DNA of 37,602 nucleotides from Dehalococcoidia bacterium (GTDB taxonomy: Bacteria; Chloroflexota; Dehalococcoidia; GIF9; UBA5629). This document shows, one piece after another, positions 1 through 37,602 of the stretch. Numbering within the stretch: position 1 is the stretch's first letter; each line of letters starts with the position of its first letter. The stretch spans positions 1 through 37,602 of the forward strand of contig JADHXB010000004.1 of the NCBI GenBank assembly GCA_016783155.1, in the 5' to 3' direction. The notes beneath the pieces were generated by a model. The model was not told the origin of the DNA and searched no databases. It saw only the letters and a list, made by a program, of their open reading frames with translations. A program made the position numbers and the translations under genes.

Positions 1-5
1 TTCTG

Positions 6-920
6 TTGGCCAGTTCAATTATGGCGTGTGGGCTAACAACACCGAGTCCATCGACTACCAAACCTGCGACACAGCCACCCGCTAATGTTGAAAATCAAAC
101 GCCGCCGGAGGTATCTCCGCCTGAACAGACAACGAATGAAGCGGAATGGAGCACCGTTCAAACCTTTACCGGCAAAGAGAGTGAGACCACATCTCCATTT
201 CATATATCCGGCACGGAATGGCGTATTTTTTGGACGGCAGACGTTCAATCCCCTGAATACGCCGTTTTTGACATCCTTGTCTACTCACAGGACAAGGAAG
301 GCGTGCTTACAAAGAGGATTTCATATTCGGAAGGTACCTCGAGCGATACTGTTTACATCTATGAGGGTGGCTGTGACTATTATTTAAAAGTTATTGCTGC
401 CAATTTGAGCAATTGGACTATAACGGTGGAAGACCACGGCACACAAAAGTTCACCTCCCCCGTCAAAATAACTAAAATTAATTACAAGGGTATGGACTAC
501 TCTATCATCATGGCTGGCTTTATAGTAGTTGAAACTGACGAGTATGTAGAAATCAAAAATCAGAGCGATTCTCCGCAGAATATAGCCGGTTGGGTGCTGA
601 AGAATCTAACAAGGGGGGGGCCTGCGTTTATCTTTCCAACCTTGCTGCCGTGTTCCTGCGAGTGGTACGACGACCCAGAGGAGTGCATTGAAAACTGTTA
701 TCCCCCACGCCCGTGTGTAATAGAACCGCATAAGAGCATTCGGGTTTATACTGGCGAAGCCCATTATGAATCGGGAGGTTTCTGCTTTTACTACCCCCTA
801 GGTGATATCTGGAATAATGAGACACCTGATACAGCCGTTCTGTATAATCTTGAAGGGCAAGAGGTATCGAGAAAAAGCTACGTAATATCAACTAAGAACA
901 GTGTTGCCTCAGATAAATAG
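6..920 (+). CDS. Probable lipoprotein with lamin-tail-like C-terminal domain; start probably lies upstream of the window
   Basis: Long ORF; MACGL lipobox-like start; 'YVEIKNQSDSPQNIAGWVLKN' resembles the lamin-tail domain. Confidence 0.65.
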   Translation: MASSIMACGLTTPSPSTTKPATQPPANVENQTPPEVSPPEQTTNEAEWSTVQTFTGKESETTSPFHISGTEWRIFWTADVQSPEYAVFDILVYSQDKEGVLTKRISYSEGTSSDTVYIYEGGCDYYLKVIAANLSNWTITVEDHGTQKFTSPVKITKINYKGMDYSIIMAGFIVVETDEYVEIKNQSDSPQNIAGWVLKNLTRGGPAFIFPTLLPCSCEWYDDPEECIENCYPPRPCVIEPHKSIRVYTGEAHYESGGFCFYYPLGDIWNNETPDTAVLYNLEGQEVSRKSYVISTKNSVASDK

Positions 921-1078
921 CTTAGTCAGTCCGGATAAGGCAATAAACAACAGGTTGAAGCCCAGTGCTGATTGCCGTATAATTTTGGGAAAAGGGCTAC
1001 TTAACTATTGCTTTCTTGAAACCATCAGATGTATAATTTCTACAATATAGTGTTTTACTGAAGATAGAGAAGTGAAGT

Positions 1079-1888
1079 ATGCAACAAAGGTGTCCTAATT
1101 GCGGTTCGCCAGTTGCTTCGGGTCAGCGGTTTTGTGGTGGCTGTGGTGCTCAGATAAGCCTCTCTTGCCCTCAGTGTAGGATCACAGTTAACCCTGGAAC
1201 CAGGTTTTGCCCGAACTGCGGTGCTACGCTAGGTGGGGGTATGCCACCGCAGCAGCCAGGCGGTATGCCACCCCAACAACCAGGCTGGGGACAGCAGCCA
1301 GGCGGTATGCCACCCCAACAACCAGGCTGGGGGCAGCAGCCAGGATGGGCACCGCCAGCACCAAGTAGCCAACCATCATCGTCAAGAAGGCCGCTTCTAA
1401 TACTAGTGTTGTTTATCCTCCTTATCGGCCTTGGAGTGCTTGCTTATATGTATACACCACTCGGTGCTACAGTGAAAGACCTCCTCCAATCTGTCACCGG
1501 TGCCACCGGTGGCACCGGTTCTGGTCAAGATATCACAAAGCCGCAAATCTCAAATGTTCAGGCGACTCCGAGTACAACAAGCGCTGTTATTACTTGGACA
1601 ACCAATGAGCTAGCCAGCAGCCAGGTTGAATATGGCAGGACTAAGGACCAAACTTTGCTTTCCGAGCTACGAGATGACCCGACTGCACTCGACGCGGAGG
1701 GTAATCCTATCTCGGCGGGAGCCATTACCCACTCCATAACTCTGACTGGCCTTACTCCAAGTATCCCCGCAGGCAACATCATGTATTATTACAAGGTTAA
1801 GTCGAAGGACGCAGCCGGGAACGAGGCGGTGTACCCAGCATCAGACTCAGACTGGAAAACCTTCGAGACGAAAATTTCCGATACATAA
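1079..1888 (+). CDS. Double zinc-ribbon protein with Pro/Gln-rich linker, one TM helix and Fn3/purple-acid-phosphatase-N-like domain
   Basis: CPNCGSPVASGQRFCGGCG and CPQCRITVNPGTRFCPNCG; TM 'LLILVLFILLIGLGVLAYMY'; 'SAVITWTTNELASSQVEYG'. Confidence 0.85.
   Translation: MQQRCPNCGSPVASGQRFCGGCGAQISLSCPQCRITVNPGTRFCPNCGATLGGGMPPQQPGGMPPQQPGWGQQPGGMPPQQPGWGQQPGWAPPAPSSQPSSSRRPLLILVLFILLIGLGVLAYMYTPLGATVKDLLQSVTGATGGTGSGQDITKPQISNVQATPSTTSAVITWTTNELASSQVEYGRTKDQTLLSELRDDPTALDAEGNPISAGAITHSITLTGLTPSIPAGNIMYYYKVKSKDAAGNEAVYPASDSDWKTFETKISDT
1259..1342 (+). repeat. 42-bp in-frame tandem repeat x2 (GGMPPQQPGWGQQP)
   Basis: 1259-1300 and 1301-1342 nearly identical by eye; a shorter degenerate unit precedes. 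Confidence 0.85.
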
Positions 1889-2021
1889 TCACAGCTGCCT
1901 CCTGACATGAGCTTCAGGCAGAAAATAGCCACTTTTTCAGCTTCTGTTCCGTTTTACCGCCACAAGTTGTATAATCAATGCGGGTGGGTTGTGTAGCCCT
2001 GGAAGCAAAGGGTATGCGACT

Positions 2022-2348
2022 ATGAAATATATATGTCAGCTAGCTATCATTGTTATTTTACTTTTATCCGTGGGTTGTGCCCAGATGAATAATGCTCCTC
2101 GTCATACAGCCGAGGAGGTAATAATGATAGCCAAGAGTTTCAGTTCTCAGTGCCGGGTGGAAGTGGTTTCCGATGAACCCTGCGGCTGAGGTCCCGCTAC
2201 TCCTCAGTATGAGGAGGCTGCTTCGATTTTCAGTGCTGAGTATTCAGGGGACGGAATATGGAGTATAACCAAGACCTGCCCGATAAACTCAGAATATAGC
2301 CGTGCTTGGTATTTCTACGATGATACCAATGAATTAGTATGGAACTGA
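2022..2348 (+). pseudogene. Small lipoprotein ORF interrupted by one in-frame TGA (2187-2189); coding-like sequence continues to the TGA at 2346
   Basis: Lipobox LSVGC; same frame continues GPATPQYEEAASIFSAEYSGDGIWSITKTCPINSEYSRAWYFYDDTNELVWN*; could be recoding or a nonsense mutation. Confidence 0.6.
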
Positions 2349-2387
2349 GACTAATGCTGAACGATTTGGAAAGAACTGAGGTTAAAA

Positions 2388-2711
2388 GTGAGTGACATTC
2401 TGGATGAAGCCCAGGCGTTGGTTCAATGCAAATCTTGTCCCTGGTATAAGAGTTGCGTCTTGCCCATGCGGCTGACGGAGGAGGACTTAAAAAAACAGCT
2501 GGAGTCATCTATACCCGGAGCCACCACTCCGGGAGCAGAGCAATACGGCATGCAGCAACTGCTATCCGGCCTGGCATCCGCTGCCGAAAACTCCCTTCTT
2601 GAAGGTTGCCCGATATTCATCAACAGGCTTCGCTCTAACCCCAAGCTCGCCGAGCAAATAAAGAAGCTAATGCAGGAATGGAAAAGAGAAAGCGAAGGAC
2701 AAACTTCGTAG
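2388..2711 (+). CDS. Hypothetical protein with N-terminal CxxCxxxxxC
   Basis: ORF of 107 aa, QCKSCPWYKSC motif. Confidence 0.6.
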   Translation: MSDILDEAQALVQCKSCPWYKSCVLPMRLTEEDLKKQLESSIPGATTPGAEQYGMQQLLSGLASAAENSLLEGCPIFINRLRSNPKLAEQIKKLMQEWKRESEGQTS

Positions 2712-2870
2712 AGCTTGGACATACCCGCATTTGTTTTGTGCTCCACTTTGAGAACCCCAAATTTACGCGTGGTAGCCGCGAGGCTACAGCCTCGCCCCTA
2801 ACATAAGAAACCCTGGATACCAAATGCCAAACAATATCAAAATTTAAATTCTCCAAATTGAAGTGTTCAT

Positions 2871-3026
2871 CATCATTGCGAGGAGCAGGATTCTTCACTT
2901 ATACTTGGAACATGCCCCGCAATCTCGATGGGGCTATCCCCATACTGTCATCGCGAGGTACGGAGTGCCGTGGCGATCTCGGTTGGGAATGGGTAGGGAG
3001 ATTGACACACTTCGCTCGCAATGACA
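2871..3026. repeat. Dispersed REP/MITE-like repeat (CATTGCGAGG...GGCGATCTC...TTCGCTCGCAATGACA)
   Basis: Terminal inverted-repeat-like words shared with other copies in the window. Confidence 0.6.
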
Positions 3027-3483
3027 TAAAGGCAAATGTTTTGGTCATTGATATTTAGGGCTTTGAGATTGTTTAGGGTTTGCGGGCTTTTGAGTCTGTG
3101 GTTTTTATAATAAAGTTGCGCAGCCTTAGCCTCGCGTAAAGCGACCCTGAGGGGGCGCATCTACAATTCAGAAAAAGAATACACTAAATTAAATACCAGG
3201 TACAGAAAAAGAAGAGCAAACAGACAAACAGGAAACTACCAATTATAGTGATTAGCTCTTTGTTCATAGTCAGCTGTACTTCTTTCTTCTTTCTACTTTC
3301 TAAACATAGAACGAATTAGAGCAGGCATTGGTTTAGGTATCAGCGCTTAATCTGAGAAACATAATTACCTTAAGTGAAAAGTAAAGTTGTGGCGGCGGAG
3401 AGAGAGTCAACTAAAACAGCCATGCTTAAAGGTTTCAGGGGCAACCGGCTGGGTGTATAATCAGAGTGGATGAATTTTAGGCT

Positions 3484-4212
3484 ATGAAGATGCGACTGAA
3501 ACTGTATGCCATTATAGCTGCAGCCCTGGCTCTTCTGTCGGTTATGGCTTGCAGCCAGAGAGAGGGTCAGCCGGAGCAACAATTCTCTTACCTCTGTGAC
3601 AAGATGAAGGAATGCATTGAGCAAGCACAGGCTATGGCTTCAGACCTCGAGGATTTCAACTGGAATGAATTTTCCGATGTCGGGATATTATGCCCTCCGA
3701 AGGGGATATGCCCGGTGGGAAGTCTGCCCATAGTCGAGAAAAAGTCGGTTACCGGAGAGGCTCTGGAACGCTGGGTTCCTCTGGTTGAGCGATTGCCATT
3801 TCCACAAACAGCCAAGACCTACTCGGTACAATGTGCTAGCTGTTTGAAGCTCGCCAGCGAGGTCTGCTCAAATAGCCCCTATAATGAGTCGCAAGCACGT
3901 ATGCCGGAAGCTGAAGAAGTTACGTTAACTCAGTGGCAAGAGCTGTGTAGCCAGCTGCAATCAGCCTTACAAGGAGCTGAGTATGTAGTCTTTACAAATA
4001 AGACTATTGCCGCAGACTACACATTCCCTCAACTCTTCGCATATTTAACCGATTCAGATGAAGGGGTAAAACAGAAATATCTTGATAAGTTCATAGCCGA
4101 ATCTGACAAGTATATTCAATTACATGCTGAGCTGATACAAAAAATACAGCAGGCCGAACAACTGGCGTCCGAGCTAGCCAACTGGCAATCCAACCCGCAA
4201 GGTCCCGAATAG
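3484..4212 (+). CDS. Hypothetical lipoprotein
   Basis: Signal peptide plus lipobox LLSVMAC; TATAAT at 3456-3461. Confidence 0.75.
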   Translation: MKMRLKLYAIIAAALALLSVMACSQREGQPEQQFSYLCDKMKECIEQAQAMASDLEDFNWNEFSDVGILCPPKGICPVGSLPIVEKKSVTGEALERWVPLVERLPFPQTAKTYSVQCASCLKLASEVCSNSPYNESQARMPEAEEVTLTQWQELCSQLQSALQGAEYVVFTNKTIAADYTFPQLFAYLTDSDEGVKQKYLDKFIAESDKYIQLHAELIQKIQQAEQLASELANWQSNPQGPE

Positions 4213-4282
4213 CAGTAAGGCACGGAAAGCGGAGAGACATTCTTTTTTGCCTTGGTTGGGTGTATAATCGAACAGATTTGAG

Positions 4283-5255
4283 TATGCAGACGGCCATAAA
4301 AGCTAAACCTGGCAGGTATATAGCTATTTTTTGTAGCCTGGCTCTCCTGTTGCTTTGCTCGACCATTGCCTGCCGGCCGGAACCACCAGCTATTATTATT
4401 TTCGGCGCCACTCCGTCAGAAATCAATCTCGGCCAGTCAACAGAGTTAAAATGGGGCGTCAAAGGCGCTACCGGTGTGAATATAGACCAGGATATAGGGG
4501 AAGTTTCTGCTACCGGGTCGGTGGAGCTGTCACCAAGCAAAACCATCGCTTACACTTTAACAGCCACCAATGCCGGCGGTACTGTCAGCAAGTCGGTGGT
4601 CATTTATGTCAATCCTCCCCCCGCGTCACCTGGCGACACTGCGCCGCCGGTAATCAAAAATGTCTCGACTTCGTCTGAAACTGATACAAGTGCTGTCATC
4701 ACCTGGACGACGAATGAGCCGGGCAGCAGCCAGGTTGATTATGGCACAACTATAGAACATGGTTTAACTGCAACTTCGGACGAGTTGACCACTGCCCACA
4801 GCATCACCTTAAGCGGTCTCGAGCCAAATACCGCCTATCACTATCGAGTAAAGTCGAAAGATGAGGCTGGCAACGAAGCCTCGTCAACGGATAACACCCT
4901 CTTCACACTCCAAGAAAAATCGCCGTATTCACTGGAGCTGCTATCGCTGGAGTGGGAGCGGAGGTCGGAAGACACATATGGCCTCGGCGAACCATTAGTA
5001 GAGAGCAAGTATCTGTTTATCAAAGGCACATTACGGAATACTAGCCATGCAACCTTGCGGGCTGTGATATGCACCATGAACTGCTGGAACGACGATACTC
5101 TTGTGAAGTACGAAGTATATGTGCATCATGGTCCTGCCTTGCCGGGGTATGTCTTTAACTTCGATATTCAAACTGCCGATGACCCAACGGTTAACAATGT
5201 GACCGTAGATTTTGCCGATTCTCAAGGGAGAGAGATCAAGGCTATTGAAAAATAG
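4283..5255 (+). CDS. Lipoprotein with Fn3/purple-acid-phosphatase-N-like domain
   Basis: Start moved to ATG 4283 (MQTAIKAK); lipobox LLCSTIAC; 'SAVITWTTNEPGSSQVDYG...YHYRVKSKDEAGNEA'. Confidence 0.8.
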
Positions 5256-5318
5256 CAAAGAGGCAGCAGATAGAAGCCGTGAGGAGTAAACCAAAACGAA
5301 TCAAAGTAGGGGGCGATT

Positions 5319-5645
5319 ATGAGTGATACAACTATTATAATCATACTGGTGGTTGTGATGCTGTTTGTAATGTTTATCTTGCCACAATTACTTTTGAGGC
5401 GGGCCATCCCATCTGTAATTCGCATCTTCCGACAGGGCAACGCAGTTGGGATTGAGAATGCCAAGACAGTTGAGGACTTAGGACTCAAGCCCAAGAACAT
5501 AGCTCAGGCTATATTCAGGGGGCGTGAATATAAAATTACTGCCTTGGAAGTCCTGAGGAATGCCAACGTCATCCAGAGCACTGAAGACGGCAAGCTTTAT
5601 CTTTCCGAGAAGGATCTCTCAAACAGCAAGTGGAAGGGACGTTGA
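5319..5645 (+). CDS. Small membrane-anchored hypothetical protein
   Basis: N-terminal TM helix; cytoplasmic-like tail. Confidence 0.6.
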   Translation: MSDTTIIIILVVVMLFVMFILPQLLLRRAIPSVIRIFRQGNAVGIENAKTVEDLGLKPKNIAQAIFRGREYKITALEVLRNANVIQSTEDGKLYLSEKDLSNSKWKGR

Positions 5646-5654
5646 TGCCAATCG

Positions 5655-6251
5655 CTATGTGCTTTCTCTCGGCTCTTTAGTGTGCTCCAAGATTATAATG
5701 GCGATAGCCACACCCAGTGCATTAGCTACCATCATAGCTGGGATAGCAATTTTAAATACCTCAAGGGCTTCAGCAAAGGGCCTGGCTATGAGCAATGTCA
5801 ATCCGCCGTGTAATAATTCAACGAATACAGTCAGTAAAACACCTTGTACTATCCCGATGAGCTTACCCTTATTAAAGTAGTGTATGGCACCACCGATTAC
5901 ACCTGCCAAAACTGTCGCCAGGCCGCAAGGGATATAAGTAAATCCACCAAGAAACAAGCGGTGTATCCCACCAATCAGTCCTACGACTAAACCAATTATC
6001 GGCCCAGCCGTCAACCCGGCAATCATTGGTGCGAAATCCCTTATATTAACTATGGCGCCCGAGGCTAATGGTATGCCGACATAGGTACCAAATATGGAAA
6101 ATCCTCCAAATATGAGAATGAAAATGGCTTTATCACGCCAGCTGGCTTTTTTGACTATGACCCGTTGAATGGGTTTTACCCTGGTGATGATTTCCATAAA
6201 CACGAAGATAAAGATTTCTGTTTGCGCAAAAAGAGCTAAAATCTTTTCCAT
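5655..6251 (-). CDS. Stand-alone 5TM LytS/YhcK-type sensor domain membrane protein
   Basis: Multi-TM with 'NIRDFAPMIAGLTAGPIIGLVVGLIGGIHR' typical of 5TMR_LYT; no kinase domain follows. Confidence 0.7.
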   Translation of the reverse strand: MEKILALFAQTEIFIFVFMEIITRVKPIQRVIVKKASWRDKAIFILIFGGFSIFGTYVGIPLASGAIVNIRDFAPMIAGLTAGPIIGLVVGLIGGIHRLFLGGFTYIPCGLATVLAGVIGGAIHYFNKGKLIGIVQGVLLTVFVELLHGGLTLLIARPFAEALEVFKIAIPAMMVANALGVAIAIIILEHTKEPREST

Positions 6252-6501
6252 GTCTTTCTATAAATCTTCTTATTTGTACGGCCATAACATATAGCTAATG
6301 TCCGGTGCTATATTGCAGGTTTCTCATTATCACGGTGAATATTACATTATTTGACGGCTCTCTTAAAGAGGTTACTGGTTTTAACGATGATCGTGTCTGT
6401 CATCTTCGAATTGCGTATCCCCAGCCATTTCATTATTCATCCTGGCGTGGTGTATAATATCCCGTTCTTTGTGAATGAAACCACGCCGGGGGGAATAGGG
6501 T

Positions 6502-7491
6502 ATGAGAAATAAGTTCATTGGAATTCTAGTCTCTTGCGCGATTCTATTGATGCTTGCAGCCTGCCTCCGGATGCCAGAGCCAGATAATACCGCAGACCAG
6601 GCAGCGCAGTTAGTCGAGAAGGGTGATACGCTTAGCCAGCAGGGACTCTATGACGAAGCCATCGCTGAATATACCGCGGCCATAGAGTTAGACCCTGCCC
6701 TTGCTAACGCTTATCTTGCCCGCGGCCAAGCGTATTACTTCGAGAATAGAGGCCTTAGGGCGGTATCCGATTATTCCAAGGCAATCGAACTGGACCCCGA
6801 ATCTACAGCCGCATATTACGGTCGGGGCTGGGCGCATTTGGTTAACCGGGCATACGATGCAGCCATCTCAGATTTCACCAAGGTTATTGAGCTCGACCCC
6901 GCCCTGGTCAGGGCATATGACGGTCGCGGCTGGGCTTACATCAACAAGGCGCAATGGCTCTTCGAGTCATACAACTACCTGTTCACTCTTTTCGAAAGCC
7001 ACTCTGACCTGGCAATGGCATTTATAGGTAGAGGCTGGCTGTACGTTAAGCAGACGCAGTGGGAGCTGGCAGTCATTCCTGACCTGGCAACAGCGATGAT
7101 ACAGGACCCGGACCCGGCAGAGGCATATTTCAACGTGGGCTTTGCCCATGCCAAAAAAGCACAGTGGACGCATGCCATTGAAGATTACGAAAAGGCGATC
7201 GCCCTAAACCCGAAACTTGACTGGTCGCGCTTCAACAAAAGCTGGGCATTGGGCATGAAAGCAAATTGGGACCCCGTTATTGCAGACTATAGCAAAATAA
7301 TAGAGCTTGCCACTGCACAGGCTTCACCCTCCGCTGATTCAGGTGCTCTCTACACTGAGGAGGAAGAATGGGACCTGGCTGTTGCCAGCTACAATAAAGC
7401 AATGGAGCTGTCAAAAGACCCTGCCTTGACTCAAAAGGCTGAAGAGGCAATAAAGCTCATAGATGAGATGCGCCAGGATATAAACAGATAG
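6502..7491 (+). CDS. TPR-repeat lipoprotein
   Basis: Lipobox LMLAAC; repeated 'YDEAIAEYTAAIELDPALANAYLARG' TPR units. Confidence 0.9.
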   Translation: MRNKFIGILVSCAILLMLAACLRMPEPDNTADQAAQLVEKGDTLSQQGLYDEAIAEYTAAIELDPALANAYLARGQAYYFENRGLRAVSDYSKAIELDPESTAAYYGRGWAHLVNRAYDAAISDFTKVIELDPALVRAYDGRGWAYINKAQWLFESYNYLFTLFESHSDLAMAFIGRGWLYVKQTQWELAVIPDLATAMIQDPDPAEAYFNVGFAHAKKAQWTHAIEDYEKAIALNPKLDWSRFNKSWALGMKANWDPVIADYSKIIELATAQASPSADSGALYTEEEEWDLAVASYNKAMELSKDPALTQKAEEAIKLIDEMRQDINR

Positions 7492-7618
7492 CTTAATGGT
7501 CTGCTTCAAAAACCGGTCCACTGTCACCGATAGGCCGGTGAAAGCTTAGAAAAATCACGCGGAGGCCATTGTCAAACACCGTGTTCGAATACCTTAAGCG
7601 AAAAGCGAAAAACCGCTA

Positions 7619-7647
7619 TTGACTTTTGTGGGTGGAATGGTTATAAT
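7619..7647 (+). promoter_or_regulatory. Sigma70-like promoter TTGACT-N17-TATAAT
   Basis: -35 at 7619-7624, -10 at 7642-7647, 17-nt spacer. Confidence 0.75.
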
Positions 7648-7653
7648 TTCACC

Positions 7654-7712
7654 ATCATCACTAGTGGGTCGTCCCACTAGCCCCCTCTGGGTTACGACCC
7701 AGAGGTTTTTTT
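7654..7712 (+). ncRNA. Candidate short leader/sRNA: hairpin 7661-7680 plus terminator hairpin 7684-7705 with T7
   Basis: CTAGTGGG-TCGT-CCCACTAG then CCTCTGGGT-TACG-ACCCAGAGG-TTTTTTT, downstream of a promoter; 5' end inferred. Confidence 0.6.
7684..7712 (+). terminator. Intrinsic terminator/attenuator immediately upstream of NYN gene
   Basis: 9-bp perfect stem, 4-nt loop, seven T. Confidence 0.85.
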
Positions 7713-7721
7713 GTTTGGTCT

Positions 7722-8354
7722 ATGAATAGAGTCATATTCCTAGTAGACGGTTTCAATCTATATCACTCTACCAGGGATATAGCTTTGTATTGCCAAGGAC
7801 TGCGTGTAAAATGGCTAAATATATTTGCCCTTTGCAAGTCCTATTTATACATGACAGGCAAGGGTGCCACACTTGAACACATTTACTACTTCACTGCCTA
7901 CGCATACCATCTCAATGACCCAGGTGTGATTCAGCGTCATAGAGACTATGTCAGATGTCTTGAATCGACAGGTATTACCCTTAAGTTTGGCAGATTCAAG
8001 CCTAAGGATATCAACTGCCCACACTGCAAAAAGCAGATAACTCGGTACGAAGAAAAGGAAACGGATGTAGCCATTGGAGCAAAACTATTCGAGATACTAC
8101 AGGAGAATGAATGCGATACTGTCGTTATAATGACAGGGGACACGGACTTGGCACCTGCGATAAGGGCGGCGAAGCGTCTTTTCCCAAATAAGACAATCCT
8201 CTTTGCGTTTCCTTTTAGACGAAAAAACGACGAGCTAGCCCAAATTGCACCGAGGTCATTCAGAATGCATAAAGACAGTTATAGACGACACCAGTTTCCT
8301 AATCCAGTTGTCCTGCCAGATGGAACGCAGATTTACAAGCCCTCCACCTGGTAA
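7722..8354 (+). CDS. NYN/LabA-like (PIN-fold) domain protein, putative RNase
   Basis: MNRVIFLVDGFNLYHS...KETDVAIGAKLFE...DTVVIMTGDTDLAPAIRAAK. Confidence 0.9.
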   Translation: MNRVIFLVDGFNLYHSTRDIALYCQGLRVKWLNIFALCKSYLYMTGKGATLEHIYYFTAYAYHLNDPGVIQRHRDYVRCLESTGITLKFGRFKPKDINCPHCKKQITRYEEKETDVAIGAKLFEILQENECDTVVIMTGDTDLAPAIRAAKRLFPNKTILFAFPFRRKNDELAQIAPRSFRMHKDSYRRHQFPNPVVLPDGTQIYKPSTW

Positions 8355-8446
8355 GACCAATTAATGCCGATTCAGTAACTGCTGCCGTACAATAGCCTGG
8401 GACAAGTCACAGAACTAACGGTTAAGAAAGGGCGAGAGCAAAAGGC

Positions 8447-8560
8447 ATGAGATGGCTCGGCTGTGCGCTGGCTATTTTAGGCATAATACTTGTAATCTTT
8501 ATCCTCACGCACCTCTCGGAAATCTGGCAATTCCTGGAAGGCCTGCTAAACAGGTCTTAA
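8447..8560 (+). CDS. 37-aa small membrane protein
   Basis: MRWLGCALAILGIILVIFILTHLSEIWQFLEGLLNRS; not in ORF track because of size. Confidence 0.45.
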   Translation: MRWLGCALAILGIILVIFILTHLSEIWQFLEGLLNRS

Positions 8561-8671
8561 ACCGAAAGCTCCGCCTGTCGTAAATGGCTCCACCCATACG
8601 ACAATCCCCTGTAATACTTCTCCGGATTATCCGTATATTACTATAGAGAAACGGATAAAAGGAGGTTCGTC

Positions 8672-10431
8672 ATGAAAGGCTCACATTCACTTGCTCACCG
8701 GATTTTGCCTCTTGTTCTGGTCTTTATGCTACTGGCGACGGCTCTTGCCTCAGCCTGCGCCTCCTCTCCAAGAGAAGCAGAACCTTCAACTTCGCAGGAA
8801 GCACCGGCTCCCCCGTCAGGGGCGGTTACTGCTCCATCGCCGGCACCAAGCCCAACCCCTCCCCCCACAGCCGAATCAGCAATAAAGAGGCATGTCACGC
8901 TACCATGGCTTGAGGGGTCAGATACCATAGGGCTGGCGGTAGGTGGTGCCAAGGGTATTGACAACTTCCGAGAGAACATCAGGAACGGCTACCTGCCTCT
9001 GCCTACAGACATTACCTATGAAGGCTTATTCTATGACTACTATTTCGATACCGGCCAGACAAAACCATGTAACAAGCTTTTCTGCCCCTCTTACAGCTAC
9101 GCTGTTACCAGAGACCCCTTCTCCAACAAGACAGAGTACTACCTCTCCGTAGGCTTGAACTCGGGAATGGAGGAACGCGACTTCGAGCGCAAGAAGCTGA
9201 ACCTGGTAATTGTCCTCGATATCTCCGGTTCCATGTCATCCCCATTCAATGAATATTACTATGACCAGTTTGGAAATGAGGTTAGACTCGGTTGGCTGGA
9301 ACGGCACAAGCAGAAAATGGAGGTTGCCAAGGATGCCGTCATCGCCGTTCTAGACCAACTGAATAATGGCGACCGTTTCGGTATAGTGCTGTTCAATGAG
9401 CGGGCACACTTGCTTCAACGGATGAGCCTAGTGCGACGTACAGACATGGACGAAGTCGCGGACAGCATATTTGAAATAAGGGCTAATGGCAGCACCAACC
9501 TTGCCGACGGAATGAAACTCGCCACAGAGCTTCTGGAAAAATACAGTGATTTTGACCCATATGACTATGAAAATCGTATTATCTTTCTCACCGATGCCAT
9601 GCCCAACACGGGAGAAACCGGAGAGTACAGCCTGCTCAGCCTGCTTAAGAATAATTCCAACGACAATATCTACACCACGTTCGTCGGCATCGGCGTCGAT
9701 TTCAATACCCAGCTCATTGAGTCCATCACCAAGACCAGAGGCGCCAACTACTATTCCGTGCACTCACCCGGCGATTTCATGGAACGGATGGGCGATGAGT
9801 TCGATTACATGGTAACTCCACTCGTCTTTGACCTGCGGCTCACGCTGGAAGCCAGAGACTGGGATATTGAAATGGTATACGGCAGCCCCGAAGCTGACAG
9901 GGCAACAGGTGAGCTGATGAAGGTGAATACACTGTTCCCCTCCAAAAAGGAGATGGCGAGACCAAGGGCGGCCTGATACTGCTGAAGCTGAGGAACAGAG
10001 GGGACGACAGCGGCAGCATCAGGCTCAATGTAAGCTATGAAGACAGAGCAGGGAGAGAAGACGGCAGCACAGCCAAGGTCTATCTCGATGATGAGCGACC
10101 GGAATACTTTGAAAACAGCGGCATACGCAAGGGCATCTTACTTGCCAGGTACGCAGACCTGATGAAAAACTGGCTCATCGATGAGCGGGAACATGCTCAC
10201 TGGAGCCGTCCCTGGGAGCCGATGGTCAACCCGGAATGTGGCATCGTTGTGCCGCCGTCACCACTGGGCACCTGGGAACGCCAGTCACTACCGTTAATGG
10301 TATCAAGGCAGTACAGCATTCTTTTCGAGGACTTCAGCGACTACTTCGCCTACGAAATGGACGAAATCGGCGATACGACGCTTGACCAGGAACTGGACAT
10401 ACTCGACTCGTTGATTGGATACCGGGACTAA
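8672..10431 (+). pseudogene. VWA-domain lipoprotein split by a -1 frameshift near 9943-9950 (8672-9976 frame, then a frame ending at 10431)
   Basis: VWA MIDAS 'VIVLDISGSMSS'; second frame continues GDGETKGGLILLKLRNRGDDSGSIRLNVSYEDRAG...LIGYRD; ggaggt RBS before ATG. Confidence 0.75.
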
Positions 10432-10444
10432 TTGCTTTCTTGAG

Positions 10445-10487
10445 CTCCTGCCCGCCCTGTTTCCCTGAGGAAAGGGGTGGGCAGGAG
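10445..10487. other. Long near-perfect hairpin between VWA gene and sigma factor
   Basis: CTCCTGCCCGCCC-TG-TTTCC-CTGA-GGAAA-GGGGTGGGCAGGAG; no T tract. Confidence 0.6.
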
Positions 10488-10597
10488 TGGCAGGTGTGAT
10501 TTCCCGGAAAGGCATAATTGGAATTGGAAAAAATGGGTTGATTGAGATACCGAACGTGCTACAATGTTGCAACGGAATACTGAATCGAGAAAACACC

Positions 10598-11143
10598 GTG
10601 ACAGACAACAATCTTGCTCATCACGGAATTGCCATAAGCAGCTTTACCGCGCTTTATGAAGAGCACATGACTTACGTTTTTCGCTATATAAACTATCGAG
10701 TAGGCAATCGAAATGAGGCAGAGGATTTGACATCCGTTGTCTTTGAGAAAGCCTTGGCTGCCTTCCACAGGTATGACAGGGACAAGGCGGCACCGCAGAC
10801 CTGGCTGCTGACTATTGCCAGGAATACGGTCACGGACTACTTCCGAAAATCATCCAAGAGGAATAGCCTACCGCTGGAGAGCGCCGTTGGTATTGAATCC
10901 GCGGACCCTTCGCCGCAGGAAGAGACGGAGAGGAGAGAAGAATACGAGCAGCTACGGGTCTGCCTGGCGACGCTGGCTCACCGCGAACAGGAAATCATAT
11001 CGCTCAAGTTCGGGGCCGAGCTCAACAATCGCCAGATTGCTTCCGTGCTCGGTCTATCCGAGAATAACGTAGGTACCATGCTCTTCCGTGCCGTCTGTAA
11101 GCTGAGGAATTGCTTTAAGGACTGGTCGAATGAAAAAAGGTAA
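10598..11143 (+). CDS. ECF-type RNA polymerase sigma factor
   Basis: FTALYEEHMTYVFRYINYRVGNRNEAEDLTSVVFEKAL (region 2) and REQEIISLKFGAELNNRQIASVLGLSENNVGTMLFRAV (region 4); GTG start. Confidence 0.9.
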   Translation: MTDNNLAHHGIAISSFTALYEEHMTYVFRYINYRVGNRNEAEDLTSVVFEKALAAFHRYDRDKAAPQTWLLTIARNTVTDYFRKSSKRNSLPLESAVGIESADPSPQEETERREEYEQLRVCLATLAHREQEIISLKFGAELNNRQIASVLGLSENNVGTMLFRAVCKLRNCFKDWSNEKR

Positions 11144-12452
11144 ATACACAGAGAAACAGTTCATCGAATATCTGGACAAGTTGCTGGCGGGAGAGGAAAT
11201 AAGCCTCGGCGACGACGTCAGCGATGAGGTGCGCTCAGCCCTCGAGCTGGCCAAGAAGATGCTTGCCTACCGCGATGAGCCTTCACCCGATTTCAGGGCA
11301 AGCCTCAGAGACAGATTGCTCCGCAAACTGGCCGAGGAAGAAGCAGCCGCCACCTCTCCGGCAAGGGGAGAAGAACGCCGGGATTGGACAGCAAAGCTTT
11401 TTCCTCAGAGTTTAGTGTGGCGCGCTGCGACCAGCGCTGCGCTTGTCGTGCTGCTCGTAGTCATCGGAGCTGTATGGTATACCGGCAGATATGGCCAGAT
11501 GTCAGCGCCAGCCTCTGCCCCACCACCTCCGCCAGCCTCTGTCTCTCCACCCCCGCTGCTTGAGGGCGATTACCCGGTTAGCCTGCCTTCAAATATCGTT
11601 CCGGAGCATATGACGTTCACAGCAAAAACAGCCCTGTCAGCCAAACCCGGCCAGGCGCCGGTCTACGAGATACAGAGCGCCGGCGTAACAACTGAATCTG
11701 TTACCGCGCTGGGAAGAAGGCTTGGATTCAGCGGAGAAGCCAGATTTATCGACGGCGGAGCTAAGATTGCCATGTTCGACGGCGAAGGCGAGGACATGCG
11801 CGAGCTTACCGTCTGGACCGCTTCCGGAGCCATTGAATACGGGTTCGTGGAGCCTGATAAGCTGTACCCACCGTACACGCCCGACCTTCCGTCACAGGAA
11901 GAGGCAGAGCATATCGCCTATGACTTCCTGGAGCAAGCGGACCTGCTACCACCCGGCTACGAAGATTTCGCCAAGGTAGAAGGTGAAACAAAGGCAATCG
12001 CCGGCGGCAGCTACAGTGTCGGCGAGAAATACACGGAAGAAACCGCGCAACAAGCCCCTGCCTACTGGTTAATCAGCTTTCCTTACCCTGTTGACGACAC
12101 CTGGACTACAGGGCCCGGCTCGAAGATTGAGGTCAGCATCGGCGATGGCGGTGAGGTCGCCGGGCTTCTCTGGGCATGGAGACAGATGACTCCGGTCTAT
12201 ACAGAAAGCATCATATCCCAAAAGCAAGCCTACCAGCACCTTATACAGGGCGAAGGCAGCCTTGATGTTCCTCTCGACTGCGAGCAGGTGGTCGTTGAGG
12301 ACGTTCAGCTCAAATACTGGATAAACCCACCCTCTGAAAAGCAGGACTATGCCGTGCCCGTGTACGAGTTCAAAGGTCAATGCCTGGATAAAAGCGGCAG
12401 GCATCTCGAGGACTTCACGGCATGGACAGAGGCTCTATCCAGCACCTACTGA
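11130..12452 (+). CDS. Anti-sigma-factor-like single-TM protein
   Basis: Overlaps sigma gene by 14 nt; N-terminal cytoplasmic region, TM 'SAALVVLLVVIGAVWYT', large extracytoplasmic domain. Confidence 0.75.
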   Translation: MKKGKYTEKQFIEYLDKLLAGEEISLGDDVSDEVRSALELAKKMLAYRDEPSPDFRASLRDRLLRKLAEEEAAATSPARGEERRDWTAKLFPQSLVWRAATSAALVVLLVVIGAVWYTGRYGQMSAPASAPPPPPASVSPPPLLEGDYPVSLPSNIVPEHMTFTAKTALSAKPGQAPVYEIQSAGVTTESVTALGRRLGFSGEARFIDGGAKIAMFDGEGEDMRELTVWTASGAIEYGFVEPDKLYPPYTPDLPSQEEAEHIAYDFLEQADLLPPGYEDFAKVEGETKAIAGGSYSVGEKYTEETAQQAPAYWLISFPYPVDDTWTTGPGSKIEVSIGDGGEVAGLLWAWRQMTPVYTESIISQKQAYQHLIQGEGSLDVPLDCEQVVVEDVQLKYWINPPSEKQDYAVPVYEFKGQCLDKSGRHLEDFTAWTEALSSTY

Positions 12453-12454
12453 AC
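12318..12454 (+). repeat. Duplicated segment A: 3' end of anti-sigma gene
   Basis: Closely matches 13254-13390. Confidence 0.9.
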
Positions 12455-12460
12455 GGAATT

Positions 12461-12509
12461 CTTGCCCCGGCAAAGCTTAGCGGCATTATCTAGAACCGCC
12501 CTTACCGGG
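12461..12509 (+). repeat. Duplicated segment B (TGCCCCGGCAAAGCTTAGCGGCATTATCTAGAACCGCCCTT)
   Basis: Closely matches 14331-14374. Confidence 0.85.
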
Positions 12510-12546
12510 TAGTTGGGCAATTTAGACATATTATATAATGCGTAGT

Positions 12547-12894
12547 ATGGATTGGCAGATTGTCTTCTATATTGATGAGAAAGGCAATGAACCTGTAAAA
12601 GATTTCATTTTAGGGCAACCCGATGGGGCGATAGCAGAAATTCTGCACGTATTTAAATTATTGAGGCAATTTAACGTCACACTGGGAATGCCTTATGTAA
12701 GGAAAATAGATAGGTCTGGTATCAGGGAGCTTAGAATTAAACACGGTTCGGACATATATCGTATTTTCTTCTTTGCTCATGTAGGGCGCAAGTTTATATT
12801 GTTACACGGTGTTCTAAAAAAAGAAGACAAAATATCAGAAACCGACAAAAATTTAGCCATTCAGAGAATGAACAATTGCAAATTGCGGCCTTGA
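12547..12894 (+). CDS. HigB/Gp49-like (RelE superfamily) toxin
   Basis: MDWQIVFYIDEKGNEPVKDFI...GIRELRIKHGSDIYRIFFFAHVGRKFILLHGVLKK; ORF track start is ATG 12538. Confidence 0.85.
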   Translation: MDWQIVFYIDEKGNEPVKDFILGQPDGAIAEILHVFKLLRQFNVTLGMPYVRKIDRSGIRELRIKHGSDIYRIFFFAHVGRKFILLHGVLKKEDKISETDKNLAIQRMNNCKLRP

Positions 12895-12919
12895 CAATAT
12901 AACATATGTGTTATATAAT
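12891..12919 (+). promoter_or_regulatory. Consensus promoter TTGACA-N17-TATAAT with embedded palindrome ATATAACA-TATG-TGTTATAT (12897-12916), upstream of higA
   Basis: Perfect -35/-10 and 8-4-8 inverted repeat, overlapping toxin stop. Confidence 0.8.
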
Positions 12920-12948
12920 ATGAACAATCCAAATGGGAAGGCAGTAAA

Positions 12949-13260
12949 ATGGCAAACAAAAAAGCTACAAGATACGAAGAATTTGAGGCAGAATTACTTA
13001 AAAAGCCAGGAATTCGCAAAGAATACGAGGCTTTACAGCCTAAATATGACATGATACGGAGTTTGATAGAACGCAGAAACCAATTGCGAATCAGCCAAAA
13101 GCAACTTGCTGAGATTGTTGGAACAAAACAACCTGCCATATCCAGATTGGAAAAGGGTGATTACAATACTACACTCAGTACACTCTTCAAAGTAGCGGAT
13201 GCTCTTGACTTAGATATTTCTCTCCGGGCTCGAACAAAAACCGAGCAGACGTGTGGCTAG
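12949..13260 (+). CDS. HigA-like XRE-family antitoxin
   Basis: LRISQKQLAEIVGTKQPAISRLEKGDYNTTLSTLFKVADALDLDISL. Confidence 0.9.
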   Translation: MANKKATRYEEFEAELLKKPGIRKEYEALQPKYDMIRSLIERRNQLRISQKQLAEIVGTKQPAISRLEKGDYNTTLSTLFKVADALDLDISLRARTKTEQTCG

Positions 13261-13390
13261 ACCCACCCTCTGAAAAGCAGGACTATGCCCTGCCCGTGTA
13301 CGAGTTCAAAGGTCAATGCCTGGATAAAAGCGGCAGGCACCTCGAGGACTTCACCGCCTGGACACAGGCACTATCCAAAACCTACTGAAC
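13254..13390 (+). pseudogene. Segment A': diverged C-terminal remnant of an anti-sigma gene paralog
   Basis: Frame encodes WLDPPSEKQDYALPVYEFKGQCLDKSGRHLEDFTAWTQALSKTY*, matching the end of 11130-12452. Confidence 0.85.
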
Positions 13391-13501
13391 GAAGTCCTGG
13401 CTTTCCCCGTTTGACCTGCTCCACAGAGATTTCCAAAATTTTAGTTTTGGGTATTCCATTCTGAAATATGTAGATGTATAATCGTAACCAAACCAATTCT
13501 T

Positions 13502-14278
13502 TTGAAGTCGGCGGCGAATGCAATGAGTGTACGGCATCAAAGTCAGAAGCTACTACAGAGCCGGTTTGATATCGTCTGGCAGCGTCTGGATGATGCCGGC
13601 GAACAGCAGATGGTAACGCCAGACGGTCACAAGTTTACCGCATTGGCTTCCCGGCGTAAAAGGACTCCGGAAGGCCAGGACCCGAGGTTCATCAGGGTCA
13701 AACAGCGCGGGCAGGAGTTTGCCCGCATTTACTCCTGCTGTTGGGGGCACACCACCAATTGCCATGGCACGCGAATAGGCGGCTATAGTGATGGGCTGGA
13801 TGCCTGGGCTAAAGGCTTGATGATAAGCCAGGAGAGTCTGACCTTAAAACCCAGTGACGAGGTCATTCACCTGCTCGGCAAGTTACTCAACTCAGAGGAG
13901 ATAGACTATGACCGGGCTTGCCTGCATCTTCCTAACAAACCGGGAGTCTATCTAGTCTACGATAGAAAGCAAAAGAAATACATCTATGCCGGTAAAGCTC
14001 TGGATATACAGAAAAGAATCCGGCAGCACGCCCAACGTCAAAACAGGCTGTTTGGATTTAGCAGTCAACCGATTCAGAAAGAGCTAATCGATAAAAAACT
14101 TTGTGCCGACTCAGGTGCAGCCCAGAAATACTTATCCGCCAACTGCACTGTAAGGCACCTGGTCGTACTCGATGAAAAACAAAGAAAGCAGCCCTGGAAG
14201 AAGCGCTCGCTCCTGGAACATTACGCCATTTGCGTTATCGAACCCGAATACAACTTTTCCGGCGAATTCGAGCATTAG
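13502..14278 (+). CDS. GIY-YIG nuclease-domain protein
   Basis: GVYLVYDRKQKKYIYAGKALDIQKRIRQHA; ATG 13523 is an alternative start. Confidence 0.8.
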   Translation: MKSAANAMSVRHQSQKLLQSRFDIVWQRLDDAGEQQMVTPDGHKFTALASRRKRTPEGQDPRFIRVKQRGQEFARIYSCCWGHTTNCHGTRIGGYSDGLDAWAKGLMISQESLTLKPSDEVIHLLGKLLNSEEIDYDRACLHLPNKPGVYLVYDRKQKKYIYAGKALDIQKRIRQHAQRQNRLFGFSSQPIQKELIDKKLCADSGAAQKYLSANCTVRHLVVLDEKQRKQPWKKRSLLEHYAICVIEPEYNFSGEFEH

Positions 14279-14330
14279 CCACGAGCCAATACTCCAATAA
14301 TCATAGTATAAGTTAATGAAATTCCTGTCC

Positions 14331-14374
14331 CTGCCCCGGCAAAGCTTAGTGGCATTATCTAGAGCCACCCTTCC
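14331..14374 (+). repeat. Segment B' (second copy of 12461-12509)
   Basis: TGCCCCGGCAAAGCTTAGTGGCATTATCTAGAGCCACCCTT. Confidence 0.85.
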
Positions 14375-14392
14375 CCAGAAACTATAACATAA

Positions 14393-14421
14393 AGAGTGGT
14401 ACAATGATTAGGGGCAGGTTA
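14393..14421 (+). promoter_or_regulatory. 29-bp promoter-like repeat, copy 1
   Basis: agagtggtacaatgattaggggcaggtta; TGGTACAAT extended -10-like. Confidence 0.6.
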
Positions 14422-14433
14422 GCAGAACACTAG

Positions 14434-15135
14434 ATGAATGAGTTACAATTCCGAAATACGATCCAAGCATGTCTTGATAATGGCGAACGTCTATTGTCGG
14501 ATGTCCTTATGCTCGAATTCTCAGAGCCTCCGGCAACAGCATTCGCTCTCGTAATTATTGCACAGGAAGAATTTGCAAAGGCATTTCTCCTAACACTTGT
14601 ATGCAAAGGCGTAATTCCATGGAACAAGTTCATTCGGCGAGCTACTCGTGATCACACATGCAAACAACTTCTCATTATGATTATGGACTACTTAAATCCG
14701 GACGTTGATGAATTCATTGCCCGAATCAACGTTCCAATTGAGAAGCAAATGACGAGTGCATTTCCCCCTCATATAGCCGATGCCATTAACATATTTCGGC
14801 ACGAGAAAATCCGCAGGTGGGAATCAGGGAATTGGTTCTGGGCTGATCCTCCGAATTATGCTCCCAAGGCGAAAAAAGTAGGCAACGGTGAGATAGATAG
14901 GCTTAAACAGGACCAACTTTACGTTAATATTAGTAAGGATGGTTTTGTAATACCGAAGACTGTCATAACCCAAAGTCAATTCGAGGATGAAAAGTATCGT
15001 GCCGAACGTCTTTCATCACTGGTTCGCGGTATGGTAGATGAGAATAGAACTTCATATTTGGAATACAAAGAGGTCACTGAGACTTTGCGGATCATGTTCG
15101 CAAACATGGCCTCTAATCATAAAAAAGACCGATAA
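14434..15135 (+). CDS. AbiV-family-like abortive infection protein
   Basis: ALVIIAQEEFAKAFLLTLV resembles the AbiV 'A..EE.aKA' motif. Confidence 0.6.
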   Translation: MNELQFRNTIQACLDNGERLLSDVLMLEFSEPPATAFALVIIAQEEFAKAFLLTLVCKGVIPWNKFIRRATRDHTCKQLLIMIMDYLNPDVDEFIARINVPIEKQMTSAFPPHIADAINIFRHEKIRRWESGNWFWADPPNYAPKAKKVGNGEIDRLKQDQLYVNISKDGFVIPKTVITQSQFEDEKYRAERLSSLVRGMVDENRTSYLEYKEVTETLRIMFANMASNHKKDR

Positions 15136-15255
15136 CAACTCATCCCAGCATGCCAATTGCTGGAGCGATTTTATTTGAATCCGAAATTATCCACCGGACT
15201 GGCTTTACGTAAGAATAAGAGAAGCAGTGCCTTTGTCTATTTCGTTGCCAGCCAG

Positions 15256-15284
15256 AGAGTGATACAATAATCTGAGGCAGGTCA
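15256..15284 (+). promoter_or_regulatory. 29-bp promoter-like repeat, copy 2
   Basis: agagtgatacaataatctgaggcaggtca. Confidence 0.6.
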
Positions 15285-15314
15285 GATGATACACTTCAAT
15301 TTGAGATAGTAATT

Positions 15315-15836
15315 ATGAACAATAGCGCGGTTATAGCTGTAGTAGGAACGTTGCTGGGTGTTATAACTAGTGCCATATTGGCCTACTTTTTTCAAAGGCG
15401 AGTGAGCGAAACGCAACGAAAATGGGCACTTGAGGACGAGGAACGACGAAATCAAAAAACCTATCAAGATGAAAAGCGCAAAATGAAACATGCGCTTATA
15501 CAAAAAAGAATAGATATTATTGAAGAGGCAACTGCCCTGATGGATAGCGTTATCAGTATGACATTTGACCATGCCTGTGGTTTCCCTTCAGCAAAGGACA
15601 CTCATGTCATCAAGAAAATTGAAGAAAGACTTCAGGAAATACTACCAAGTGCATGGAATGCTGTCTCTGTTGTCGGTTCAGACGAACTTCAAAAAAATTT
15701 TGAAGTGCTCTCTAGAACATCTATAATTATGATGGATGAGGATTCTGAAGCAATTGATTTTGATGCTTATCAGGAAGCCCAGGGGGCACCAATAGCAATT
15801 GCTAAAATCTTAGACAAGATGCGATTAGAAGACTGA
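15315..15836 (+). CDS. Hypothetical single-TM coiled-coil protein
   Basis: N-terminal TM, then charged helix. Confidence 0.6.
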   Translation: MNNSAVIAVVGTLLGVITSAILAYFFQRRVSETQRKWALEDEERRNQKTYQDEKRKMKHALIQKRIDIIEEATALMDSVISMTFDHACGFPSAKDTHVIKKIEERLQEILPSAWNAVSVVGSDELQKNFEVLSRTSIIMMDEDSEAIDFDAYQEAQGAPIAIAKILDKMRLED

Positions 15837-15868
15837 CGTATAATTAGTTGACCTTCGCCAGGCCGTGA

Positions 15869-16162
15869 CTAAGGGTGAGAGGTAATGGCAAGAATGGTGA
15901 TTATGCCTTTGGAAGGACCATAATACCAGAAGACTCTATAGGCGGCGGGTGTACTCTGCTCTGCATATGCCTCAAAAACCTTTTCTCCGTTAGGGCCTTT
16001 CAAACTCATATATTCATGAGTCTGGAGGCTATTATGCCGAGGATTCATTGCCAGGAACTTGAGGGTCTTTTTGACAGCCTGGTAACGTTTCCTCTGGGAG
16101 GCAGTGCTTTTAAGCAGATTGCAGGCTTTACTTGCCTCCGCTGTCCATTGTAATTCAAACAA
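15869..16162 (-). CDS. RelE/ParE-like toxin candidate
   Basis: MFELQWTAEASKACNLL...AAYRVFWYYGPSKGIITILAITSHP; downstream of antitoxin-like ORF. Confidence 0.6.
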   Translation of the reverse strand: MFELQWTAEASKACNLLKSTASQRKRYQAVKKTLKFLAMNPRHNSLQTHEYMSLKGPNGEKVFEAYAEQSTPAAYRVFWYYGPSKGIITILAITSHP

Positions 16163-16174
16163 AAACGCCTGACC

Positions 16175-16456
16175 TTACAGGGCGTCGAGGTCGACTTTCG
16201 ACACCCTGCCTTTTGCAGCATCGGAAAGCCCCCGCCTGACTGATGCCAGAGCCTTCGGGTTATTGAATAGCCATATCTCCGAAGCAGGGATGGTTACCTG
16301 CGGGTCCAGTAAAATTTGCCCCAGGCTGTTGCGGTATATATGATAGCTGACGCCTTCCTGTAATTGAACCTTTTGCAGAACTACTCGCCTTTTAGCGTCC
16401 GGTTTTACGCTGTCAGCTATCTTTTCGAAGCCTGTATCCCTTATTACTGTAGCCAT
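16175..16456 (-). CDS. Antitoxin-like partner
   Basis: VTIPASEIWLFNNPKALASVRRGLSDAAKGRVSKVDL; adjacent upstream of toxin-like ORF. Confidence 0.55.
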   Translation of the reverse strand: MATVIRDTGFEKIADSVKPDAKRRVVLQKVQLQEGVSYHIYRNSLGQILLDPQVTIPASEIWLFNNPKALASVRRGLSDAAKGRVSKVDLDAL

Positions 16457-16527
16457 CGCAGCGATAGTATACCATTAGTGGGATTATGTGTCAAGTGGGA
16501 TATTCCCACCACTTGGATTGTCACCGG

Positions 16528-16628
16528 TGTCATTGCGAGCCCTTCCGCTAAAGGGCGTGGCAATCTCAATGCCCCACCACCGAGATCGCCACGTCGTCCT
16601 TCCCTGGAAGAACTCCTCGCGATGACAG
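16528..16628. repeat. REP/MITE-like repeat copy
   Basis: GTCATTGCGAGC...GCGTGGCAATCTC...GAGATCGCCACGTCG...CTCGCGATGACA. Confidence 0.75.
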
Positions 16629-16803
16629 GACTAATAAAAAAGTTCACCCTCACCCTGACCCTCCCCCATCAAGGGGGAGGAATAAAAAATGAATTCTCAC
16701 GCGTCGCGATGACGACAAAGACAAAGTTGAAACGGTTATCCGTAGGCGGGTGATACTTAGTCAGGGGTTACCATCAACTCTAAAATTGATATAATCCGTA
16801 ACC

Positions 16804-17412
16804 GTGCTTCTAATTAACTACTCGACATTGGTTGACCCCATACTGAAAGACGTCAGGATTTGCGTCGCCGGGCTTTCCGGCATAAAAGCGGGCGACAGGG
16901 TGCTGGATGTCTGCTGTGGGACAGGCGAGCAGGTGTTCCACTACGGGCAAAAGGGCGCCATTGCCACCGGCGTGGACCAGGAACCCAGCATGATTGAGCT
17001 GGCGGAAAAGAACAGGAAAAGACAGGGATTCAACCATGGCACCTTCCGTCTGGCCAGCGCCACCGAGCTGCCGTTCCGGGACGGTTACTTCGATTGCGCT
17101 TCCATATCGCTCGGGCTGCACGAGATGGAAAGAGATGAGAGAAATAGAGCCGTCTCCGAGATGAAAAGGGTGGTGAAAAAGAAAGGCGTCTTGATGTTCA
17201 TCGACTACCAGGTCCCTTTACCCGGAAACTCCGTTGCTTATCTCATCAGGGCTGTGGAATTCCTCGCCGGAAGAGATAATTATACGTGTTTCAGAGACTA
17301 CCTGGCTCAGGGTGGCTTAAACCAGATATTGAAGGAAAACCAGCTTACCCCGCAAAAGGAAGCTCTTCTTATGCGCGGGAACCTGCAGATAATAAGATCA
17401 AGCAACCCCTGA
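16804..17412 (+). CDS. Class I SAM-dependent methyltransferase
   Basis: GDRVLDVCCGTGEQVFHYG...VDQEPSMIELAEKN; GTG start 9 nt after TATAAT. Confidence 0.85.
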   Translation: MLLINYSTLVDPILKDVRICVAGLSGIKAGDRVLDVCCGTGEQVFHYGQKGAIATGVDQEPSMIELAEKNRKRQGFNHGTFRLASATELPFRDGYFDCASISLGLHEMERDERNRAVSEMKRVVKKKGVLMFIDYQVPLPGNSVAYLIRAVEFLAGRDNYTCFRDYLAQGGLNQILKENQLTPQKEALLMRGNLQIIRSSNP

Positions 17413-17490
17413 CCTGTCCCAGTCTGAATACTACGACGGTCACCCGTAGGCGGGTGACACGTAGGTAATGGGTGACACAGGATGTGGGCT

Positions 17491-17682
17491 GAGATCGCCA
17501 CGGGGCTACGCCCCTCGCGATGACAGATTGGGTAATGTCCCCGGTGTCATTGCGAGCCGAAGGCGTGGCAATCTTGGTGATGGGTATGACGTTAGATTCT
17601 TCCCCTTCACTTCATTCAGGGTCAGAATGACAGGACGTGGAATGAGATCGCCACGTCGCTGAAGCTCCTCGCGATGACAGAA
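17491..17682. repeat. REP/MITE-like repeats (multiple units)
   Basis: GAGATCGCCACG...CTCGCGATGACA; GTCATTGCGAGC...GCGTGGCAATCT. Confidence 0.75.
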
Positions 17683-17739
17683 AAGACAGGGTGTCACTAA
17701 TGTGCTGGACGAGTACAGAGCCAGGCAACGCCAGGTCAG

Positions 17740-17768
17740 GAAGTGGTACAATGACTTGGGGCAGGTCA
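17740..17768 (+). promoter_or_regulatory. 29-bp promoter-like repeat, copy 3
   Basis: gaagtggtacaatgacttggggcaggtca. Confidence 0.6.
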
Positions 17769-17802
17769 AAAATGGAGAATAGTGACAGGAGGTGGCGTTC
17801 CT

Positions 17803-18273
17803 ATGGTAAAAGCTATTGTTGTGTATGAATCGAAGTATGGAAATACCAAGCTTGTGGCCGAGACCATTGTCGAAGGAATGAATCAAGTCCCAGGGACAAA
17901 AGCTATGCTCGTTGAACTTAATGATGCTGACCTTAACAAGATGGGAGATTTCGATGCAATACTGGTCGGCTCTCCAAATCATATGGGCAGAGCGACAAGA
18001 AGTATCGCGAAATTTATCGATAGACTCGGAAAACTCAACCTGGAGAAAAAACGAGGCGCAGTCTTCGACACATACCTGGGTGGGGACTTTGAAAAAGCGG
18101 CTAAGAAGATGGAAAAGCAATTAAGAGAAAAAGCCCCGGGGCTTACACTTGTGGTTCCAGGGCTGTCGATAAGGGTTGGTGGGATGAAGGGGCCAGTTGC
18201 TGACGGAGAGCTTCCAAAATGTAAGGAATTTGGAGTTAAAATTGCCACCCTGATGAAGGAAAAGGAAGCGTGA
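17803..18273 (+). CDS. Flavodoxin-family protein
   Basis: AIVVYESKYGNTKLVAETI...ILVGSPNHMGRAT. Confidence 0.9.
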   Translation: MVKAIVVYESKYGNTKLVAETIVEGMNQVPGTKAMLVELNDADLNKMGDFDAILVGSPNHMGRATRSIAKFIDRLGKLNLEKKRGAVFDTYLGGDFEKAAKKMEKQLREKAPGLTLVVPGLSIRVGGMKGPVADGELPKCKEFGVKIATLMKEKEA

Positions 18274-19403
18274 GTAAAAGCAAATTCACATTCCCTGTCG
18301 GATACCACGATTTCCATAAAGACCAACTGTTCAATTTCCAACTAAATCGCTGGTACTCCTTCGGCTACGCCAGGCTTGAAGATATGCAAGAAGCCGGTCA
18401 GAAAATAGAAAACTTTGCAGATTGGAAGAGGGAGTTGACGCAACTGGCGAAAAAAGCCGTTTCTGAAAAGAGGCTGATGAACGCGGCGTTTTATTACCGG
18501 GCGGCTGAATTCTATACATTTGAACAAGACCCTGATAAGGAACCTCTGTATGATAAGTTCAGCGACCTCTTTTACAAGGTATTCAAAGACGACATCGGAA
18601 GATTTAAAGTCCCCTATAAGAAGACGTTCCTGCCAGCAATGGAGGTGTCTCCTGCGGGTGGTAAGACGAAAGGCACCATCGTCATGTTCGGGGGATTTGA
18701 TTCGTATATCGAGGAGTTTTACTCCTGGATGGGATACTTTGCAGACCATGGTTATAAGGTGGTTGCCTTTGAAGGTCCGGGGCAGGGTGCTGCACGCAAG
18801 AAATACGGGCTGGCGCTGGATTATAAATGGGAGAAGCCGACAAAAGCTGTGCTGGATTATTTTAAGCTGGATAACGTTACCTTGCTCGGCATATCGATGG
18901 GTGGGTGGTTTTGTTTCAGAGCCGCAGCATTCGAACCACGGATAAAAAGGGTCATAGCTTCAGGCGTTGCTTTCGACTATATGCAAATACCAGCCGTGCC
19001 ACTTCAGTGGTTAATGAAACTTTTCTTAAAATCTGAGGGGCTGATGAATTATTTATCAGAGATGAAAATTAGAAAAGACCCTGAACATACCTGGTCGATC
19101 CGTAACGCAATGTACATCACTAAAACAAAGACACCAATGGGTGCCATGAAAACATTCCTGCAGCTTAATGAGAAGAATCTTCATTCAGATTTGGTAAAAC
19201 AAGACGTGCTGATTCTCACCGGTGCCGAAGACCATTTTATTCCTTTGAAAATGCATGACATGCAGGTAAAGGCACTGGTGAACGCCAAATCTGTAACAGG
19301 ACGCATTTTTACAGAGAAGGAGCAAGCCCAGAATCATTGCCAGATAGGAAACACAGGGCTGGCACTTGATGTGATGCTGAAATGGCTCGCCGAGAAATCA
19401 TAG
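18270..19403 (+). CDS. Alpha/beta hydrolase
   Basis: GISMGGWFCFRAA nucleophile elbow; VLILTGAEDHFIP; overlaps flavodoxin stop. Confidence 0.85.
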   Translation: MSKSKFTFPVGYHDFHKDQLFNFQLNRWYSFGYARLEDMQEAGQKIENFADWKRELTQLAKKAVSEKRLMNAAFYYRAAEFYTFEQDPDKEPLYDKFSDLFYKVFKDDIGRFKVPYKKTFLPAMEVSPAGGKTKGTIVMFGGFDSYIEEFYSWMGYFADHGYKVVAFEGPGQGAARKKYGLALDYKWEKPTKAVLDYFKLDNVTLLGISMGGWFCFRAAAFEPRIKRVIASGVAFDYMQIPAVPLQWLMKLFLKSEGLMNYLSEMKIRKDPEHTWSIRNAMYITKTKTPMGAMKTFLQLNEKNLHSDLVKQDVLILTGAEDHFIPLKMHDMQVKALVNAKSVTGRIFTEKEQAQNHCQIGNTGLALDVMLKWLAEKS

Positions 19404-19481
19404 TTTATCTTATTTTGGATACAGAGGCAGTCCATCAAATCGCCTGTGGAATGCGGGAGAGGACTGCAAAAGGAGGCTGAA

Positions 19482-20561
19482 ATGGCTGACGTTTACGAGA
19501 GACTGCGTGAGAGGCTGGACATGTTCCCCCAGGGGTTCCCTAAAACCGAAAGCGGCGTGGAGCTGGAGATACTACAGCATCTGTTTACTCCGGAGGAAGC
19601 TGAGGTAATGCTGCACCTGCGGCCCCGCCCGGAAAAAGTATCGACTATAGCAGACAGGGCGGGTAAGGATGAAACTGAACTGGGAGAAACCCTGTACGGT
19701 ATGTCGAAAAGAGGATTAATCCTGCGTCATAGAGCGCCTGACGAGGAGATGTACTACTTCCTGATACCGTGGGTAATCGGGATTTATGAGTTCCAGTTGA
19801 ATAACCTGACCCCAGAAAACATCGAATTGTACGAGAGGTTTTACCAGGAGGGAATGGTACCTTCGTGGCGAAACAAAAAAACAGGGATGTTCCGCGTTAT
19901 TCCTGTTGAGAAAGAGATACAGGGGGGCACCGAGATTCAGCCATACGAAAAGGTGTCACAGATTATCGACTCGAACACCAGGTTTGCCGTGGCTGATTGC
20001 ATTTGCCGGAAAGAGAAGAGAATGGTTGGAGAGGGGTGTGACAAGCTACTGGAGGCTTGTATGAGTTTTGGGCGGGCGGCGGATTTCTACATCGAAAATG
20101 GACTTGGCCGGGAGATTTCACAGGAAGAGGCAAGGCGGATACTTCTGAAAGCCGAGGAGGACGGTCTGATTCATTGCTCCTCAAACCACGCGGGCAACAA
20201 GGATTTTATATGCAACTGCTGTGGCTGTTGTTGTGGGGTTTTAGCCAATATAACAAAATACGATAATCCGGCAGCCATAACAAAGTCGAACTACTATGCC
20301 ACAAAAGACGAGGATACCTGTACCACATGCGGTACCTGCGTGGAGCGGTGTCAGGTAGGCGCCATACAATTTGAAAATGACCTTACCGTCATCAACAGGG
20401 AAAGGTGCATCGGCTGCGGGCTTTGTGTATCCACGTGTCCGACAGGGTCAATTTCCATGGTTAAGAAATCACCTGAAGAAGCCTCCGCCGTTTTCTCCAG
20501 TGGAAAAGAAATGCTGCAGGCAATGGGAAAGGAAACGGGAAAGAAATTCCCTTTTGAATAA
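19482..20561 (+). CDS. Ferredoxin-type 4Fe-4S protein with wHTH-like N-terminus and a Cys-rich CNCCGCCCG motif
   Basis: CTTCGTCVERC and CIGCGLCVSTCPTG; RBS aggagg. Confidence 0.85.
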   Translation: MADVYERLRERLDMFPQGFPKTESGVELEILQHLFTPEEAEVMLHLRPRPEKVSTIADRAGKDETELGETLYGMSKRGLILRHRAPDEEMYYFLIPWVIGIYEFQLNNLTPENIELYERFYQEGMVPSWRNKKTGMFRVIPVEKEIQGGTEIQPYEKVSQIIDSNTRFAVADCICRKEKRMVGEGCDKLLEACMSFGRAADFYIENGLGREISQEEARRILLKAEEDGLIHCSSNHAGNKDFICNCCGCCCGVLANITKYDNPAAITKSNYYATKDEDTCTTCGTCVERCQVGAIQFENDLTVINRERCIGCGLCVSTCPTGSISMVKKSPEEASAVFSSGKEMLQAMGKETGKKFPFE

Positions 20562-20600
20562 GATTGGAGGGCTGACCCTAAAACAAGCCCGGATTAACGG

Positions 20601-20816
20601 TTATTTCTTCCTGTACTTGCGATACAGTTCGATAAAGGTGATATTCAAGGCAATCGCTAGAATAAGAGGTATAACAAGCACCCATAAGTTTTTATATATA
20701 TCGATGGCAAAATACTGGCAGGCGAAAACGACAGCGAAGGCTATTAATGTTCCTAATACTCCGCAGCCTACGGCTAAACAAATCAGGTCTGTGATGAAAC
20801 TATCTCGCCCACTCAT
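20601..20816 (-). CDS. Small two-TM membrane protein
   Basis: Two hydrophobic segments in 71 aa. Confidence 0.5.
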   Translation of the reverse strand: MSGRDSFITDLICLAVGCGVLGTLIAFAVVFACQYFAIDIYKNLWVLVIPLILAIALNITFIELYRKYRKK

Positions 20817-20983
20817 TTCAAGCTATGACTCCATAATCAGCACCATAGCTCTACGATAAGCGACGGCGTGGCGAAAGTCAAGACGCTGTCACATTGACCA
20901 AGCAGAGAGACTGGCGTAGAATCCAAAGTAGTAAATAAGCCAATTAGAACTAATAGAGAGAAAAAGTAAGGAGTGTAAAGAAA

Positions 20984-22444
20984 ATGCCACGATTATTGCC
21001 GGTTACATTAGTCTCAATTATTTCCTTAGTCCTCATATCCGTAGTAACATCCTGTGCTCCCACAGGGACTACTACGAATGTATCAAGCGGCGATATTGAC
21101 GCTTTCCGTTCTTCATTAGAGAATAGCGACTTTACTTTGAAGCTGGCGCCATTTATCCACGTGGACTTAGTTAAACTATACGAAGCCGGGAAATTAGCCA
21201 ATGCCTGCGGCAACAACGCCGGTGCACCTTATAAAGGGGTGTTTGGTACTATTCCAGATAATGTGGTCATAAAGGATGTGAAGGAGCTATCTAACGCTCA
21301 AGAGAAAATAGAAAGTTGGTTATATGGTGCTCCCGGGCTAATACAGGGATGGCAGTTAAATCCCGACGAGGCGATTGTTCTTGTAACAAAGACCCCTCCA
21401 GAATGCGCCTATTTCAGCTACTGCGGTTTCATCTTCTATAAATACTATGAAAAAGAGCAGGCGCGTGAATGGGTTTTCACCAGCTATAATGACCCGCTGA
21501 ATAACCTCACCATCAAAACTTCCGGTACCCCTAATGGTGCAAAGGGAAACCCGTTCAATCAGGATACTATCATCATCGTCACGGCTGACAAAGGCACTGA
21601 CCAGCGCATACGCAGCGCTGCCGTGTCAGCAGGATATTCGGCAGATATCATAAACACGTATGTAATTCCAAGCTCAATGGTCAAACTTGGCACAGGTCCT
21701 GAGTGTGACACGATTGTCTTTGGGCACCGCATGGCGCTCTTTGCTGATGAAAAAGCAGGGCAGGAATACGTGGATGCCGTCTCAGCAGCTATTCGGGTAA
21801 CACCTAAATCACAGGTAAAACTCGACCCGTTTCCGGCGCCTGAGTTACGCGTCAGGGGTACGGGCAAAACCGAGGTGGATTTACAGCCCGCGCTAGATGA
21901 TCTGCGCCGGGCTATACTGGCAAAGTACAGCAATCTCTCAGCGAATGAGCTGGAACCTTCCGTCTGGCTTCCTGAGTCTTACGATGCAGTCCAGAGAGAG
22001 CTATATGTGGCAGGGGAAAGCCGTGACACGGTTTACCTGCGCAGCGATACCCTTACACTGGGCGATGACCCTGATGAGTTTGTTATCGTCTATGGTGTTA
22101 ACCATGCTGCTAGCGGGAAGGCTACGTACTCAAACTGCTCATTTTACGGCGAGGCTGGCTGGAACGGGGTAGCCGGTATCTATAGCACCCAGTATACAGG
22201 GAGCGCTGAGGAATATTTACCCGGCAACCCACTGGCTAAATATCTTTACGTGTGTAAGTTTGCGCGTAGCTGCGGTCCTGAAAAGACCTGTGTGGTGGTG
22301 CCAACGGGGCCCGAAGCACACGGAGTCGGACTTGATGAGCCTGCCTTTGTGGCGATTCGCGCCTATTTAGAGCCAGCTACCAGGGTAGGTCCAGCATATA
22401 CGGACCTACTTTACGACCGGGCTATCAAATTCAGCAGCCGCTAA
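20984..22444 (+). CDS. Large secreted lipoprotein, function unknown
   Basis: Signal peptide with lipobox VVTSC; 486 aa. Confidence 0.8.
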   Translation: MPRLLPVTLVSIISLVLISVVTSCAPTGTTTNVSSGDIDAFRSSLENSDFTLKLAPFIHVDLVKLYEAGKLANACGNNAGAPYKGVFGTIPDNVVIKDVKELSNAQEKIESWLYGAPGLIQGWQLNPDEAIVLVTKTPPECAYFSYCGFIFYKYYEKEQAREWVFTSYNDPLNNLTIKTSGTPNGAKGNPFNQDTIIIVTADKGTDQRIRSAAVSAGYSADIINTYVIPSSMVKLGTGPECDTIVFGHRMALFADEKAGQEYVDAVSAAIRVTPKSQVKLDPFPAPELRVRGTGKTEVDLQPALDDLRRAILAKYSNLSANELEPSVWLPESYDAVQRELYVAGESRDTVYLRSDTLTLGDDPDEFVIVYGVNHAASGKATYSNCSFYGEAGWNGVAGIYSTQYTGSAEEYLPGNPLAKYLYVCKFARSCGPEKTCVVVPTGPEAHGVGLDEPAFVAIRAYLEPATRVGPAYTDLLYDRAIKFSSR

Positions 22445-22458
22445 TAGCATAACTTTTT

Positions 22459-22502
22459 TGGAGATTGCCACGTCTTTCCAGAATGGAAGGACTCGCAATG
22501 AC
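22459..22502. repeat. Partial REP/MITE-like repeat
   Basis: GGAGATTGCCACGTC...GGACTCGCAATGACAG. Confidence 0.6.
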
Positions 22503-22523
22503 AGGAAGTGGTTTATAAGCAAA

Positions 22524-22549
22524 CAGGCTCCGACAAAAATCGGAGCCTG
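22524..22549 (-). terminator. Hairpin terminator of the nrpR-gltB-like operon
   Basis: CAGGCTCCGA-CAAAAA-TCGGAGCCTG, 10-bp perfect stem; followed by TTTGCTT on the minus strand. Confidence 0.75.
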
Positions 22550-22568
22550 CTCCTTAAAGACAGTGTGC

Positions 22569-24146
22569 TTACCCCAGTATTTTGTCCACCTCTTCTGCAT
22601 CCAGGTCTGAGACAAGAGGAATACCGCTAACTTTTGCGGCTTCTGGAGTCAGGGCAGCGATGTCATTACGAGTTATGTGCTCAAGTGCAAACTTGCGACC
22701 TCCGGCCATAAGCTGGCGTAGACCTTGGGCAAGTCGCTCGTAGTAAGTATAGAGTCCGATGGCTGCGGTGGGAATCTTCTCATAATCTTTCCCGTACTCT
22801 CTTTTCAGGCCCTCAGCAGTAACAAAGATAGACTCCCTTGTATTGCCGAATCGCTGCAGGTAAATGGGGAGTTGTCCACCGTTTATTGCTTCACCAATAG
22901 TCTTACCGACCATGGCTGCGGCAAGAGGTGCCCTTGCCATGGCTATTGCCTTTACATAAGGGGCGCATAGTGCAAAACCTTTAAATATCTGGTCTTCCAG
23001 AATAAATCCACCAGCAAGTACAATGTCAGGCACATACTCGCCTTTTGCTGTTAAACGGTTGCAGCACTTATAGAGTACTGACCACAGTTCGATACCAGGT
23101 ACACCCCACTCGTTCATCATACGCCACGGGCTCATGCCAGTACCGCCTCCTGCGGCGTCAACAGTGAGGTAGTCGATTTTTGCCATCGAGGAGAACTTGA
23201 CTGCCCGAGCCAGGTCTGCAGGCCTATAGGCACCGGTCTTCAGCGATATGTATTTGGCACCGGCTTTCCGCAGCCGGCTAACAGTGTCGAGGAAGCCCTC
23301 TTCAGTAACCATACCCACACGCGAGTGCCTCTCGAACTCGGTAAAGACGCCGCGCTTGAACTCGTCTATTACAGCAGGGTCAAGCGGGTCGGGAAGAACA
23401 ACATAGCCTCGTTTCTTAAGCAGTTGTGCTTTTTCAAGGTTCTTGATTTTGACCTCACCGCCTATGTCCTTGGCTCCCTGTCCCCATTTCAACTCCACCA
23501 CTTCAACCCCAAGTTTCTCTATGGCATACTCCAGCACACCGAGGCGGCCGTCTTCAACATTCGACTGCACAACAATGGCTCCATAGCCATCGCGCTGCCA
23601 TTCCTGGAAGGTTTTTACACGCCACTCAAGTTCAGGCGAGCGGACGATCCTCCCCTTCTCTATAATTGAGTCGTTATCCATTCCGCACACATTCTCGCCG
23701 ATGGTAAGCGGCGTTCCTGTTAGTGCTGAACCGATGGCTAAGCCTTCCCAGTTCTGCTTGGCGATATTAGTCGAACCAAGACCGGCAATTACCAGCGGCA
23801 GACGCAACTTGATTCCACCGTTTTGCCCCAGCCTCGTCTCAAGGTTAACATTCGGGAAAATAGCTTTGTCGGAGTCCTCCTCTATACCGACGGCGCCAAC
23901 GGCTGTTCCCATTATATTGAAATGGGACAGGTCGATGGGGTAGGCTTTTTGTGACGCGGTGGTAATGATGCCAAATGGTTGTGGGTAGATGACCTCATGA
24001 CCGCGGTAGGCGCTCTTGCCAATCTCGCACATACCTGTGCAGCCTTCCACACAGGTGACACACATCCCGCTTATCGGACACCAATCGCCGCCTGTCCTGT
24101 TTTTGGTCAGCGTTGCGGCTGTTGCATTGTACCTGGTTAATGTCAT
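22569..24146 (-). CDS. FMN-binding glutamate-synthase-domain (GltB central domain-like) protein, no glutaminase domain
   Basis: LTVDAAGGGTGMSPWRMMNEWGVP...ISLKTGAYRPADLARAVKF; N-terminal Cys cluster CPISGMCVTCVEGCTGMC; RBS aggaggt upstream. Confidence 0.85.
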   Translation of the reverse strand: MTLTRYNATAATLTKNRTGGDWCPISGMCVTCVEGCTGMCEIGKSAYRGHEVIYPQPFGIITTASQKAYPIDLSHFNIMGTAVGAVGIEEDSDKAIFPNVNLETRLGQNGGIKLRLPLVIAGLGSTNIAKQNWEGLAIGSALTGTPLTIGENVCGMDNDSIIEKGRIVRSPELEWRVKTFQEWQRDGYGAIVVQSNVEDGRLGVLEYAIEKLGVEVVELKWGQGAKDIGGEVKIKNLEKAQLLKKRGYVVLPDPLDPAVIDEFKRGVFTEFERHSRVGMVTEEGFLDTVSRLRKAGAKYISLKTGAYRPADLARAVKFSSMAKIDYLTVDAAGGGTGMSPWRMMNEWGVPGIELWSVLYKCCNRLTAKGEYVPDIVLAGGFILEDQIFKGFALCAPYVKAIAMARAPLAAAMVGKTIGEAINGGQLPIYLQRFGNTRESIFVTAEGLKREYGKDYEKIPTAAIGLYTYYERLAQGLRQLMAGGRKFALEHITRNDIAALTPEAAKVSGIPLVSDLDAEEVDKILG

Positions 24147-24201
24147 TTTTAAACCTCCTTTTAACCCTTTCTCGGTTGTTTTATATTTGGATGTATGTTT
24201 G

Positions 24202-24867
24202 CTAGTAAACCTTATGACCTTGCATGCCGACACTCTCCGAGCAGCCGGTGCATATAGGGCAAGTCTCCACAGGTGCCAGGTTCTGGCATCCTCCACAGAG
24301 GCCATCTATGAGATTGCCTGCGGTACAAGCTCGTTCGCAAACCGGGCATATCCACTCACAACCGCCGCAGTTGCGGCATTCTTCGGGAGTGACATCGAAT
24401 GCGGTTGATACTTTCCGCGAAGTACCGCGGCCGATGAATCCAATGCCTCCAGACTGCATCTGTTCTTTGCAGTAGCGCACGCAAAGCCCGCAGAGTATAC
24501 AACCCCTGTCTTTTATCTTGAAGCGAATTTTGTTGATGCCCATGTTTGAAGCCATATCTTGTAGTGTTTTAGAGTTTGGGCATGAAGCGAGCAACAGCTC
24601 GACGATAAGCTTACGCGCTTTCCTTACCCTCTCTGAATTCGTAAGAATCACCTGCCCCTGCTCCACTGGCAGGGTACAGGACGCTTCCAGTGATGAGCGA
24701 TTGTTTTTCACCACCTCAACCATGCAGACACGACAGGCACCATAGGGGCTGAGACCTGGATAATAACAGAGAGTCGGGATGACAATACCCATTTCTCCTG
24801 CTGCTTCGAGAACTGTTGTTCCCTCCACTGTCCTTATTTTTGTTCCATCGATAGTTAATTCAACCAT
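24202..24867 (-). CDS. NuoG N-terminal/HoxU/HydC-like iron-sulfur subunit
   Basis: CYYPGLSPYGACRVCMVEV 2Fe-2S motif; CILCGLCVRYCKE; Cys-rich C-terminal tail. Confidence 0.85.
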   Translation of the reverse strand: MVELTIDGTKIRTVEGTTVLEAAGEMGIVIPTLCYYPGLSPYGACRVCMVEVVKNNRSSLEASCTLPVEQGQVILTNSERVRKARKLIVELLLASCPNSKTLQDMASNMGINKIRFKIKDRGCILCGLCVRYCKEQMQSGGIGFIGRGTSRKVSTAFDVTPEECRNCGGCEWICPVCERACTAGNLIDGLCGGCQNLAPVETCPICTGCSESVGMQGHKVY

Positions 24868-24879
24868 GATTTTCCCTCT

Positions 24880-26739
24880 TTATGATACTGTCACTGCGTC
24901 GAACTTACAGTTGTCGCGGCAAAGCCCGCACTTGATACACTTCTCCTGGTCGATATGGTGTACCTCTTTCTTCTCCCCTGATATTGCTCCCTGTGGACAT
25001 TCCCTGGCGCACACTCTACAGCCGTTACACTTCTCGCCATCGATGGTGAAGGTAATAAGCTCCTTGCAGACACCGGCGGGGCAGCGTTTCTCTTTTATGT
25101 GGGCATCATATTCATCACGAAAATATCTGATGGTGGAAAGGACAGGATTGGCGGCGGTACTGCCGAGCCCGCACAATGAGGTCTCCTGCATAACATCTCC
25201 CAGCTCCTCCAGCAGTTCAACATCCTCCTCCTTGCCTCGCCCCTCCGTGATATCGGTCAGAATATCCAGCATTCTGTCCAGCCCCTCGCGGCAGGGGATA
25301 CACTTGCCGCATGATTCTTCGGTGAGGAAGCTGATAAAGTACTTAGCCACGTCCACCATGCAGGTGCCCTCATCCATGACTATCATACCGCCTGAGCCCA
25401 TCATCGACCCCACCTTGGCCAACCTGTCGAAGTCGACAGATATGTCAACAAGGCTCTTGGGAATACAACCACCCGATGGCCCGCCGGTCTGAACGGCTTT
25501 AAATTCCCTGCCGCCGGGGATGCCCCCACCGATGTCGTATATCATTTCCCGTATACTTATACCCATCGGCACCTCAACGAGGCCCGTGTTGTTTATCTTA
25601 CCCACCAGTGAGAATATCTTGGTGCCTTTGCTGCCGTCGGTACCTATTTGGCGGTACCAGCCTGCGCCGCGGTTGATTATGATGGGCACGTTTGCCCAGG
25701 TTTCGACGTTATTAAGATTACTGGGCCGGCCGTAAAGCCCTCGCTCGGTGCTGTGAATATGCTTGAAGCGAGGCTCGCCTATCCTGCCCTCCAGTGATGC
25801 CATCAGGGCTGTTGATTCTCCGCAGACGAAGGCACCGCCACCCTTGGTGATTTTGATATCAAAGCGGAAACCAGAGCCAAGTATGTCTTCGCCGAGAAAG
25901 CCATATTCTCTTGCTTGTTCCAGGGCAATGGCCAGATTCTGTGCAGCCAGCGGGTATTCATGGCGGATATAGACATAACCTTCGTGAGAGTCTATGGCAT
26001 AGGCACCGATAATCATTCCTTCAATGATGCTGTGAGGATTGCCTTCGACAAGGCTTCGGTCCATGTAAGCACCGGGGTCGCCTTCATCGGCGTTACAGAT
26101 GACGTAGCGGATGCCGTCCCGGGCTGGAGCATTGCGGCAGGACTCCCACTTTACGCCGGTGGGGAAACCGCCACCACCCCGACCTCGCAGATTTGACTCT
26201 TTGACCTCATCCAGCACCTGCTGGGGTGTCATTTCAAAAAGTGCCTTGACCAGGGCACTGTAACCGCCCAGAGCAATGTAGTCATCTATGTTATTGGGTG
26301 CAATGAACCTGTTATTGCCAAGTATTAGTCTATTCTGCTTATTGTAGAAGGGTATATCTTGCTCGTGGATAATGTTTTTACCAGTCGAGAAATCATGGTA
26401 GAGAAGCCTTTCAACGACATTTTTCTTGATTACCGATTCAGAGATTATCTCTGGAATGTCAGCCGGGGTAACATGTTGATAGAGAATTCCTTCGGGATAT
26501 ATGAGGACAACGGGCTCTATTTCGCAGAAGCCGTGACAGCCCGTTGTTCTAACGTCAACCGAGTCCTTAAGGTTAAAGTCACTAATTGTCTGGTAGATGG
26601 CTCGTGCCACGTCTGCGGCACCACGTGCCAGTCCACACGTCCCGACGCTGGTGATAATGCAAGTACGATCCGAGTTGCGCTGGCTTATAATCCGGTCTCG
26701 CAGTTGTTCTGATTCAAGTGCCGACCCTAATCTCATCAT
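24880..26739 (-). CDS. NuoF/HydB/HndC-like NADH-binding flavoprotein with N-terminal 2Fe-2S and C-terminal ferredoxin domain
   Basis: LRGRGGGGFPTGVKWESC; ESCGKCIPCREG; CNGCRVCARECPQ, CIKCGLCRDNCKF. Confidence 0.95.
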   Translation of the reverse strand: MMRLGSALESEQLRDRIISQRNSDRTCIITSVGTCGLARGAADVARAIYQTISDFNLKDSVDVRTTGCHGFCEIEPVVLIYPEGILYQHVTPADIPEIISESVIKKNVVERLLYHDFSTGKNIIHEQDIPFYNKQNRLILGNNRFIAPNNIDDYIALGGYSALVKALFEMTPQQVLDEVKESNLRGRGGGGFPTGVKWESCRNAPARDGIRYVICNADEGDPGAYMDRSLVEGNPHSIIEGMIIGAYAIDSHEGYVYIRHEYPLAAQNLAIALEQAREYGFLGEDILGSGFRFDIKITKGGGAFVCGESTALMASLEGRIGEPRFKHIHSTERGLYGRPSNLNNVETWANVPIIINRGAGWYRQIGTDGSKGTKIFSLVGKINNTGLVEVPMGISIREMIYDIGGGIPGGREFKAVQTGGPSGGCIPKSLVDISVDFDRLAKVGSMMGSGGMIVMDEGTCMVDVAKYFISFLTEESCGKCIPCREGLDRMLDILTDITEGRGKEEDVELLEELGDVMQETSLCGLGSTAANPVLSTIRYFRDEYDAHIKEKRCPAGVCKELITFTIDGEKCNGCRVCARECPQGAISGEKKEVHHIDQEKCIKCGLCRDNCKFDAVTVS

Positions 26740-27217
26740 GTCTCCTGCTTCTTGTCGCTTTTTTGTAATCGCTTAATATTTTCTTTATTTTCTTTGGGCT
26801 CATTTCCCCGTGGTATTCTTCGCCCACCACCATGATAGGTCCAAGGGCGCATGCCCCGAGGCAGTTGACTGTCTCCAGCGTAAACATCATGTCCTCAGTT
26901 GTTTCACCTGCCTCGATACCGAGCTGTCTTTTTACCTCGTCGAGTGCCGGTTGAGCACCCCGCACATGGCAGGCAGTGCCGACACAGAGTTTGATCAGGT
27001 GCTCCCCACGAGGCTTCAGGCTGAACGCCTTAAAAAAGGTGGCTACGCCATAGACCTGTATCAGGGGCAGTTCCAGGTTTTTGGCTACCACCCTTAGTGC
27101 AGTTTCCGGCAGGTAGTGATATTCGGACTGTATATCCTGGAGTATGGCGATGACGCTATCATGGTTGCCGCCATATTTGTTAATTATGACTTCAACTACA
27201 TCACATTCATTCTTCAT
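26714..27217 (-). CDS. NuoE/HndA-like thioredoxin-fold 2Fe-2S subunit
   Basis: LCVGTACHVRGAQ...VNCLGACALGPIMVV; overlaps nuoF-like start. Confidence 0.95.
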   Translation of the reverse strand: MKNECDVVEVIINKYGGNHDSVIAILQDIQSEYHYLPETALRVVAKNLELPLIQVYGVATFFKAFSLKPRGEHLIKLCVGTACHVRGAQPALDEVKRQLGIEAGETTEDMMFTLETVNCLGACALGPIMVVGEEYHGEMSPKKIKKILSDYKKATRSRRHDEIRVGT

Positions 27218-27260
27218 AGCCTGACTACCTTTCTCTAACTCTCCTCGTAGAAGTCGCTGA

Positions 27261-28031
27261 CTATTCTTTTACCGGTATGCCTCTCTCCCTGAGGTATGAT
27301 TTTGCCTGTGGTATGGTTATCTCCCCAAAGTGAAAGATGGAAGCCGCCAGAACTGCTGAAGCTTTGGCGATGGCTACGGCTTCGTAAAGGTGCTCCAATT
27401 TGCCGGCGCCGCCTGAAGCTGTGACCGGTATACTTACGGCTTCTGCAACGGCCTTGGTCATCTCCAAATCATATCCTTCCTTGGTGCCATCGGCATCCTT
27501 ACTGGTGAGCAGAATCTCCCCGGCACCCAATTCCTCCATCTTCTTTGCCCACTGGACGATGTCCAGCCCTGTCGATTCCATGCCGCTCTTAACCACTACC
27601 TCCAATCTGGGGAGACGGCTATTCGGCGGATTTTTGATGCCGTCGATGGCAACAACGAGCCTTTGCTTGCCGAACTTCTCGGAGGCTTCCTTTACCAGGT
27701 CGGGATTTCTTACAGCAGTGGTATTGATGGAGACTTTGCTTACGCCGAGGTCAAATAAATCTTTCATGTCTTTGGTGTTTCTGATGCCGCCGCCTACAGC
27801 GAAGGGGATGGTGACTTTCTCTGCCACTCTCTTGACCCATTCCAGTCTTGTTCCCCTGCCCTCGGCACTGGCCATAATATCGAGGAATACCAGCTCATCC
27901 GCGCCTTCCCGGCAATAGGCTTCTGCGGCCTCTACCGGGTCGCGGGCATCCCTGAGGTTGACGAACTTTATCCCTTTGACCACCCTGCCATCTTTGACAT
28001 CCAGACATGGTATGACTTTTATCTCTTTCAA
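27261..28031 (-). CDS. hisF: Imidazole glycerol phosphate synthase cyclase subunit HisF
   Basis: MKEIKVIPCLDVKDGRVVKGIKF...IPVTASGGAGKLEHL. Confidence 0.93.
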   Translation of the reverse strand: MKEIKVIPCLDVKDGRVVKGIKFVNLRDARDPVEAAEAYCREGADELVFLDIMASAEGRGTRLEWVKRVAEKVTIPFAVGGGIRNTKDMKDLFDLGVSKVSINTTAVRNPDLVKEASEKFGKQRLVVAIDGIKNPPNSRLPRLEVVVKSGMESTGLDIVQWAKKMEELGAGEILLTSKDADGTKEGYDLEMTKAVAEAVSIPVTASGGAGKLEHLYEAVAIAKASAVLAASIFHFGEITIPQAKSYLRERGIPVKE

Positions 28032-29029
28032 CTTGCAATCTCCTGAAACCTCTTTAATCTCTGATATTCTAAGACGGTGCTCATGGCGTAGTTTTCCGCT
28101 TCTATGCCGGCTTCTTCAGCGGCGGCTATCGGGTTTAAGCCTCCGATGAGTATCATTCCAATTCTGTTGAGTTCCATAGGCATCTCACATACCGGCTCGC
28201 TGGTGTTGCCCATAACCATAAGCCCTCCTAAGCCGGCATCCTTCAATTTAGCCACGACATTTTCAGCTATGGGACGACACAAGGCTGGTATTTCGCGGAA
28301 ATTAGCCAGTATTTTGCCATTGCCCGTTCTGGCTGCGTCCCTTACCGAGGTCATCCTGGCTCTGATAAAAACCTCGGAGGGGTCTAGCGAGGAACCGGCA
28401 TAATGAATGAGCTCCACGAAGCGAAGTGGTTCGTGGTTTCGAATCTGTAGTATGCCGCCGAATCGGGAGTCCATGGGAACGCCGGCTTTGAGTAGCGTAC
28501 CGTTTATCACGATGCTGCAAACGGTTGCCAATGCTGTCTTACCTGAATGTACGATTAACTCGCCCAACTGTTCTCCCTCATGAGCAACAGCCACCAAATC
28601 GCTCACGCAAATCCCGGCAGCGAAGACTGGCTTCATTGCCTGGAGTGCTTTTTCAAACTTTTCCTTTGGGAAAAAGGAGACGTTCACTGGAACCAAGCCG
28701 GTGCCTTTCTCCCAATCGAAGTCGGTGCGAAGAGCGAGCAATTCGATTCTGGCTATGGCGAACCCCACCTTATCTCTAACCAGTGCGTTACCCAGTTCTT
28801 CAACCCCCGGTTCGGTGATTAACCGGCCATCCCGGCTGATAAGTCGGGTTAGCCCACGTCCATCCATCAGTTTCAGGTGGTATCTAACTGCCCTTTCGCC
28901 CAGGTAAACGCCGTGGTCCTTCAAAAGTCGGGCGATGACCCTGGCACCCAGAGGCTGCGGGGAATCGTTCAGTATTTTAAGTATGAGGTGCTCTTTTCGC
29001 TCAACCTCTTGTGTTTCAACACCTATCAC
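28028..29029 (-). CDS. NrpR-like (DUF128) transcriptional regulator with N-terminal winged helix
   Basis: ILKILNDSPQPLGARVIARLLKDHGVYLGERAVRYHLKLMDGRGLT plus one NrpR domain; GTG start; 4-nt overlap with hisF. Confidence 0.85.
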   Translation of the reverse strand: MIGVETQEVERKEHLILKILNDSPQPLGARVIARLLKDHGVYLGERAVRYHLKLMDGRGLTRLISRDGRLITEPGVEELGNALVRDKVGFAIARIELLALRTDFDWEKGTGLVPVNVSFFPKEKFEKALQAMKPVFAAGICVSDLVAVAHEGEQLGELIVHSGKTALATVCSIVINGTLLKAGVPMDSRFGGILQIRNHEPLRFVELIHYAGSSLDPSEVFIRARMTSVRDAARTGNGKILANFREIPALCRPIAENVVAKLKDAGLGGLMVMGNTSEPVCEMPMELNRIGMILIGGLNPIAAAEEAGIEAENYAMSTVLEYQRLKRFQEIAS

Positions 29030-29062
29030 AATAAGCTCTTAAAGTTGATATTTTAGGCAGTA

Positions 29063-29076
29063 GGCAACCGTTTGCC
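29063..29076 (-). promoter_or_regulatory. Candidate NrpR-like operator GGCA-N6-TGCC
   Basis: GGCAACCGTTTGCC, 14-bp near-perfect palindrome just downstream of the promoter. Confidence 0.6.
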
Positions 29077-29092
29077 GATTAAACAAATAGCT

Positions 29093-29121
29093 ATTATATA
29101 GGTGGTTGATAATCTTGTCAA
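29093..29121 (-). promoter_or_regulatory. Consensus promoter TTGACA-N17-TATAAT for the nrpR-like operon
   Basis: Minus strand: -35 at 29121-29116, -10 at 29098-29093, 17-nt spacer. Confidence 0.85.
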
Positions 29122-29160
29122 TCTCCCTTCAAGTCTTAAGTTGCTCAACCACTCCCCCAC

Positions 29161-29225
29161 GTCATTGCGAGCGAAGCGTGGCAATCTCTGGGATTGCTTC
29201 GGGGCTTACGCCCCTCGCACTGACA
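29161..29225. repeat. REP/MITE-like repeat copy
   Basis: GTCATTGCGAGCGAAGCGTGGCAATCTC...CCCCTCGCACTGACA. Confidence 0.7.
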
Positions 29226-29314
29226 AGTAAATGACCCTCTCTCTTGACTGTGATTACATCAGAAAGTAATATTAGTTGGAATCCAGCCATTCATTAATTC
29301 GGGACGGAGGTAAT

Positions 29315-30532
29315 ATGTTAGCTCTGGAGGGAATCAAGGTTTTGGATCTTACTCATCTGGCACCTGGTGGTCTATGTACTATGATTTTGGGTGACCTTGG
29401 AGCTGATGTGATTAAAGTTGAGGCACTGCCTGGTGTTGGTGGGCGTGGTGCTGTAATAGGACTGTCGCCGATGGGGGAGGAGGGGAGAAGGGAAGCTGCT
29501 TTTGATGCATTAAGCCGCAACAAGAGGAGTATCGGGCTAAATCTCAAGTCTGACAAAGGCCGTGACATATTCTACCAGTTGGCGCAGACAGCCGATGTTG
29601 TTGTCGAAGGCTTCAGGCCGGGTGTGGTCAAGCGTTTGGGCGTGGACTATGAGAAGATAAGGTCGATTAATCCCGGGATTATCTATTGCTCCCTCAGCGG
29701 CTACGGGCAGGACGGTCCGTATAGTAATCGCTCCGGGCACGATGTAAACTATATATCAATGGCCGGTGCTCTTAGCCTCATTGGTTCTACAGACCGTCCG
29801 CCGGTCGTTCCTCTAAACTTACTGGCTGACTTTGCTGGTGCCTCTTTGCATGGCGTTATGGGCATACTAGCCGCTCTGGTGGCTAGGGGCAAAACGGGTA
29901 GAGGACAACACGTGGATATAGCCTATACAGATGGGGTAATAACCCTTCTGAGCTGGTTTGTTAGCAATTACTTTTCTAGAGGCATTATGTTCAATAGAGG
30001 TGAAACCTGGCTTCATGGTGCTTATCCCTATTATGGCGTGTATGAAGCTAAGGATGGTAAATATGTCAGCATCGGCTGTCTTGAACCCTGGTTTTGGGAA
30101 AATCTATGTCGTGCTTTGGGCAAGGAAGAGTATATTTCTTACTGTATTTCGCCAGAGCATTTTCTCCACAAACCCGAAGGCGAGAAATGGGAGGAAATCT
30201 CTTCCTGCCTAAAGCAAGTCTTTTTGACCAGGACCAGGGATGAGTGGTTTGACTTTCTTATTGATAAGGATGTGCCAGTGGGTAAAGTCTATACCTTTGA
30301 TGAAGTGTTCAATGACCCGCAGGTGCTTCACCGCCAAATGGTTTTAGAGATAGACCATCCGACTCTGGGAAAGGTGAAACACCCGGGCATTGCCATCAAG
30401 CTGTCCGAGACTCCGGGCAAGGTGAGGAGCCTGGCACCTATCTTCGGCGAGCATACTGATGAGATATTGCGTGAATTAAGCTATAGTAAGTCGCAAATCG
30501 AAGAGTTGCGTCAATCTGACATAATAGGCTAA
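29315..30532 (+). CDS. CaiB/BaiF-type (class III) CoA-transferase
   Basis: LEGIKVLDLTHLAPGGLCTMILGDLGADVIKVE...GRGQHVDIAYTDGV; RBS ggaggtaat. Confidence 0.93.
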   Translation: MLALEGIKVLDLTHLAPGGLCTMILGDLGADVIKVEALPGVGGRGAVIGLSPMGEEGRREAAFDALSRNKRSIGLNLKSDKGRDIFYQLAQTADVVVEGFRPGVVKRLGVDYEKIRSINPGIIYCSLSGYGQDGPYSNRSGHDVNYISMAGALSLIGSTDRPPVVPLNLLADFAGASLHGVMGILAALVARGKTGRGQHVDIAYTDGVITLLSWFVSNYFSRGIMFNRGETWLHGAYPYYGVYEAKDGKYVSIGCLEPWFWENLCRALGKEEYISYCISPEHFLHKPEGEKWEEISSCLKQVFLTRTRDEWFDFLIDKDVPVGKVYTFDEVFNDPQVLHRQMVLEIDHPTLGKVKHPGIAIKLSETPGKVRSLAPIFGEHTDEILRELSYSKSQIEELRQSDIIG

Positions 30533-30559
30533 AATTATAACTAGAGAGGGGGTGAGAAT

Positions 30560-30805
30560 ATGACAGCCAAGGCTTTTGTGCTAATCGAGACGGAAGTAGG
30601 CAGGACAAAGGATGTGGTGGCAGCTCTCCAGGCTCAAAAGATTAAGGAGCTAAAATCAGTTGACCTGGTAACTGGACCTTACGATGTTATCGCTGTTGTC
30701 GAACATGATGACTTTAATGCCGTTGGCAGCCTGGTCACCGAGAAGATCCATCCCATACCGGGTATAAAGAGAACGGTTACCTGCTTGTCAATCCGCGTAT
30801 CCTAG
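30560..30805 (+). CDS. Stand-alone Lrp/AsnC ligand-binding (RAM) domain protein
   Basis: AFVLIETEVGRTKDVVAAL...VTGPYDVIAVVEHDD...IPGIKRTVTCLSI. Confidence 0.85.
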   Translation: MTAKAFVLIETEVGRTKDVVAALQAQKIKELKSVDLVTGPYDVIAVVEHDDFNAVGSLVTEKIHPIPGIKRTVTCLSIRVS

Positions 30806-30820
30806 CAGCCATCTTGAATC

Positions 30821-31162
30821 ATGGAATGTCTTTTTTGCCAGATTGTTGCCGGGGAAATACCCGCTGATATTGTTCACTACGACGAAGAGCTCGTAGCTTT
30901 TCGGGATATCAATCCCCAGGCGCCTACGCATATTCTCATCATACCTAAAGCTCATGTTGCTTCAATGACTGAGCTCACCGACAAGCAGCAGGCGTTAATG
31001 GGGCGGCTCATCTTACTGGCTAAGGAATTGGCTGAGAAAGAGGGCATTTCGGAAAGGGGTTATCGATTGTCGGTAAGCTGTGGTGCTGATGGCGGCCAGC
31101 TTGTGCCTCATCTCCACTTTCACCTCCTTGGCGGTAGAAAACTGGATGACAGGCTGGGTTAA
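30821..31162 (+). CDS. HIT-family (HinT-like) protein
   Basis: CLFCQIVAGEIPADIVHYDEELVAFRDINPQAPTHILIIPK; HLHFHLLGG. Confidence 0.95.
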   Translation: MECLFCQIVAGEIPADIVHYDEELVAFRDINPQAPTHILIIPKAHVASMTELTDKQQALMGRLILLAKELAEKEGISERGYRLSVSCGADGGQLVPHLHFHLLGGRKLDDRLG

Positions 31163-31166
31163 GATT

Positions 31167-32054
31167 CTAATCGCCGCTGGCGAGGGATTCTAACTTACAC
31201 ACTACTTCCTCAATAGCTTCATCCGGTGTAGAAGCACCGGCAGTTACGCCAATATGCTGCTTTCCTGAAAGCCAGTCCTTTTCTATTTCGGCAGCAGTCT
31301 CTATTAGATGAGTTTCGACAATAGGCGAGCATACCTCGGCGAGACGCTGTGTGTTGGCACTGTTGTGTCCGCCAACCACTATCATCAGGTCACTTTTCCC
31401 AGCTAATTCGATAGCAGCTTCTTGCCGTTTTCGTGTTTCCTGACAAAGAGTGTTTATGATGCGCAAATCCTGGACATCAGGGAAAACGGCTCTGATGACC
31501 TCATTGATGAACTCAACGAACTTGGTGTGGCTCTGTGTGGTCTGTGAAATGATGCCCAGCCGACGAGGCAGTTCCAGGTTGGCTATCTCCTCTCCTTTCA
31601 GAGTGGCAACAGCATTATTGCCTGCCCAGCCGAGCAGGCCTTTAACTTCAGGATGGGTGGCTTCGCCGAAGATAATGACGCGCAAGCCAGCCTGAGCCAG
31701 TTTCTTGGCTGCTTTCTGGGCACTGCGGACTATGGGGCAGGTGGTATCGATTACCCGGAGCTTTCTGGCTTGAATTTGTGAGAGCAATTGCGGTGGGGCA
31801 CCGTGCGAAGTAATGGCGATGACTCTGTCTTGAACTTGGTCTAGCTCATTTACGACCTTGACTCCGCTATCAGCCAGCTTGGCGACTACCAGCCGGTTAT
31901 GCACTATCGGCCCCAGAGTTGCTATCTCTTGGTGTTCTCTGACTGCCTTATTGATTATTTTAATAGCTCGTCTGACACCGAAGCACAAGCCGAACTCGCG
32001 AGCTTTTTTAACTTCTACCTTGGCCATATACTTCGGTTCCAGCAAGCAGCTCAA
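31167..32054 (-). CDS. ispH: 4-hydroxy-3-methylbut-2-enyl diphosphate reductase
   Basis: AREFGLCFGVRRAI; TCPIVRSAQKAA; ATHPEVKGLLG; ATG 32027 is an alternative start. Confidence 0.93.
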   Translation of the reverse strand: MSCLLEPKYMAKVEVKKAREFGLCFGVRRAIKIINKAVREHQEIATLGPIVHNRLVVAKLADSGVKVVNELDQVQDRVIAITSHGAPPQLLSQIQARKLRVIDTTCPIVRSAQKAAKKLAQAGLRVIIFGEATHPEVKGLLGWAGNNAVATLKGEEIANLELPRRLGIISQTTQSHTKFVEFINEVIRAVFPDVQDLRIINTLCQETRKRQEAAIELAGKSDLMIVVGGHNSANTQRLAEVCSPIVETHLIETAAEIEKDWLSGKQHIGVTAGASTPDEAIEEVVCKLESLASGD

Positions 32055-32830
32055 CAGGGTTTATATATGCCCCTGTATTCTGGAGGCAGGATAGCGGCGA
32101 CTTTCCCCATTATGTGTTCAGTTAGCTCTTTTAGCTGCTTCCCATTCGGCTTACCTTGGACAGGTGGAAGTGCGAAAGGCTTACCGAAAGTGATGGTTAC
32201 CGTGGGTCGGGTAAGCCAGCCGATTCCCTTCAACTTCTCTGTTCCGCGGATGGCAACAGGGATAAGGGGAGCGCCGGTCTTTAAGGCAATGAGGGCACAG
32301 CCAGGGTAAGCTTCTTTCAGGCAGCCGGCTTTGCTCCGCGTGCCTTCCGGATATATGCCGAACAGAAGACCTTTTGCCAGCACTTCTTCTGCGTATTTCA
32401 TCGCCATCTGTCTTTCTGCAGGAGTTCCGCGACGGCGCACAGGATAAGCTTCCGCAGCATCCATTAACATGCGAAAGACGGGGATGGGCCAGTAGTAAAA
32501 CAGCTCCTCCTTGGCCATAACGATGCTATCGCGAGGCAGAATGCTGATTATGTGCAGGGGTGGGTCTATTAGATTGAGGTGATTGAAGACAGCGATAATA
32601 GGTCCCTTTGTCGGCAGGTTTTCCTTGCCTTTTATCTCTAAGCGGATTACGCTTCTGAGTGCTACTTCAACTATCCGACGGGCGATGTTAAAGGATATCT
32701 TGGAAGTTGGCCTTCTCAGTTTTCGTCTGACTATTCCGCCTTTGATTGGGAATTCGTAGAGAGAGGCATGAGTTCGCTTTTGCCTGGTAGCTTCGAAATA
32801 TCTGTGAGTCTTGAACCAGTCCGCAATCAT
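32051..32830 (-). CDS. 1-acyl-sn-glycerol-3-phosphate acyltransferase (PlsC-like)
   Basis: VFNHLNLIDPP (NHxxxxD-like); GIYPEGTRS; RBS aaggagg before ATG at 32830. Confidence 0.88.
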   Translation of the reverse strand: MIADWFKTHRYFEATRQKRTHASLYEFPIKGGIVRRKLRRPTSKISFNIARRIVEVALRSVIRLEIKGKENLPTKGPIIAVFNHLNLIDPPLHIISILPRDSIVMAKEELFYYWPIPVFRMLMDAAEAYPVRRRGTPAERQMAMKYAEEVLAKGLLFGIYPEGTRSKAGCLKEAYPGCALIALKTGAPLIPVAIRGTEKLKGIGWLTRPTVTITFGKPFALPPVQGKPNGKQLKELTEHIMGKVAAILPPEYRGIYKPC

Positions 32831-33036
32831 AGCCCCCTCCTTATGTTTCGCACGGTTAATATTATAAATTATAAGCCCTTTGGTCAAGTCATCACTGCTT
32901 GGTCAACTGGCAATGTGAGTGCCACAATTGTTATGCCATTATTCTTGAAGAACTAGGGATTTATATAATTTAGGGGTTATTGCGTTTGTATCTAGTTTAC
33001 CTATATAATCAATACACGTTTTGGAAAACACAAAAA

Positions 33037-34002
33037 ATGCGGGACTTCAACTCTGATATACACTATGACGAGGAACCACCTAACGAGTTCCTACCTGATC
33101 TAACAAAACAAGAACCATACATCCAGCAAGCCGTAGACGCCATTGAGGAGTTTTTTCGCCGCAGAAAAACACCCTTCCATTTTCGCCAGCTTCAGGTCCT
33201 TTTTGAAACACAGTTTTTCCATATCACCACAGCTCAGGCTATTTATCGCTTGAAAGATAGGGGAATCTTGCAAACTAAGCGTTTCAAAGCTGGAACTAAT
33301 GTAGCAACATTTGTATTCCCGTCTTATTTACTTAATTCACAAAATACTAAGAAGACCCTTGAAACACACATGAAGTCTAAAGCCAGAACTATCTCACTTT
33401 ATGCCTCCCCATATATCGCAAAGGACCTCGCAGATCACTTTGAATCACTGACTAAATATGAATTAAGGTCAAATAATCTCACCATTGTATCCAGTCACAG
33501 TAATGAATATAAAAATAGAAAATGGAAGAAAAGCAAGGCTAACCTCGATTTCATAGCAGAACATCCCGACGGAAGGGTATTTGGGGTACAAGCTAAAAAT
33601 GAACTTAAACCAATAGAAAAAGAGGAGTTAGAAGAGCAACTTGAAATCTGCTCTCATCTGAAAATAAAACCTATTTTTGTAGTACGTTACATGCCATTTA
33701 GTTTTACCCACCTTATAAAACAACAACAAGGGTTCTTACTAGTAATTGGTAATCAGATTTGGCCGCTAGGTCATAGAAAACTATGCGAAAATATCAAAAG
33801 TAGGATGAGTATTTCGACAAATCTAATCCCCCAAAAGCTAAAGGAACTTGCTCCAAAACTTAGGTCCGAGTGGCCGATAGAGATAAGAACAGACATCCCC
33901 GAAGATGCCTCAAAACGACTAAACTATTGGATTACTAGCGGTAAGTACCCACCAACGGCTACTAAGCATGCAGCAACCACGACCAACAGACCACCGTCCT
34001 AA
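33037..34002 (+). CDS. Hypothetical protein: wHTH-like N-terminus and PD-(D/E)XK-like nuclease core
   Basis: FHITTAQAIYRLKDRGILQTKRF; ANLDFIAEHPDGRVFGVQAKNEL; ATG 33037. Confidence 0.55.
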   Translation: MRDFNSDIHYDEEPPNEFLPDLTKQEPYIQQAVDAIEEFFRRRKTPFHFRQLQVLFETQFFHITTAQAIYRLKDRGILQTKRFKAGTNVATFVFPSYLLNSQNTKKTLETHMKSKARTISLYASPYIAKDLADHFESLTKYELRSNNLTIVSSHSNEYKNRKWKKSKANLDFIAEHPDGRVFGVQAKNELKPIEKEELEEQLEICSHLKIKPIFVVRYMPFSFTHLIKQQQGFLLVIGNQIWPLGHRKLCENIKSRMSISTNLIPQKLKELAPKLRSEWPIEIRTDIPEDASKRLNYWITSGKYPPTATKHAATTTNRPPS

Positions 34003-34017
34003 AGGTTGTACATATCT

Positions 34018-35724
34018 TCACAGGATCAGATTTTGCAGGCTGCCTACGATAAGCGCTGCCGCTAGCATTATCCCGGTAGCCTTGAGCATGTCTCTGGCAC
34101 CTAACTCTCGAGTCAGTATCACGAAGGTAGCCACACAGGGAAAAACCATAGCCAGAACGGTAGTGCTTATTACCAGTTGCTTGGCGGTCAAACCCAAAGG
34201 GGCCAGCATGCCCACGGCTATGTCTTTACGCAAGAAACCGATGGATAAGGCAACAACTGTCTCCTTTGGCAGCCCCAGTAGCCCGGTCAGGACCGGAGCG
34301 GCGATATTAGCTATAAAATCGAAAACCCCCAGCATGTAAAGGATGTTTACCACCAGTACGGTTCCAAGCACTATGGGCAGGGCCTCTTTGATAAAGCTGA
34401 AGACCCTTAGCCAGAGTTTCTCCCCAACAACTCGCCATGGTGGGAAGCGATAGGGCGGAATCTCTATAATAAGTTCCGGGCTGAACCCTTTCACAGCACG
34501 ATTAAGTATAAGTCCTATGATAATCCAGGATGCGAATAAGCTACCATATACAATAGCCACATACTGCATGCCTTGCTGCCCCACCAGCCCTATTATCATA
34601 GCTTGCAGCGCTGCGCAGGGGATGCCGATAGAAATTAAGGTGGCTGCAATGAACCGTTCCTTACGGCTCTCCAGGATTCGGGTCGCCATAACCGCCGGCA
34701 CGTTGCATCCAAAGCCGAGGATAGTGGGAATTATGGCATAACCGTGTAATCCCAACCTGTGCAGTAATGTGTCCATCAATACCGCCAGGCGAGGCAGGTA
34801 GCCGACATCCTCCAATATTCCTAGCGCGAAATAGAAAGCGACGATGTACGGTAACACTACGGCAAGTGGAATATAAATGCCGGTGCTAAGCAAACCGAAA
34901 GACTGAAGGTAGCCTATTTCGCCGTTGATTAGCTTACCTATCAGGATGTCGTGCCAGAAACCTCCTGACCCCAACGCTAGCCCCAGCTTCATCAGCAATG
35001 GTGTCCACAGCCAGTTGAAGAGAGGGTCGGTCACATAGTTGATGATGCCCTCGCCGATAAAGCGAATGACAAAGAAGGTGGCAGCGAGGACAAGCAGGGC
35101 GAAAACAGCCCCACCCACTGGATGATTGCTCAAATCTTCCAAAACATCGCGCCAGGTGTGGTGGCGATGGCTCAGCGATTGCACCTGGCTCACGATATCG
35201 CCGATTTTTGCCCATCTTTCGTCGCTGCTGGCATAGGTGACTTTGGGGGTCGCTGCCTCTGGAAGACGTCTGACCAACTCACGTATTCCCTGCCCGGTTA
35301 CTCCCACTGTGGGGATGACTGGTACACCTAGTAGCTCTTCTAGCTTGACAGTATCTATATTTATTCCTCGGTGGTGAGTATCGTCCCACATATTGAGCGC
35401 AACTATTACCGGCACCGGTCTTTCCAGTAGTTGCAAGGTGAGATTGAGGTTTCTCTCCAAATTGGTGGCGTCAACGACATTGATAATTAAATCCCCTTCC
35501 TTCAGCATTTCGGCAGCTACCTCTTCTGCTTTGCTGGTGGGCTCGAGAGTGTAGGTACCGGGGGTATCGATAATTTCAGCTTGCTCTTGACCAAGTTTAA
35601 GAGAGCCTTTAATGAACTCGACGGTGGTGCCAGGATAATTTGAAGCGATAGTGCGCGTGCCGGTAAGTCGGGAAAAGAGCACGCTCTTACCCACATTAGG
35701 GTTTCCCATGAGTAGAATATTCAT
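34018..35724 (-). CDS. feoB: Ferrous iron transport protein B
   Basis: GNPNVGKSVLFSRLTG; NYPGTTVEF; DTPGTYTL; Gate/TM region. Confidence 0.95.
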   Translation of the reverse strand: MNILLMGNPNVGKSVLFSRLTGTRTIASNYPGTTVEFIKGSLKLGQEQAEIIDTPGTYTLEPTSKAEEVAAEMLKEGDLIINVVDATNLERNLNLTLQLLERPVPVIVALNMWDDTHHRGINIDTVKLEELLGVPVIPTVGVTGQGIRELVRRLPEAATPKVTYASSDERWAKIGDIVSQVQSLSHRHHTWRDVLEDLSNHPVGGAVFALLVLAATFFVIRFIGEGIINYVTDPLFNWLWTPLLMKLGLALGSGGFWHDILIGKLINGEIGYLQSFGLLSTGIYIPLAVVLPYIVAFYFALGILEDVGYLPRLAVLMDTLLHRLGLHGYAIIPTILGFGCNVPAVMATRILESRKERFIAATLISIGIPCAALQAMIIGLVGQQGMQYVAIVYGSLFASWIIIGLILNRAVKGFSPELIIEIPPYRFPPWRVVGEKLWLRVFSFIKEALPIVLGTVLVVNILYMLGVFDFIANIAAPVLTGLLGLPKETVVALSIGFLRKDIAVGMLAPLGLTAKQLVISTTVLAMVFPCVATFVILTRELGARDMLKATGIMLAAALIVGSLQNLIL

Positions 35725-35742
35725 CGTTACCTGCGGAGAGCT

Positions 35743-35994
35743 TTACGCGGATGTGTCGATTTCGACCAGTATCTTATTGGCCATGCCGAAACCGATGGCC
35801 ACCTGAGTTTGGTTCGTCCTGAGAGTGACTGGTCCGCGGAAGAGCATGGAGCTTAGTTTAGTTACTTTTTTCCCTGGCCTGATGCCCAGGGCTTCGAGGC
35901 GCCGGATCAAGCCCCGACCGCCTAGAATTTGAATTATCGTGCCGGTTTGCCCGGCTTCCATCTGACCTAAGGCCAGTTGTATTTTCTGAGACAT
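35743..35994 (-). CDS. feoA: Ferrous iron transport protein A
   Basis: FeoA SH3-like pattern; adjacent to feoB. Confidence 0.88.
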   Translation of the reverse strand: MSQKIQLALGQMEAGQTGTIIQILGGRGLIRRLEALGIRPGKKVTKLSSMLFRGPVTLRTNQTQVAIGFGMANKILVEIDTSA

Positions 35995-36003
35995 TAATGT
36001 ACT

Positions 36004-36468
36004 TTAACTCCTATCTGGTATTGTTTTATTTTCCTTGCTGCGGCAGCTTGGGCACAAGCCTGTCATGCGGACTTCAACTCCGGTGATGTCGAAATCATAT
36101 TGTTTGCCGATGTCCCTTCTAAGTTTCCAGCTCACAGGACAGGCGAATTCCACGACTTTGCCGCAGCTTGTACACAAAAGATGCTGATGTTCTGTTCCTG
36201 ATTTCACCTCATAATGATGGTGCTCCTCATCGAAGTGATGCTCTTCTATCAGCCCCAGCTTCTTGAAAAGCTGCAAGTTTCGGTAGACTGTGGACAGGCT
36301 AATCCGGGAGTTCTTTTTTCGTGCCCGGCGATACAGATCATCGGCATCGACATGTCTGCTGCTATGACGGAGCAGCTCAAGTAGCAGGGCGCGCTGAGCC
36401 GTCACCCGCTGGCTTGAACTATTCAGTATTCGCCGGGCGTTGCCCCTTCCTTTACTTGATTCAACCAT
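36004..36468 (-). CDS. fur: Fur-family metalloregulator
   Basis: QRALLLELLRHSSRHVDADDLY...STVYRNLQLFKKLGLI; HHHYE; LCTSCGKVVEF; GLCPSC. Confidence 0.92.
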   Translation of the reverse strand: MVESSKGRGNARRILNSSSQRVTAQRALLLELLRHSSRHVDADDLYRRARKKNSRISLSTVYRNLQLFKKLGLIEEHHFDEEHHHYEVKSGTEHQHLLCTSCGKVVEFACPVSWKLRRDIGKQYDFDITGVEVRMTGLCPSCRSKENKTIPDRS

Positions 36469-36503
36469 CTTTCATCACCAGCTTCGTGCTCTAATCTCGA
36501 TGC

Positions 36504-36524
36504 TAATGCAAATCATTTGCATTA
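36504..36524. promoter_or_regulatory. Fur-box-like palindrome TAATGCAAAT-C-ATTTGCATTA
   Basis: Perfect 10-1-10 inverted repeat 36 nt upstream of the fur start. Confidence 0.8.
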
Positions 36525-36614
36525 ATCTTACATTATTTACACGGAAGGTGTCAAGCCGTCTGAACGAAACGATGAAAAGTGCAGAGGTGATGACCTACAA
36601 TGCACTACCTTTGC

Positions 36615-37106
36615 TTACTCAGACTGAAGTCTGAATGTCTCGCCGGACACTTTGTAGGGCTTGCCGTACTTTGCGCCCTTGATTTCCTTGCCATCGATTA
36701 TCACCATATCTTCACCGACAACAGCAGTGGCTTCACACTCAACCAAGACATGAGGGTGCCACAGCTGGACAACTTCAACAGCGGTCATTGCTGGAACGTG
36801 GTCTCCAAAGTATTTCTCAAAGATAGGCACCATCAATCGTAAGTCCCACAGATGCCGACAGAAGAAGTTCAATTTGACCACATCCTGCATGGTAGCACCT
36901 GCCACCTCCAGTACGTCCTTCATGTTCTGGAAGACCATCTCAATCTGACCGAGAAAATCACGCTTGTGGCATATTCGATATTCTTTATCCCTAGCTACCT
37001 GTCCAGAGACATAAATGGTATTCCCTACCTTGATAGCGTGAGAATAAGTCATGCCCCTCCTCATTGGGGGTAGTCTGTCCGACAGAATTAACTTTTTCTT
37101 GCTCAT
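36615..37106 (-). CDS. RidA/YjgF-family protein
   Basis: YSHAIKVGNTIYVSGQVARD...QIEMVFQNMKDVLEVAGATMQDVVKLNFF. Confidence 0.88.
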   Translation of the reverse strand: MSKKKLILSDRLPPMRRGMTYSHAIKVGNTIYVSGQVARDKEYRICHKRDFLGQIEMVFQNMKDVLEVAGATMQDVVKLNFFCRHLWDLRLMVPIFEKYFGDHVPAMTAVEVVQLWHPHVLVECEATAVVGEDMVIIDGKEIKGAKYGKPYKVSGETFRLQSE

Positions 37107-37437
37107 TGTTTACCTCCGAAAGGTCGCAAACTTTAAATGGCCGTGCTTGGCCTGCATAATCTTCTCATATGGTGCTACCTCATTACTTTTGTTGTAAGCC
37201 GGTGCTACCACCTATGCTAATGTTAACCAGGGCGTCTGTCAACTCTACCGGAAATGCTCCTTACGGAGTTTGCACTGAACTGAAGGAGATTCTTCGCTAT
37301 GCTCAGAATGACATAAAGTAAAGCGATCAGGATGACATAACGAGAAGGGCCCAGAGTGACAAAGGTGGGCGCCGGGGCGCAATGACATCCCCGACGCTAC
37401 ATATCGGCATTTGACTGGTGCTATAATTGGACTTCAA

Positions 37438-37602
37438 ATGAACTATCGCCAGGCTGAAGATTATATCTTAAGCTTCACCGATTACGAGAAAATCCCGGGC
37501 ATCGCTTATACATCAGCTAATTACGACTTAAGGCGGATGGAAAAGCTGCTGCTGCCGCTGGGCAATCCACACCTCGAAACAAGAACTGTGCACATAGCCG
37601 GC
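37438..37602 (+). CDS. FolC-like (folylpolyglutamate/dihydrofolate synthase) N-terminus, truncated by window end
   Basis: MNYRQAEDYILSFTDYEKIPG...YDLRRMEKLLLPLGNPHLETRTVHIAG. Confidence 0.8.
   Translation, partial: MNYRQAEDYILSFTDYEKIPGIAYTSANYDLRRMEKLLLPLGNPHLETRTVHIAG

Follow-up and report, generated by a model that had tools for sequence, protein, structure and literature searches.

In the type III toxin-antitoxin (TA) systems, a promoter is followed by a small RNA, a Rho-independent terminator and the gene for an endoribonuclease (PMC5086642). In the AbiF/RCd22 system, transcription from a SigA-type promoter yields an RNA which, ended by a terminator, is the main short transcript, the toxin is produced by read-through, and the RNA acts in trans to neutralise the protein (PMC12373285). 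A nuclease-fold protein is also adjoined by the DUF3800-associated RNAs (PMC10910872). A further category of relevance is that of the Hma-embedded candidates (HECs), a designation going back to a preprint (doi 10.1101/2024.01.29.577857, as cited in PMC13092281 and PMC12988326), several of which have antiviral activity according to the statement of a later paper (PMC12988326). HEC-09 is catalogued in PADLOC as a protein model and is listed as a single-gene defence candidate, and the neighbouring RNA described below is not included in it. To our knowledge, no dedicated RNA partner of the NYN/LabA-like nucleases is known, and a literature search for an NYN protein with a dedicated small RNA, with preprints and most subscription papers lying outside its scope, found nothing.

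The locus considered here lies in a window of 37,602 nucleotides (the whole stretch of DNA that was analysed) from a Dehalococcoidia bacterium (contig JADHXB010000004.1), in which a small RNA gene is located directly before the gene for an NYN protein. In the window, as well as in the group of related loci to which it belongs (group A), the order of promoter, RNA, terminator and nuclease gene is that of the type III TA systems (viz. ToxIN, CptIN and TenpIN) and also that of AbiF/RCd22, both of which provide experimental precedent for it (PMC5086642, PMC12373285). The likeness to the type III systems extends in part to tandem RNA units, which some NYN members carry (the three-unit arrays of the kind seen at L073 resemble ToxI arrays), and to carriage on plasmids, chromosomes and prophages (PMC5086642). 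However, the RNA of the NYN module is usually one unit of two hairpins, the arrangement in one transcription unit does not hold for a divergent subfamily (subfamily B), and the putative toxin, whose inhibition by the RNA is predicted here, is an NYN/PIN-fold protein and not a homologue of ToxN, CptN or TenpN. As its toxin lies outside the ToxN family, the RNA-NYN module would act like a type III system but is no member of this class. AbiF/RCd22 differs in combining an Abi_2/HEPN-type protein with the abiF RNA motif (RF03085), whereas the protein here is of the NYN type and, at the gathering cut-off, no Rfam family was matched by the NYN upstream regions. At relaxed E-values, the matches to DUF3800-I, NsiR1, OmrA-B and PyrR were at chance level. 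Identity with DUF3800-I, which resembles the present case in being an RNA beside a nuclease-fold protein, was rejected, as the weak match of the window (16.8 bits against a gathering cut-off of 44.2, E=1.7) does not recur in other members and the protein is a different one.

The RNA gene and the NYN gene of the window

Table 1. Features of the RNA-NYN locus, with positions numbered from the first letter of the window.
Feature	Position	Strand	Basis
Sigma70-type promoter of the RNA gene, TTGACT-N17-TATAAT	7619..7647	+	11/12 consensus matches, top score in 3 kb
Small RNA gene, about 59 nt, structured part and T-run	7654..7712	+	R1 covariance model
Conserved 5' leader, CATCATCA in the window (family consensus AUCAUCCC)	7654..7660	+	33-sequence alignment
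Hairpin 1, CTAGTGGG-TCGT-CCCACTAG, 8 bp, loop TCGT	7661..7680	+	Folding, two-sided changes
Hairpin 2, intrinsic terminator stem, 9 bp, loop TACG	7684..7705	+	Folding, two-sided changes
Hairpin 2 cap, family-conserved motif G-U-[URCG]-A-Y	7691-7698	+	Alignment
T7 run of the intrinsic terminator	7706..7712	+	Sequence
NYN RNase gene, 210 aa, matching PADLOC HEC-09	7722..8354	+	Pfam, PADLOC, conserved residues

The features listed in Table 1 bear out an earlier, sequence-only reading of this DNA in its description of the promoter, of the two tandem hairpins with a T7 run after the second, of the NYN identity of the gene, and of the absence of a clear Shine-Dalgarno sequence before its ATG, which is located 9 nt past the end of the T-run with no such sequence in between. 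The 5' end of the RNA is deduced from the position of the promoter. The covariance model for this RNA (R1) matches the window, which belonged to its training set, with 70.9 bits (E=3e-21). In comparison to dinucleotide shuffles the fold is unusually stable (z = -4.25; 0/200 as stable), and a tRNA/tmRNA search found none.

PF01936 (NYN) is the sole Pfam family in the protein (40.1 bits against a curated cut-off of 24.2, E=6e-10), and the residues D9, N12, D115, D140 and D142 are invariant in 76 NYN proteins. Acidic residues of this kind form the active site expected of PIN/NYN nucleases. Based on the score above the curated cut-off and the conserved acidic active site, the protein is assigned to the NYN/PIN nucleases, with cleavage of RNA as its predicted activity. 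Its AlphaFold model (pLDDT 96.5) has a single significant fold match, to the NYN/LabA-like nuclease VPA0982 (PDB 2qip, E=1e-7), which shares the NYN-like fold but only 17% sequence identity, and a search of PDB by sequence gave no match. The HEC-09 model of PADLOC is matched at full length (E=5.5e-48; residues 1-210 on model positions 1-202/203), and the other NYN subfamilies tested also match this protein model.

The sequence-only reading had further proposed a cis-regulatory switch, in which hairpin 1 can pair over 8 bp with the terminator loop in a mutually exclusive manner and so governs read-through into the NYN gene. The complementarity is correct as given there, since TGGGTCGT (7665-7672) and ACGACCCA (7694-7701) are exact complements over 8 nt, and such a match is rare for the window RNA (0/200 shuffles equal it). 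However, the conserved alternative pairing disrupting the terminator, which is expected of an attenuator, is not seen in the family. When the 5' half of hairpin 1 is compared with hairpin 2 (loop and 3' arm), the longest complementarity has a family mean of 3.55, as against 3.54 for shuffled sequences, full complementarity of loop 1 to tetraloop 2 is seen in only 1/33 family members, and by sequence the 8-bp pairing occurs only in the window and one close relative. Further, both hairpins are very stable and both are retained in the minimum-energy fold. As the complementarity in the family does not exceed that of the shuffles, the alternative pairing should be interpreted as a local accident or a recent feature and not as the mechanism of the family, for which a switch of this kind is highly improbable. 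The second suggestion of the same reading, that of a small RNA which works together with the NYN protein, has fared better, and it is supported by the conservation and covariation of the RNA, its near-universal association with NYN genes, the divergent subfamily and the tandem units that are described below.

A conserved and covarying RNA gene linked to NYN genes

The RNA is a conserved, covarying gene with its own promoter and terminator, and it is tightly linked to an NYN gene with an intact active site across a very large number of unrelated bacteria and mobile elements. A protein scan of bacterial and archaeal genomes yielded 80 relatives of the window NYN (34-61% identity), upstream of which the same order of elements is found, viz. 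TTGACA...TATAAT, the leader AUCAUCCC, hairpin 1 (CCAG...CUGG), a short C-rich linker and the terminator, whose stem is capped by G-U-URCG-A-Y and followed by a T-run, with the start codon 8-65 nt further on. Both hairpins are thus conserved upstream of the orthologs: a terminator-like hairpin on the same strand and close before the start is present in 81/81 of the group-A upstream regions examined, where hairpin 1 and the leader precede it, in comparison to 6/218 other ORFs of the same loci, for which a somewhat stricter rule was used. Where a promoter is clearly recognisable, the distance from the end of the -10 element to the first conserved base is 5-9 nt in most members, and due to this the transcript most likely begins with the conserved leader. 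In many members the gap between the terminator and the start is only 8-20 nt, which leaves no room for a promoter of NYN outside of the RNA gene, and a separate NYN promoter downstream of the terminator is therefore unlikely.

Covariation analysis of the homologous upstream regions, based on an alignment of 33 RNA sequences, revealed two-sided (compensatory) changes in 15/18 pairs, viz. 8/8 in hairpin 1 and 7/10 in hairpin 2. Paired cells make up 94.9% of this alignment, versus 31-57% in controls with the partners displaced by 1-3 columns and 80% after shuffling of the columns. The outer C-C-A-G/C-U-G-G pairs of hairpin 1 and the URCG loop of hairpin 2 are conserved, and loop 1 is variable across the family. 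A reading of the GUURCGAY motif as a T-loop (tRNA mimic) was dropped, as its U-A spacing appears unfit for a T-loop. At E<=1e-5, the R1 model identified the RNA directly upstream of NYN and on the NYN strand in 75 loci, of which 42 lay outside the model-building set; elsewhere in 518 kb nothing was found at this threshold beyond second copies in L042 and L052. Within 301 Chloroflexota genomes, a strong match was limited to the window's own genome. The weaker matches that were read (L134 and L135) are without NYN and resemble chance terminators. Further R1 matches without an NYN gene are L133 and L136-L140, and weak R1 matches were seen at L226 and L227.

The association of the RNA with NYN extends over no fewer than 24 phyla as well as plasmids and viral contigs. 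The NYN protein tree, in which support is weak for many branches and metagenome bins account for many of the records, intermixes 24 NCBI phyla (34 label changes versus a minimum of 23). The occurrence of the gene is patchy, with 20/198 genomes carrying it in a sample around G355 (Desulfobacterales), and 12/241 and 27/248 in two other samples. It was found on 302 plasmids, 3 phage records and 55 viral contigs, and most of the viral-contig genes that were inspected again have the RNA upstream. The 3.55-kb E. coli plasmids with NYN occur in 12/5,426 E. coli genomes, where the gene is never chromosomal. On one such 3.55-kb E. coli plasmid, NZ_CP099726.1 (L110), several hairpins and a bidirectional terminator are present upstream of the NYN at 1935, and this plasmid offers a form of the module that is handy for laboratory work. 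At L162, an int-alpA RNA (RF02996; 188-259) upstream of a distant NYN suggests a copy on an integrative element.

Intrinsic terminators are in general frequent between genes, and it could be asked if the hairpin merely terminates the upstream TPR gene and stands before NYN by chance, with no link to it. However, with a promoter of its own, conservation over 24 phyla, covariation and the low rate in the control ORFs, this explanation has next to no likelihood.

Divergent RNAs, tandem units and loss of the nuclease gene

If the RNA were a cis-acting leader (an attenuator or a protein-binding element), through which NYN or another factor controls its own read-through, then no function in trans would be required of it. 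The group-A RNA is always on the same strand and just upstream, at the terminator-start distances given above, a layout which by itself also fits autoregulation of NYN in cis, and the AbiF RNA, too, reduces transcription of its gene (PMC12373285). However, the two-hairpin RNA of a second NYN subfamily (subfamily B; Dehalococcoidia, Actinomycetota and Thermus) is a different one and is encoded on the strand opposite to the NYN gene. In the direction away from NYN, a promoter is followed by hairpin 1, which has a GAGUA-type loop, and then by a linker and the terminator hairpin, and this promoter belongs to the RNA itself and is sigma70-like, with 10-12/12 matches in most members. Of its 19 pairs 14 covary, and its paired cells amount to 93.9%, compared with 35-54% for slid partners. 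As this RNA is transcribed away from the gene, it cannot be an NYN leader. Likewise at odds with a leader are the arrays of three consecutive two-hairpin units before NYN in Betaproteobacterial/Pseudomonadota and viral loci (L073, L174, L176, L177, L178 and L182), in which UGCG caps most second hairpins, the loops are of the UGCG/UACG type and a leader-like TCATCCC recurs before the units. One unit is present in the window and in most members, and two copies are found in L042 and L052. In a third subfamily (Desulfobacterota), the RNA is on the same strand and hairpin 1 carries GUUUCGAC, again with a GU-UNCG-AY loop. With these divergent RNAs and tandem arrays, the survival of RNAs where NYN is gone or broken (see below) and the lack of a conserved alternative pairing, a cis-acting leader is decidedly unlikely as the general explanation.

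In a sample of 67 NYN loci from three phylum-level sets, selected by protein only, 52 (43 same-strand and 9 divergent) have a terminator hairpin by a strict rule, versus 9/100 control ORFs. Of the remaining 15/67, about 13 show by eye a terminator hairpin that is bulged or larger-looped, and at L265 and L266, which encode two distant NYN proteins, no RNA was seen. On a Phaeobacter plasmid (L224), a long palindrome (CAACGTCTCTTAGCAACAAC...) is located before NYN upstream of 1468, with no clear RNA of the usual kind.

The two parts of the module are also not lost alike. In 35 carrier genomes, there is usually one copy of the RNA; of the extra copies, that of L132 precedes a second intact NYN and that of L130 an NYN with an internal deletion, and no NYN follows at L131. 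G006 (L107), which belongs to the family of the window but to a different genus, has an RNA region with 92% identity to that of the window, and of its NYN gene only 33 codons are left, with the first four residues fused to the last 29. The first RNA unit of L052 is accompanied by an NYN remnant, and in L013, L021, L024 and L058 there are stops in the NYN frames next to an intact RNA. In metagenome bins, some of these breaks may be assembly errors. A close group-A NYN without the RNA was not seen among these loci, most of which were found via NYN, with the result that orphan RNAs elsewhere are under-sampled. Retention of the RNA while the nuclease is lost is the predicted outcome if the cost of the module lies in the nuclease and the RNA serves to restrain it.

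The near-universal pairing of RNA and NYN, the strong independent promoters, and the conserved loop and leader as potential protein-binding parts would also be compatible with the RNA being an activating or guiding cofactor, which the NYN protein needs for finding or cutting phage or host RNA, similar to RNA-guided nucleases or a defence sensor. However, the RNA contains no variable guide-like segment, its variability being that of the covarying stems and loop 1, and the breaking of NYN while the RNA stays fits an antitoxin better than a cofactor. Hence, a cofactor role appears unlikely.

The RNA as a putative restraint of the nuclease

The view of the RNA and NYN as a two-component RNA-protein module is well supported. 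Since the divergent RNAs, the tandem units and the asymmetric decay favour a diffusible, dosage-dependent partner over a cis leader, we propose a type III TA-like module, in which the NYN nuclease is expressed by terminator read-through and is bound and restrained by the RNA, and to this reading we assign a probability of about 0.6. The strong promoter would give rise to an abundant RNA of about 60 nt (leader, hairpin 1 and URCG-capped terminator hairpin), and the ribonuclease would be made at a low level, solely when the polymerase reads through the terminator. By analogy with the type III TA systems and AbiF/RCd22, the diffusible RNA may then bind the protein and hold it in check. If the nuclease is freed, e.g. 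by phage shut-off or degradation of host RNA, then it could halt growth or cut RNA, which would constitute an anti-phage response. Counted against this model are the loci with no RNA (L265 and L266) or no clear RNA (L224 of Phaeobacter), the NYN fold, which is unrelated to that of ToxN, and the tested neighbours in the window, which are not known defence genes.

Of these neighbours, ten were tested, and apart from one weak match to AbiV no known defence gene was found. The match is that of a 233-aa ORF at 14434-15135 (+), and it is partial (PADLOC, E=4e-4). The window also encodes an ECF-like sigma factor (Sigma70_r2/r4) at 10487-11143 (+), which overlaps a 440-aa ORF without a Pfam match at 11130-12452 (+), and the two are arranged like a sigma factor and its own partner gene.

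A broader interpretation, which we regard as tentative and somewhat doubtful, is that the HEC-09-like NYN superfamily may be a large unrecognised class of RNA-controlled nucleases, in which each subfamily has its own two-hairpin RNA (viz. the same-strand RNA with the GU-UNCG-AY terminator loop, the divergent RNA with the GAGUA loop, the same-strand RNA with GUUUCGAC in hairpin 1, and the three-unit arrays), and where the RNA would be a phage sensor or controller of an immune nuclease and not merely a passive antitoxin.

The RNA family described here is a new candidate entry for Rfam. Based on the proposed restraint, the single-gene defence candidate HEC-09 probably represents an RNA-protein pair, with the enzyme being restrained by its RNA. 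If this is true, then a defence candidate listed in a database as a single gene consists of two components, and cloning of the protein alone may be toxic or may give an inactive construct, so that its activity is missed. In addition, the RNA-restrained nucleases, so far of the ToxN and Abi_2 types, would then include the NYN/PIN fold, with an occurrence in two dozen phyla or more and on plasmids of enterobacteria.

Follow-up and report, generated by a model that had tools for sequence, protein, structure and literature searches.

A predicted NrpR-type operator at the sigma70 promoter of a Dehalococcoidia nrpR gene and at glutamate synthase operons

Introduction

Archaeal NrpR is found with a two-NRD architecture (NRD, NrpR regulatory domain), as in Methanococcus maripaludis, and NrpRI of Methanosarcina mazei carries one helix-turn-helix (HTH) domain and one NRD, an arrangement that the bacterial protein described here resembles. 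The archaeal operator is GGAAN6TTCC (PMC2723118), 2-oxoglutarate causes NrpR to dissociate from DNA (PMC11957540), and expression of archaeal nrpR is reportedly not under nitrogen regulation (PMC9765008). Bacterial homologues from Dehalococcoides (COG1693), probably acquired by lateral transfer, have been on record since 2007 (PMC1852104). In the literature searched, which leaves most subscription journals outside, we found no report of an operator or regulon for a bacterial NrpR. Nitrogen sensing in Dehalococcoidia and kindred anaerobes, organohalide respirers among them, seems little described in the searchable literature, and a defined operator with a list of targets makes it testable.

Results

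Promoter and palindrome upstream of nrpR

The window, that is, the whole 37,602-nt stretch of Dehalococcoidia DNA that was analysed, encodes a protein with the winged HTH and the NrpR regulatory domain of the NrpR family (Table 1), residues 91-331 of which align with MJ0159, a solved NrpR-like protein. A first-pass annotation had placed a perfect sigma70 promoter, TTGACA-N17-TATAAT (29121-29093), ahead of this gene, and that promoter proved to be the only 12/12 match in 28900-29350. The GGCA-N6-TGCC palindrome reported about 16 nt past the -10 on the minus strand was likewise found, as GGCAAACGGTTGCC at 29076-29063. The minus-strand order is TTGACA-AGATTATCAACCACCTA-TATAAT-AGCTATTTGTTTAATC-GGCAAACGGTTGCC-TACTGCC, with gaps of 16 nt between the -10 and GGCAAACGGTTGCC and of 34 nt between GGCAAACGGTTGCC and the nrpR GTG (29029). 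The conserved unit is longer than the 14-nt core and reads GGCAAAC-GGTTGCC-TACTGCC (29076-29056), the third half-site keeping the 7-bp spacing.

Table 1. Predicted features of the nrpR locus in the window.
Feature	Position	Strand	Basis
-35 hexamer TTGACA	29116..29121	minus	sole 12/12 sigma70 match in 28900-29350
-10 hexamer TATAAT, 17-nt spacer	29093..29098	minus	sole 12/12 sigma70 match in 28900-29350
Predicted NrpR-type operator core GGCAAACGGTTGCC (GGNAA-N4-TTNCC)	29063..29076	minus	motif search and footprinting
Third half-site heptad TACTGCC, directly after core	29056..29062	minus	NNNTNCC here in 31/63 NrpR sites
NrpR-type repressor, HTH_12 and one NRD (PF01995), GTG start	28028..29029	minus	NRD 1.8e-84, HTH 5.9e-20; 3nek_A 4.1e-24
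HisF, overlaps nrpR stop, same operon	27261..28031	minus	TIGR00735 above cut-off
NuoE/HoxE-like 2Fe-2S subunit	26714..27217	minus	domain search
NuoF-like flavoprotein with extra 4Fe-4S domains	24880..26739	minus	domain search
NuoG/HydA-N-like ferredoxin subunit	24202..24867	minus	domain search
FMN glutamate synthase-domain protein, amidotransferase domain not found	22569..24305	minus	Glu_synthase, 3.1e-11

The gene set at 22569-28031, with its FMN glutamate synthase-domain and NuoE/NuoF/NuoG-like products, is also present in two other loci (L012, L033) and possibly encodes a glutamate-forming or transhydrogenase complex that would be linked to NADH and might bifurcate electrons. On the other side of the nrpR promoter, before the CaiB gene, lies a repeat, TCATTGCGAGCGAAGCGTGGCAATC (29162-29186), with a second copy at 3000-3024 on the minus strand (2 mismatches); two copies in the window, where shuffles lead one to expect none, look like a dispersed intergenic repeat.

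Chance occurrence of the palindrome

A chance palindrome in AT-rich intergenic DNA would be in keeping with the three copies of GGCA-N6-TGCC in the window (0.64 expected), and the perfect form, GGCAA-N4-TTGCC, also occurs three times in the window's genome (1.45 Mb, 77% complete), where base counting predicts about 1.4. Because these counts are not rare, the palindrome by itself is weak evidence, and its significance comes from phylogenetic footprinting, promoter geometry and a second genomic site. The three perfect genomic copies are the nrpR operator, one heading a glutamate synthase operon, and one (C14:1858) inside a DprA-like ORF (dprA), which was treated as chance. A near-copy within the nrpR coding sequence, TGCAAACGGTTGCC (28516-28529), was also set aside, since the conserved peptide LATVCS explains it and synonymous codons break the motif in close relatives.

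Conservation of the site at bacterial nrpR genes

Phylogenetic footprinting, a check proposed in the first-pass annotation, revealed a site that two phyla have kept in front of their nrpR genes. It covered 64 loci from named genomes of Dehalococcoidia/Chloroflexi and Smithella-type Desulfobacterota, whose sequences are related and hence not independent. The Dehalococcoidia upstream regions read TTGACA-N17-TATAAT-AGGCAAACGGTTGCCTAYTGCC, and those of Smithella read TTGACA...TACGGCAAACGATTGCCGATTGCC. A class-wide search of 198 genomes from 139 genera detected NrpR itself in 73 genomes and 54 genera. Of 123 distinct bacterial NrpR genes, 63 had an exact GGNAA-N4-TTNCC in the 100 nt upstream, as against a mean of 0.19 and a maximum of 2 in dinucleotide shuffles, and the number rose to 65 with a 200-nt limit; these sites occur in both Dehalococcoidia and Smithella-type Desulfobacterota. 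Matrix scores of at least 16 numbered 71 in 0.91 Mb and one in a Markov control. With conservation so far above the shuffles, and with the glutamate synthase operon comparison below, the chance explanation is already refuted, and we give it practically no weight.

In the NrpR loci the site preceded 53 of the 740 ORFs. NrpR accounts for 48 of these 53, and of the five that remain, four are HisF, a HisH-like gene or the head gene of a glutamate synthase operon. Weaker matches outside nrpR in 25 genomes fell mostly within coding sequence, and a one-mismatch search of Smithella genomes returned too many matches to read. About half of the NrpR genes are without an exact site nearby, several of them inside operons, which counts against the operator reading.

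Base 3 is the main variable position of the operator (C 59%, A 24%, T 16%), so the bacterial sites include the GGAA-N6-TTCC form (L024, L030) and the GGTA-N6-TACC form (L009, L172, L193); Dehalococcoides-like genomes have GGCAA-N4-TTGCC ahead of NrpR (L190, L196, L197). The contrast between the Methanococcus and Methanosarcina forms is therefore softer than had been stated. By sequence comparison, the GGNA-N6-TNCC pattern of the NrpR family is present at the putatively regulated promoters. Divergent NrpR paralogue pairs were seen in three loci (L011, L026, L209), the partners being about 40% and 64-73% identical to the window protein, and tandem operators lie upstream of one partner in L026 and L209.

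Upstream of 49 of 60 NrpR sites there was a sigma70 match scoring 9/12 or better, and the operator mostly started 1-3 nt past the -10, which places it over the expected start site. The 16-nt distance in the window is unusual (1 nt in close relatives) and counts against the operator reading, yet the site is still inside the initial transcribed region. The NNNTNCC half-site followed the core in 31 of 63 NrpR sites, the window included, and at glutamate synthase operons many operators consist of four half-sites placed every 7 bp, such as GGTATAC-GGCAAGC-GGTTGCC-GTATACC.

The site at glutamate synthase operons

The window's genome has one further perfect site between genes (C10:5247, L068). It heads an operon for a 4Fe-4S protein, a HisH-type glutaminase, an NAD(P)H oxidoreductase, a class II amidotransferase, HisF and a glutamate synthase FMN domain; the operon's promoter reads TTGACA-N17-TAGCAT and leads into ATGGCATACGGCAA-N4-TTGCCGTATGCCAT with perfect 14-nt arms. 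The operator stood at the operon head in all six first-examined loci that have one (L068, L278-L282). A second nrpR and glnA belong to the operon, or to its continuation, in L278, L280 and L282, two of which (L278 and L282) have amtB-glnB there as well. HisH and HisF genes lie inside the glutamate synthase operon (L068:776-4722; L281; L282), with another HisF beside nrpR; their products may act in histidine synthesis or may supply glutamate synthase with ammonia.

Across genomes, the operator headed the glutamate synthase operon in 19 of 21 NrpR-positive loci and in none of five NrpR-negative genomes (Fisher p 3.2e-4, kinship ignored), a comparison weakened by the fact that three of those five are only 54-84% complete. 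The two exceptions (L284, L337) are Dehalococcoides-like, and one locus with its site at -196 (L335) was counted. Since the scoring matrix drew on nrpR sites alone, its use at these operons is independent. Against the operator reading, a weak GGCAGNTTTTTGCC is retained in two NrpR-negative genomes. In one 1,469,720-bp chromosome (G136), nrpR is preceded by the operator (L197) but the glutamate synthase operon (L283) is not. The operator-headed operons comprise the glutamate synthase operon, GDH and amtB-glnB-glnA, a predicted nitrogen-assimilation regulon, which may be larger in the window's genome since that genome is 77% complete. An operator-like GGTAAACGGTTTCC was also seen upstream of a FlpD/MvhD-type subunit gene (L107:1438) in an NrpR-positive genome (G021).

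Operators are often inverted repeats of such a size, and the palindrome could belong to an unrelated regulator encoded elsewhere, its proximity to nrpR being incidental; we regard this as very improbable, because the site tracks nrpR across two phyla despite differing neighbours, is found with nrpR duplicates too (L004 and L111, from one genome; L026, L209) and is absent from the glutamate synthase operon of genomes that have no NrpR. Conservation at nrpR and co-occurrence at glutamate synthase operons together strongly support, as predictions from sequence, both the NrpR-type operator architecture and the autoregulation by the NrpR-like protein that had been proposed from the window.

Promoters without the site

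The first-pass annotation had also named glnA, amtB, glnB and nif promoters as places to look. Among 19 NrpR-positive genomes, free-standing glnA and amtB promoters were without the site and are ruled out as direct targets; divergent pairs do have it, but on the side of nrpR. The genes glnA, amtB and glnB come under the operator where they are inside the glutamate synthase operon and not elsewhere. A strong site was also absent from the five nifH loci and three longer nif regions examined, G136 included, so that nif was not borne out as a target; the lack of a site here and at stand-alone glnA and amtB counts against the operator reading.

Gene neighbourhood of NrpR

Neighbours of the 123 NrpR genes were HisF (43), GltS (36), GDH (34, of two types, confirmed by Pfam) and GlnA (12), and more rarely FAD oxidase (11), PII (7) and AmtB (6). 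Smithella loci are mostly nrpR-gdhA, and glnA is divergent from nrpR in three Dehalococcoidia loci (L018, L021, L056). The FAD oxidase, of the DAO family, is found within the nrpR operons of L009, L011, L024, L175, L177 and L178; it resembles L-2-hydroxyglutarate oxidase, and such an enzyme would presumably produce 2-oxoglutarate.

That HisF is the commonest neighbour, that HisF, HisH and NuoE/F genes occur in the operons and that the window operon has a NuoE/NuoF/ferredoxin module could mean that NrpR recognises the operator in response to a redox or histidine-pathway signal rather than nitrogen or 2-oxoglutarate. We consider this unlikely: HisF varies in presence and is directly replaced by GDH or GltS, Smithella nrpR-gdhA loci are without hisF, the common theme of the loci is 2-oxoglutarate/glutamate chemistry, and the NRD is homologous to the MJ0159 structure.

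Discussion

The predicted operator, its promoter geometry, its conservation, its co-occurrence with NrpR and the genes downstream can all be read from the DNA. We put at roughly 0.85 the probability that the palindrome is the operator of the downstream NrpR-type repressor, an autoregulated repressor of glutamate synthesis acting at sigma70 promoters and presumably released by 2-oxoglutarate. Binding, repression and the role of 2-oxoglutarate as inducer are presumed by analogy with archaeal NrpR. When ammonia is plentiful, the repressor would sit on the heptad-spaced half-sites in the start region of its strong sigma70 promoter, occluding that promoter and so blocking its own operon (nrpR-hisF-nuoE-nuoF-fd-gltS-like), and it would also block the second, glutamate synthase operon (FeS-HisH-oxidoreductase-GATase-HisF-GltB2). 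When nitrogen is short, 2-oxoglutarate would accumulate and release the repressor, so that the capacity for glutamate synthesis and the amount of repressor would rise in step, a negative feedback. Occlusion, autoregulation and 2-oxoglutarate induction under nitrogen limitation would fit all the sequence evidence.

With somewhat less assurance, we think it probable that across much of Dehalococcoidia, and in syntrophs of the Smithella type, glutamate synthesis is under NrpR as a master repressor. The protein would be autoregulated and rewired from archaeal TATA/TFB to sigma70 promoters; its operators would have three or four half-sites spaced by 7 bp, and glutamate synthase/GDH, not nif, would form the core of its regulon. 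An "archaeal" repressor family would then recognise essentially the same DNA code at the sigma70 promoters of bacteria.

The window protein belongs to the same family as the Dehalococcoides homologues (COG1693). M. maripaludis NrpR shares with the bacterial system the NRD and HTH and GGNA-N6-TNCC at nitrogen assimilation promoters, and its GGAA-N6-TTCC operator is literally present at some bacterial sites. Its regulon takes in nif, glnK-amtB, glnA and molybdate transport, whereas the predicted bacterial one centres on glutamate synthase/GDH without nif; nif control in methanogens is not universal to the family, and the bacterial nif regions examined had no strong site. In methanogens the operator stands at a free-standing glnA or amtB promoter, whereas in the bacteria it is met there only on the nrpR side of divergent nrpR-glnA pairs. 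The bacterial version further differs from M. maripaludis NrpR in its sigma70 promoter, its single NRD and the operator on its own gene; since archaeal nrpR is reportedly not nitrogen-regulated (PMC9765008), the predicted self-operators would be a real difference. M. mazei NrpRI/NrpRII has in common with the bacteria the GGTA-N6-TACC-like sites; among the bacterial loci analysed no HTH-less partner came to light, and the bacterial operators add extra half-sites at 7-bp spacing.
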